Source of the DNA: Nitrospirota bacterium | Lineage (GTDB): Bacteria > Nitrospirota > Thermodesulfovibrionia > Thermodesulfovibrionales > UBA9159 | Assembly: GCA_023382175.1 (NCBI GenBank) | Contig: JAMCQB010000154.1 | Coordinates: 1 to 42,687, forward strand | Length of the DNA: 42,687 nucleotides | Direction: 5' to 3' | Part shown: piece by piece, positions 1-42,687 of the stretch | Position numbering within the stretch: position 1 is the stretch's first letter | How the letters are laid out: the number at the start of each line of letters is the position of its first letter | Position numbers and translations under genes: made by a program | Notes under the pieces: model-generated | Seen by the model: the letters and a program-made list of their open reading frames with translations, nothing else | Database searches by the model: none | What the model was told of the DNA's origin: nothing

Positions 1-753
1 TTTTTGTTCTTGTCTCTTTTAGTCTTGCTGCTGCCGGTCCCATACTCTTACGGTTTCAGCACGAAGGGCGAAGACTGTTCAAAATGTCATACCCTTACGA
101 AGGATGACGCGGCTGCCCTGCTGAAGGACCTGATTCCGAACGTGAAGGTACTGGAAGTCAGGGTGAGTCCTGTAAAAGGAATCTGGGAGGTGGATATCGA
201 CTCAGGCGGCAGGAAGGGGCCTACCTATATTGATTTTTCGAAGAAGTACCTTGTCGCCGGATCGATCGTCGATATTAAGGAGAAGAAGAACCTCACCCAG
301 GAGAGGCTCAGCGAGATCAACAAGGTGGATGTGTCCCAGATCCCTCTGTCAGATGCCCTTGTGATGGGCGACAAGGATGCAAAACATAAAGTCATTGTCT
401 TTGACGACCCCGATTGCCCCTACTGTGCAAAGCTTCATCAGGAGATGAAGCAGGTCATAGCAGAGAGGAAAGATATCGCCTTTTATATAAAGATGTTCCC
501 CCTGCCGATGCACAAAGGGGCATATGATAAGGCGAAGGCCATTGTGTGTGAAAAATCCCTCGCCCTTCTTGAGGACGCCTTTGCGGGCAAAGAGCTGCCG
601 AAACCGAAATGCGAGACCAAGGTAATCGACGAGAATATTAATCTGGCTCAGAAGCTTGGAATCAGTGGCACCCCTGCGCTGATCCTCCCTGATGGGAAAG
701 TCATCCCGGGATATAAAGATGCCAAGGGCATCATGGAAATGATCGGGAATTGA
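1..753 (+). CDS. DsbC-like thiol:disulfide isomerase with N-terminal CxxCH (5' partial)
   Basis: The reading frame is open to the window edge and begins inside a hydrophobic signal-peptide core (LSLLVLLLPV) with no basic n-region, so the true start lies upstream and the TTG at 4 is probably not it. The C-terminal half is a thioredoxin-fold domain of the DsbC/DsbG type: active site CPYC at about residues 138-141 of the track protein and the cis-proline loop SGTPALI near the end. An N-terminal region of about 90 residues could be the dimerisation domain. A CSKCH motif follows the signal peptide and matches the c-heme attachment signature CxxCH. Expected role: periplasmic disulfide isomerisation or reduction, possibly of apocytochromes. 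Family call is confident; heme binding is inference. Confidence 0.82.
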   Translation, partial: FLFLSLLVLLLPVPYSYGFSTKGEDCSKCHTLTKDDAAALLKDLIPNVKVLEVRVSPVKGIWEVDIDSGGRKGPTYIDFSKKYLVAGSIVDIKEKKNLTQERLSEINKVDVSQIPLSDALVMGDKDAKHKVIVFDDPDCPYCAKLHQEMKQVIAERKDIAFYIKMFPLPMHKGAYDKAKAIVCEKSLALLEDAFAGKELPKPKCETKVIDENINLAQKLGISGTPALILPDGKVIPGYKDAKGIMEMIGN

Positions 754-785
754 CAGCATATATCCTGTAAGATATAGCATTCAAG

Positions 786-823
786 ACGAGGGGTCCGAAG
801 TCCTGACCCCTCGTGTCTATTTT
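786..823 (+). terminator. Rho-independent terminator after the DsbC-like gene
   Basis: A perfect 10-bp stem, ACGAGGGGTC paired with GACCCCTCGT, encloses a 9-nt loop and is followed by a T-rich run (gtctatttt) directly before the tRNA. It lies 32 bp after the stop codon. Confidence 0.75.
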
Positions 824-910
824 GCCGAAGTGGCGGAACTGGCAGACGCGCCAGGTTCAGGGTCTGGTGGTCGCAAGGCCGTGCGGGTTCGAGTCCCGCC
901 TTCGGCACCA
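824..910 (+). tRNA. tRNA-Leu (anticodon CAG)
   Basis: The acceptor stem GCCGAAG pairs with CTTCGGC, with discriminator A and an encoded CCA end. The anticodon arm CCAGG-TTCAGGG-TCTGG gives anticodon CAG. A long variable arm marks a class II tRNA, and the T-arm reads GCGGGTTCGAGTCCCGC. It lies convergent to the protein-only RNase P gene 82 bp away. Confidence 0.97.
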
Positions 911-992
911 TGGATTTTCCGAAGCTCTTCCGGAGGATAAATTTTAGGAAGAGGGGATATGCGCTCTCCTTGCAGGGAATAACTTCCGGGGA

Positions 993-1676
993 CTAAAGAG
1001 GAGATTGGTCCGGTTCCTTTTCAGAGAGCAGTTTTGTTCTTTTTATTGCTCCCATCAGGTAGTCCTTGAATTTATCGGGGAAGAGCCACTGTATCCCGAG
1101 TTTTTCAGCCCAGAGAATCAAGCCCTGATCGGCGGAAATCAAAAGGGCATCCAGTTCCATGGCGAGGAGGAGCAGGTCCACATCCTCTTTGCTGTCGATG
1201 ATTCCCTCCCGCAACGCCTCCCTGTATTTTCTCCTCAGATCCTGAATAATCTCCTCGGGTTTTTTCTTCTCCGCACTTCTCACTGCTTTCTCCGCAATCC
1301 GTAATCCCTTGTTCACTCTCTCCCTCAAATCTTCTATCAGTTCATAGAGAAGGAAGGCGGGAACTTTGAGTTCATGCCTTTTGGGCGGTTTCTGGTGCAG
1401 GATCACGAGGAGGTCCCCGGGAATCCTGTCTTTTTCCACAAAATGGAGAAGCTCCTCGAATATGGACGGAGGCATATAAAATTCCAGGATGTGGATCTGC
1501 GCTGCAAGAAACAGGAAGGTCTCCAGGGCTTCTGTGGGCGTGCTCCCAAGATTTGTCCGCACATCGGGATTGACAAAAAGACTGGTATCCAGAACAACTC
1601 TCTGGGGTGGTGAAGAAAGGATTACGGGTGGCGAAGAATCATCGTCTCCCTCGTGCTCTTTACCCTCATTGTTCAT
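993..1676 (-). CDS. HARP-type RNA-free ribonuclease P (PIN-domain)
   Basis: A PIN-like metallonuclease of the family once called UPF0278/RNA ligase partner and now known as HARP (homolog of Aquifex RNase P), which removes tRNA 5' leaders without an RNA subunit. Visible signatures: VVLDTSLFVNPDV at the N-terminus, EFYMPPSIFEE, the helical arm region VNKGLRIAEKAV, REGIIDSKEDVDLLLLA and LISADQGL. With the start at ATG 1676 (227 aa), aspartates 30, 161, 165 and 183 keep the spacing I recall for the Aquifex active site (7, 138, 142, 160). The longer track start would overlap lapB, so I moved it. It is the last gene of the run from 5058, 19 bp after lapB. About 25 extra N-terminal residues look disordered. 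Confidence 0.88.
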   Translation of the reverse strand: MNNEGKEHEGDDDSSPPVILSSPPQRVVLDTSLFVNPDVRTNLGSTPTEALETFLFLAAQIHILEFYMPPSIFEELLHFVEKDRIPGDLLVILHQKPPKRHELKVPAFLLYELIEDLRERVNKGLRIAEKAVRSAEKKKPEEIIQDLRRKYREALREGIIDSKEDVDLLLLAMELDALLISADQGLILWAEKLGIQWLFPDKFKDYLMGAIKRTKLLSEKEPDQSPL

Positions 1677-1695
1677 CACCTCACCCGCTGTTCCT

Positions 1696-3009
1696 TCAGG
1701 CCTTGCAGACTCCGTAGAGATTGAACTGATAGGTATCCCACTCCTTGCAGTTGGGGCATCTCCCCGACCAGTCATCGGAGGAGTAACCGCAGTTGTAGCA
1801 ACAATAGGGGAGCCTGAACGGTTTCTTTATGGCGATCACCTTTTTAAATTCTTCAACAGCCTTTTCGCACTGCTGCCGCCTCAGGTAGATGTTCCCCAGA
1901 AGCTGATGCAGTTCAGGATACGGAGCGCTGCTCGCGTCCACCGTAGCGAGGGTGTCGTATGCATCATCCAGCATCTCAAGCCGGTAAAAGAGTTTCCCCA
2001 TAAAGAAGCGCAGGGCCTGGTTCTGGGGTTCCTTCAGGGTGCTGTTCCGGTAAAGGGTTATCAGTCTCCCGGGTTCGCCGAGATTAATGAGAAGGTCTTC
2101 CATCCTCGCCAGGATTATGTTGGACGATGTCTGTTCAAACCCCCTTTGGAGAAGAGCGACAGCATCCTCGGATTCCCCTTCCCTGAGCATTGCCTCGGCA
2201 AGACCGAGGTAGGCGGGCACAAAGTCCTTGTCTAACCGGAGTACTGTGGTAAAGGCTTTTTTTGCCTTTTCCAGTGCAGCGTTCTCGATGCTGTATCTGC
2301 CCTGTTCGTACTTATATCCTAGGAGATTCTTCTGCTCTCTCTGACGGTCCTTCTCATTGTGCTCGCATTTGATTATGGTCCTCTGGATGGCGATGATATC
2401 GTCCCACCTCTCGCTTTTTTCAAGGAGTGAACGCTTCCGGTAAAGGGCGGTGAGGTTATCCGGGTCCAGCCTGAGGATTTCATCCAGATACAGGTTTGCC
2501 TCCGACCCTCTGCCGGTCTTCCCCATCATCCTCTCCAGGGAGAAGAGCACCTCGATATTCTGAGGCTGTATATCCCTGGCCCTCTTATAGTAGCTCAGGG
2601 CTTTCTGATAGTCTTCGTCCCCTGCGGCGATATCGCCGAGTCTCAGAAGGGCGTCCATGTGTCCCGGTTCTTCCTGGAGTATGCTCTCGAGAGCGGACCG
2701 GGCCTCATCTTCATTGTCGGCAAGGATAGCGTTCAGCGCCCTTGAGTAGAGCTCCTGGATATGCATATCCCGTTTCTGCTTGCGCTGATGCTGCCTGCTG
2801 TCAATGAACCGTTTGGTATCCCTGAAGAAGAAATAGACGAGCATTACGGCAGCCCCTACCGCAAAGGACAGGAGGATGAGGGCTATTTTCGGCATCTCAT
2901 ATGCCGTTTTTGGGGCGACCGTGAGGGTGATGGTCTCTTCGTTCAGGACGGCAAAATAGCCGAGGGCCAAAAGCAACAACACAAAAAGTAAGAGGGCAAA
3001 CTTACCCAT
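1696..3009 (-). CDS. lapB: LapA-LapB fusion (DUF1049 domain, TPRs and rubredoxin-type zinc ribbon)
   Basis: The first ~70 residues carry two membrane segments around a short ALNEE...APKT-like stretch, as in LapA (DUF1049). A long TPR solenoid then runs to about residue 395, and the C-terminus is the rubredoxin-like metal domain of LapB/YciM (CYNCGY...CPNCKEWDTY). In enterobacteria LapB controls lipopolysaccharide synthesis by directing FtsH to LpxC, and LapA is a separate protein from the neighbouring gene. Here both parts are one 437-aa polypeptide, so the protein should be anchored by two N-terminal helices with the TPRs in the cytoplasm. Its start overlaps the rsfS stop (ATGA), which indicates translational coupling. 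The LapB assignment is strong; the function is carried over from family knowledge. Confidence 0.85.
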   Translation of the reverse strand: MGKFALLLFVLLLLALGYFAVLNEETITLTVAPKTAYEMPKIALILLSFAVGAAVMLVYFFFRDTKRFIDSRQHQRKQKRDMHIQELYSRALNAILADNEDEARSALESILQEEPGHMDALLRLGDIAAGDEDYQKALSYYKRARDIQPQNIEVLFSLERMMGKTGRGSEANLYLDEILRLDPDNLTALYRKRSLLEKSERWDDIIAIQRTIIKCEHNEKDRQREQKNLLGYKYEQGRYSIENAALEKAKKAFTTVLRLDKDFVPAYLGLAEAMLREGESEDAVALLQRGFEQTSSNIILARMEDLLINLGEPGRLITLYRNSTLKEPQNQALRFFMGKLFYRLEMLDDAYDTLATVDASSAPYPELHQLLGNIYLRRQQCEKAVEEFKKVIAIKKPFRLPYCCYNCGYSSDDWSGRCPNCKEWDTYQFNLYGVCKA

Positions 3010-3413
3010 CAGCGGGAATACCTTTCATCCTTGGATGCGTGTGCTTCCTTTTGTCGGCTCATCTGTCCACCCTCTTCAACGTCGATTCTCGGGGCATCGA
3101 GCCACAGTTTCTCCAGTTCATAGTAAGCCCTTGTCTGGTCTTCAAAGATATGGACGATGACGTCGCCATAATCCATGAGCACCCAGTGCGCATACCGCAG
3201 TCCCTCAATGGATAACGGTTTCAGCGCATGTTTCACAAATTCGGACTCGATATGTTCTGCGATTGCTTTCACCTGGGTTGTGCTTTCGCCGGAGCAGATA
3301 ACAAAATAATCCGTGAAGACGGCCAAGCCCTTCAGTTCAAGGACAAGGGTATTTTTCGCTTTCTTTGCTAATGCTGACCGTGCTGCTTCCAGGGCCTTAT
3401 TCTTAGCTTCTAA
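3009..3413 (-). CDS. rsfS: Ribosomal silencing factor RsfS
   Basis: RsfS binds uL14 on the large subunit and blocks subunit joining. The core GLAVFTDYFVICSGEST, followed by YAHWVLMDYGDVIVHIF, is characteristic. The ORF track starts at a TTG inside this core (3326), but the frame stays open upstream and encodes typical RsfS N-terminal sequence (EAKNKALEAARSALAKKAKNTLVLELKG). Between the upstream in-frame stop and that TTG there is no ATG, GTG or TTG. A good Shine-Dalgarno (GGAAGGGAG) sits 9 nt before a TTA codon at 3413, where a TTG would be expected; a CTG at 3392 is another option. I give the homology-defined 5' end. The gene overlaps nadD by 4 bp and lapB by 1 bp. Confidence 0.85.
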   Translation of the reverse strand, partial: LEAKNKALEAARSALAKKAKNTLVLELKGLAVFTDYFVICSGESTTQVKAIAEHIESEFVKHALKPLSIEGLRYAHWVLMDYGDVIVHIFEDQTRAYYELEKLWLDAPRIDVEEGGQMSRQKEAHASKDERYSR

Positions 3414-4084
3414 AGGTGATCACTCCCTTCCTTATAGAGGTTATGAGAAATTATAAAGGATTCCACACTCTCTGGCAACAGGTATTTTATGCTCATCCCC
3501 TGTTTCACAAGCCTTCGGATAACAGTCGCGGATATATCCAAGGGGGTGACGTTCATGAGGAAGACCTCTCCGCCATTCTCAAGGACGGTCCTGTATACGT
3601 TGAGGTGACCGCTTTCCAGGGCTGAAAATGCCTCTGCATCCACGGCGACCCGGGAAGAAAGCCGCATGAAACTGAAGCCCGGCCGTGACACCACCACGAA
3701 ATGAGTGAGTTCCATGAGTCTTTCCGGATGATACCATAATGGGATATCGAGAAATGCATCGATCCCCAGAATGAAATAGAATTTCTTCCCGGGATGCATC
3801 TCCCGCAACGCAATGAGCGTATCCACCGTGTAAGACTTCCCGGTCTTTTTGCACTCAATATCAGAGATTTCGAAGGACGGATTCGACGCTATGGCAAGCC
3901 TGGTCATCTCGTGCCGGTATTCTGCTGAAGCCAGTTCCAGATCCTTCAGCGGAGGATTCCCCGAGGGAATAAAGAGTATCTTTTCGAGGCCGATACGCTC
4001 CCTCACTTCCTCGGATACCCTGAGGTGTCCATAATGCACGGGATTAAATGTCCCGCCCAGTATACCGATCCTGCCTTTGCCCAT
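3410..4084 (-). CDS. nadD: Nicotinate-nucleotide adenylyltransferase NadD
   Basis: Transfers AMP from ATP to nicotinate mononucleotide in NAD synthesis. The nucleotidyltransferase signature GGTFNPVHYGHL is at the N-terminus (HxGH-type), SYTVDTL lies mid-protein, and the C-terminal ISATVIRRLV matches the ISSTxIR motif. Length 224 aa is normal. nadD followed by rsfS is a common bacterial pairing. The gene starts 5 bp downstream of the methyltransferase stop, so it belongs to the same transcription unit. Confidence 0.95.
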   Translation of the reverse strand: MGKGRIGILGGTFNPVHYGHLRVSEEVRERIGLEKILFIPSGNPPLKDLELASAEYRHEMTRLAIASNPSFEISDIECKKTGKSYTVDTLIALREMHPGKKFYFILGIDAFLDIPLWYHPERLMELTHFVVVSRPGFSFMRLSSRVAVDAEAFSALESGHLNVYRTVLENGGEVFLMNVTPLDISATVIRRLVKQGMSIKYLLPESVESFIISHNLYKEGSDHL

Positions 4085-4089
4085 AATGG

Positions 4090-5058
4090 CTATTTTTCTT
4101 TTTTCCCGAAGACCAGCACCGTATCATCCATCATTGCATTCCTGATATCCCTGAATCCGGTTTTGGCAAGCCACTTTTTGATTTCTGACGACGAATAGCA
4201 CCTTCCCGCCGGGGTATTTACGAGCATATTCACGGAAAACAGTGCGCTCGAAGCCGGATGAGCCCTGTCCTTTTTGAGATAGAATTCCTGAACCACAATC
4301 CTTCCGCCGGCATTCAGGGCATCCCTGGATTTCTCGATGAGCTGCAGACTCTCCTCCTCCGAGCAGGAGTGGAGCACCTGACTGATGAAGATGAGATTAT
4401 AGTCCCTGCCTATGTCATCATGAAGAAAATCTCCCTGAAGAAAGCCGATATTTCTATTTCTCACCCCGGCCCTCCTGATGACGGACCTTGCTATGTCCAC
4501 GGTCTCCTGCCTGTCAAAAAGGGTCACAGAAATTCCCTTTTTGGCCATTTCCATTGCGTAGGTCCCCGGGCCTCCCCCCAGGTCCAGCACTTTTTTCACA
4601 CCGCGCAATCCTACAGCATTGATAACCTTTCTGGCCTTGAATACCGCAAGGTTATGCATGCCCTTGATAAAGGAGGGGTGGTCATGGGCAACGTGATGGG
4701 GTTTCCCTGTTTTTACGACCTCGTCAAGACCGGACCAGTTCTTCCAGAGGGCATCTGCGTGTCGCAGGATATCGCCCTGGTAAAAGGGACTTTCTGCCGT
4801 AAGAAAACGTCTGGCCAGTGAGGTGTTCTTGTAGCGCAAGGAGGCTTTTCTTAAGAGACCAAGCCCTGTCAACGCATCGAGGAGCATCTCCGTTGCCCGT
4901 CTGTCAGTCCTTAGAATACCGGACAACTCCTGGGCTGTTTTCGGGGATTTCAGATGTTCAAAGGCCCGGTAGTTATTTGCGGTCAGTATCACCCTCGATG
5001 ACCAGAAGCCGCTCCATGTCTTTCTGAGTTCCTTAGCCTGCTCGACAATGTTCGCCAT
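4090..5058 (-). CDS. SAM-dependent methyltransferase (O-methyltransferase, Methyltransf_2-like)
   Basis: A 322-aa protein with two parts. An N-terminal winged-helix-like dimerisation region (KTAQELSGILRTDRRATEMLLDALTGLGLL) is typical of small-molecule O-methyltransferases. The C-terminal Rossmann domain shows motif I VLDLGGGPGTYA, then VTLFDRQETV, and later LIFISQVLHS and GGRIVVQEFY. The substrate cannot be read from sequence; relatives act on quinone, porphyrin or polyketide-type substrates. It is the first gene of the unit that continues into nadD, rsfS, lapB and HARP. The start has a Shine-Dalgarno AAAGGA with 6-nt spacing. Confidence 0.8.
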   Translation of the reverse strand: MANIVEQAKELRKTWSGFWSSRVILTANNYRAFEHLKSPKTAQELSGILRTDRRATEMLLDALTGLGLLRKASLRYKNTSLARRFLTAESPFYQGDILRHADALWKNWSGLDEVVKTGKPHHVAHDHPSFIKGMHNLAVFKARKVINAVGLRGVKKVLDLGGGPGTYAMEMAKKGISVTLFDRQETVDIARSVIRRAGVRNRNIGFLQGDFLHDDIGRDYNLIFISQVLHSCSEEESLQLIEKSRDALNAGGRIVVQEFYLKKDRAHPASSALFSVNMLVNTPAGRCYSSSEIKKWLAKTGFRDIRNAMMDDTVLVFGKKEK

Positions 5059-5093
5059 GTAAATTCCTTTCTTAGCCTGACAGTTGCATAAAC

Positions 5094-5186
5094 GTAACGC
5101 GTAACACGTGACAAGTGACGGGTGAAAACACGAGCGCCATTATGTATGTTCATAACTCATTACGCATAACGCGTCACGCATCACGG
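5094..5186. repeat. Paired degenerate heptamer arrays (GTAACGC family)
   Basis: Two runs of five 7-bp units flank a 23-bp spacer. Left: GTAACGC, GTAACAC, GTGACAA, GTGACGG, GTGAAAA (5094-5128). Right: ATAACTC, ATTACGC, ATAACGC, GTCACGC, ATCACGG (5152-5186). The element fills the gap between the methyltransferase start and the 92-aa gene stop. Related units occur at 42493-42513. Confidence 0.75.
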
Positions 5187-5189
5187 CCC

Positions 5190-5468
5190 TTATAGCCCCA
5201 TCTTTTTCAGCGTCTCATCAGCCGAGCTTTTGGCCGACGGTGCATCCTCCGGCAGGTAGAACATCACTCCGCCCTTCACCGGCCTGATAACGATCTTTCC
5301 TCCCTCGGCCAAACGGTTCGTCACCTCGACGGGATTCTCCCCATCAAAATATTTCTTGAACGCCTCGTTAAACCCCGAATACACAGAGTGAATCCCCTTA
5401 TACCCTTCCTTCCTCAGACTCACAATGGCCTTTCTCACAAACTCCTCATGACTCAGTCTCTCTGCCAT
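5190..5468 (-). CDS. Small conserved protein, function unknown
   Basis: A 92-aa acidic/basic soluble protein with no signal peptide or membrane segment. The N-terminus MAERLSHEEFVRKAIVSLRKEG is helical; the middle contains GIHSVYSGFNEAFKKYF and the C-terminal half contains KIVIRPVKGGVMFYLPED, which looks like a beta hairpin. It has a good ribosome-binding site (GGAGGGCGAC before ATG) and follows rmuC by 24 bp, so it is probably the last gene of the rmuC unit. I do not recognise a characterised family. Confidence 0.7.
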   Translation of the reverse strand: MAERLSHEEFVRKAIVSLRKEGYKGIHSVYSGFNEAFKKYFDGENPVEVTNRLAEGGKIVIRPVKGGVMFYLPEDAPSAKSSADETLKKMGL

Positions 5469-5492
5469 GTCGCCCTCCTCCTATAATGTATT

Positions 5493-6839
5493 TTATACTT
5501 CCCGAGACTCCTCGGATAAAAGGTTCAGATTCCTCGGCTTCTGGTCTAGCTGTTCGAGGACCGGGATCTCTTCGGCTCCTGTAGCCCCGAGCTCTTTGAA
5601 TTTCCTCATCGATGGCAATACCCGGGCTTCCATGGACCCGACAATCCGGTTGTACGCGTCCAGGGATCTTCCTATGGCGGTCCCCAGTTCGTCGAAATAC
5701 TTTGCAAGGGTTCTCATCCTTTCATAGAGTTCCTTGCCGAGGGCGCTTATTTCCTGGGCATTTTTCGTAATATGCTCCTGCCTCCAGCCGTATGCAATGG
5801 CCCTGAGCAGTGCAATAAAGGTGGTCGGTGTTGCGATGATGACCCGCTTCTGTATCCCGTCCTCTATGAGGGTAGTGTCGGTTTCCAGGGCTGAACTCAA
5901 GAAGGACTCTCCGGGGATGAAGAGCACAACAAATTCGGGAGACTGCTGGAACTGGGCCCAGTATTCCTTTGATGCGAGCTTGTTCATATGAGTCCTCACC
6001 TGTTGCGCATGCTTCTCCATCTTCATCTTTCTTTCGTCTTCCACGGGAGCTGATATGGCGTCGAGGTATGCTTCCAGGGATACCTTTGCATCAACAACAA
6101 TCTCCCTGTCCATGGGGAGATGCACCACCATGTCCGGTCTGATCCTTCCCTTGTCAGTATCCACGGACTGCTGTTCACTGAAATCACAGTGCATGGACAT
6201 CCCTGAGAGCTCGGCGACCCTTCTCAGTTGCATTTCTCCCCACCGGCCGCGCACCTGGGGCTTTCTCAGGGCAGAGACAAGGTTGCTCGTTTCCTTCTGG
6301 AGATTTTCATGGGTTAATGCCAACGCCCTCAGTTGCTCCTCAAGACTTCCGTATGCCTTGTGCCTGCTCTCCTCAATAGTCCGTATCTGTTCTTCATATC
6401 TCTTGAGGGTCTCATAGAGCGGCTTTATCATTCCGTCCAGTGCGGCCTGATGCTCCCCCAGTTTCCCTTTGGTGTCCGATACCACTTTGCCGAGGTGCTC
6501 GGAGGCAAGCCTCAAGAAATCCTCACTGCTGCTCTTCAGTGCCGCCGAGGAAAGGGCATTGAAGGTGTCGGTCATCTCTTTCTTCATGGCATCAATGAGG
6601 GCTTTCTGTTCCTCGAAGCTCTTCTGGGATTCTTTCAGGCTGGTGAGGGCCTCAATCTTCAGGTGTCCCTCATTCTGGAGTTCTTTCCGCACCTGCTGTA
6701 TCTCAGAGTCCCTCTGCTGGATTTGCTGCCTCAATAGGGTATTCACAGCTTCAGCACTTTTTGCTTTTGAAGACGCAAAAAGCCAGGCCACAACTCCGCC
6801 GATTATCAGTCCAACCAAACCATATAGCATTATTTCCAT
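5493..6839 (-). CDS. rmuC: DNA recombination protein RmuC
   Basis: RmuC proteins limit recombination at inverted repeats and contain a nuclease-like core. Seen here: one N-terminal membrane segment (LYGLVGLIIGGVVAWLF), a long coiled coil to about residue 190, then the conserved core with RGRWGEMQLRRVAELSGM, GRIRPDMVVHLP, REIVVDAKVSLEAYL, VVLFIPGESFLSSAL and TPTTFIALLRAIAYGW. The 448-aa length is usual. The Shine-Dalgarno AGAGGG is 5 nt before ATG. It follows the STAS-like gene by 15 bp. Confidence 0.93.
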   Translation of the reverse strand: MEIMLYGLVGLIIGGVVAWLFASSKAKSAEAVNTLLRQQIQQRDSEIQQVRKELQNEGHLKIEALTSLKESQKSFEEQKALIDAMKKEMTDTFNALSSAALKSSSEDFLRLASEHLGKVVSDTKGKLGEHQAALDGMIKPLYETLKRYEEQIRTIEESRHKAYGSLEEQLRALALTHENLQKETSNLVSALRKPQVRGRWGEMQLRRVAELSGMSMHCDFSEQQSVDTDKGRIRPDMVVHLPMDREIVVDAKVSLEAYLDAISAPVEDERKMKMEKHAQQVRTHMNKLASKEYWAQFQQSPEFVVLFIPGESFLSSALETDTTLIEDGIQKRVIIATPTTFIALLRAIAYGWRQEHITKNAQEISALGKELYERMRTLAKYFDELGTAIGRSLDAYNRIVGSMEARVLPSMRKFKELGATGAEEIPVLEQLDQKPRNLNLLSEESREV

Positions 6840-6854
6840 ATCTGCCCTCTGGAA

Positions 6855-7415
6855 CTATACTTTCTCATACACCCACACCCTCCCGCCGTTCTTCATTTCA
6901 TCTATTCGTTTCACAAGCCGCTTCTTGTGCAAATTCAGTAATCTTGTTCCGCTGGTATTCGCGGGGACTTTAAGCATCTCAGAAAGTTCGCCGCCGGTGA
7001 TCTTGCCTTTTTCGAGTATCAGATCGAGGGTCTTCTGTAAATAATTATTCAGGCTTCCGATGAGTACTCTGCTCCCGTCCCTCATCTCCGCCATGACTGC
7101 CAGGTCTTTTCTCTCAAGAGCAACCTCTATGTTCTCCTTCTGGTTCTCGTTGAGACCGGTGAGGACGATATATTTGTCACCATACTCACCGCTTAAGAGC
7201 CTCGAAATAAGCTTCGCTACTATCTCGTCAGCGCAGGAATAGTCAACAACGCCGATCTTCGAGAAATCAAGGGCAATGATCGAACCGTCCTTCTCCTGTG
7301 CAATATCTCTCTCGATGCGCTCCCGTATAACCTGCCCCGACTGCCGCGTCACCAGATCACTGAAACCGTTTTTCAGTTCTTCCTTGAGGAGTTTATAGAG
7401 GTTGTAGGTGGTCAT
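6855..7415 (-). CDS. STAS-like (DUF4325-type) domain plus winged-helix protein
   Basis: The central part (IIALDFSKIGVVDYSCADEIVAKL) resembles STAS-like DUF4325 domains, which in many bacteria act with GHKL-type ATPase partners in regulatory switches. The C-terminal ~65 residues (LDLILEKGKITGGELSEMLKVPANTSGTRLLNLHKKRLVKRI) look like a winged helix, followed by RVWVYEKV. I start at ATG 7415 because the Shine-Dalgarno AAGGA is placed for it rather than for the TTG two codons upstream. It lies between the four-helix-bundle gene and rmuC with gaps of under 40 bp. A possible ATPase partner is the STAS-HATPase protein on the other side of the accessory operon. The specific role is unknown. Confidence 0.65.
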   Translation of the reverse strand: MTTYNLYKLLKEELKNGFSDLVTRQSGQVIRERIERDIAQEKDGSIIALDFSKIGVVDYSCADEIVAKLISRLLSGEYGDKYIVLTGLNENQKENIEVALERKDLAVMAEMRDGSRVLIGSLNNYLQKTLDLILEKGKITGGELSEMLKVPANTSGTRLLNLHKKRLVKRIDEMKNGGRVWVYEKV

Positions 7416-7448
7416 TTTCAATTTCCTTCATTTCTCATTTCTCCTCTA

Positions 7449-8033
7449 TTATCTTCTCCTTACCTGTTGGCGCACATGATAAAGTTTCTCTGTGAACCCG
7501 CCTTCTTCCAAGAATTGTTTTTCCAGCTGACGCAGTTGCTGGTCAAGCAGATAATTTGCCTGATGAATCATGCAGATAAGGGCATTGGCAGCCACTTCAG
7601 GAGACGCTTTTTCAATATAGGTCTCATAAGTCTCATATGACCTATTCTTTTCCCAAGCAAGCTTTCGAATAGTTTGCGCCTGCGGATGCTCCTTCTCCCA
7701 CAGCAGCAGTCCCCGCTGACGCAAGAAATCATGGTAGTCGAGCAGTAGTTCTTCCAGACTTGCGCGGGCTACGCCGATCAGTTTGAGTTCGCTTTTCTTT
7801 GAAGTGCCGGACACCATACTGCCTTCGGCAATATTCTGCTTGCCGCTACGCGAAGCCTGTACCATCTGGTCATGAGTGCGCGAGCGTTTATCAATAAAGA
7901 GATTACAAAATGCAGTTGTGGCATCATAGATGATTTCAGCAGTCTGATAAGATTTCAGACTGCGATATCCTCCGTGGGGACTGATAAGAGCTGATCTTGT
8001 CTCTTCATTCTTTATGTTCATTATGTCGTTCAA
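7449..8033 (-). CDS. Four-helix-bundle protein (23S rRNA IVP / Avd-like superfamily)
   Basis: A 194-aa all-helical protein. Segments HDQMVQASRSGKQNIAEGS and SELKLIGVARASLEELLLDYHDFLR are hallmarks of the four-helix-bundle family that includes proteins encoded in 23S rRNA intervening sequences and relatives of the Avd proteins of diversity-generating retroelements. A C-terminal extension (NALICMIHQANYLLDQQLRQLEKQFLEEGGFTE) fits the four-helix-bundle suffix type. No reverse transcriptase is nearby, so it is free-standing. The start is TTG at 8033 with AGAGGA just upstream, or ATG at 8021. Function of such lone copies is unknown. Confidence 0.75.
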   Translation of the reverse strand: MNDIMNIKNEETRSALISPHGGYRSLKSYQTAEIIYDATTAFCNLFIDKRSRTHDQMVQASRSGKQNIAEGSMVSGTSKKSELKLIGVARASLEELLLDYHDFLRQRGLLLWEKEHPQAQTIRKLAWEKNRSYETYETYIEKASPEVAANALICMIHQANYLLDQQLRQLEKQFLEEGGFTEKLYHVRQQVRRR

Positions 8034-8176
8034 AAGTCCTCTTACGCCATCACTCCACTTTCCTTCTTAAGCTCAACCATCCTCCGGCTGTCGCAAATGA
8101 TTATGGTGGTGATAGTTTCTGCAACACTCACCCTATTGGACCGTCCCCTTTTTGCCTCATTAACAATAAAACTTTG

Positions 8177-8320
8177 TTAGACATCCTCTTCTCTAGACTG
8201 TTCTATAGTGATTATCTCCTTTGGACTGTCTGCATAATCAACCGGTTTCAGAGGATAAGGCATTGGTTTGGCCGGCTGTAATTTTTCAGGTTGTTTTGCC
8301 TCTTTCTTTTTATCACTCAT
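8177..8320 (-). CDS. 47-aa hydrophilic small protein, last gene of the accessory operon
   Basis: This gene is too short for the ORF track. ATG at 8320 overlaps the stop of the 65-aa gene (ATGAGTGA) and has a strong Shine-Dalgarno (GGAGGAGTCAA before ATG). The product begins MSDKKKEAKQPEKLQPAKP, continues with a proline/tyrosine-rich middle and ends IEQSREEDV. It is highly charged, has no hydrophobic segment and is probably disordered. Tight coupling to the upstream gene is the main evidence that it is real. The 128 bp between it and the next gene show no further convincing ORF. Confidence 0.6.
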   Translation of the reverse strand: MSDKKKEAKQPEKLQPAKPMPYPLKPVDYADSPKEIITIEQSREEDV

Positions 8321-8510
8321 TTGACTCCTCCACATTTGAATTAGAGGTTTTGCTTCCTACAAGCCTGACTGTTCCATAGCTCTTTGACTTAGACGGATTT
8401 AGACTCTTCTGAACAGGCTCTGTACCATAGCTTTGCGGTTTATTCTGGTCACTATCGCCTGAATCTTGCTGTGGGTTGTTAGCTCCTTGGTCTTTTTCTT
8501 CGTCATTCAT
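8313..8510 (-). CDS. 65-aa low-complexity small protein with duplicated SYGT motif
   Basis: The product is very polar (Asp, Gln, Asn, Ser, Lys) and contains two copies of a short motif, QSYGTEPV and KSYGTVRLV; the DNA also repeats (AGCTATGGTACAG and AGCTATGGAACAG). No membrane segment or signal. The start has an excellent Shine-Dalgarno (GGAGGTAAGTT before ATG), and the gene begins 3 bp after the stop of the 175-aa membrane protein. I recognise no family; it could be an accessory or adaptor peptide of the operon. Confidence 0.65.
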   Translation of the reverse strand: MNDEEKDQGANNPQQDSGDSDQNKPQSYGTEPVQKSLNPSKSKSYGTVRLVGSKTSNSNVEESNE

Positions 8511-8513
8511 AAC

Positions 8514-9041
8514 TTACCTCCATAAGCAGAGATTTCTTGTATTTATCCAAAAAATGGTGAATAGAACGAGAAAAACTATAAATGAAGAGATCATAACAAA
8601 AAAAGTTCCTTTTCTAAATTTGTCAGCCATATCATCAACAGTCAACCTATTGTCCTTTAATGCCTCTTCGTATGTAGTAATTAATCTGCTTTCAACTTCA
8701 ACTGGTTTCTTTTCTAATTCTGAATTAAAAACGAGCGCCTCGGATTTAATTCTTTTAAAAAGTCTTATCTGAATAACTTTCAAAAAAATAATGATAGAAA
8801 TGACAATGATCAATGCAGCGAGCGATAATAACGTTGTGTTTAAACTGATAAGCCAGCCATTTTCGCTTATTGTCTTAAGAAGAAAAGTTATGGCGGCTAA
8901 TAAAATACCCGCAACAGTTAACATCATTTGAACTTTAGTTATTATGTATTTGTTCCTACCTTCTTCTGCTTCGAATTCTTTCTGTAGAATATTCAGCACA
9001 GTTCTCACAGTCTCAGGATTGTATTTTGGTTCTTCAGCCAT
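8514..9041 (-). CDS. 175-aa membrane protein (three predicted helices, SLATT-like layout)
   Basis: A soluble, helical N-terminus of ~35 residues precedes two close membrane helices (VQMMLTVAGILLAAITFLL and LLSLAALIIVISIIIFL). A charged helical domain (RIKSEALVFNSELEKKPVEVESRLITTYEEAL) follows, and the last helix is FFVMISSFIVFLVLFTIFW. This layout recalls SLATT-type and other small membrane effectors found in defence operons, but I cannot assign a family by motif. The start overlaps the 85-aa gene by 8 bp, so translation is probably coupled. The region is visibly A+T-richer than the flanking core genes. A pore-forming effector is inference only. Confidence 0.65.
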   Translation of the reverse strand: MAEEPKYNPETVRTVLNILQKEFEAEEGRNKYIITKVQMMLTVAGILLAAITFLLKTISENGWLISLNTTLLSLAALIIVISIIIFLKVIQIRLFKRIKSEALVFNSELEKKPVEVESRLITTYEEALKDNRLTVDDMADKFRKGTFFVMISSFIVFLVLFTIFWINTRNLCLWR

Positions 9042-9291
9042 TTATCTTCTCAAAATGTACGATATTATTGGGCTCGTTCTCATGCACATCCTGTAGGATC
9101 TCAATAAGCTCAATCAATCCCCAGAGTTCGCTGAGATTTTCATTAGGTATGTTCGATGACTTCACACTAAGAGGCAAAGTGGGCAACAGTTTTTCAAGAG
9201 TCTTTTTCTGTTGTTTCAACAGCTTCCAGTCAATATTTTCGATGGCTTCTTGATAATTTCTATATTGCATCAACGCCCTGAAATTTCTCAT
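9034..9291 (-). CDS. 85-aa helical small protein in the methyltransferase-nuclease operon
   Basis: A soluble, mostly helical 85-aa protein. A basic N-terminus (MRNFRALMQYRNYQEAIENIDWKLLK) is followed by KKTLEKLLPTLP and an acidic C-terminus (LWGLIELIEILQDVHENEPN). Shine-Dalgarno GAGGAC overlaps the stop region of the upstream 718-aa gene, with only 8 bp between the genes, and the 3' end overlaps the membrane-protein gene. No family recognised. The position suggests an accessory factor, antitoxin-like partner or immunity component. Confidence 0.65.
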   Translation of the reverse strand: MRNFRALMQYRNYQEAIENIDWKLLKQQKKTLEKLLPTLPLSVKSSNIPNENLSELWGLIELIEILQDVHENEPNNIVHFEKING

Positions 9292-9299
9292 AAAGTCCT

Positions 9300-11456
9300 C
9301 TACTCAAGACCGTATGCTTTGATCTCTTCGTCACTGAGCATTTCATTTGGAACAGTGCGATAGTGCTTCTCGTCCTTGATCGAAATCTCGCCTTCACTTC
9401 GTTCGAACTCGAACAGGGCGATCAAGCCACCCTCCATAAACTGAGCAGCAACTGGTCGGCAGATGAGCGACGGGAATTTGGCTTCACAAACCGCCACATC
9501 TTGTTCAATCTGCACTATTCCTATTTGTTCATTTCTCCCTTTCGCTTGCACGGGGATTGCAAACTGTTGTCCTTGTTTATTAACGCCGACATAGATCTCA
9601 TCAGTCTCTACCTGGCCCATACCCGGAGCGGTCGTTCGCAAATGGCTCTGAAGCGAATAGCATGTAACCCCTAAAAAGGTGTCAATGAGGCGATTGTAGC
9701 GAAGGATTGCGAGCAAAGCCTGCTCATCATTTAAGGCATAGCGGCGAATGATTTCCGGTGTCGCATCCAACACTTTTATCTTTGTAAGCCTGGGATTAGG
9801 GGTGATTCGATGAATTTGACTTTTTGAGAATTGATACTTGCCGCGCCCAATTGAACGAATAATCCATTCTTCGCCTTTGGAAAGAAGATCCCTGATCCTC
9901 CCAGGCAGCTCATTTCGATACCTATATGAATAGATAATGTCTCCCAGGTTCTTAGGGAGTTTTATTTTAAGTCTCTTGGATGCTTTTTCGAATTCTTCGC
10001 GATCAAAAGTTACTTCAGTGGTTCCTTCTGAATAGTTTTTGAAGAATACTTCTTCAATTAACACATCATAGCGATTTTTTTCCTCTGACATACCTTCCTC
10101 CAATGGAGATGATTCAATCTTAAGAGACCGATTACTGTCAAACCCCTTCCATTCGAACATAACGACCTCTTCGCGCAACTGCTGCCTGGTTGCGGTGGCC
10201 AGCCTCGTCCTAAAGAGATCAATTCCCAACACTCTATAACCAAGCTCTGTTGCAATGTCGGCCAGTAGCTCACCCGTCGGTATCAGTACCTGCAAATATG
10301 ACGCCTGGTCTCCAACGACATACGCCAACTTGGCTCCGGGTTTTAGTATGTTCCTCAAGTCTGCCAAATGTCGCTTAATGCCGCCAAAATATAATCTTGC
10401 CACCCGATGGTAAAGCCTCTCGAATCCAGAGGTTTTATTTAATGCGATGCGTCTTCGTTCAATCTCACGTGCAAGACGATCAATTTTACTACCTGTGGGT
10501 ATCAGGTCATCGTCCCTGTCAGCAGCAAACACGTTTCGCGTATTCGACCTGAGTAAGCTTTCCTTTAATTGTCGCAAGTCTTGTCTGCTCCGTAAAAAGC
10601 CCAACAGAGTGGATTCAAGGCGTGTAGTTCGCGTATAATCCTTTTCGTTCGGATATGGGGGCGAAGTTATTACTGCGTCCACAAATGGATTCTCGAATCT
10701 GCTGCCACAATCCCTGGCATCCAACATCAGACACGTTGTCTGTGCGCATTCTCTGTCACGCACGGAAGCCAAGTCGTCACACATCTCAGTCACCTTGCGA
10801 AACCAGTACTCGAAGACCTTTGCATCGCTCTTCTTGCCGTGACTGACACCTACTTCAGGACCGAACTCAAGGTTGCTGGCTTCGTGGACCGATGTGTGAG
10901 CAAATGCTAACCGCAACAAATCTTTGATACGATTATCCTCTATAATGGCTATTTCATCACGTAGAATAAGGCACTTGTGAAGCGGTAACGGGCTGATTGA
11001 ACCTTGCAGAACCACAGACTCTTCGTCTTGTGAAAACCTCCTCAACTGCACGGATTCCCTGTCAAGGATATCTTTAGCGCGCTCGCAAACAGCCGCTGCG
11101 GTATCTCGGATACGAACTGGATCAATATCCCACGTTGTTTTCACTTGTGACGCATACCATGCAACGGGATTAGTTTCAAAACCAACAGCTGGGATTCCCT
11201 GTTTTTTGGCTTCAACCAAGGTCGTACCCGTCCCGCAAAACGGATCGAGTATTGTCATATCGGAGGTCAGTTCCAAAACGTGAATGTAATAAGCGACAAG
11301 ATGAGGGGGAAAAGAGAGAACAAATCGATACCAGTCATGAAATTGTCTATCTGAAGCCGTCATGCGGTTATTTCTGGAATCGCTCGGGTCAAGAATATCC
11401 AGAAAGGTGGCAGCATCTGTTCCAAGGTTTTGCAGTGTCAACTGTTTGATATTCAT
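9300..11456 (-). CDS. Single-chain DNA methyltransferase / PD-(D/E)xK-like nuclease fusion
   Basis: Residues ~40-455 form an amino-group DNA methyltransferase: SAM motif I ILDPFCGTGTTLVEAK (D71), then VGFETNPVAW, and the catalytic motif IV TSPPYPNEKDYTR at ~264. Motif I precedes motif IV with about 190 residues between them, room for a target-recognition region. Residues ~470-718 form a second domain with TDEIYVG followed by FAIPVQAKG (D619, Q637-A-K639), a D...QxK variant of the PD-(D/E)xK nuclease core. This fits a type II restriction-modification enzyme on one chain. It heads a five-gene operon. Methyltransferase is certain, nuclease is probable; the recognition site is unknown. Confidence 0.85.
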   Translation of the reverse strand: MNIKQLTLQNLGTDAATFLDILDPSDSRNNRMTASDRQFHDWYRFVLSFPPHLVAYYIHVLELTSDMTILDPFCGTGTTLVEAKKQGIPAVGFETNPVAWYASQVKTTWDIDPVRIRDTAAAVCERAKDILDRESVQLRRFSQDEESVVLQGSISPLPLHKCLILRDEIAIIEDNRIKDLLRLAFAHTSVHEASNLEFGPEVGVSHGKKSDAKVFEYWFRKVTEMCDDLASVRDRECAQTTCLMLDARDCGSRFENPFVDAVITSPPYPNEKDYTRTTRLESTLLGFLRSRQDLRQLKESLLRSNTRNVFAADRDDDLIPTGSKIDRLAREIERRRIALNKTSGFERLYHRVARLYFGGIKRHLADLRNILKPGAKLAYVVGDQASYLQVLIPTGELLADIATELGYRVLGIDLFRTRLATATRQQLREEVVMFEWKGFDSNRSLKIESSPLEEGMSEEKNRYDVLIEEVFFKNYSEGTTEVTFDREEFEKASKRLKIKLPKNLGDIIYSYRYRNELPGRIRDLLSKGEEWIIRSIGRGKYQFSKSQIHRITPNPRLTKIKVLDATPEIIRRYALNDEQALLAILRYNRLIDTFLGVTCYSLQSHLRTTAPGMGQVETDEIYVGVNKQGQQFAIPVQAKGRNEQIGIVQIEQDVAVCEAKFPSLICRPVAAQFMEGGLIALFEFERSEGEISIKDEKHYRTVPNEMLSDEEIKAYGLE

Positions 11457-11482
11457 TTCAGCAAAACATACCTAAGCTCGTC

Positions 11483-11524
11483 TTCAATTGATTCAATTGA
11501 ATCATAAAAAGGAAGCTTTGTCAA
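11483..11524 (-). promoter_or_regulatory. Promoter with palindromic operator for the accessory operon
   Basis: On the minus strand a consensus -35 TTGACA (11524-11519) is followed after 17 bp by TTCAAT (11501-11496). This -10 lies inside the perfect 14-bp palindrome GATTCAATTGAATC (11490-11503), which itself overlaps a tandem TTCAATTGA duplication (11483-11500). A regulator bound there would block the promoter. No controller-type HTH gene is seen next to it. Confidence 0.55.
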
Positions 11525-11561
11525 GAAAAATTTCTGAGCGGCGGAAGAAAGACCAAGAGTT

Positions 11562-12404
11562 CTACACTTCCGGCAGCAGGATGCTGATCTGCGCGCCGGG
11601 GAAAGGGGTGAGATCCAGCTCCTTCTCTTTTCCCCTTGCCCATTTGGGGAGTATGGAAAGCCTTGCCGTCCCCGAGCGTATGGAGAGCTTGCCGTTCCAT
11701 TGATGCACGAATTTCCTCACCGCAGCAAGACCATGTCCCCTCCCCTGGTCAGTGAAGCGGGATGCGCCGTGGAGAAGGGCCTTTTCTATGGCATGGAGAT
11801 CGTTTCTCAGGAGGAACCTGTCGGAGAGGGAATTCATGAAACCGATGCCGGTATCCATGACCGCGATTTTTACGACGTTCTTGTTCAGGTTCTGAAAATG
11901 ATATTTCTGGATCCCCACAAATCCCTTGTTTTCGCTGTGTTCGATGATGTTCTGGCATACTTCTGAAAGAGCTACGATGAAGTCATTTATCGCTTTTTCA
12001 TTATAATGGAGGTGCGTAGTCAGGATTGAATGGGCACGTTCTTTCACTCTGCCGACAATAAAATGTATATCATCAGATTTTTCTATCGGTGTTATCTCAA
12101 GCAAGACATCGGAATAAGAACTCCTCGGGTATTTCCCCGCAATCTCCGGCCTGGCAGGCTCAAGCGTGAAATAATTTCCGGCAAACTTAAAGAAATCCAT
12201 TCTTTCGAGATATCGAAGAACTTCCTCTGATTCGGGGAGGTGGAGGGTTTTTTGAAGTCCCGCCTTTTTGAAAACTTCTCCCATCTCAAGAATGCCGACC
12301 ATCCCATACGGATCAATGAAGGCTGCGTTCCGGAGGTCCAGAACCGAAGACCGCATAAAATGGTCCAGGGCTTTTTCAAAGGTCTCCTCTGTTATCTGTG
12401 TCAT
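11562..12404 (-). CDS. STAS plus GHKL ATPase (anti-sigma-factor-like) regulator
   Basis: The N-terminal ~100 residues look STAS-like (SSVLDLRNAAFIDPYGMVGIL, then a helix GEVFKKAG). The C-terminal half is a GHKL/HATPase_c domain: N-box ALSEVCQNIIEH, G1 box MDTGIGF, G2-like box GRGHGLAAVRKFV. Such fusions work as switch kinases/anti-sigma factors in partner-switching. I start at ATG 12404, which overlaps the DUF1284 stop (ATGA); the longer track start would lie inside that gene. No sigma factor is adjacent. The STAS-like protein at 6855-7415 is a conceivable partner. Confidence 0.75.
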   Translation of the reverse strand: MTQITEETFEKALDHFMRSSVLDLRNAAFIDPYGMVGILEMGEVFKKAGLQKTLHLPESEEVLRYLERMDFFKFAGNYFTLEPARPEIAGKYPRSSYSDVLLEITPIEKSDDIHFIVGRVKERAHSILTTHLHYNEKAINDFIVALSEVCQNIIEHSENKGFVGIQKYHFQNLNKNVVKIAVMDTGIGFMNSLSDRFLLRNDLHAIEKALLHGASRFTDQGRGHGLAAVRKFVHQWNGKLSIRSGTARLSILPKWARGKEKELDLTPFPGAQISILLPEV

Positions 12405-12844
12405 CCTGTCACGTCTCGCTTTCGGCGATTTCGGTGCGGACCAGGGCAAGTATCCCTTAACCTCCGGTAGAGGTCATTTCCCTCGCAAGCCCATCTCCAT
12501 GAGCACGAGTTGCAATAGGCCTGGCGCCATGCCGGAAATATCTCCGGGATTCTTTCCCCTATCTCTGCCCATCTGATCTTCACTCCCCGAGAAAGCTTAA
12601 GGAGGTCCAGCGCCGTCCTGTCCATCTCTCCGATCCCCTTGTCTGCGTCCTCTCTGTACTGACATCTGGTATGGTTCAGGTAAGGACACTTTGCGCAGAT
12701 GTCATCAGCCCCGCAATGTACCTCAATCCCCCTGTCCTGTGCAGACCTGATAACGCGTGTAAGGTTTTCGACGAACTCTTCATTATAGCCTTCTCCTTTA
12801 AAGAAGTGCAGGCATACAAGATGATGTCCTCTCAGCCTCGGCAT
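12401..12844 (-). CDS. DUF1284 cysteine-rich protein
   Basis: The N-terminus RLRGHHLVCLHFFKGEGYNEEFVENL is the signature of DUF1284, a widespread family without a settled function. The eight or so cysteines are clustered (CGADDICAKCPY...C and YCNSCSWRWAC), consistent with metal or iron-sulfur binding. 147 aa is usual. Its stop overlaps the start of the STAS-HATPase gene, so the two are translated together, an association that could point to redox input to that regulator (inference). Confidence 0.8.
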   Translation of the reverse strand: MPRLRGHHLVCLHFFKGEGYNEEFVENLTRVIRSAQDRGIEVHCGADDICAKCPYLNHTRCQYREDADKGIGEMDRTALDLLKLSRGVKIRWAEIGERIPEIFPAWRQAYCNSCSWRWACEGNDLYRRLRDTCPGPHRNRRKRDVTG

Positions 12845-13005
12845 AAAACCTCAATAAAACATTGCGAGAAGCATAGTCTTAAGTGGCAGAGTGCCAATAG
12901 TCTCAGTCCGCCTTCCGCCGTAAACTTTACGTTTTCCCGGTAGTAATTCTGAAACAGGTTTATCCTGATGACCTCACCATCATAAGATGAGTAGGTTGGT
13001 TTCAG

Positions 13006-13035
13006 TTGTCCGCAATCAATTGTTTATTATATAAT
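13006..13035 (+). promoter_or_regulatory. Sigma-70-type promoter of the lysA operon
   Basis: TTGTCC (13006-13011), an 18-bp spacer and a perfect TATAAT (13030-13035) lie 41 bp before lysA. The predicted leader of ~35 nt is too short for a lysine riboswitch. The remainder of the 12845-13005 gap shows nothing else I can name. Confidence 0.7.
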
Positions 13036-13076
13036 ACTTTCACCCGTGGAGAAAAGATTGCGTCAAGGAGAACCCC

Positions 13077-14330
13077 ATGCACTTTTTTAGATACAGAAAC
13101 GGCGAGTTATATGCTGAAGACGTCCCCGTGAGAGAGCTCGCGGAAGCCTATGGAACGCCGCTCTACATCTACAGTTACAGCACCCTTCTCCGCCACTTCA
13201 GGGCCTATGACAATGCCTTCGACGGCGTACCCCATATCATCTGTTTTGCCCTGAAGGCAAACTCCAATACCTCCGTACTCAGATTGTTTGCGAAGAACGG
13301 CGGCGGCGCTGACGTGGTATCAGGGGGAGAGATATTCAGGGCGCTGAAAGCAGGGATCCCTCCCCGTAAGATCGTCTATGCGGGTGTGGGCAAGACAGAA
13401 AAGGAGATCCGCTTTGCCCTGAAATCAAGGATACTGATGTTCAATGTGGAGTCGGAAAGCGAGCTCATGGAGATCGACAGGATCGCCGGGGTCATGAAGG
13501 TGAAGGCTCCCATCTCCCTCAGGGTCAACCCTGATATCGATCCCGGGACGCATCCCTATATCGCTACCGGTTTGAAGGAACACAAGTTCGGCATTCCCAT
13601 AGAGGCGGCCTTTGAATATTACAAGCTCGCAGAGCGCCTGGAAAACACAGAGATCGTGGGTATCCATAAACATATCGGCTCACAGATCACAAAGGTATCT
13701 CCCTTTGTGGATGCGCTGAAAAAGACCCTTCTCCTTGTGGATGAACTGAAGGAACACGGAGTGGACATACGCTATTTCGACATCGGAGGCGGTCTCGGTA
13801 TTACGTACAAGGACGAGGAGCCTCCGGTACCCCGGGACCTTGCACGGAGCCTCCTGCCGTTGCTCAGGGGAAGGCGGCTCACCATCATCATGGAGCCCGG
13901 CAGGTCCATCGTGGGCAACGCAGGAATACTGGTCACCAAGGTGCTCTATCTCAAGAAGGGTGAGGAAAAGGATTTTGTGATCGTGGACGCAGGGATGAAT
14001 GACCTCATACGACCGTCATTTTACGGCGCATACCATCACATACAGCCGGTGGAAAAGAAGCGGAGAAAAAACATCCTTGCTGATATTGTCGGTCCCATAT
14101 GCGAGTCAGGGGATTTCCTCGGAAAGGAAAGGGAGATGCCTGATGTGAAGCCGAGGGAATACCTTGCGGTGATGTCGGCAGGGGCCTATGGCTTCACCAT
14201 GAGTTCAAATTACAACAGCAGACCTCGGGCTGCAGAAGTGATGGTGAAGGGAAAGGACTTTTCCCTGGTGAACAAAAGGGAGACGTACAGGGACCTCGTA
14301 AGGGGAGAGGTCGTTCCCGGTTTTCTCTAA
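13077..14330 (+). CDS. lysA: Diaminopimelate decarboxylase LysA
   Basis: PLP enzyme that decarboxylates meso-diaminopimelate to lysine. The PLP lysine lies in CFALKANSN (K60). Other fold-III motifs are HKHIGSQI, the phosphate-binding FDIGGGLGI, IMEPGRSIV and the substrate/cysteine motif CESGDFLGK near the C-terminus. 417 aa is normal. ATG 13077 has AAGGAG 6 nt upstream. First gene of lysA-dapF-pilZ-dapA. Confidence 0.97.
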   Translation: MHFFRYRNGELYAEDVPVRELAEAYGTPLYIYSYSTLLRHFRAYDNAFDGVPHIICFALKANSNTSVLRLFAKNGGGADVVSGGEIFRALKAGIPPRKIVYAGVGKTEKEIRFALKSRILMFNVESESELMEIDRIAGVMKVKAPISLRVNPDIDPGTHPYIATGLKEHKFGIPIEAAFEYYKLAERLENTEIVGIHKHIGSQITKVSPFVDALKKTLLLVDELKEHGVDIRYFDIGGGLGITYKDEEPPVPRDLARSLLPLLRGRRLTIIMEPGRSIVGNAGILVTKVLYLKKGEEKDFVIVDAGMNDLIRPSFYGAYHHIQPVEKKRRKNILADIVGPICESGDFLGKEREMPDVKPREYLAVMSAGAYGFTMSSNYNSRPRAAEVMVKGKDFSLVNKRETYRDLVRGEVVPGFL

Positions 14331-14357
14331 AGGTGTGCATCATGTTTGGTATCGGCG

Positions 14358-15242
14358 ATGAAACTTGAATTTACCAAAATGCACGGTCTGGGGAATGATT
14401 TTATCCTCATAGATTGCAGGGGCTTCGAGCCTCCGGCTCTGCGCGGTCTTGCGCAACAACTCTGTCACAGAAGGTTCGGCATCGGCGCTGACCAGCTTCT
14501 CCTCCTGTATCCCTCTGATGGCGCGGATTTCAAAATGCGCATCTTTAATGCTGATGGCAGCGAGGTCGAGATGTGCGGCAACGGCATACGGTGTTTTGCC
14601 AAATATATCTGGGACAGGGGCCTGTCGGATAAGAGGATTCTGGAGGTCGAAACCATAGCAGGCATTATAAGACCCGAAAAGGTCGATGGTCTTGTCAGGG
14701 TGGACATGGGTGAGCCGATTTTCGAGCCGGAAAAGATTCCGGTAAAGATAGTTCCAAGTTCAAAGTTCAAAGTTCAAAGTTCTGAGAAAGAAAACGCAAC
14801 ACTCAACACAAAACACTCAACACCGGTTGTCGATTATCCCCTTCAAATTGATGACAGGGAGTTCAAAATAACCTGCGTTTCCATGGGGAATCCCCATGCA
14901 GTGATTATTGTTGACAACGTGTCGGAATTCCCGGTAGCATACTATGGACCGATGATAGAGAATCATTCCCTCTTTCCAAAGAGGACGAATGTTGAATTTA
15001 TTGAGGTTATGAGCTCCTCGGAGATAAAGATGCGGGTTTGGGAAAGGGGCTCCGGTGAGACCATGGCATGCGGAACAGGGGCAGCAGCGTCTGCTGTTGC
15101 AACTCATCTAAAGATGCTGGCGGAAAAGTCTGTCACTGTGCATCTGAACGGAGGGGATTTATCCATCGACTGGGCCGCAGACAATCACGTTTATATGACA
15201 GGGCCGGCGGTGGAAGTATTTATCGGGGCAATAACTCTTTAG
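14358..15242 (+). CDS. dapF: Diaminopimelate epimerase DapF with an in-frame repeat insertion
   Basis: Converts LL- to meso-diaminopimelate with two catalytic cysteines, both present: MCGNGIRCFAKY and GETMACGTGAAA. The N-terminus KMHGLGNDFILID is canonical. A low-complexity segment of 23 residues (SKFKVQSSEKENATLNTKH region) sits between KIVPS and VVDYPLQIDDREF and is encoded by a heptamer-repeat element. Homologues generally lack it, and the protein is correspondingly longer than the usual ~275 aa. The insertion is in frame and both halves are intact, so the enzyme is probably active. Start is ATG 14358; a TTG at 14346 is the alternative. It is 27 bp after lysA. Confidence 0.94.
   Translation: MKLEFTKMHGLGNDFILIDCRGFEPPALRGLAQQLCHRRFGIGADQLLLLYPSDGADFKMRIFNADGSEVEMCGNGIRCFAKYIWDRGLSDKRILEVETIAGIIRPEKVDGLVRVDMGEPIFEPEKIPVKIVPSSKFKVQSSEKENATLNTKHSTPVVDYPLQIDDREFKITCVSMGNPHAVIIVDNVSEFPVAYYGPMIENHSLFPKRTNVEFIEVMSSSEIKMRVWERGSGETMACGTGAAASAVATHLKMLAEKSVTVHLNGGDLSIDWAADNHVYMTGPAVEVFIGAITL
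14754..14822. repeat. Heptamer-array element inside dapF
   Basis: Left array: CCAAGTT then three exact CAAAGTT units (14754-14781). A 13-bp spacer follows. Right array: CGCAACA, CTCAACA, CAAAACA, CTCAACA (14795-14822). The total is 69 bp, exactly 23 codons. The layout (array, spacer, array) matches the intergenic element at 5094-5186, although the unit sequence differs. Confidence 0.8.
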
Positions 15243-15246
15243 ACCA

Positions 15247-15531
15247 ATGGAGGGGATTGTGGAGGAGAGAAGAAACATCGAAAGAAGGCCGCATATAAGC
15301 AGCATCCAGTATTCCGTCACGGTCCTTGAATTCAGGGATCGCAAGAGGGTGAACTTGAAGGGTGATATTGTCGATATCAGTGATGTGGGATTGGGCATCA
15401 AAACCGATTATCCCCTTGAGCCGGGCCATGTGCTGACGTTCAATGACAACATTGGATGTCAAACGGGAATTGTTGAATGGAGTTCCAGGGTGCAGAACAA
15501 CGGATACAGGGTCGGGATCAGATTTGTTTAG
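15247..15531 (+). CDS. PilZ-domain protein (c-di-GMP-binding)
   Basis: A single PilZ domain of 94 aa. The c-di-GMP-binding signatures are RRNIERR at the N-terminus and DISDVGLGI (D/NxSxxG), and GYRVGIRFV closes the barrel. It starts 4 bp after dapF and so is cotranscribed with lysine-biosynthesis genes. It has no output domain, so it would act by protein-protein contact. Partner unknown. Confidence 0.85.
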   Translation: MEGIVEERRNIERRPHISSIQYSVTVLEFRDRKRVNLKGDIVDISDVGLGIKTDYPLEPGHVLTFNDNIGCQTGIVEWSSRVQNNGYRVGIRFV

Positions 15532-15600
15532 AAAGGGAAGAACGAGCAGGACGGTTGTTCAATGACCTGTGAGAGGGTAATGCCCAAGAAGGAGGATGGC

Positions 15601-16473
15601 ATGTTCAGTGGAGCTATCGTCGCAATCGTCACACCGTTTAAGAACGGGAAGGTGGACGAAAAGGCATTAGGTGACCTCATAGAGTGGCATATATCCAGCG
15701 GTACCAATGCCATAGTTCCCTGTGGCACCACGGGGGAGTCTGCAACCCTTGAATATGAAGAACACTACAGGGTTATCGAGGTAGTGATCAAGGCGGTGAA
15801 TAAGCGCGTTCCCGTTATCGCGGGGACAGGCGCCAACTCCACGGACGAGACGATAGTGATTACCAGGAAGGCCAAGAAGCTCGGAGCGGATGCTGCGCTC
15901 CTTGTTGCGCCTTACTATAACAAGCCTACCCAGGAAGGTCTCTACCGGCATTATAAGGCGGTGGCAGAGGCGGTGAAGATGCCGATTGTCCTGTACAATG
16001 TTCCGGGAAGGACCGCGGTGAATATCCTGCCTTCTACGGTGGCGAGACTTGCAGAGATCAGGAATATCGTCGCCATAAAAGAGGCGACGGGCGACATGAG
16101 GCAGGTGAGCGAGGTCATCAGGTTATGCGGAGACAGGATAACGGTTATCTCAGGGGATGACTTTACCACGTTCCCTCTCCTTGCCCTGGGAGGAAAAGGG
16201 GTGATATCGGTTACCGCAAACATAGCACCCCGGGAGGTCTCTGACATGTGCAGACTCTGGAGGGAAGGGAAATATGAAGAGTCAAGGGCATTTCATTACA
16301 GGCTGGAACCCCTGAATCAGGCGATGTTCATTGAGACAAACCCCATCCCTGCGAAAACAGCGCTTGCTTTGATGGGGAAGATACGGGAGGAATTCCGTCT
16401 CCCCCTCTGCGAGATGTCAGAGGCGAACAAGGAGAAGCTCAGGAAGACCATAAAGGATTACGGACTGATCTGA
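15601..16473 (+). CDS. dapA: 4-hydroxy-tetrahydrodipicolinate synthase DapA
   Basis: Condenses pyruvate with aspartate semialdehyde. Motifs: GAIVAIVTPF at the N-terminus, CGTTGESATL, the catalytic tyrosine in VLYNVPGRTA and the Schiff-base lysine in IVAIKEATGD. I start at ATG 15601 because GGAGG lies 5 nt before it; the track start adds 13 residues that family members lack. 290 aa is typical. Last gene of the operon; dapB is not in the window. Confidence 0.96.
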   Translation: MFSGAIVAIVTPFKNGKVDEKALGDLIEWHISSGTNAIVPCGTTGESATLEYEEHYRVIEVVIKAVNKRVPVIAGTGANSTDETIVITRKAKKLGADAALLVAPYYNKPTQEGLYRHYKAVAEAVKMPIVLYNVPGRTAVNILPSTVARLAEIRNIVAIKEATGDMRQVSEVIRLCGDRITVISGDDFTTFPLLALGGKGVISVTANIAPREVSDMCRLWREGKYEESRAFHYRLEPLNQAMFIETNPIPAKTALALMGKIREEFRLPLCEMSEANKEKLRKTIKDYGLI

Positions 16474-16569
16474 AAAAGACAATTCGCGTGAGGCCCTTTC
16501 CGGCGATGGCCTTATTTCTTTAGCTTGTTTGCTTCGACAGAAGCATCCAGACATTCATGATGGCACAAC

Positions 16570-16595
16570 AGGGGACGATGGTCTCATCGTCCCCT
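16570..16595. terminator. Hairpin between convergent dapA and the lipoprotein gene
   Basis: A perfect 11-bp stem AGGGGACGATG/CATCGTCCCCT with a 4-nt loop lies between two converging genes. There is no clear T run, so it may be a weak bidirectional terminator or a 3'-end stabiliser. Confidence 0.5.
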
Positions 16596-16614
16596 ATCCA
16601 ATATCGCATGAATC

Positions 16615-17220
16615 TTAACGGATTTTGTTTCCGTTCAGATATACTTCATACTCCTTTATCCCCTTTAAGAAGGTCGGGATTCTGGTCGGATGCGTTTTGT
16701 ACCTATAAACAGGTTTGAATTCCAGAATATTCTCTCCGCCTTCAGTCAGGGTTACTTCTCCTTCTGCAAAAAAGTTTTCCTCTGGAAATCCCAAAAACAC
16801 CTTGTGAGTCCCTGCGTGCAGTCTAATTTTCTTCTCAAGAACATACTTGAGCCCTTCGCCTGCTTCAGGATCGCGGCTTGTCTTCCCGTCTGCTTCATAA
16901 GCCGGCCTGATATCTTTAACACCGTCAACTTTCCACTTAATGCCCTGGCCGTCGATGTTAATCACAAACGGATATCCCGGCTTGCCGTGCAGAGACTCCT
17001 TTGATTCGAGAACGTAGTAGCCTTCAATATGTGTCTTGATGTTCGCGTTTATGATCAGATCAGCAAATCCCTTGGGGATTTCACTCTCATTACTTATTTC
17101 CGTGAAGACATCCAACTTTTCGCCCAGCGATCTCGACTGGATTTCCTTTGCAGCAGTTCCGCACCCCAAAAGGCTGCTCAGCAAGAGCACCGTTCCAATG
17201 GCCAGTATTAGTTTTTTCAT
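16615..17220 (-). CDS. Predicted lipoprotein, function unknown
   Basis: A 201-aa protein with a type II signal peptide: MKKLILAIGTVLLLSSLLGC, lipobox LLGC. The mature part looks beta-rich, with a segment (KIRLHAGTHKVFLGFPEENFFAEGEVTLTEGG) that resembles PEGA-type surface repeats. It follows the P-type ATPase by 12 bp, so it is probably cotranscribed. A periplasmic role linked to metal export or cytochrome maturation is only a contextual guess. Confidence 0.72.
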   Translation of the reverse strand: MKKLILAIGTVLLLSSLLGCGTAAKEIQSRSLGEKLDVFTEISNESEIPKGFADLIINANIKTHIEGYYVLESKESLHGKPGYPFVINIDGQGIKWKVDGVKDIRPAYEADGKTSRDPEAGEGLKYVLEKKIRLHAGTHKVFLGFPEENFFAEGEVTLTEGGENILEFKPVYRYKTHPTRIPTFLKGIKEYEVYLNGNKIR

Positions 17221-17232
17221 TGCTTTCCTCCT

Positions 17233-19140
17233 TTATCTGTCTTCATATCCGAACAATCTCAAGCTATTCATGATTACCAGCACAGTAACCCCGACATCGG
17301 CAAAGATCGCCATCGCCAGATTGCTCAATCCCGCCATGGCCAGGAACAAGAAAAGAAATTTCACCGTTACGGCCGAAGCTATGTTATAACGTATCTTCTT
17401 TGCACATGCCCGGCCCAAGCCAACAAGGTAAGCCACCAGTCCGAGCTTGTCGTTCATAAGAGCGACATCTGCATTTTCGATGGCAACATCCGAACCGATT
17501 GCGCCCATTGCAATCCCCACAGATGCAGTGGCAAGGGCTGGCGCATCATTTACACCATCACCCACCATGGCAACATGCCTGTGCTGTTGGATAAGTCCTG
17601 ATAGTTCTTCCACTTTTTCGCTTGGCAGCAATTCCGCCTTCACAACCCCGATTCCGAGGTGTGCGGCAACAAAACCGGCCGCTGCCTTATTATCGCCAGT
17701 CAGTATTATGGGGACGATATTCATTTTCAAAAGCCTATCGATAAGCGGCTTGCTCTCTTCTCTGATTTCATCGGCAACGCCGATTATCCCTTTGACTCTT
17801 TTATTGTCGCTGATCACGATTGCCGTTTTCCCCTGTTCCTCGAACTCCTCAACTTTCTTTAAGACAGGCTCTTCAACAGCATGCTCCTCTGTAACAAATT
17901 TGATATTCCCCATGCAGTGGTGTTTATCAAAACAGACCATGCACTCACCTTTTAATCCCTTGCCTGGAATGGCCCTGAAATTCTCATACTCATGGACCCT
18001 GACACCCAACTTCTTTGATTTATCCAAGATACCCCTTGCAATGGGATGTTCCGAAAATGTTTCCATCCCCGCAGCGCATGCGATTACCTCTTCTTCAGTG
18101 AACCCGTTGAAGGGAACTACGTCAGAGATGACAGGCTCACCTTTTGTTAGCGTTCTGGTCTTATCGAAAGCAATGGCTTGCACCTTACCCATCTCTTCAA
18201 TAAATCTCCCTCCTTTGATTAGCACCCCTTTCCCGGTTGCATTTCCGACAGCCGAGAATATGGCGATTGGGGTGGAAATTACCAAAGCACAAGGGCAGGC
18301 GATAATGAGCAGGGTCAATGCCTGTGTAAGCCAAGGGTCAAGCGGTTTGCCCAATAGTGCAACAGGAATCAGGATGAGCAAGAGAGATGCAATTACTATT
18401 GAAGGAGTATAAATTTCCGCAAATCTCTCGATAAATTTTTGTGACGATGCTTTCTTCTCAGCAAATCTGAAGGTCAGCTCGATTATTTTCGCAAGCGCAG
18501 AGTCCTTTGCCTTCTTAATTACCTTCGCTTCCAGATAGCCCTGCATATTGACCGTGCCGGCATAAACGGTATCTCCGATGTACTTACTCGCCGGAAGGGG
18601 TTCACCGGTTATTGTCGCTTCATCAAGAAGAGAGTTTCCAAAGATGATTTCTCCGTCCAATGGAATCTGGTCACCGGGTTTAATAATCATAATTTCGCCT
18701 ATTTCGACATCTTCTATAGGAACCTCTTCATTTTTTTCTTTGATGCGCGCTGACTTGGGAGTCTTGTCGATAAGGCCTTTTAGGGCTGCCTGACTTCTCT
18801 CTACGCCGAATTCCTCAAGGGTCTCTCCGAGTGCAAAGAGAACAACGATGATCGCTGCCTCCTCAAACTGTCGAAGATAAAGTGCGCCGAGAACTGCTAT
18901 CGTCATCAGGAGGTCAATGTCGGCAAAGTTCAGTTTCATAAGACTTCTGATGCCGCCTATGAAGACCTTTCTGCCAAATACGACAATAACAGCAATCAGC
19001 AAAGGAAGCTCGATCCATAATGGAAGATGGATCGAGAAAAGAGACAATATCTCAAAAGGGACAATTGCCAGCAGCGCTGCCAATAACCATCTAACTTTTC
19101 TATCTCTGAAAAGTTCATTCATGAGATACCACAATCCCAT
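17233..19140 (-). CDS. P1B-type heavy-metal ATPase (Zn/Cd/Pb class), no N-terminal metal-binding domain
   Basis: Exports divalent metal across the inner membrane. Motifs: TGEP in the actuator (~178), CPC in the ion-path helix (282-284), phosphorylation loop FDKTRTLTKG (D326), SEHPIARGI for nucleotide binding, and GDGVNDAPAL. The C-terminal helices carry the lysine in ASAVTVKFLFLF and DVG in IFADVGVTVLV, the combination of the P1B-2 Zn/Cd/Pb group. Oddities: arginine replaces the usual glycine of DKTGT, there is no N-terminal HMA domain, and a Cys/His cluster (CMVCFDKHHC) sits in the nucleotide-binding domain. The start could also be ATG six codons on. Confidence 0.9.
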   Translation of the reverse strand: MGLWYLMNELFRDRKVRWLLAALLAIVPFEILSLFSIHLPLWIELPLLIAVIVVFGRKVFIGGIRSLMKLNFADIDLLMTIAVLGALYLRQFEEAAIIVVLFALGETLEEFGVERSQAALKGLIDKTPKSARIKEKNEEVPIEDVEIGEIMIIKPGDQIPLDGEIIFGNSLLDEATITGEPLPASKYIGDTVYAGTVNMQGYLEAKVIKKAKDSALAKIIELTFRFAEKKASSQKFIERFAEIYTPSIVIASLLLILIPVALLGKPLDPWLTQALTLLIIACPCALVISTPIAIFSAVGNATGKGVLIKGGRFIEEMGKVQAIAFDKTRTLTKGEPVISDVVPFNGFTEEEVIACAAGMETFSEHPIARGILDKSKKLGVRVHEYENFRAIPGKGLKGECMVCFDKHHCMGNIKFVTEEHAVEEPVLKKVEEFEEQGKTAIVISDNKRVKGIIGVADEIREESKPLIDRLLKMNIVPIILTGDNKAAAGFVAAHLGIGVVKAELLPSEKVEELSGLIQQHRHVAMVGDGVNDAPALATASVGIAMGAIGSDVAIENADVALMNDKLGLVAYLVGLGRACAKKIRYNIASAVTVKFLFLFLAMAGLSNLAMAIFADVGVTVLVIMNSLRLFGYEDR

Positions 19141-19211
19141 ATGACTGGGGCACTTAAGATCGCTATTACATCTCCCATGTCATTCCGATCCATACGCATA
19201 TTGAATCACGT

Positions 19212-20168
19212 TCAAAGGAGTTCCTCCAAAGCCTTAAGGACAGCCTTAGCTCCCACATATTTTTTCCTTTCACCGCCCTTCACGATGACAACTGCCGGCG
19301 TTGCGCTAACCTTGTCTGTCTTTATAGATTCGTTATAAAATCTGCGAAAGATTGACCGTGCCCTCTCCCTGTCAATACTTAGCTGGATGCCCTTTGACTT
19401 CAGCAAGGTAATGACTCCGGTCTGATCGGTTTTCTTCGCAGCCAAGTCGAAAAGCAGCTCCCTCACCATGAAAGCGTTTTCCAGGTTATTCCCGGAAACA
19501 AACCATGTATAGAGAAATATCTCCGAATAATCAAGTGATTGAGGATGAAGCGGCACATCAATAAAGACTATTCTTGCTCGTTTCTTCATTTTACTCAGGA
19601 TCATGTTCGTCTGCTGATCTATCCTTCTGCAGTAAGAACATAAGTAATCCGAATAGACGATAATCTCGATCCCCGCCTTGTCAGTACCGAACTGTGGGTA
19701 TGACTCATCCGCATATGAGGGGATGACGGACCCGTTGAAGGTGAAAGAGGTGAAGAGCAGCCCGGTCGCGATCAGAAGAATTATGACCCATTTTTTCAAA
19801 TGCTGGGCAACCAGGAAAAACAGGACAAGGAGAAGAAACCCAGAGATAAGGCATTTCGGGCAATAGACGCTGTTTTCGACCTGGAACTTTATGAGGATCA
19901 ACTCGGCCCCGACGCCCGCGGACGCAACAGCGACTATCGCCTTCATAAGCCAATCCTTTGGACAGATATTTATGTATACCAAGAGTGAGACGAGCAGTGA
20001 TGAATAATAAAGGATGCCGAAGATATTCAGATCAATCCCGAGGATATCTCCCTGGATATAGGAACACTTTGCAGCACATAGCTGCCCGATGATTATCGTG
20101 AGGACGCCCAGGACCGGCAAAATCCACAGCCTCTTCTGTAAGCCGGAAACAACTCGTGTCGCCTTCAT
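19212..20168 (-). CDS. VKOR-DsbA-type fusion (membrane quinone-linked disulfide generator)
   Basis: The N-terminal ~150 residues form a vitamin K epoxide reductase-like four-helix membrane domain with paired cysteines CAAKC near the first loop and the redox CPKC in a later helix. A further membrane helix (VIILLIATGLLFTSF) leads to a periplasmic thioredoxin-fold domain with active site CSYC (SDYLCSYCRRID) and a cis-proline loop VSATPAVVIV. Such fusions oxidise protein thiols and pass electrons to quinone. I start at ATG 20168 with AGAGGA upstream; the track start overlaps ccsB. It follows ccsB by 46 bp, which suggests a role in cytochrome thiol handling. Confidence 0.85.
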   Translation of the reverse strand: MKATRVVSGLQKRLWILPVLGVLTIIIGQLCAAKCSYIQGDILGIDLNIFGILYYSSLLVSLLVYINICPKDWLMKAIVAVASAGVGAELILIKFQVENSVYCPKCLISGFLLLVLFFLVAQHLKKWVIILLIATGLLFTSFTFNGSVIPSYADESYPQFGTDKAGIEIIVYSDYLCSYCRRIDQQTNMILSKMKKRARIVFIDVPLHPQSLDYSEIFLYTWFVSGNNLENAFMVRELLFDLAAKKTDQTGVITLLKSKGIQLSIDRERARSIFRRFYNESIKTDKVSATPAVVIVKGGERKKYVGAKAVLKALEELL

Positions 20169-20214
20169 ATCAGTCCTCTCTGATAAAGTAGCTTTCAGAA
20201 TATCCATCCGGCAA

Positions 20215-21300
20215 TTATTCCGATCCATATGCATGCAATCCTGAAAGTAGAAGGTTCACTCCGAGATAGGTGAAGATCACGAGCACAAAACCGACCACCG
20301 CGACCACTGCCGCCTTCTTGCCCCTCCAGCCCCTGAGCAGCCGCGAATGGAGGTAAAAGGCATAGGCGAACCATGAGATCAGCGACCACGTCTCTTTCGG
20401 GTCCCAGCTCCAGTACACGCCCCATGCCTGGTCTGCCCAAATCGCACCGAATATCAAACCTCCGAGGGTGAATACCGGAAACCCTATGGCGATACTTTTG
20501 TAAGTGATATCGTCAAGGGTATCAGCCGAGAGGGAGAAAGAGCCGATGACCTTCTTAAGAAGATGGCCGTATCGCCACAACATAAAGATGAAGACGGCTG
20601 CGGCAATCCAGCTCAGGAACGAGACCACGGGAGAACTGTTGAGCAAAGTCGACTTGAACAGGAAGCTCTTGATCAGTGCGTCGGGGTTCTTGATCATTAC
20701 CTTGAAAGAGAGATAATCCAGTCCCATGGCCAGAAGCACCGCGATAAATATCCCCGTCGACACTGTCCAGAAGATGTAGGAAGGCTCGCTTCTCTTCTCC
20801 GTTTTCATTATGAGGTACATCAGTCCGGTGCTGAAGGCGAGGGCAAAGGTCGAATAGGCGATAAAGCTCATCACCACATGGGCCAGAAGCCAGTTGCTCT
20901 GGAGCGCGGGAACAAGGGGATGAATGCCCTTGTCCATGCCGGTGAGGTCGATAAATGCCAGGGCAAGACCGGCAACAGGCGTCACAAATGCGCCGAAGGA
21001 CCTGTTCCTGTACTTGAGCTCGATGATCAGGTATCCCAGGATCAGACACCATACGAAGAAGACGAGGGATTCATAGAGGTTCGTGAAGGGCGCGGCCCTG
21101 AGCCATCCCATCTGTCCGAGGTTCTTGAATTCGACCCATCTCGCACCTATCGCAAAGGTCTGGGAGACAAAACCGATCACCGTAACTGTCGTGGCAATGA
21201 TCCCTATCTGGGACTTCCTGAACGCGAGATAGACAATATAGATTATCATGGCAACGATATATGCCATTGTTGAGATTCCGAATAGTGTCGAGCTGTCCAT
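20215..21300 (-). CDS. ccsB: System II cytochrome c maturation protein CcsB (ResC-like; CcsA in plastid naming)
   Basis: A polytopic membrane protein that handles heme and, with ResB, attaches it to apocytochromes. The tryptophan-rich WWD signature WGVYWSWDPKETWSLISW is near the C-terminus, and conserved histidines lie in loops (LLAHVVMSFIAY, YAFYLHSRLL). At 361 aa with eight or so helices it is a normal size. It starts 3 bp after resB, so the two are one unit. Names vary: NCBI calls this protein CcsB. Confidence 0.95.
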   Translation of the reverse strand: MDSSTLFGISTMAYIVAMIIYIVYLAFRKSQIGIIATTVTVIGFVSQTFAIGARWVEFKNLGQMGWLRAAPFTNLYESLVFFVWCLILGYLIIELKYRNRSFGAFVTPVAGLALAFIDLTGMDKGIHPLVPALQSNWLLAHVVMSFIAYSTFALAFSTGLMYLIMKTEKRSEPSYIFWTVSTGIFIAVLLAMGLDYLSFKVMIKNPDALIKSFLFKSTLLNSSPVVSFLSWIAAAVFIFMLWRYGHLLKKVIGSFSLSADTLDDITYKSIAIGFPVFTLGGLIFGAIWADQAWGVYWSWDPKETWSLISWFAYAFYLHSRLLRGWRGKKAAVVAVVGFVLVIFTYLGVNLLLSGLHAYGSE

Positions 21301-21303
21301 TAG

Positions 21304-22896
21304 CTATTTTCCTCCTTCTCTGTCTTTACCGAAGAGACCTATCATCCTGTCGATCCTTCTTTCGAAGGCATGTCTGTTCTTGTTGGCAGAGGCGCCGATT
21401 ATGACCCGGGTCCCGCTTTTTTCCTCCACAAGTTTGATCCAGATCTTTCTGTGGCTCATGAAAAAGGCGATGAAGAGGCCGGCAGCCATCACGAGGCAGC
21501 CCAGATACACAACCCATACTCCTGGGTCTTTCCTGACCTGAAGGCCCGTGTACTGCATCCCCAAGATGCCGGCGAACTCGACCGAACTCCCATCCGGCAT
21601 TCTCCATGTCTCAGGGTACCTCTTCAAAATCCATCCGCCGAATTTCCGGTTGCCTCCCTCGAAGAAATTTATGTAGACTGCGGGATTGTTCAGCTGCTCT
21701 GCGTAGGTAAACGGCCTTCCTGTCCGGTCGTCGATACCGAGGGCCGGAGAGAAGTCCTCGATCTTTCCCGTGATGTTCGTGCCGGGAATAATGAAGGAAT
21801 TGCCGAACCTCAGGTCCATGGCCTCGGGCCGGCCCCCGGCGGCGGAGACCCTGAATCTGAATACGGCATTTCCCGCACCGCCGGGCACCAGACCGTAACT
21901 TGACTGATAAAAAGTGATTCCCTCATAAGACAGGGGGTCGTTCACTTCTATCACCTTTTTCACCGCCTCTTTGCCGTCCTTCACGACAGTGAGCCAGCTC
22001 CTGTATGCCTTCGGCATATCGGTTCTTTCATAAAAATCCACGTTGAATTCATCGCATCTTATCTGAAACCCGAGGGGATAGATACCGTAAGAACGCATCT
22101 TCGATTTCAATGTGCCCTCGTCCATGCCGAGCTGCCTTGCCGCGTTTTGCAGATTTCCCGAAGAGGCGTCGATCACGTTCAGGATTCTCTCGAACTCCGC
22201 AGAATCCTTTATTTGATGTCCCCGAGCAAAGGCCACAGGATAGGACCTGCCCTCGGGAATGTTCAAAAAACCCTTAAACCCGAAGAAGGCCCCGATCACC
22301 GCCCCGGCGAGAATCACCAGGATACTGAAATGAGTTATATACACGCCGAGACGGGTAAAGTTTCCTTTTTGTGAGTAAAGCTGATAGCCGTTCCCCTCCC
22401 TGACCTCGCTGAACTGAAAGCCCAGGGCCTTTTTTGCGGCATCCATTACCGTGCCTTTTGCCTTCTCGAGACCGCCCTTCAGCACGACCTCTTTCTTTAT
22501 CCCGAATCCCTTGAAGTGATCTTCAGGTAGGGGTTTGACGGGTTCTTTCACTAGCTTCAATATTCTGGGCAGGCGGTCGATCGAGCAGATGATCAGGTTT
22601 GCCGTAAAGATGAGCAGGAAGGCGAGGAACCACCACGAGTGATACATGTTGGTAAATCCGAGTCTGTCAAGCGCGCCCAGCACGCTGTGCGCAGCATCAT
22701 GCTCAATCCCGAACATCTTTGTTAGAACCTTAATGTTCTTCTCAGGTTCCGCCCGCTGCTCAATAACCGTACCTACAATGGATGTAAGCCCAATAAGGGA
22801 AAACATTATAACTGCTAACTTCACAGAGGCAAACAAGTCCCAGATTTTGTCTATGATCGTTTTATTCTTTTCTTTTTCCACTCCAATCTCCTTCAT
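21304..22896 (-). CDS. resB: Cytochrome c biogenesis protein ResB
   Basis: Partner of CcsB in System II. Three N-terminal membrane helices (VKLAVIMFSLIGLTSIVGTVI, WWFLAFLLIFTANLIICSIDRLP, LGVYITHFSILVILAGAVIGAFFG) are followed by a large periplasmic domain (YEGITFYQSSYG, typical of ResB), and a last helix (WVVYLGCLVMAAGLFIAFFMSHRKIWI) lies near the C-terminus. 530 aa is normal. It is the first gene of the cytochrome/metal unit running down to 16615. Confidence 0.94.
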   Translation of the reverse strand: MKEIGVEKEKNKTIIDKIWDLFASVKLAVIMFSLIGLTSIVGTVIEQRAEPEKNIKVLTKMFGIEHDAAHSVLGALDRLGFTNMYHSWWFLAFLLIFTANLIICSIDRLPRILKLVKEPVKPLPEDHFKGFGIKKEVVLKGGLEKAKGTVMDAAKKALGFQFSEVREGNGYQLYSQKGNFTRLGVYITHFSILVILAGAVIGAFFGFKGFLNIPEGRSYPVAFARGHQIKDSAEFERILNVIDASSGNLQNAARQLGMDEGTLKSKMRSYGIYPLGFQIRCDEFNVDFYERTDMPKAYRSWLTVVKDGKEAVKKVIEVNDPLSYEGITFYQSSYGLVPGGAGNAVFRFRVSAAGGRPEAMDLRFGNSFIIPGTNITGKIEDFSPALGIDDRTGRPFTYAEQLNNPAVYINFFEGGNRKFGGWILKRYPETWRMPDGSSVEFAGILGMQYTGLQVRKDPGVWVVYLGCLVMAAGLFIAFFMSHRKIWIKLVEEKSGTRVIIGASANKNRHAFERRIDRMIGLFGKDREGGK

Positions 22897-23017
22897 GCAT
22901 ATTCCGAGTATCCTGCTTATTAAGACGGCTATCGAATACCCGAATTAATTTGAACACAAATCAGCTCTCGTATTGAATTCGTATTCAGGTTTCACGTTGC
23001 CGGATTAATAGTAGGCA

Positions 23018-23060
23018 TCTCAAGATAAAACTGCATAGGATGAGCAATTTCATCTTGAGA
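23018..23060 (-). terminator. Hairpin downstream of the PII-like gene
   Basis: On the minus strand TCTCAAGATGAAA pairs with TTTTATCTTGAGA (12 of 13 positions) around a 17-nt loop, 15 bp after the PII stop. It lies between the metal-efflux operon and resB and probably separates their transcripts, although no long T run follows. Confidence 0.45.
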
Positions 23061-23074
23061 ATCCGTAATACACA

Positions 23075-23404
23075 TCAGCCTATCTCGCCTTTCCCGATCT
23101 TCAGGGCACTAACCACGTCAGAAACATAGATTTTGCCGTCGCCGCGAAGCCCTGTCGTGGCGTTCTTGTCAATAACACCGACCAACTCTTCAACAAGGTC
23201 GTCGTTGCAGAAGATCTCGATCTTCATATGTTCGGAAAAATCCATCAGGTCATCGACCTTGCGATACTGGTTTTCAGCAACCTCTCTGCGACCAAATCCA
23301 CGGGCAAACAGCACGCTCATGCCACGGAGCCCATCAACCTTTTGAAGGGCCATGGTAACATCCAATAATTTATGCGACTTAATGTAAGCTTCAATCTTTT
23401 TCAT
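23075..23404 (-). CDS. PII-like regulator of the metal-efflux-associated group
   Basis: A 109-aa ferredoxin-fold PII homologue: MKKIEAYIKSHKLLDVTMAL at the N-terminus and the B-loop-like ATTGLRGDGKIYVSDV. The T-loop region (RGFGRREVAENQYRKVDDLMDF) lacks the usual uridylylated-tyrosine context of GlnB/GlnK. A PII subgroup (PII-NG) encoded beside CusA/CzcA-type pumps is known, and this copy, 10 bp after the RND gene, fits it. It should bind a small ligand or metal and modulate the pump or its expression, not nitrogen metabolism; that last step is inference. Confidence 0.85.
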   Translation of the reverse strand: MKKIEAYIKSHKLLDVTMALQKVDGLRGMSVLFARGFGRREVAENQYRKVDDLMDFSEHMKIEIFCNDDLVEELVGVIDKNATTGLRGDGKIYVSDVVSALKIGKGEIG

Positions 23405-23414
23405 GTTCGTCTCC

Positions 23415-26400
23415 TTATTTCATAACGATTTCTTCTTCGGGATTTATCGCAAACCACCGATACAGCGATGGAATGACCAGGAGCGTCAATACAGTCGATG
23501 TAACAAGTCCACCGATCACTACTGTTGCCAGAGGCCTCTGCACCTCGCTGCCCGTTCCGCTCGAAAGGACCATTGGGATAAGCCCGAGCGCTGCGGCGAG
23601 GGCTGTCATAAGCACAGGTCTCAACCTCAGGCAGGCACCCTGGATACAGGTTTCTTCCATGGGGATGCCGTTCCGAAGGAGCTGGTTCAGGTAAGTTACG
23701 AGTACCATGCCGTTGGCAAGGGCGATGCCGAAAAGTGCGATGAACCCGACAGAGGCCGGGACGGAGAGGTTCTGGCCGGTGATCCAGAGGCCCACAATGC
23801 CGCCCACGAGGGCAAGCGGGATGTTCATGAGTATCAGGAAGGAGTTCTTCATGGAGTTAAACGACGAATACAGGAGAAGGAACACGATCAGGAGGGTCAC
23901 CGGTATCACCAGCATAAGCCTTCTGTTTGCCTCCTGCTGAAGCTCGAATTGCCCTCCCCAGCTGGTGAGATATCCCGGCGGCAGATTGACCTTGGCATTA
24001 ATCGCAGCCTGGGCATCCTTCACAAAGGAGCCGATGTCCCGGTTCCTCACATTGCACTGGACTGTGATGAAGCGCTGGTTGTTCTCCCGCGTCACCTGCC
24101 GGGGGCCTACGATTTCTTCAATCTTCGCAAGCTCAGCAAGCGGCACTTTCGGTCCTCCCGGTACCGGCACGAGTATATTGCCGATAGCCTCGGCGCTGCC
24201 TCTCGCTCCCTGTGTATAGCGCACAAGGATGTCGAACCGCTTGATGCCTTCAAAGACCTGTCCAGCCTTTTCGCCGCCGACAGCGGTTCTGATGATATTC
24301 TGGACATCCTCGACATTGACGCCGTACCGGGAAATCGCCTGCCGGTTGATGGTTATCCTGAGCTGCGGCGTTCCGGTCACCTGGTCTTTCTGCACGTCAG
24401 CGGCACCCGACACTTCCCTGATCACCTTTTCGATCTCCTCGGCCTTCTCTTTCAATACTTCCATGTCGGGGCCGAATATCTTGATAGCAAGGTCAGCCTT
24501 GATGCCGGTCAGGAGTTCATCAACGGCAGCGGCGATGGGCTGTGTGAAGTTAAACTGGACCCCTGGGAAATCTTCGAACGACTCGCTCATATTGTAGCTA
24601 AGCTCCTCAAGGGACTTTGCCGTCTTCCATTCGCCCTGCGGCCTTAATCCGACAAAAGCCTCTGCATTATTTATAGGGTCCGCATGCGCGCCGACCTCTC
24701 CTCTTCCGACGCGCGTTACGACCCTGGTCACTTCGGGGAATTTCGCCATCAGCCTCTTTTCGAAGCGGAGCATGGTGTCGCGCGCCTCCTCGAGCGATAT
24801 GGAGGGCGCCATGGTAGCCCGGACAAGCATATCCCCCTCGTTCAGCCGGGGGACGAACTCTGATCCGAGGAAGAAAAAAAGCGTGCCTCCCAGGGCGACG
24901 AGAAAGAGTGAAAGGACGATTGCCGTTTTCGGACGTCTGACGAAGTGGGTCACGGCAGGGCGGTAGTACCTGAGAAGCCAGCGAATAGCAAAAACCTCGG
25001 TATGACCTTCCTGAGCGGTTGCCTTCGGCCTCTTTATAAGGAACGTACCGAGCACCGGGACAAAGAGCATTGCGAAGAAGAGAGAACCGAGCATCGCAAA
25101 CGACATGGTCTGGGCAAGGGGCCTGAACGTTTTGCCCTCGACGCCCTGCAGGGTGAAGAGAGGGAGAAACACGATCACGATGATCAGGAGCGAAAACAGG
25201 ATAGGCTTCGCAACCTCAATGCATGAGCGGGCGATGATATGCACAAGAGGCTCACCCGGATCGGCGTTTCTCAGCTGTCGGTCTATATTCTCGACCATGA
25301 CAACGGCGCCGTCGACAAGCAGGCCGAGGGCAATCGCAAGGCCGCCGAGGGACATGAGGTTGGCCGAGACCCCGAAATACCGCATGAGGAGAAAGGCGAA
25401 GGCGAGAGAGAAGGGGATCGCGCTCAGCACAACAATGCTCGGACGTATCCCGCCGAGCATGACGAGCTGAATGACGATAACCAATGCCACAGCTTCAGCA
25501 AGGGCTTTTGTGACGGTCGTAATACACTTCTTAACAAGCGTCGCCTGGTCATAGTAAGGGACGACCTTGACCCCCTGTGGAAGGACCTTGTTTATCTCCC
25601 CCATCCTTTTCTTAACGTCGGCGATTACCGTAGAGGTGTTTGTGCCGATCAATTTGAGCACCATCCCCACTACCGTCTCGCCTGCGCCGTTCATCGTCGC
25701 GAGCCCCCTTCGGATCTCACCGCCGATCACCACCTCGGCCACCTGGCTCAGAAAGATGGGGGTGCCCTTTTTCGATTTGAGGACAATGTTTTCGAGGTCA
25801 GGGATCTTTTCGGCAAGGCCGACGGACCTGACGATATATTCCTCGGCGTTTCGGACGATAAACTGTGCGCCGACATTCGAGTTATTAGCTTTTACGGACT
25901 CGATGATATCCTTCAGCGAAAGGTCATACCGCAGCAAGTCGTGAGGCCTGATCCTGATGTGGAACTGCTTGACTTCGCCGCCGAGGGAGAGCACTTCTGT
26001 CACGCCTGGGACCGTCTGGATGTTGAATTTGATGAGCCAGTCCTGTATCTCGCGCATCTCCTCCGGGGTCCGCTTGCCGGTCTCGTCTTCGAGCACATAG
26101 AAAAGGACCTGCCCAAGTCCGGTGGAGATCGGTCCCATTTCAGGCTCTCCAAAGCCTTCGGGAATCTGGTCGCGAGCATGCTGAAGCCGCTCGTTGACAA
26201 GCTGCCTTGCAAAGTAGGTGTCTGTTCCATCCTTGAAGTAGATGTTTATTACCGAGAGGCCGAAGTTCGAGACCGACCGTATTTCTCTAAGATCGGGCAG
26301 ACCGCTCATCGCAGCCTCGACAGGGTAGGTGACATACTTCTCGACTTCCTCAGGCGCAAGCCCCTCTGTCTCTGTGAAGATCTGAACCAAACTCGGCGTA

Positions 26401-26522
26401 ACATCCGGAAAGGCGTCAACCGGGAGCTTCACATAGCTGTAATATCCTGCCGCAAGCACCAGCACGGCGAGCACGCTTATGAGGAGACGATTCTTGAGCG
26501 CAAAATGAATAATTTTCTCCAT
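23415..26522 (-). CDS. Heavy-metal RND efflux transporter (CzcA/CusA family)
   Basis: Proton-driven inner-membrane pump of a tripartite complex. 1035 aa with the RND layout: helix 1 LLISVLAVLVLAAGYYSY, the porter domain, the central helices with the proton-relay motif ALGLLVDGAVVMVEN, a second periplasmic half, and the final helix bundle (GFIALFGIALANGMVLVTYLN). KLPVDAFPDVTPSLVQI is typical of the heavy-metal (HME) branch. Substrate (monovalent Cu/Ag or divalent Zn/Co/Cd) is not decided by what I can see. Start ATG 26522 follows GGGGGACGACG. Long plus-strand ORFs across it are shadows. Confidence 0.95.
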   Translation of the reverse strand: MEKIIHFALKNRLLISVLAVLVLAAGYYSYVKLPVDAFPDVTPSLVQIFTETEGLAPEEVEKYVTYPVEAAMSGLPDLREIRSVSNFGLSVINIYFKDGTDTYFARQLVNERLQHARDQIPEGFGEPEMGPISTGLGQVLFYVLEDETGKRTPEEMREIQDWLIKFNIQTVPGVTEVLSLGGEVKQFHIRIRPHDLLRYDLSLKDIIESVKANNSNVGAQFIVRNAEEYIVRSVGLAEKIPDLENIVLKSKKGTPIFLSQVAEVVIGGEIRRGLATMNGAGETVVGMVLKLIGTNTSTVIADVKKRMGEINKVLPQGVKVVPYYDQATLVKKCITTVTKALAEAVALVIVIQLVMLGGIRPSIVVLSAIPFSLAFAFLLMRYFGVSANLMSLGGLAIALGLLVDGAVVMVENIDRQLRNADPGEPLVHIIARSCIEVAKPILFSLLIIVIVFLPLFTLQGVEGKTFRPLAQTMSFAMLGSLFFAMLFVPVLGTFLIKRPKATAQEGHTEVFAIRWLLRYYRPAVTHFVRRPKTAIVLSLFLVALGGTLFFFLGSEFVPRLNEGDMLVRATMAPSISLEEARDTMLRFEKRLMAKFPEVTRVVTRVGRGEVGAHADPINNAEAFVGLRPQGEWKTAKSLEELSYNMSESFEDFPGVQFNFTQPIAAAVDELLTGIKADLAIKIFGPDMEVLKEKAEEIEKVIREVSGAADVQKDQVTGTPQLRITINRQAISRYGVNVEDVQNIIRTAVGGEKAGQVFEGIKRFDILVRYTQGARGSAEAIGNILVPVPGGPKVPLAELAKIEEIVGPRQVTRENNQRFITVQCNVRNRDIGSFVKDAQAAINAKVNLPPGYLTSWGGQFELQQEANRRLMLVIPVTLLIVFLLLYSSFNSMKNSFLILMNIPLALVGGIVGLWITGQNLSVPASVGFIALFGIALANGMVLVTYLNQLLRNGIPMEETCIQGACLRLRPVLMTALAAALGLIPMVLSSGTGSEVQRPLATVVIGGLVTSTVLTLLVIPSLYRWFAINPEEEIVMK

Positions 26523-26533
26523 CGTCGTCCCCC

Positions 26534-27748
26534 TTAGTGCCCGTGGCCGTCGCCGAAGGCGCCCTTGCCAAGTTGCGCCTTGAGGGTAAAGCCGCCTTTT
26601 GCCACATAGCGTTGACCGGCCTTAAGCCCTGAAGTCACTTCCGCATTCATGTCATCAGACCTGCCTATCGACACCGGCTGGGGACTAAAGCCCTTATCAG
26701 TTTCGACAAAGACCTCTGTCTTCTCGCCTTCTGTTACAAGGGCTGTCTTCGGCACAAGAAGAGGAACATTCACTTCATCCACCATGATCTTCGCGCTAAC
26801 AAAAAGCCCGGGACGAAGCACGCCGCTCGGATTCGGCAATACGACGCGGGCGACTGCCGTCCGCGTCTCCTCTCCGGTGACCGAAGAAATATAGGAGATG
26901 ACCCCTTTTGTGTCAGGGACCCTGCCGCTTGCCGATATCGTCACCTCCCGGCCTTTTCGGATGTACGGCATGTCCTTCTGGTAGACGCTGATGTTTACCC
27001 AGACGGAGCTCAGGTCGGCGATCACGAAGGCCTCTTTATCGTCCTTCAGGTATTCTCCCAACGCGATATGTTTTTCGAGCACCGTACCGCCGAAGGGCGC
27101 CCTGATCTCGTAATTCGTGTATGTCACATCAGGCCGGGAAGGCAGTTTTTCAACATATTCCTCGGAGAGGCCGAGCGCATGGAGCTTCTGTTCGGCGGAT
27201 TTCAGTTCGATCTGTGCTTCGTCAAAGGACTTCCTGGCCTCAAGATAGTCGATCTCGGGAGAAATTCTCTTCTTCCAGAGTTCTTCTTCCCGCTTTATGT
27301 TAGTCCGTGCTATCTCGACCCGTTTAAGCGCCCCGAGGTATGCTGCCTGTGCGTCCGCAAGTTCCCTGCTATCGATGACCGTGAGGACTTCTCCTGCCTT
27401 CACCGCATCACCCACATTCTTAAAGACGCGGCGCACCACACCTGCTACACGGGGAACGATATGAGCGAGCCTGTCCGCATTCGGAACGATCTCACCGGGG
27501 AGCTCACGCTGCACAGAAAGTCTTCCGGGTCCGGCCTCTTTCACCACGATGCCGAACTCCTTCAGGTCTCCGTCATGGAGCTTCACGAGTTTCTTATCGT
27601 CCTGTATCTTCTCTTTCCCTTCACCGTGCTTTCCTTCTTCATTTCTTTCCGTCTCTGCCTTGTGTGGAGCCGGGAGATATTTCATCGAAAGCGCTCCAAT
27701 GATCATCCCGGCGATCGCAACGAATATGATCAATGCCTTGTTTTTCAT
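26534..27748 (-). CDS. RND periplasmic adaptor (CzcB/CusB family)
   Basis: The membrane-fusion subunit that links the inner-membrane pump to the outer-membrane channel. The N-terminal anchor (LIIFVAIAGMIIGALSM) is followed by a charged, histidine-containing linker, a barrel-sandwich half (HIVPRVAGVVRRVFKNVGDAVKAGEVLTVID), an alpha hairpin, then the second lipoyl half (IRAPFGGTVLEKHIALGEYL). The C-terminus ends in a Gly/His tail (GDGHGH) that may bind metal. 404 aa. Starts 1 bp from the outer-membrane gene stop, 11 bp before the RND gene. Confidence 0.93.
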   Translation of the reverse strand: MKNKALIIFVAIAGMIIGALSMKYLPAPHKAETERNEEGKHGEGKEKIQDDKKLVKLHDGDLKEFGIVVKEAGPGRLSVQRELPGEIVPNADRLAHIVPRVAGVVRRVFKNVGDAVKAGEVLTVIDSRELADAQAAYLGALKRVEIARTNIKREEELWKKRISPEIDYLEARKSFDEAQIELKSAEQKLHALGLSEEYVEKLPSRPDVTYTNYEIRAPFGGTVLEKHIALGEYLKDDKEAFVIADLSSVWVNISVYQKDMPYIRKGREVTISASGRVPDTKGVISYISSVTGEETRTAVARVVLPNPSGVLRPGLFVSAKIMVDEVNVPLLVPKTALVTEGEKTEVFVETDKGFSPQPVSIGRSDDMNAEVTSGLKAGQRYVAKGGFTLKAQLGKGAFGDGHGH

Positions 27749-29017
27749 CTATTTCACCTTCTCTTTCGTATCGCTCTTTGGAAAAGCACCTCTCAGCCGC
27801 TCGATGTCGGCATAGGCCTTTTTATGTGCAGCAAGAGAATCTATATATTTGATTTTCGCTTCGAAGAGTGTCCTTTGCGCGTCGAGGACGTCGAGATAAC
27901 CGAATTTTCCAAAACTGTATCCCTCGTGGACGGCATCGTACGCGTTCTGAAGGGCCGGGAGAACGTCGGCCTTCAGCGTCGTGACCTCCACAAATGATGA
28001 CGATAATGTCTGATAGGCATCCGAAAGGGCGGTCTGTGTTCTTAGAACTGCGGTCTTTTTCTCCTTCTCAGCCTTCGTGAGGCGTTTTTCAGCTTCAAGG
28101 ATCGAACCCCTGTTGGTATTGAATATCGGAAGCGGAAGGGAAATGCCGACGACGAAGGCCGTCTCTTTGGCCTCGTTGAAGCGCCTTACGCCGCCCTTGA
28201 TAACAGGATTGGGGATTCGGTTCGCCTTTTCAAGAGCCAGAGCAATACCACGCTGCTCTGTCTCTTGTTCCCAACGGGCGATATCGGGGTTCCCCTGGAT
28301 CCGTTCAAGCAGTTCCTTGTATGTCGGGATGGAAGGGCTCACTTCGAGCGAGCCTTTCACAGTGAAGATGACGGGCAATGCTCCATCCAGGAGCGCGGAC
28401 AGCTTCTTCCGTGCGGCGTCGAGGGAGCGGCGCGCCCGCTCAAGATCGATCTTTGCAAGCGAAGAGGCTGCTGAGGCCTTCGTTTCATCGATCGGCGAAA
28501 CCTTGCCGGCCTTCACACGTGCAGCGACTGTATCAAAAGACTGCTCTGCCAGTTTCACCAACTCCTCGTGCAGACGCACCCGCTCCTGCTCCGAGAGGAC
28601 ATCGAGAAAGCTCTTCGTGACCTCAAGGATGACATCCTGCTTCTTGCCTTCGAAATCCCACTGTGCGAGGTCCCGGTCGAGCGCAGCCAGGTTCGTCCTC
28701 TTCGAGCGCTTACCGCCAAGCTCAAAGGTCTGGCCGAGCGACAGGGTGGATGCGGCGCCGTCAAACCCTTGCAGGTCCTTGTTGCCTATGTTTTCGACTA
28801 CCAGTTCTATTTCGGGGTTTTGAAATACCCGGGCCTGGATGATCCTGGCCTCGCGGGCCTGAACCTCCAACCGGGCGGCCGACAACTCCGGATTCCTTTC
28901 GAGCACTGAAGAGATAGCCTGCTCAAGCGTCAACTCTTTTGCGTCGAATGCGTAAGCAGGCAATGTGCATATGAACACTGCACAAATAAGAATAAGTACA
29001 GAATAAATGCGAACCAT
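27749..29017 (-). CDS. TolC/CzcC-family outer-membrane efflux protein
   Basis: A signal peptide (MVRIYSVLILICAVFICTLPAYA) precedes two OEP repeats: ELTLEQAISSVLERNPELSAARLEVQAREARI at the start, and the second repeat from SYKEL-like TYKELLERIQGNPDIARWEQE. Long helical hairpins follow each. The track start TTG lies only 1 nt after the Shine-Dalgarno AAGGAGG, so I use ATG 29017. It is the outer-membrane exit duct of the pump. Confidence 0.93.
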   Translation of the reverse strand: MVRIYSVLILICAVFICTLPAYAFDAKELTLEQAISSVLERNPELSAARLEVQAREARIIQARVFQNPEIELVVENIGNKDLQGFDGAASTLSLGQTFELGGKRSKRTNLAALDRDLAQWDFEGKKQDVILEVTKSFLDVLSEQERVRLHEELVKLAEQSFDTVAARVKAGKVSPIDETKASAASSLAKIDLERARRSLDAARKKLSALLDGALPVIFTVKGSLEVSPSIPTYKELLERIQGNPDIARWEQETEQRGIALALEKANRIPNPVIKGGVRRFNEAKETAFVVGISLPLPIFNTNRGSILEAEKRLTKAEKEKKTAVLRTQTALSDAYQTLSSSFVEVTTLKADVLPALQNAYDAVHEGYSFGKFGYLDVLDAQRTLFEAKIKYIDSLAAHKKAYADIERLRGAFPKSDTKEKVK

Positions 29018-29102
29018 AAAATACAAGCCTCCTTAATTGATTAGGCGAATAAAGACGACGTGTTCCCGTCCCATAAATACGGACAGTGGAGAAGGAGGCG
29101 AA

Positions 29103-29501
29103 TCAGATCAGAAGAACAACGGAATGCAGACTGGCGAGAGTCTTATGATGTGAATATTCAGGCGGATTGATATCCTGACTGTGATACTCTTTTGACGGCA
29201 AAGATGGCGACATCGGAGACGGAGACATCATAGGGAGCGTTTGTGTATAATGCGAAATATTATTTCTGCAAGCCGGGCTGCTGAGAAATTGGACATCCCT
29301 GCAAGGGCCGCAGGCATCGCCTTCCACCGCACCAAGCTGTGATTCAAGCGCCGCTCCCCTGCATGCATCCACGAACTCTACCGCCACATGCCCGTCATCA
29401 CCAAAGCACAAAAGAGACCCCTCGGCGCCGATGACAGCGAGGAAAAGGTAAACAGGCAGAGCGAGAACTGTCAAAATGGTTTTATGTTTGATTAAAGACA
29501 C
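29103..29501 (-). CDS. Small secreted Cys/His protein at the head of the metal-efflux operon
   Basis: A signal peptide (ILTVLALPVYLFLAVIGAEG) is followed by SLLCFGDDGHVAVEFVDAC, then CGPC, then a His/Ser/Pro-rich tail ending in a hydrophobic LHSVVLLI. Four or five cysteines and several histidines suggest periplasmic metal binding. I recall similar short proteins ahead of Cus/Czc operons, none with a settled function. It lies 85 bp upstream of the outer-membrane gene. The GTG start at 29501 coincides with the predicted transcription start, so either the mRNA is leaderless or a TTG about ten codons on is used. Confidence 0.7.
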   Translation of the reverse strand: MSLIKHKTILTVLALPVYLFLAVIGAEGSLLCFGDDGHVAVEFVDACRGAALESQLGAVEGDACGPCRDVQFLSSPACRNNISHYTQTLPMMSPSPMSPSLPSKEYHSQDINPPEYSHHKTLASLHSVVLLI

Positions 29502-29507
29502 AATGAT

Positions 29508-29537
29508 ATTCTACAGGCATATTCCAAGCAAAGTCAA
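29508..29537 (-). promoter_or_regulatory. Promoter of the metal-efflux operon
   Basis: Minus strand: -35 TTGACT (29537-29532), an 18-bp spacer, -10 TAGAAT (29513-29508). No strong MerR-type dyad is visible in the spacer. The predicted start point falls on or next to the GTG of the first gene. Confidence 0.55.
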
Positions 29538-29562
29538 CTTTCCGGAAAATAATTTGGTCATT

Positions 29563-30219
29563 TCAACGGCGTCCGGCAACATTCAGTTTTGCGCAAAAGT
29601 TATTGAGATCACAACTGCTGCAAAGGGGAGATATAGGCCTGCATATGCCCTGTCCGAAAGCAACGAGCAGACCATTAATCTCCTTCCAGTATTTCTTGGG
29701 CAGTTTCCTTCTCAAAGCAAGCTCAGTCTCTTCCGGTGACTTTGTCTTCACGTATCCCCATCTGTTTGTAATCCGGTGGACATGGGTATCCACACAGATG
29801 CCTGGCTTATTGTATCCCAAGGTAACCACAAGGTTGGCGGTCTTTCTTCCGACCCCTTTGAGCTTCAGCAGTTCTTCGATCTCATCGGGCACTCTCGAAT
29901 GATACTTTTCTGTAATCTCCCGGCTCATGTCCTTGATCCTCTTCGCCTTGACTCTGTAAAAACCGACCGGATAGATCGCTTTTTCTATCTCCCTTACGGA
30001 CAGCTTCGCCATCTTTTTCGGCGTTTCTGCCAGGGCAAAGAGTCTCTCTGATGCCTTGCCCGTTGTCCTGTCCTGCGTTCTCAAGCTCAGGATGCAGGAG
30101 ATGAGTATCTTGAAAGGGTCTCTTTCGCGGGAAGCCATGTTCTCAAGCCACGGCAGATGAAGGCTTCCGACCTGGCGTTTGAGGAGAGGCCAGACTTTTT
30201 GTATATCGAATTTTTTCAT
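29563..30219 (-). CDS. nth: Endonuclease III (DNA glycosylase/AP lyase)
   Basis: Base-excision repair of oxidised pyrimidines. Helix-hairpin-helix with catalytic lysine, LLKLKGVGRKTANLVV; catalytic aspartate in CVDTHVHRITNRWG; and the C-terminal 4Fe-4S loop CRPISPLCSSCDLNNFC. 218 aa is normal. It is a single-gene unit ending about 60 bp from the efflux operon start. Confidence 0.95.
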   Translation of the reverse strand: MKKFDIQKVWPLLKRQVGSLHLPWLENMASRERDPFKILISCILSLRTQDRTTGKASERLFALAETPKKMAKLSVREIEKAIYPVGFYRVKAKRIKDMSREITEKYHSRVPDEIEELLKLKGVGRKTANLVVTLGYNKPGICVDTHVHRITNRWGYVKTKSPEETELALRRKLPKKYWKEINGLLVAFGQGICRPISPLCSSCDLNNFCAKLNVAGRR

Positions 30220-30316
30220 CTCTGCATTATATCAAATCTCACCATATGTGCATTCAGGGAGTCGCTTAAAACCGTTTCATCCGCCATGCCTGCTCATCGC
30301 TTAAGGTTCATTGGTG

Positions 30317-30322
30317 TATAAT
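30317..30322 (+). promoter_or_regulatory. -10 element for the SpoU-family methyltransferase
   Basis: A perfect TATAAT at 30317-30322 has no good -35 upstream. It lies inside the extended ORF, so translation most likely begins at the downstream ATG 30353. Confidence 0.45.
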
Positions 30323-30352
30323 GAGGGGAGATTTTCGTCTGAAAACCGAACT

Positions 30353-31147
30353 ATGCGATACAAGAAGATAACAAGCCCTTCAAACCCTCTCGTCAGAGAG
30401 ATCTTGAAGGAAAAAAAAGAGAGAACAGGCAACATTCTGATCATCGAAGGACGCCGTCTCATCGAAATGGCCCTCGCCTCCGGTGCTCACGTGGACAGGG
30501 TTTTCTTTACCGATACGTTTAAATCAAAGAACGAAGCGTTTCTCATGCAGATCTCAGGGAAATCATCGGGACTCATAGAGACTTCAGAGCATGTTCTTTC
30601 GAAACTCGCTGATACGGAAACACCCCAGGGCATTGTGGCAGAAGTCTCTCATAAAAGCCGCAAGCTCCAGGAAGTATCTTTACAAGGCAGTCCCCTTATC
30701 GTTGTCTGCGACGGTATTCAGGATCCCGGCAATCTGGGTACCATCATCAGAACAGCTGATGCCGCAGGCGCTGATGCGGTGGTGCTCCTTCCCGGGACAT
30801 GCGACCCCTTTTTGCCGAAGGGAATACGTTCCACCGCAGGGAGCATCTTCAATCTCCCCGTTCTTTTTCTGAAACCGGAGGCGCTGGTGGAATGGCTGCG
30901 GAAAAAATCCATCAACCTTATCGTAAGCGATGTGCATGCACCGGGCGCCCTCTATGATGCCGACATGAGAAAACCGTTGGCCTTTGTCTTTGGGAATGAA
31001 GCTTTCGGGGTGAGCGAATACCTTAAGGGCAAGAGCGATATGAGGGTGAGCATTCCGATACCGGGGAAGGCGGAAAGTCTTAATGTGGCGACATCCGCTG
31101 CGATCTGTCTTTACGAAGCCGTCAGACAGCGGAGAGGGCCGACTTAG
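30353..31147 (+). CDS. TrmH/SpoU-family rRNA or tRNA 2'-O-methyltransferase
   Basis: SPOUT methyltransferase with an N-terminal substrate-binding domain (ITSPSNPLVREILKEKKERTGNILIIEGRRL). The C-terminal trefoil-knot domain shows CDGIQDPGNLGTIIRTADAAGADAVVL, FVFGNEAFGVSE and VSIPIPGKAESLNVATSAAICLYE. The target nucleotide cannot be named. ATG 30353 gives 264 aa. The 3' end overlaps the converging histidine kinase gene by 26 bp. Confidence 0.92.
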   Translation: MRYKKITSPSNPLVREILKEKKERTGNILIIEGRRLIEMALASGAHVDRVFFTDTFKSKNEAFLMQISGKSSGLIETSEHVLSKLADTETPQGIVAEVSHKSRKLQEVSLQGSPLIVVCDGIQDPGNLGTIIRTADAAGADAVVLLPGTCDPFLPKGIRSTAGSIFNLPVLFLKPEALVEWLRKKSINLIVSDVHAPGALYDADMRKPLAFVFGNEAFGVSEYLKGKSDMRVSIPIPGKAESLNVATSAAICLYEAVRQRRGPT

Positions 31148-33470
31148 TCATCTCAGCGATCTCGGCCACAGTGTAAGGCTTCTGGACAAATCCCCTTATG
31201 CCCGTGTCGCTCATCATCTCCTTTGTCTGTTCCCCTATCCCGTAGCCCGAGGAGATCAAGACCTTCACCTCAGGGTCTATGGTCTTTAGGTTTCTGAAGG
31301 TCTCTTCTCCTCCCATCTTCGGCATGATAAGGTCGAGGATAACAAGGTCTATCTCTTTTTTTCGCGCGGAATAAATCTCCACGGCTTCCAGGCCATTGGA
31401 CGCTTCCATTACCTGATACCCGAGCTTTTCCAGCGTTTCCCGCGCAAAGATCCTTATAAACTCTTCATCATCCACAACAAGGATAGTCCCCTTGCCGTGA
31501 GGCAGGCTCCTTTCCTCAACTTCTTCCTTTCTCGCCTCCTTTTCCACAGCAGGGAGATATATGGTAAGGCTTGATCCCTTGCCGATTTCGCTGTCAACGG
31601 TTATGAAGCCGTCATGGTTCTTCACCACACCATACACCATGGCAAGACCCATGCCCGTGCCTTTCCCTTTTTCCTTTGTGGTAAAGAAAGGTTCGAAGAT
31701 ATGTTTCTTGACCTCCTCGTTCATGCCCATACCCGTATCAGCGACCCTGAGGGCCGCGTATCTTCCCGGCCGCAGCCATGGATGTTGAATCTCTTCCTTG
31801 CGGAGTTCGACATTCATGGTCTCGATATGGAGCCTCCCCCCCGAGGGCATTGCATCCCTTGCATTGAGGCAGAGATTGAGAATGACGTGCTCGAGCTGGC
31901 TTCTGTCGCCGTCAATGGTCCAGAGGTCATCCTTCAATGTTGTCGTAATCTCTATGGCCCTGTCGAAGGTTCTCGTGATAATTTTGAATACATCATCCAC
32001 AAGGGCATTGAGGTTCAGGGGTTCAACAACATATTTCCCCTTGCGCGCAAAGCCGAGGAGCTGTTTGGTAAGTTCTCCAGCCTTTTCCGCAGAACTTTCG
32101 ATTACCGAGAGGGGCCTCTGAATGGGGTCGTCCTCTGAGATCTTCATCTTCAAAAGGGATGCATAGCCGAGGATTCCCTGGAGCATGTTATTGAAATCAT
32201 GGGCAATGCCGCCGGCAAGGGTACCCACTGCTTCCAGTTTCTGGGCCTGGAAGAGTTGTTCTCTAACCTTCTCCTTTTCCACATCTTCGTCAATCCTTTC
32301 AAACTCTGTTGCGACCATCTGGCCTATAGTCTGGAAGACCTTTATGTCTGACTCTGTAAACTCTCGCTCTTTGCCAAAGGCATTCACGATTCCAACCACA
32401 TCCCCCTTTCTATTAAAAACGGCAAGGCCTATGTAAGAATCTGCCTTTATGGGCAAAAGGAAGTTTGACGAAGGGAATTGTTTATATGCATCCTTTTCAA
32501 AGACGACTAACTGTTTCTTAGTCACAACACCTTCACAAACCGTGCCTTTAAGGGAGATGTTAATATCCTTCTTCAGTTCACCACCATAATACATTGCAAC
32601 CACATGTGCACTCTCACCCTCCGGGCCAACCCTTGCTATGAGCGAGTTCAGGTCAAACATTCTCGAAATAGCCATCACAACCTCATCCAAGAATTCCTCG
32701 CCCCTCCTCGACGTAGCTATGTGGTAGATATTATTGAGCATCCTGTTTTCTCTTTCATGCAGCTCGATAGCACTCCTCAGAGTATCGCTCAGGAATTCAA
32801 ACTCAGAGATACCCCTATATTGAGGCTTTTCGCCTTTTTTCAGTGAGTTAACAATCCTGCTAACTGGTAATCTGATAATCCTGTCGATGTAATAAAAAAG
32901 CAACAGGGCTGAGATTAGGAAAACAAGGCCTGTAGCCCCATAGGCAAGATTCGTTCTATATATTACTGGGGTAAAGGCGCTGTCATCCTTTATCAGTATT
33001 ATGCGCCATTGCCAGGGGTCAAACCTCGTTAGGGACACATGATAACCCTTTCCATCACGCTTAAAGGCAGAAAAATTCCTCTTACTATCCATGATCTCCG
33101 TCAACATAAAAGGGAGTTTCTCGGTGGAAAATATCACCCTTCCTTCTCCCTCAGTGATTGCACCCAGCAGGTTATTCGCCCTCATGAAGTCTTCTATCTT
33201 GCCCAGGGTTATGCCCTTTTTGATCCTCACCCTCCCCTCATCCCCTGCCGTCCCCGACCTCAAAAGTTCATTTAAGTTTTGCTCACAGATGTTATATACG
33301 CTGGTGGATAGGGTCTCAAGGTTCCCCCTGATATGGATATTCACGAGATCGGACATAGACCGCAGCACGATGAAGTAGAGGAGATATCCACCCAAGAGGA
33401 CTGTGGCAACTATAGGAATAATAACCCTAAAGGTGAGGCTGTTTATTATCCTGAGCTTATATTCCTTCAT
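31122..33470 (-). CDS. Membrane hybrid histidine kinase with GAF and C-terminal receiver
   Basis: A 782-aa sensor. The first helix ([21 protein letters not shown]) and a second near residue 170-190 ([19 protein letters not shown]) bracket a ~130-residue periplasmic sensor domain. A GAF-like domain follows (~250-395; [28 protein letters not shown]), then the phosphoacceptor [22 protein letters not shown], an HATPase domain ([30 protein letters not shown]) and a receiver ([31 protein letters not shown]). The last two may form an internal phosphorelay. Downstream of the orphan binding protein; no separate response regulator is adjacent. Confidence 0.92.
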
Positions 33471-33479
33471 TTACACCAC

Positions 33480-33686
33480 TGTCATTCTGAGTCCTTCGCT
33501 TGTCATTCTGAGCGAAGCGAAGAATCTTGTCTTTCTGCTCAGGATAAACTCCGCGATGAATCTCATCATCTCGTGTTTCGACATCTGTTATTCACCTGTC
33601 ATGCTGGATTATTTCAGCATCTCTTAGACCCTGAAATAAGTTCAGGGTGACAATTTAGGGATTGCTTCGCTTCGCTTCGCAATGAC
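33480..33686. repeat. Cluster of dispersed REP-like repeats (GTCATTCTGAGCGAAGCGAAG type)
   Basis: TGTCATTCTGAG occurs twice (33480 and 33501), the second as the longer TGTCATTCTGAGCGAAGCGA followed by AGAATCTT. The right end has ATTGCTTCGCTTCGCTTCGC then AATGAC, the inverted relative. Between them are two small palindromes, ATGCTG...CAGCAT (33601-33620) and CCCTGAA...TTCAGGG (33630-33648). Such sequences are scattered through many bacterial genomes. They fill the 227-bp gap between the kinase and the binding-protein gene. Confidence 0.75.
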
Positions 33687-33697
33687 AATTTTTATCC

Positions 33698-34846
33698 TTA
33701 CCTGAATACCGCCTTTGCTGTCCTGAGCTTCTCAGGCCAGACTACCTCTTTTTTACCGTTCTGGCACTGGATGATGAGATTGAAATGTTTCACCTGCATC
33801 CCTGTCCGGTCAACACCGTATCTGCCTGTTATTGTCATTGTATCGAGCGTGGATAAGATGTCCCTCAACCTGTCCCTATCAAGGCTTCCTGCCTTTTTTA
33901 TGGCCTCCTCCATTATCTGGCCTGCAGCATAGGCCTCGGCTGCATGGTATGATGGCTCCTCTTTATACGTCTTTATGAATGCTCCATGAAATGCATGACA
34001 GCCTGGAGGAAGTAATCCACCGTGGTGTTCCCACTGGGACGAGGAAAAGGCATAATCTGCATCGGCCTTGAGCCTGTCATAAAATGCCTGCATTGTTGGA
34101 CCTACAGAGGCATAGTATGCCCTTGGATACCAGCCAATCCTTTTCAGGGATAGCCGCATATTTACTGCCTCATCAAAATGCCCGCAGACAATCAGGACCT
34201 GAGCCCTGGATTCCCTTGCCCTCCGGGCAAATCCATCGAGGTTCTCGGTGCCTTTTTTGAAGCCCTCGAACAGGACGACCTTAAGCCCAAGCCTCTCTGC
34301 CCATTTCTTTGTGCCCTCTGCTATGTCCCTTGAGAATGAATCATCTGCATAAACAATGGCAATATCGTTTAAATTATTCACCACAAGCAATTCAAGAAAG
34401 CCTACAGAATATCTGCTCGCAGGCGTAAAGACACCAAAGATATATTTATAGCCCTTTTGCCACAACCTATCTGCAGAGGCGCCTGATGCTAAAACGGGGT
34501 ATCCGTATTTTTCTGTCACGGGCGGTATCGCCTCTGTTATCTCACTTGAGTATGGGCCGAAGAGGAGATCGACCTTCTCTTTTACAATGAGGTGTTCGTA
34601 AAGGGATTTTGCGGTTTGCGGGTCGCTCTTGTCGTCATAGATGACGAGGGTTACCTTTCTCCCGAGAATCCCTCCGCTGCTGTTCACGTCCCTTTCCCAG
34701 AGCCTGAAGCCCTTCATCTGCATGTCCGACATCTCAGAATATTTCCCTGTCAGCCCGAGAGTCAGCCCAATCTTGACAGGTTCTTCCGCGCGTGAGGGCA
34801 ACGCAAGGCAAAAAAGAAGTATAAATGCAACAAATAGTTGTTTCAT
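33698..34846 (-). CDS. Periplasmic binding protein, Liv/branched-chain amino acid type (orphan)
   Basis: Signal peptide MKQLFVAFILLFCLALPSRAEE, then the type I periplasmic binding fold: VKIGLTLGLTGKYSEMSDMQMKGFRLWERDVNSSGGILGRKV, VDLLFGPYSSEITEAIPPVTEKYGYPVLASGA, NNLNDIAIVYADDSFSRDIAEG. 382 aa is usual. No permease or ATPase genes are adjacent. Its place upstream of the histidine kinase suggests it could serve as a sensor partner, an inference. Ligand unknown. Confidence 0.88.
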   Translation of the reverse strand: MKQLFVAFILLFCLALPSRAEEPVKIGLTLGLTGKYSEMSDMQMKGFRLWERDVNSSGGILGRKVTLVIYDDKSDPQTAKSLYEHLIVKEKVDLLFGPYSSEITEAIPPVTEKYGYPVLASGASADRLWQKGYKYIFGVFTPASRYSVGFLELLVVNNLNDIAIVYADDSFSRDIAEGTKKWAERLGLKVVLFEGFKKGTENLDGFARRARESRAQVLIVCGHFDEAVNMRLSLKRIGWYPRAYYASVGPTMQAFYDRLKADADYAFSSSQWEHHGGLLPPGCHAFHGAFIKTYKEEPSYHAAEAYAAGQIMEEAIKKAGSLDRDRLRDILSTLDTMTITGRYGVDRTGMQVKHFNLIIQCQNGKKEVVWPEKLRTAKAVFR

Positions 34847-34888
34847 GGTTTCAGAGAAACTTTATTTTACAGTATATCAGAAAATCCC

Positions 34889-36604
34889 TTAGCCCAACAC
34901 ATTCCATCCCATTTTGCGCAGACCCCTGCACACAAGCCAGCCGCTCACCGCTGCCACGCAAAGCCAGAGAGAACCGGGAAGAATGTATCCCAGGATCAGT
35001 TTTCCGAGACCTATGGTAAGGCCGATAATGAGAAGGCAGCCATAGATCCACTGAACCAATGAATCGGTAAGGGTACCCCTGTCTTGCGGATCATCAGCCA
35101 GCAATGCTACGGGTTTCCATCCCGCCCTGCCAGGCCTGGTCCTCCTGTAGAATTCCACCAGTTTTGCATTCTCAGCGGGTTTTGTGAGGAGGGTCACCCC
35201 AAGCCACACAATGGTGGATACACTAATGATAAGGAAAAGCTTTGCATAATACGGCGACGACCTGAAGGAGGGATGGAGGTAGGCGAGGAGGGTCATGCCC
35301 GTGGAAGCGACCATGGCAGAGATCTCGCTCCATGCATTTACCCTCCACCAGAACCATCTCACGATATATACCAGTCCTGTACCGGAGCCGAAGGCTATGA
35401 GAAACTTGAATACCCCGATAATAGAGGTCGTGTAGTACGTGACGATACCGGTGACAATGGAGAGCACGAGGGTTGCGATGCGGGATACTTTTATATAATG
35501 TTTCTCCGTTGCTTCCCTCTTCACGAAGGGTCTGTAGAAGTCATTTACGAAATATGCGGAAGAGAGATTGAGATAGGTGCTCAGAGTCGACATGAACGCT
35601 GCAAAAAAAGAGGCGAGCATGAGTCCCTTCAGCCCCGAAGGCAGGAGGTCTACCATCATCCGGGGGTATACCGCCTCGTGGTCCCGGGCCTGAGGGTAAA
35701 GTATAAGAGAAGCCAGCGCTGCAAGGATCCACGGCCATGTCCTCAATCCGTAATTTGCGATGTTGAAATAGAGGGTTGCGAAGAGACTCTGTGTTTCATC
35801 CTTGCATGAAGACATCCTCTGGACAATGACCCCCCCGCCGTCCGATGAGTATTTCGACCACCAGCTCAGTCCCACATATCCGAGAAATGTCATAAACGCC
35901 GTTCCAAAAAACCCCTCATCAAGGGGCGGGAAAAAGCTGAGGGTGTTTTGGTCAAGGCGCATTTTTATTGCTGAAATGCCCCCTGCCGTATCGACGGACA
36001 CTACGGCAAGGGTAATTGCGCCGATCATTGCGATAATGAATTGGAAGAAGTCCGTGGTGACCACGCCCCAGTAACCCGAGAGCATGGCGTAGGCAACAGT
36101 TATCCCGCTTGAGACAAAGATGCTTTCCCATTTCCCCCATCCAAGGCTCACGTCCAGGATCTTCGCCATGGCGAGGATGACCTGCGCCTTGATAATGGTA
36201 TGTATGGCAACGGAGAAATAGATGGCCTTGAAGCCACGGAGGAGGGAGGCTGATCTCCCCGAATAGCGGAGGTTAATGAGTTCAACGTCGGTCAGTACGC
36301 CGAGCCTCCTCCAGAGGCGCGCAAAGAAGAAGACGGACATCATTCCTGAAAAAAGGAAACACCACCACTGCCAGTTTTCGTAGATGCCGTGCTCCCGCAC
36401 GAGTCCCGTTACATAGAGGGGAGTGTCTGATGAAAACGTGGTTGCCACCATTGAGGTGCCGGCAAGCCACCAGGGGAGATTCCTTCCGGAGAGAAAGAAT
36501 TCACTCACACTGGATGAGGCCTTTTTCGTGAAATAAAGGCCGATCATCAGGGACGCGAGCATGTAGGCGACAACGATTGCCCAGTCAAAGAAGGAGAGGT
36601 TCAT
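34889..36604 (-). CDS. Sodium:solute symporter (SSS family)
   Basis: About 13 membrane segments of the SSS fold. N-terminal FFDWAIVVAYMLASLMIGLYFTKKASSSVSEFFLSGRNLPWWLAGTSM is diagnostic, followed by TTFSSDTPLYVTGLV. The C-terminus ends with two extra helices. ATG 36604 gives 571 aa; the 128 extra residues in the track run antisense through the divergent gene and are not real. Substrate unknown (sugar, amino acid and organic-acid relatives exist). A TATAAT 9 nt before the ATG suggests a nearly leaderless transcript. Confidence 0.9.
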   Translation of the reverse strand: MNLSFFDWAIVVAYMLASLMIGLYFTKKASSSVSEFFLSGRNLPWWLAGTSMVATTFSSDTPLYVTGLVREHGIYENWQWWCFLFSGMMSVFFFARLWRRLGVLTDVELINLRYSGRSASLLRGFKAIYFSVAIHTIIKAQVILAMAKILDVSLGWGKWESIFVSSGITVAYAMLSGYWGVVTTDFFQFIIAMIGAITLAVVSVDTAGGISAIKMRLDQNTLSFFPPLDEGFFGTAFMTFLGYVGLSWWSKYSSDGGGVIVQRMSSCKDETQSLFATLYFNIANYGLRTWPWILAALASLILYPQARDHEAVYPRMMVDLLPSGLKGLMLASFFAAFMSTLSTYLNLSSAYFVNDFYRPFVKREATEKHYIKVSRIATLVLSIVTGIVTYYTTSIIGVFKFLIAFGSGTGLVYIVRWFWWRVNAWSEISAMVASTGMTLLAYLHPSFRSSPYYAKLFLIISVSTIVWLGVTLLTKPAENAKLVEFYRRTRPGRAGWKPVALLADDPQDRGTLTDSLVQWIYGCLLIIGLTIGLGKLILGYILPGSLWLCVAAVSGWLVCRGLRKMGWNVLG

Positions 36605-36613
36605 CGCTGTGAT

Positions 36614-36619
36614 ATTATA
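36614..36619 (-). promoter_or_regulatory. Candidate -10 for the symporter in a 19-bp divergent gap
   Basis: TATAAT (minus strand, 36619-36614) lies only 9 nt before ATG 36604, and the two divergent start codons are 19 bp apart. The -35 would fall inside the PAP2-GT gene; no good hexamer is seen. Confidence 0.35.
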
Positions 36620-36623
36620 TAGC

Positions 36624-38747
36624 ATGCCTGAATGGATAACACAATTGGATACCGCATTGTTTTTCTTTCTCAACAGGGACTGCCACAATAAACTGTTCGA
36701 TCTTCTCATGCCTGTTATTACCCACCGGGCGAGTCTCATCGTACTGCCGTTCCTTGTTCTTTTTCTTTTGCAGGAAAAGAGGAAAGCGCTGGCGGTCTTC
36801 GGGGTCGCCTTTTTTTCGATACTGCTGGCTGACGGGTTGAGCAATGTCCTGAAACATCTCATGGAGAGGCAGAGGCCATGTAATGTCCTGGAGAACGTCC
36901 ATCTTCTCGTGGGCTGCACCAAGTCCTTCTCCATGCCCTCAAACCACGCCGCCAACGCCTTTGCCTTTGCTACCCCGTTCCTTTTCATGACAAAGAACCG
37001 TCTGCGGTATCCCCTTCTCTTTATTGCCGTGCTTGTTTCCCTTTCACGGGTAGTTGTGGGCGTTCATTATCCCGGAGATGTCCTTGGCGGCGCTCTGGCA
37101 GGCGGTCTCTCGGCCGGAGCCGTTATGTATCTTTATGCATGGGCGGAAAGAAGGTTCAGGGACAGGCCATATGCCACCGTGATGTATCTGTTCCTTCTCG
37201 GTCTGAGCCTGTTCCGCATGTATTACCTCTCCTTCGGTCCCCTTGACCTCAGCCCTGATGAAGCGCATTACTGGGAATGGTCACGGAGGCTGGATTTAAG
37301 CTATTACTCCAAGGGCCCCATGATTGCCTACCTTATTGCCCTTTCGACTTCCCTGTTTGGTGATACGGTGTTTGGAGTGCGGTTCCTTGCCGTTGTCCTT
37401 TCGCTCTTAAGCAGCATCATTCTGTACAGGCTCGGCAAGGAGATGTATAACGAGCGGGTGGGAGCGGCCTCCGCCATCCTTTTCCAGGTCATACCCCTTT
37501 TCTCCGCCTTCGGCGTCCTCTTCACCATAGACTCTCCCTTTCTCTTCTTCTGGATACTCTCCCTGTATCTCTTCTGGAAAGCGGTGAATAACCCCCCTCT
37601 TATCCCCCCTTATTTAAGGGGGGAAGCAGGGGGGTTATCGAAAGGGGGCAAGGGGGGAATTGACAGGAATGTGCCGGGCATGAATCACTCATCACTTTTA
37701 TATTGGCTCCTCCTCGGCATTTCTGTCGGTCTCGGGCTCCTTACGAAATATACCATGGCCTTTTTTTACCTCTGTGCGCTCTGTTTTCTTGTCTTTTCAG
37801 TTCACCACAGAAAGCTTCTCAGGACTGCTGCGCCTTATGGAGCGTCGCTCATAAGTTTCATTGTCTTCAGCCCGGTGGTCCTCTGGAACGCGCAGCATGA
37901 CTGGGTGACGCTGAGACATACCGCAGGCCAGGCACATATTGCAGAAGGACTCCGGATATCGGTGATGAGTTTTATTGAGTTTGCAGGGTCTCAGTTCGGT
38001 GTCGTTACGCCTGTTCTCTTTGTCCTGATTTTATTTGCTTTATGGAAGGCGAGAGGCAAAGGCCAGGACACGTCCGGCTCCCATGGTAAATTCCTTTTCT
38101 GGTTCTCAGCGCCTGTAATTGTCTTTTTCCTTTTAAAGAGTCTCCAGGGGAAGGTCCAGGCAAACTGGGCAATGATGGGATATATCACCGGCCTCATTGC
38201 CTTCTCGGAGATATTCATCAACCAATGGGTAAGATACAGACCCGCCATAAAGAAAATCATCATCATCGGCCTTGCCCTTTCCCTGCTGTTGACTGCTGTC
38301 GCCCATTATCCATCGAAGTTTCATCTCCCCGTTAAACTTGATCCATCAGCCAGACTTAAGGGCTGGAATGACCTTGGGAAAGAGGTGGATGGTATATATT
38401 CTGATATGAGGGAGAAGGGACAGGTGTTTATCTTTTCCGACAGCTACCAGATCTCCAGCGAACTTGCCTTTTACGTGAAGGGGCATCCCATCACGTACTG
38501 CGTGAATCTTGGAAGGAGGATGAACCAATATGACCTCTGGCCTGATTTCGGGAATTTTATCCATTCCAACGGGATTTTTGTTACAATAGGCGATACAGAA
38601 TTGAACCCCGGGATCAGGAGTGCCTTCCATGGCTATGAAAAGCGACTCCTGAAAGTGTACGACAAGGACAGGCTTTTGAGGGAATTTTCGATCTTTCTCT
38701 GTTACGACTTTCAGGGCATGACGAAGGAAACAATAGGAAAATACTGA
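36624..38747 (+). CDS. PAP2 phosphatase / GT-C glycosyltransferase fusion
   Basis: Residues ~1-175 are a membrane PAP2 phosphatase with all three motifs: KHLMERQRP, SMPSNHAAN and SRVVVGVHYPGD. Residues ~190-700 are a GT-C glycosyltransferase of the PMT/ArnT type, with the DEAHYWEWS motif in the first loop, then multiple helices, LLTKYTMAFFYL and a periplasmic C-terminal domain. A Gly/Pro-rich segment (PPLIPPYLRGEAGG) in a loop near residue 325 comes from a palindromic repeat. GT-C enzymes use polyprenyl-phosphate sugars and PAP2 enzymes dephosphorylate lipid carriers. Start ATG 36624; GTG 36609 is the alternative. Confidence 0.88.
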   Translation: MPEWITQLDTALFFFLNRDCHNKLFDLLMPVITHRASLIVLPFLVLFLLQEKRKALAVFGVAFFSILLADGLSNVLKHLMERQRPCNVLENVHLLVGCTKSFSMPSNHAANAFAFATPFLFMTKNRLRYPLLFIAVLVSLSRVVVGVHYPGDVLGGALAGGLSAGAVMYLYAWAERRFRDRPYATVMYLFLLGLSLFRMYYLSFGPLDLSPDEAHYWEWSRRLDLSYYSKGPMIAYLIALSTSLFGDTVFGVRFLAVVLSLLSSIILYRLGKEMYNERVGAASAILFQVIPLFSAFGVLFTIDSPFLFFWILSLYLFWKAVNNPPLIPPYLRGEAGGLSKGGKGGIDRNVPGMNHSSLLYWLLLGISVGLGLLTKYTMAFFYLCALCFLVFSVHHRKLLRTAAPYGASLISFIVFSPVVLWNAQHDWVTLRHTAGQAHIAEGLRISVMSFIEFAGSQFGVVTPVLFVLILFALWKARGKGQDTSGSHGKFLFWFSAPVIVFFLLKSLQGKVQANWAMMGYITGLIAFSEIFINQWVRYRPAIKKIIIIGLALSLLLTAVAHYPSKFHLPVKLDPSARLKGWNDLGKEVDGIYSDMREKGQVFIFSDSYQISSELAFYVKGHPITYCVNLGRRMNQYDLWPDFGNFIHSNGIFVTIGDTELNPGIRSAFHGYEKRLLKVYDKDRLLREFSIFLCYDFQGMTKETIGKY
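37588..37665. repeat. G/C-rich palindromic repeat inserted in the GT-C reading frame
   Basis: An outer inverted repeat AACCCCCCT (37590-37598)/AGGGGGGTT (37628-37636) encloses a perfect inner hairpin, CCCCCCTTA/TAAGGGGGG with a 2-nt loop (37604-37623), and further G tracts follow to 37657. Translated it gives PPLIPPYLRG...GGLSKGGKGG, a peptide seen wherever this dispersed repeat type enters genes. Confidence 0.8.
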
Positions 38748-39691
38748 TGACCGTATCTGTTGTCATTCCGGTTTTTAATGAAGAGGATAATGTTGAGACC
38801 CTCCACGAGAGGCTCAGAAGTGTCCTTGGCTCCCTCGGCACAGAGTATGAGGTCATCTACGTTGATGACGGCAGCACGGACAGGACCCTTCCCCTCCTCG
38901 AGCAGATACAGGGCGGTGACCCCTCTGTGGTGGTCCTCAGCCTCAGGAGGAATTTCGGGCAGACCGCGGCCTTTGCAGCGGGCTTTGATTTTGCCAGGGG
39001 AGATGTGGTCGTCACCATGGATGGGGACCTTCAGAACGACCCCAATGATATTCCCAAGCTCCTTGAACTCATCAAGGACAGTGATCTGGTGAGCGGCTGG
39101 AGAAAGAAGAGGAAAGACCCGTTCTTCAGCAGGAGGCTGCCGTCCATGGCCGCGAACTGGCTTATCAGCAAGGTGACGGGGGTTAAGCTCCACGACTATG
39201 GCTGTTCCCTGAAGGCGTACCGGCGCGATGTCATAAAAAACCTTAAGCTGTATGGCGAAATGCACCGCTTCATCCCTGCAGTTGCGAGCTGGTACGGGGT
39301 GAGGGTGGCAGAGGTCGAAACGGTCCATCATCCGCGGCTGAGGGGAAAATCGAAATACGGGATTACGAGGACCGTCAAGGTGGTTCTCGATCTCATCACC
39401 GTCAAGTTCCTGCAGAGTTTTTCGACGAAACCCCTCCAGTTTTTCGGATCCATTGGCATGGCGTGCGGTTTTATCGGATTCCTCGTGCTGTTCTATCTCA
39501 GCATTGAGAAGCTTATCTTCGGCAACCCCATCGGCGGCAGACCCCTCCTCCTCCTCGGCGCGCTGCTTCTGATCGTCGGCATCCAGTTTATCGGCATGGG
39601 GCTGTTGGGCGAGATGATTGTGAGGGTCTATCACGAGACGCAGCGAAAACCTATTTATGTGATCAAGAAGGTCCTTGGCCCGTCCAAATAA
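38747..39691 (+). CDS. GT2 polyprenyl-phosphate glycosyltransferase (GtrB/ArnC/DPM1-like)
   Basis: Charges polyprenyl phosphate with a sugar from a nucleotide donor. SVVIPVFNEEDNVETL, YVDDGSTDRT and the metal-binding TMDGDLQNDP are typical; then GCSLKAYRRDV, HRFIPAVASWYG and RGKSKYG. Two C-terminal membrane helices (GSIGMACGFIGFLVLFYL, LLLLGALLLIVGIQFIGMGLLGEM) are standard for this group. 314 aa. Its ATG overlaps the upstream stop (TGATG), so it is coupled to the PAP2-GT-C gene, the probable user of its product. Confidence 0.93.
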   Translation: MTVSVVIPVFNEEDNVETLHERLRSVLGSLGTEYEVIYVDDGSTDRTLPLLEQIQGGDPSVVVLSLRRNFGQTAAFAAGFDFARGDVVVTMDGDLQNDPNDIPKLLELIKDSDLVSGWRKKRKDPFFSRRLPSMAANWLISKVTGVKLHDYGCSLKAYRRDVIKNLKLYGEMHRFIPAVASWYGVRVAEVETVHHPRLRGKSKYGITRTVKVVLDLITVKFLQSFSTKPLQFFGSIGMACGFIGFLVLFYLSIEKLIFGNPIGGRPLLLLGALLLIVGIQFIGMGLLGEMIVRVYHETQRKPIYVIKKVLGPSK

Positions 39692-40577
39692 GATAATCAT
39701 CCTTTTCGTGAAGATCCTTGTGAGCGGAGGGCTTCTCTATGCAGTCATCTCAAGAACCGGCATCGACAAGGTCCTTTCCACCCTGAGGGGGATATATATC
39801 CCTTCTTTCATCCTTGCAGTCCTGATCTACATCTGTGCCGTCTTCATATCCACAATACGGTGGCGTCTCCTCCTCCATGAACGGTTCGGACTCGGGAGAC
39901 TCTTCTCCCTTTATTTTATCGGTTCTTTCTTCAATCACCTTCTTCCCGGAATTATTGGGGGCGATGCGGTGAAGGCGTACTATCTTTACCGGGATACGGG
40001 CAAAGGCGCCTCTGCCATTGCCTCCGTATTCATGGACAGATACATGGGTTTTACCGCACTCATGCTTGTGGGGCTGATCGCTTTCCCCTTTGGTTTCGGG
40101 TACTTCAGAGGGTCATATATCGAATGGATCCTCCCCCTTATAGTCCTCCTTTTTATTGCGGGAAGCTTCGTTGTTTTTGGCCTGAGGGTCGGCAGGAGAA
40201 TTAAATTCCTGTCGGGATTTTATGATTACTTTGCCATCTACAAAGAGAAGAAGGCCGTTATCGTGAAGACGTTCCTTATTTCGGTGGTCGTCCAGGCGAT
40301 TGTGATATTTGCGGTCTATGCGCTCTGCAGGGGCCTGAGCGTAAACGTGCCTCTCCTGCCGCTCTTTATCTTTGTCCCTGTGATCTCCACTATCGCCACA
40401 ATTCCGATCTCCATCTCGGGACTGGGAGTCAGGGAGGCATCCTTTGTCCTGCTTTTCGGCTTTCTCGGGATAAGCCCTGCCCAGGCTACGGCGGTATCCT
40501 TCGCGTGGTTTCTCTCAGTGGCAACGGGCAGCCTCCCGGGGCTTATAGAATACCTGAGGTTTAAGAAGGGGGCGTAA
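39675..40577 (+). CDS. Flippase-like / LPG-synthase-TM family membrane protein (UPF0104)
   Basis: Eight or so helices and the family signatures FISTIRWRLLL, FNHLLPGIIGGDAVKAYYL, ASVFMDRYMGF and IPISISGLGVREASFVLLF. The family comprises lipid-flippase-like proteins and the membrane part of lysyl-phosphatidylglycerol synthase; no synthase domain is present. The TTG start at 39675 lies 17 bp inside the GT2 gene with AAGAAGG upstream. Context suggests movement of the lipid-linked sugar across the membrane. Confidence 0.85.
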   Translation: MARPNKIIILFVKILVSGGLLYAVISRTGIDKVLSTLRGIYIPSFILAVLIYICAVFISTIRWRLLLHERFGLGRLFSLYFIGSFFNHLLPGIIGGDAVKAYYLYRDTGKGASAIASVFMDRYMGFTALMLVGLIAFPFGFGYFRGSYIEWILPLIVLLFIAGSFVVFGLRVGRRIKFLSGFYDYFAIYKEKKAVIVKTFLISVVVQAIVIFAVYALCRGLSVNVPLLPLFIFVPVISTIATIPISISGLGVREASFVLLFGFLGISPAQATAVSFAWFLSVATGSLPGLIEYLRFKKGA

Positions 40578-40584
40578 GGATCTC

Positions 40585-40650
40585 TGATCTGCTTCGCCCC
40601 GGCGAGAGCCTCTCTTTGCGCTCCGGGGTTGATGAGAAACTTCAGATCAG
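40585..40650 (+). other. Nested inverted repeats between the flippase and CNB genes
   Basis: An outer CTGATCTG (40585-40592) pairs with CAGATCAG (40643-40650), and an inner CCCCGG (40598-40603) with CCGGGG (40623-40628). It may be a terminator without a T tract or a structured leader of the next gene. Confidence 0.45.
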
Positions 40651-40713
40651 TCTTCATTGTCATAGTAATTCATATTGTCAGAAACCGGAGCAATGGTGTA
40701 GAATTCATCATCC

Positions 40714-41226
40714 ATGGTCATGGATAACAAAATAGTGAGAAGATATTTTAGCTGGGCGCTGGATCATACCAAAGAATCCCATCTCCGCATTCTCAGCGAC
40801 GTTCCCCTCTTTAAGGGTATGGGCAAGAACCTTCTCAGGAAACTTCTCATCAACCTCGTTGAAAAGAAATACACGACTGGTGATGTCATTTTTCATGAAG
40901 GAGACAGCGGAAAGGCGCTTTATGTGGTCCTTGAGGGATTGGTCAGAATATCCAAACGGTCGAATTCAGGGGACAGGACACTTGCTGTTCTCGGACCCGG
41001 CTCCCATTTTGGCGAGGTTGCCCTCATCAACCAATGCTCTCGCTTCGCGACTGCTGTCGCAGAAAAGGAATCCCTGCTTTTGATCATGTATAAAGCATAT
41101 TTCGATGACCTTATCAGGGGGAACAGTGCCATCTCCTCAAAGATTCTTCTTAACCTGGCCGAGATTTTGTCAAACTACATATACTGTGACCAGCCCGAAG
41201 GTAGTGATGAAAAGACATCTCCATGA
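40714..41226 (+). CDS. Cyclic nucleotide-binding domain protein without DNA-binding domain
   Basis: A single CAP_ED domain: LSDVPLFKGMGKNLLRKLL, GDVIFHEGDSGKALYVVLEG and the phosphate-binding cassette HFGEVALINQCSRFATAVAE. The 170-aa protein ends with a helix but lacks the HTH of Crp/Fnr, so it would act through a partner. The cassette differs from the classic GE(L/I)ALL...RAA(T/S), so the ligand is uncertain. ATGA overlap with the permease gene suggests the two work together. Confidence 0.85.
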   Translation: MVMDNKIVRRYFSWALDHTKESHLRILSDVPLFKGMGKNLLRKLLINLVEKKYTTGDVIFHEGDSGKALYVVLEGLVRISKRSNSGDRTLAVLGPGSHFGEVALINQCSRFATAVAEKESLLLIMYKAYFDDLIRGNSAISSKILLNLAEILSNYIYCDQPEGSDEKTSP

Positions 41227-42371
41227 CTGATGAAAGGCATAAGGGTGGCCTCTCGCTGACGGATCTGCGGAAGCTCCACCATCAGATGCCGCGATGGGTC
41301 ATGGCGCTTCTCATTGTCGGTGTCGCAGCAGTCATCGCCAGTCATATCGTGCACCTCCTGATTACGCTTACCATGGCAGCAGTTATCGCCTATATCCTGA
41401 GTTCGGCAGTCGTTGCGTTTGAAGCCCTTGGGATAAAGAGGAGCCTGGCCGTAATGCAGCTTTTCATCCTCGGCGCTGTGGTCGCCGTCTCCGCAGAGGT
41501 CATCTTCGCTCCCTACCTTGGACAGGAGATCAGCAAAGGCTATGCGAAGCTTCCTGAATTCTCGAGGCAGCTGGAGGCCACGCTTTTATCGGGCGCCCAC
41601 AACAGCACACAGAACTATCCGATAGTCGGGCAAGTTATCAGGAAGCTTGTGGACACGGTGATCGGTCCAAACGGATTCCTTGAGAGAACGCTCGATGTTA
41701 CTGAAATTCTGATGCAAGCGACCCCATTTATAATGGGGCTCATTCTCGTCCCTTTTTTCGTCTTCTTCCTGCTCAAGGACTGGCCGAGGGTGCTGAAGAG
41801 AATCATGGACTGGGCGCCGCCTTCTTACGTCGAGACTGCCCTTTCAGTCATTGCGGAGATGAATATCCTCGTTGGAAAGTATCTCCGCGGGCTTGCAGGG
41901 GACTGTTTTTTCATGGGAGTACTGGCTTCGCTGGGACTATGGCTGATCGGAATCAATAACCCTATTTCACTCGGCATCTTGACTGGTTTGGCAAATGTGA
42001 TACCGTATCTGGGCCCCGTCATCGCATGCTCAGTATCCTGCCTCATCGCTTTGATGCAGTTCAACAGTTTCGATGCAGTACTGAATGTCATCCTCCTTTA
42101 TGTCTTTATAAAGCTTATGGACGATCTATTTATACAGCCGCTGATGATAGGCAAGAGCGTAAAGCTCCATCCCATGCTTCTCGTCATTACCATAATCGTA
42201 GGAGAGAATCTGTTCGGGATAATCGGCATGATCCTCGGTGTTCCCGTCGTTACCGCGGCGCAGAAAACTGTCGGCATTCTGCTCGAACATCGCCGGGAAG
42301 CAGTGAAAAGAGAATCCGCGGGCAGACTCATGCCGCATCACCTTGACAAATCTCCCGTCAGGCCGATTTAG
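41223..42371 (+). CDS. AI-2E family (PerM/YdiK-type) membrane permease
   Basis: A 382-aa polytopic protein of PF01594. Helices near the N-terminus (VMALLIVGVAAVIASHIVHLLITL), the amphipathic middle region (ISKGYAKLPEFSRQLEATL), then FIMGLILVPFFVFFLLKDWPRV, and the conserved C-terminal cluster LGILTGLANVIPYLGPVIA, KLMDDLFIQPLMIGKSVKLHPMLLV and LFGIIGMILGVPV. Members are exporters or transporters of diverse solutes (AI-2, ions); the substrate is unknown. ATG 41223 overlaps the upstream stop by 4 bp. Confidence 0.92.
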   Translation: MTDERHKGGLSLTDLRKLHHQMPRWVMALLIVGVAAVIASHIVHLLITLTMAAVIAYILSSAVVAFEALGIKRSLAVMQLFILGAVVAVSAEVIFAPYLGQEISKGYAKLPEFSRQLEATLLSGAHNSTQNYPIVGQVIRKLVDTVIGPNGFLERTLDVTEILMQATPFIMGLILVPFFVFFLLKDWPRVLKRIMDWAPPSYVETALSVIAEMNILVGKYLRGLAGDCFFMGVLASLGLWLIGINNPISLGILTGLANVIPYLGPVIACSVSCLIALMQFNSFDAVLNVILLYVFIKLMDDLFIQPLMIGKSVKLHPMLLVITIIVGENLFGIIGMILGVPVVTAAQKTVGILLEHRREAVKRESAGRLMPHHLDKSPVRPI

Positions 42372-42470
42372 CTTTTTCCTAAGCACAACCGGCCACGTTC
42401 AGCCATACTATCCCGCAGCCCATGCTCTTGACAGCGAACTTTCCGCTGAAGCTCTTGCAAAAGTCTTTAT

Positions 42471-42562
42471 CACAGAGTTCACAGAGGATGCCGTAACCCG
42501 TAACGCGTCACGAAATTATTTTTCTCTGTGTGCTCTTTTTCAAAACTCTGAGTTCTCTGTGG
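42471..42562. repeat. Composite short-repeat cluster (9-mer and heptamer units)
   Basis: CACAGAGTT and CACAGAGGA (42471-42488) are followed by the heptamers GTAACCC, GTAACGC, GTCACGA (42493-42513), then CTCTGTG-type units in inverted orientation ending in TTCTCTGTGG (42524-42562). The heptamers match the 5094-5186 family. This fills most of the 307-bp stretch after the permease; otherwise I see only the promoter at its right end. Confidence 0.65.
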
Positions 42563-42632
42563 TTTAAATTCATTTTTTAAAAGTCTCCTCTTATAAAACA
42601 GCAAAAGCAAAGCTCAATTCGACTAAGACTAC

Positions 42633-42661
42633 TTGACAAGCATCGACTCAACTAGTATTAT
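42633..42661 (+). promoter_or_regulatory. Consensus sigma-70 promoter at the right edge
   Basis: TTGACA (42633-42638), a 17-bp spacer and TATTAT (42656-42661). Confidence 0.7.
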
Positions 42662-42678
42662 ATGAATTATAGGAATGT

Positions 42679-42687
42679 ATGGCTGAA
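42679..42687 (+). CDS. Possible start of a gene running out of the window
   Basis: ATG GCT GAA begins about 18 nt after the promoter -10, with AGGA 4 nt upstream. Only three codons are visible, so nothing can be said about the product. The earlier ATG at 42675 stops after three codons. Confidence 0.3.

Follow-up and report, generated by a model that had tools for sequence, protein, structure and literature searches.

RNase P, the near-universal RNA-based enzyme that trims the 5' ends of tRNAs, is a textbook ribozyme, and its rnpA gene usually lies between rpmH and yidD. Why it is exchanged for a protein is an open question, and to our knowledge only a few lineages have been described that encode the protein-only form (HARP) alone. 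In the HARP of Aquifex aeolicus, Aq880, the catalytic residues are Asp7, Asp138, Asp142 and Asp160 (PMC8405995). An RNA ligase has been found in 89% of HARP genomes, for which a functional link was proposed (PMC12153264), and a few Nitrospirae genera were reported to encode only HARP, in a survey that used RnpA alone as a proxy (PMC6380272). Here, we compare these systems with a HARP locus in a stretch of 42,687 nucleotides from a Nitrospirota bacterium, referred to as the window. The locus contains the following features:

824-910, plus strand: tRNA-Leu(CAG), with encoded CCA, convergent with harp
911-992: 82-bp gap between tRNA-Leu and harp
993-1676, minus strand: harp, protein-only RNase P of 227 aa (PIN_5 / TIGR03875), assigned from profiles, alignment, PDB matches and a structure model
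1590-1676, minus strand: variable N-terminal stretch of harp, about 29 residues ahead of the first catalytic Asp
1696-3009, minus strand: lapB, TPR protein with a C-terminal rubredoxin-type Zn ribbon, directly upstream of harp
3009-3326, minus strand: rsfS, ribosomal silencing factor, part of the conserved cluster upstream of harp
3410-4084, minus strand: nadD-like cytidylyltransferase, first gene of the nadD-rsfS-lapB-harp cluster

The harp reading frame is intact on the minus strand, with 227 codons from an ATG at 1676 to a stop at 993-995. An alternative start at an in-frame ATG at 1775, to which the frame remains open, was rejected because the gene would then run into lapB, whose end is at 1696. 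The initial annotation of this DNA had identified the gene as HARP, and this is borne out by several lines of evidence. The product matches Pfam family PIN_5 (PF08745) with 8.8e-60 across profile positions 1-201 of 205, covering the whole core, and the NCBI model TIGR03875 ("RNA ligase partner protein") with 205.8 bits, at a cut-off of 95.3. Solved HARPs were retrieved from the PDB, the best sequence match being the RNA-free RNase P 7E8K (1.4e-65), and the nearest named relatives are from Nitrospirae/Thermodesulfovibrionales. PMC12153264 gives the accession PF09745 for the HARP family, but the Pfam match here is to PF08745. The active-site aspartates D30, D161, D165 and D183 are spaced by 131, 4 and 18 residues, identical to Aq880, as had been claimed; the first interval contains one alignment gap in each of the two sequences, and these offset each other. 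The residue printed as D161 in PMC8266387 is Asp160 in the structure paper on Aq880, and the spacing in the window agrees with 160. All four aspartates are invariant in an alignment of 36 HARP relatives of the order, as are S162, E164, D167 and a set of spike-region arginines. Judged by its sequence, the gene belongs to the already known HARP family.

The predicted fold agrees with this assignment. An AlphaFold model built from the 36-HARP alignment (mean pLDDT 83, pTM 0.73) retrieved only HARPs as top Foldseek matches, with a TM of 0.94 by target length to PbHARP bound to pre-tRNA and of up to 0.90 to Aquifex HARP. The two-helix spike in the PIN-like metallonuclease domain is present in the model as a hairpin of helices 107-137 and 140-156, which are its less certain part (pLDDT 60-77). 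As the protein is a PIN superfamily member and PIN_5 is placed in the VapC group, its function could alternatively be that of a PIN toxin, VapC-like or otherwise, instead of an RNase P. However, the model has a TM by query of 0.6-0.8 to HARPs versus about 0.3 to VapC4 and Nob1, it contains the spike-helix hairpin, and the gene, part of a housekeeping cluster, has neither an antitoxin-like partner nor a PADLOC match. A check for alignment to a different PIN family likewise gave HARPs as the best matches, with other PIN families scoring much lower (TM about 0.3-0.35 by query). The toxin reading is thus largely refuted and, in our view, scarcely credible.

The N-terminal extension, which the initial annotation had called unusual, does exist, but it is no meaningful peculiarity. 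This stretch varies in length and sequence even among close relatives, and in several families HARP begins only about 12 residues ahead of the first Asp. The core strand starts near residue 25 and the preceding residues are predicted to be disordered, with a pLDDT of about 62-65 and no secondary structure for residues 1-20 in the AlphaFold model. The extension is best read as a predicted disordered tail.

Whether this genome also keeps rnpA and rnpB had been raised as a question, and our searches detected neither. No rnpB was found in the window genome with RF00010 at E<=0.001, and relaxing the search to E<=10 yielded a single match of 6.9 bits, compared to a gathering score of 100. A search with PF00825 found no rnpA in the genome, where rpmH, yidD and yidC are contiguous, with 122 bp and no rnpA between rpmH and yidD; a genome of the same order, G015, has the arrangement rpmH-rnpA-yidD-yidC. 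As rnpA and rnpB are not detectable, and given the distribution across the order described below, HARP is most likely the sole RNase P of this genome. The genome is a draft of 171 contigs that is only 86.8% complete, and most HARP bacteria outside the order do possess both enzymes, so both genes might exist in the organism but fall into gaps of assembly or binning. Against this, the rpmH-yidD-yidC region is unbroken without rnpA, which is likewise missing at rpmH-yidD in five other genomes (G004, G029, G038, G012 and G022), rnpA and rnpB were not found in any of the seven sampled members of the family of the window genome (f1), and closed HARP-only genomes occur in the order. We therefore consider such gaps a very improbable explanation.

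To place this genome in context, we surveyed 150 genomes of the same order. HARP was found in 92 of them, and rnpA and rnpB in 63 each. The genomes comprise 79 with HARP only, 54 with the ribozyme only, 13 with both and 4 with none, so HARP and the ribozyme enzyme are nearly mutually exclusive, although the Fisher test of this exclusion takes no account of relatedness. HARP-only genomes come from 41 sampled genera in 9 families and include four single-contig genomes (G012, G022, G062 and G086). In two of the genomes in the class with none, G029 and G038, rpmH-yidD is present but has no rnpA, and rsfS is missing as well; as rsfS is a harp neighbour, the harp segment is missing from these assemblies. 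The other two (G097 and G128) are from ribozyme families and miss rpmH too. The idea that G029 and G038 have no RNase P at all was rejected, as assembly gaps explain their state, and a weak RF00010 match in G012 (15 bits, E 0.013) was judged to be due to chance. On a LapB tree, with LapB serving as native marker, the ribozyme state requires six changes, a count that rests on a single-gene tree. If the ribozyme form is taken as ancestral, these changes are losses. This means that the ribozyme enzyme seems to have been lost about six times within the order, in lineages that carry HARP.

These data also bear on whether HARP is an accessory nuclease here, in which case tRNA 5' ends would come from leaderless transcription or from an RNase P that is highly divergent or escaped detection. 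In vitro, not all HARPs act on pre-tRNA: as cited in PMC12153264, four other bacterial HARPs did not cleave pre-tRNA in one study, and earlier work cited there describes HARP knock-outs in two archaea without a growth effect. The CCA encoded by most tRNAs of the window genome is, moreover, unfavourable for one tested HARP. On the other hand, RF00010 found the ribozyme in 63 of the 150 members of the order and in 11 of 14 control genomes, showing that ribozyme detection works, and HARP is present in nearly every genome without the ribozyme. Five tRNA genes lie within 760 bp on one contig of the window genome (C12), and 5' leaders are expected from such tight clusters. An accessory role is thus improbable, and we maintain HARP as the likely sole RNase P.

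The gene neighbourhood of harp is conserved. In 84 of 90 HARP loci harp directly follows lapB, mostly behind nadD-rsfS-lapB, and ten ribozyme-only genomes have nadD-rsfS-lapB without harp. The adjacent tRNA-Leu(CAG) is convergent, as originally described, and separated from the HARP stop by 82 bp; the suggestion that it might be a purely accidental neighbour does not hold, since 11 loci from four families have tRNA-Leu on the downstream side of harp. Six of these have the order harp, ligase, tRNA-Leu(CAG) (G012, G011, G096, G024, G054 and G034), and five have the tRNA-Leu without the ligase (the window, G064, G080, G132 and G028). At the site of the gap at 911-992, a convergent gene for an Rnl3-type ligase is found in relatives, among them G012 and G011, and the 82 bp are too small for a ligase remnant. 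The tRNA-Leu is a recurrent and probably old neighbour of harp, and its closeness in the window would fit ligase loss. Folding of the sequence between harp and tRNA-Leu gave no sign of a structured RNA (z-score -0.02). Elsewhere in the window, positions 1-753 (plus strand) encode a DsbC-like protein whose near-N-terminal CSKCH (CxxCH) motif could bind haem, and 7449-8033 (minus strand) has a weak match, under the curated cut-off, to a 23S rRNA-intervening-sequence protein. Positions 9300-11456 (minus strand) encode a stand-alone protein of 718 aa that matches N6/N4 DNA methylase; its long C-terminal part has no Pfam match, and it is possibly a fused restriction-modification enzyme. A 712-aa ORF at 36609-38747 (plus strand) carries a PAP2 phosphatase domain at the N-terminus, fused to a PMT_2 glycosyltransferase domain.

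Searches of the window genome with PF18330 and TIGR01209 were both negative for an Rnl3 RNA ligase. In the order, the two models agree on a ligase in 26 of the 92 HARP genomes (28%), where it is nearly always adjacent to and convergent with harp. As so few HARP genomes have the ligase, and the window genome has none, HARP can do without it here. The ligase is present in 11 of 13 genomes with both enzymes versus 15 of 79 HARP-only genomes. We do not claim that ligase loss tracks ribozyme loss, as there are only 3-4 phylogenetically independent pairs, correction for relatedness removes the link and the sign test is uninformative.

In two genomes of family f10 (G063 and G103), HARP and the ligase lie beside topA/dprA and not beside lapB, and the native nadD-rsfS-lapB cluster has no harp. 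Neither rnpA nor rnpB was detected in these genomes. Misbinning of the locus is unlikely, because both genomes share the same arrangement. Their LapB falls within f10 (support 95), and its grouping with f12 was rejected (AU p 1.5e-5), whereas their ligase groups with f12 and f7 (support 99) and a branch with support 99/99 places their HARP on the side of f1, f7 and f12. The simplest reading is that the HARP and ligase pair was transferred into the f10 genomes, after which the ribozyme enzyme was lost. The HARPs of f1 are nearer to f12-type HARPs than f1 LapB would predict. A test of f1 HARP monophyly gave an AU p of 0.15, and a grouping of f1, f2 and f11 HARPs, named after the trees were seen, was rejected (p 0.0037). 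The f1 HARP may therefore itself be of f12-like origin by transfer. Plasmid-borne HARPs were found only among haloarchaeal relatives, at 35-40% identity.

CCA is encoded in 32 of the 38 tRNA genes of the window genome, and CCA slowed the Hydrogenobacter HARP, the one HARP tested, tenfold (PMC10652100). If HARP is the sole RNase P and its substrates are CCA-bearing tRNAs, either the sequence in which the 3' and 5' ends are processed or the preference of the enzyme should differ here, a prediction that is directly testable with purified proteins. Most genomes of the order have about 30-50 CCA-encoding tRNA genes. In a pattern search, almost none, near the control level, were found in G009, G022, G062 and G086 (all f9), G031, G104 and G148. 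We rejected the possibility that HARP-only genomes avoid encoded CCA, because, in contrast to f9 with almost none, about 35-49 CCA-type matches above control were counted in the f1 and f2 genomes sampled. The count varies among ribozyme-only genomes too, and it seems that encoded CCA disappeared on several occasions, whichever type of RNase P is present.

The explanation that we favour, and hold to be highly probable, is that HARP is the only RNase P here, that rnpA and rnpB were lost about six times in lineages of the order carrying HARP, and that HARP arrived horizontally with its RNA-ligase partner in at least one family, whose recipients now have no ribozyme enzyme. For the window HARP, we infer catalytic activity, an oligomeric state and a sole role in tRNA 5' maturation: its subunits would join through the spike helices into a dodecamer, the oligomer on which HARP activity depends, bind pre-tRNAs and remove the 5' leader by metal-dependent cleavage at a PIN active site formed by D30, D161, D165 and D183. 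The order shows numerous replacements of differing depth, genomes with both enzymes and one horizontal case, and owing to this variety the order of events (HARP gain, rnpA/rnpB loss and ligase loss) is readable from genomes. We think it reasonably probable that the order represents a replicated natural experiment, with about six independent ribozyme losses, one of them after receipt of a mobile HARP and ligase pair, and with a HARP that would have to cope with pre-tRNAs already bearing CCA, unlike the Hydrogenobacter enzyme. The repeated replacement is the part that deserves specialist attention. As many relatives are from groundwater, fen, mine and sediment samples according to their record titles, this suggests that heat or salt is not needed for ribozyme replacement.

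Among known systems, Aq880 (PDB 7F3E, 8KD9) has the same fold and the same four aspartates as the window HARP, at about 46% identity, and the window protein is longer by about 23 residues at the N-terminus. The host of Aq880 likewise misses rnpA/rnpB, with HARP as sole RNase P and rpmH-yidD-yidC without rnpA; the window HARP, by contrast, comes from a Nitrospirota host in which most tRNA genes encode CCA. The closest solved relative, at about 55% identity, is PbHARP from a Planctomycetes bacterium (PDB 7E8K, 7E8O), thus from a different phylum; its structure was solved with pre-tRNA and its fold matches the window model with the TM of up to 0.94 by target length given above. The adjacent convergent pair of HARP and Rnl3 ligase (PMC12153264) also occurs in relatives of the window genome (for example G012, G011 and G050), but the ligase is missing here and in 66 of the 92 HARP genomes, in contrast to the 89% co-occurrence reported from a different genome sampling. 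HARP-only Nitrospirae, of the same phylum and likewise with HARP but no RnpA, were already reported (PMC6380272), and the window genome adds to them. That survey named a few genera with RnpA as proxy and did not search for the RNA, whereas here 41 sampled genera include genomes with neither rnpA nor rnpB. What seems to be new is the approximately six ribozyme losses, the horizontal move of HARP with an RNA ligase into one family, the fixed nadD-rsfS-lapB-harp cluster and a ligase co-occurrence of 28%.
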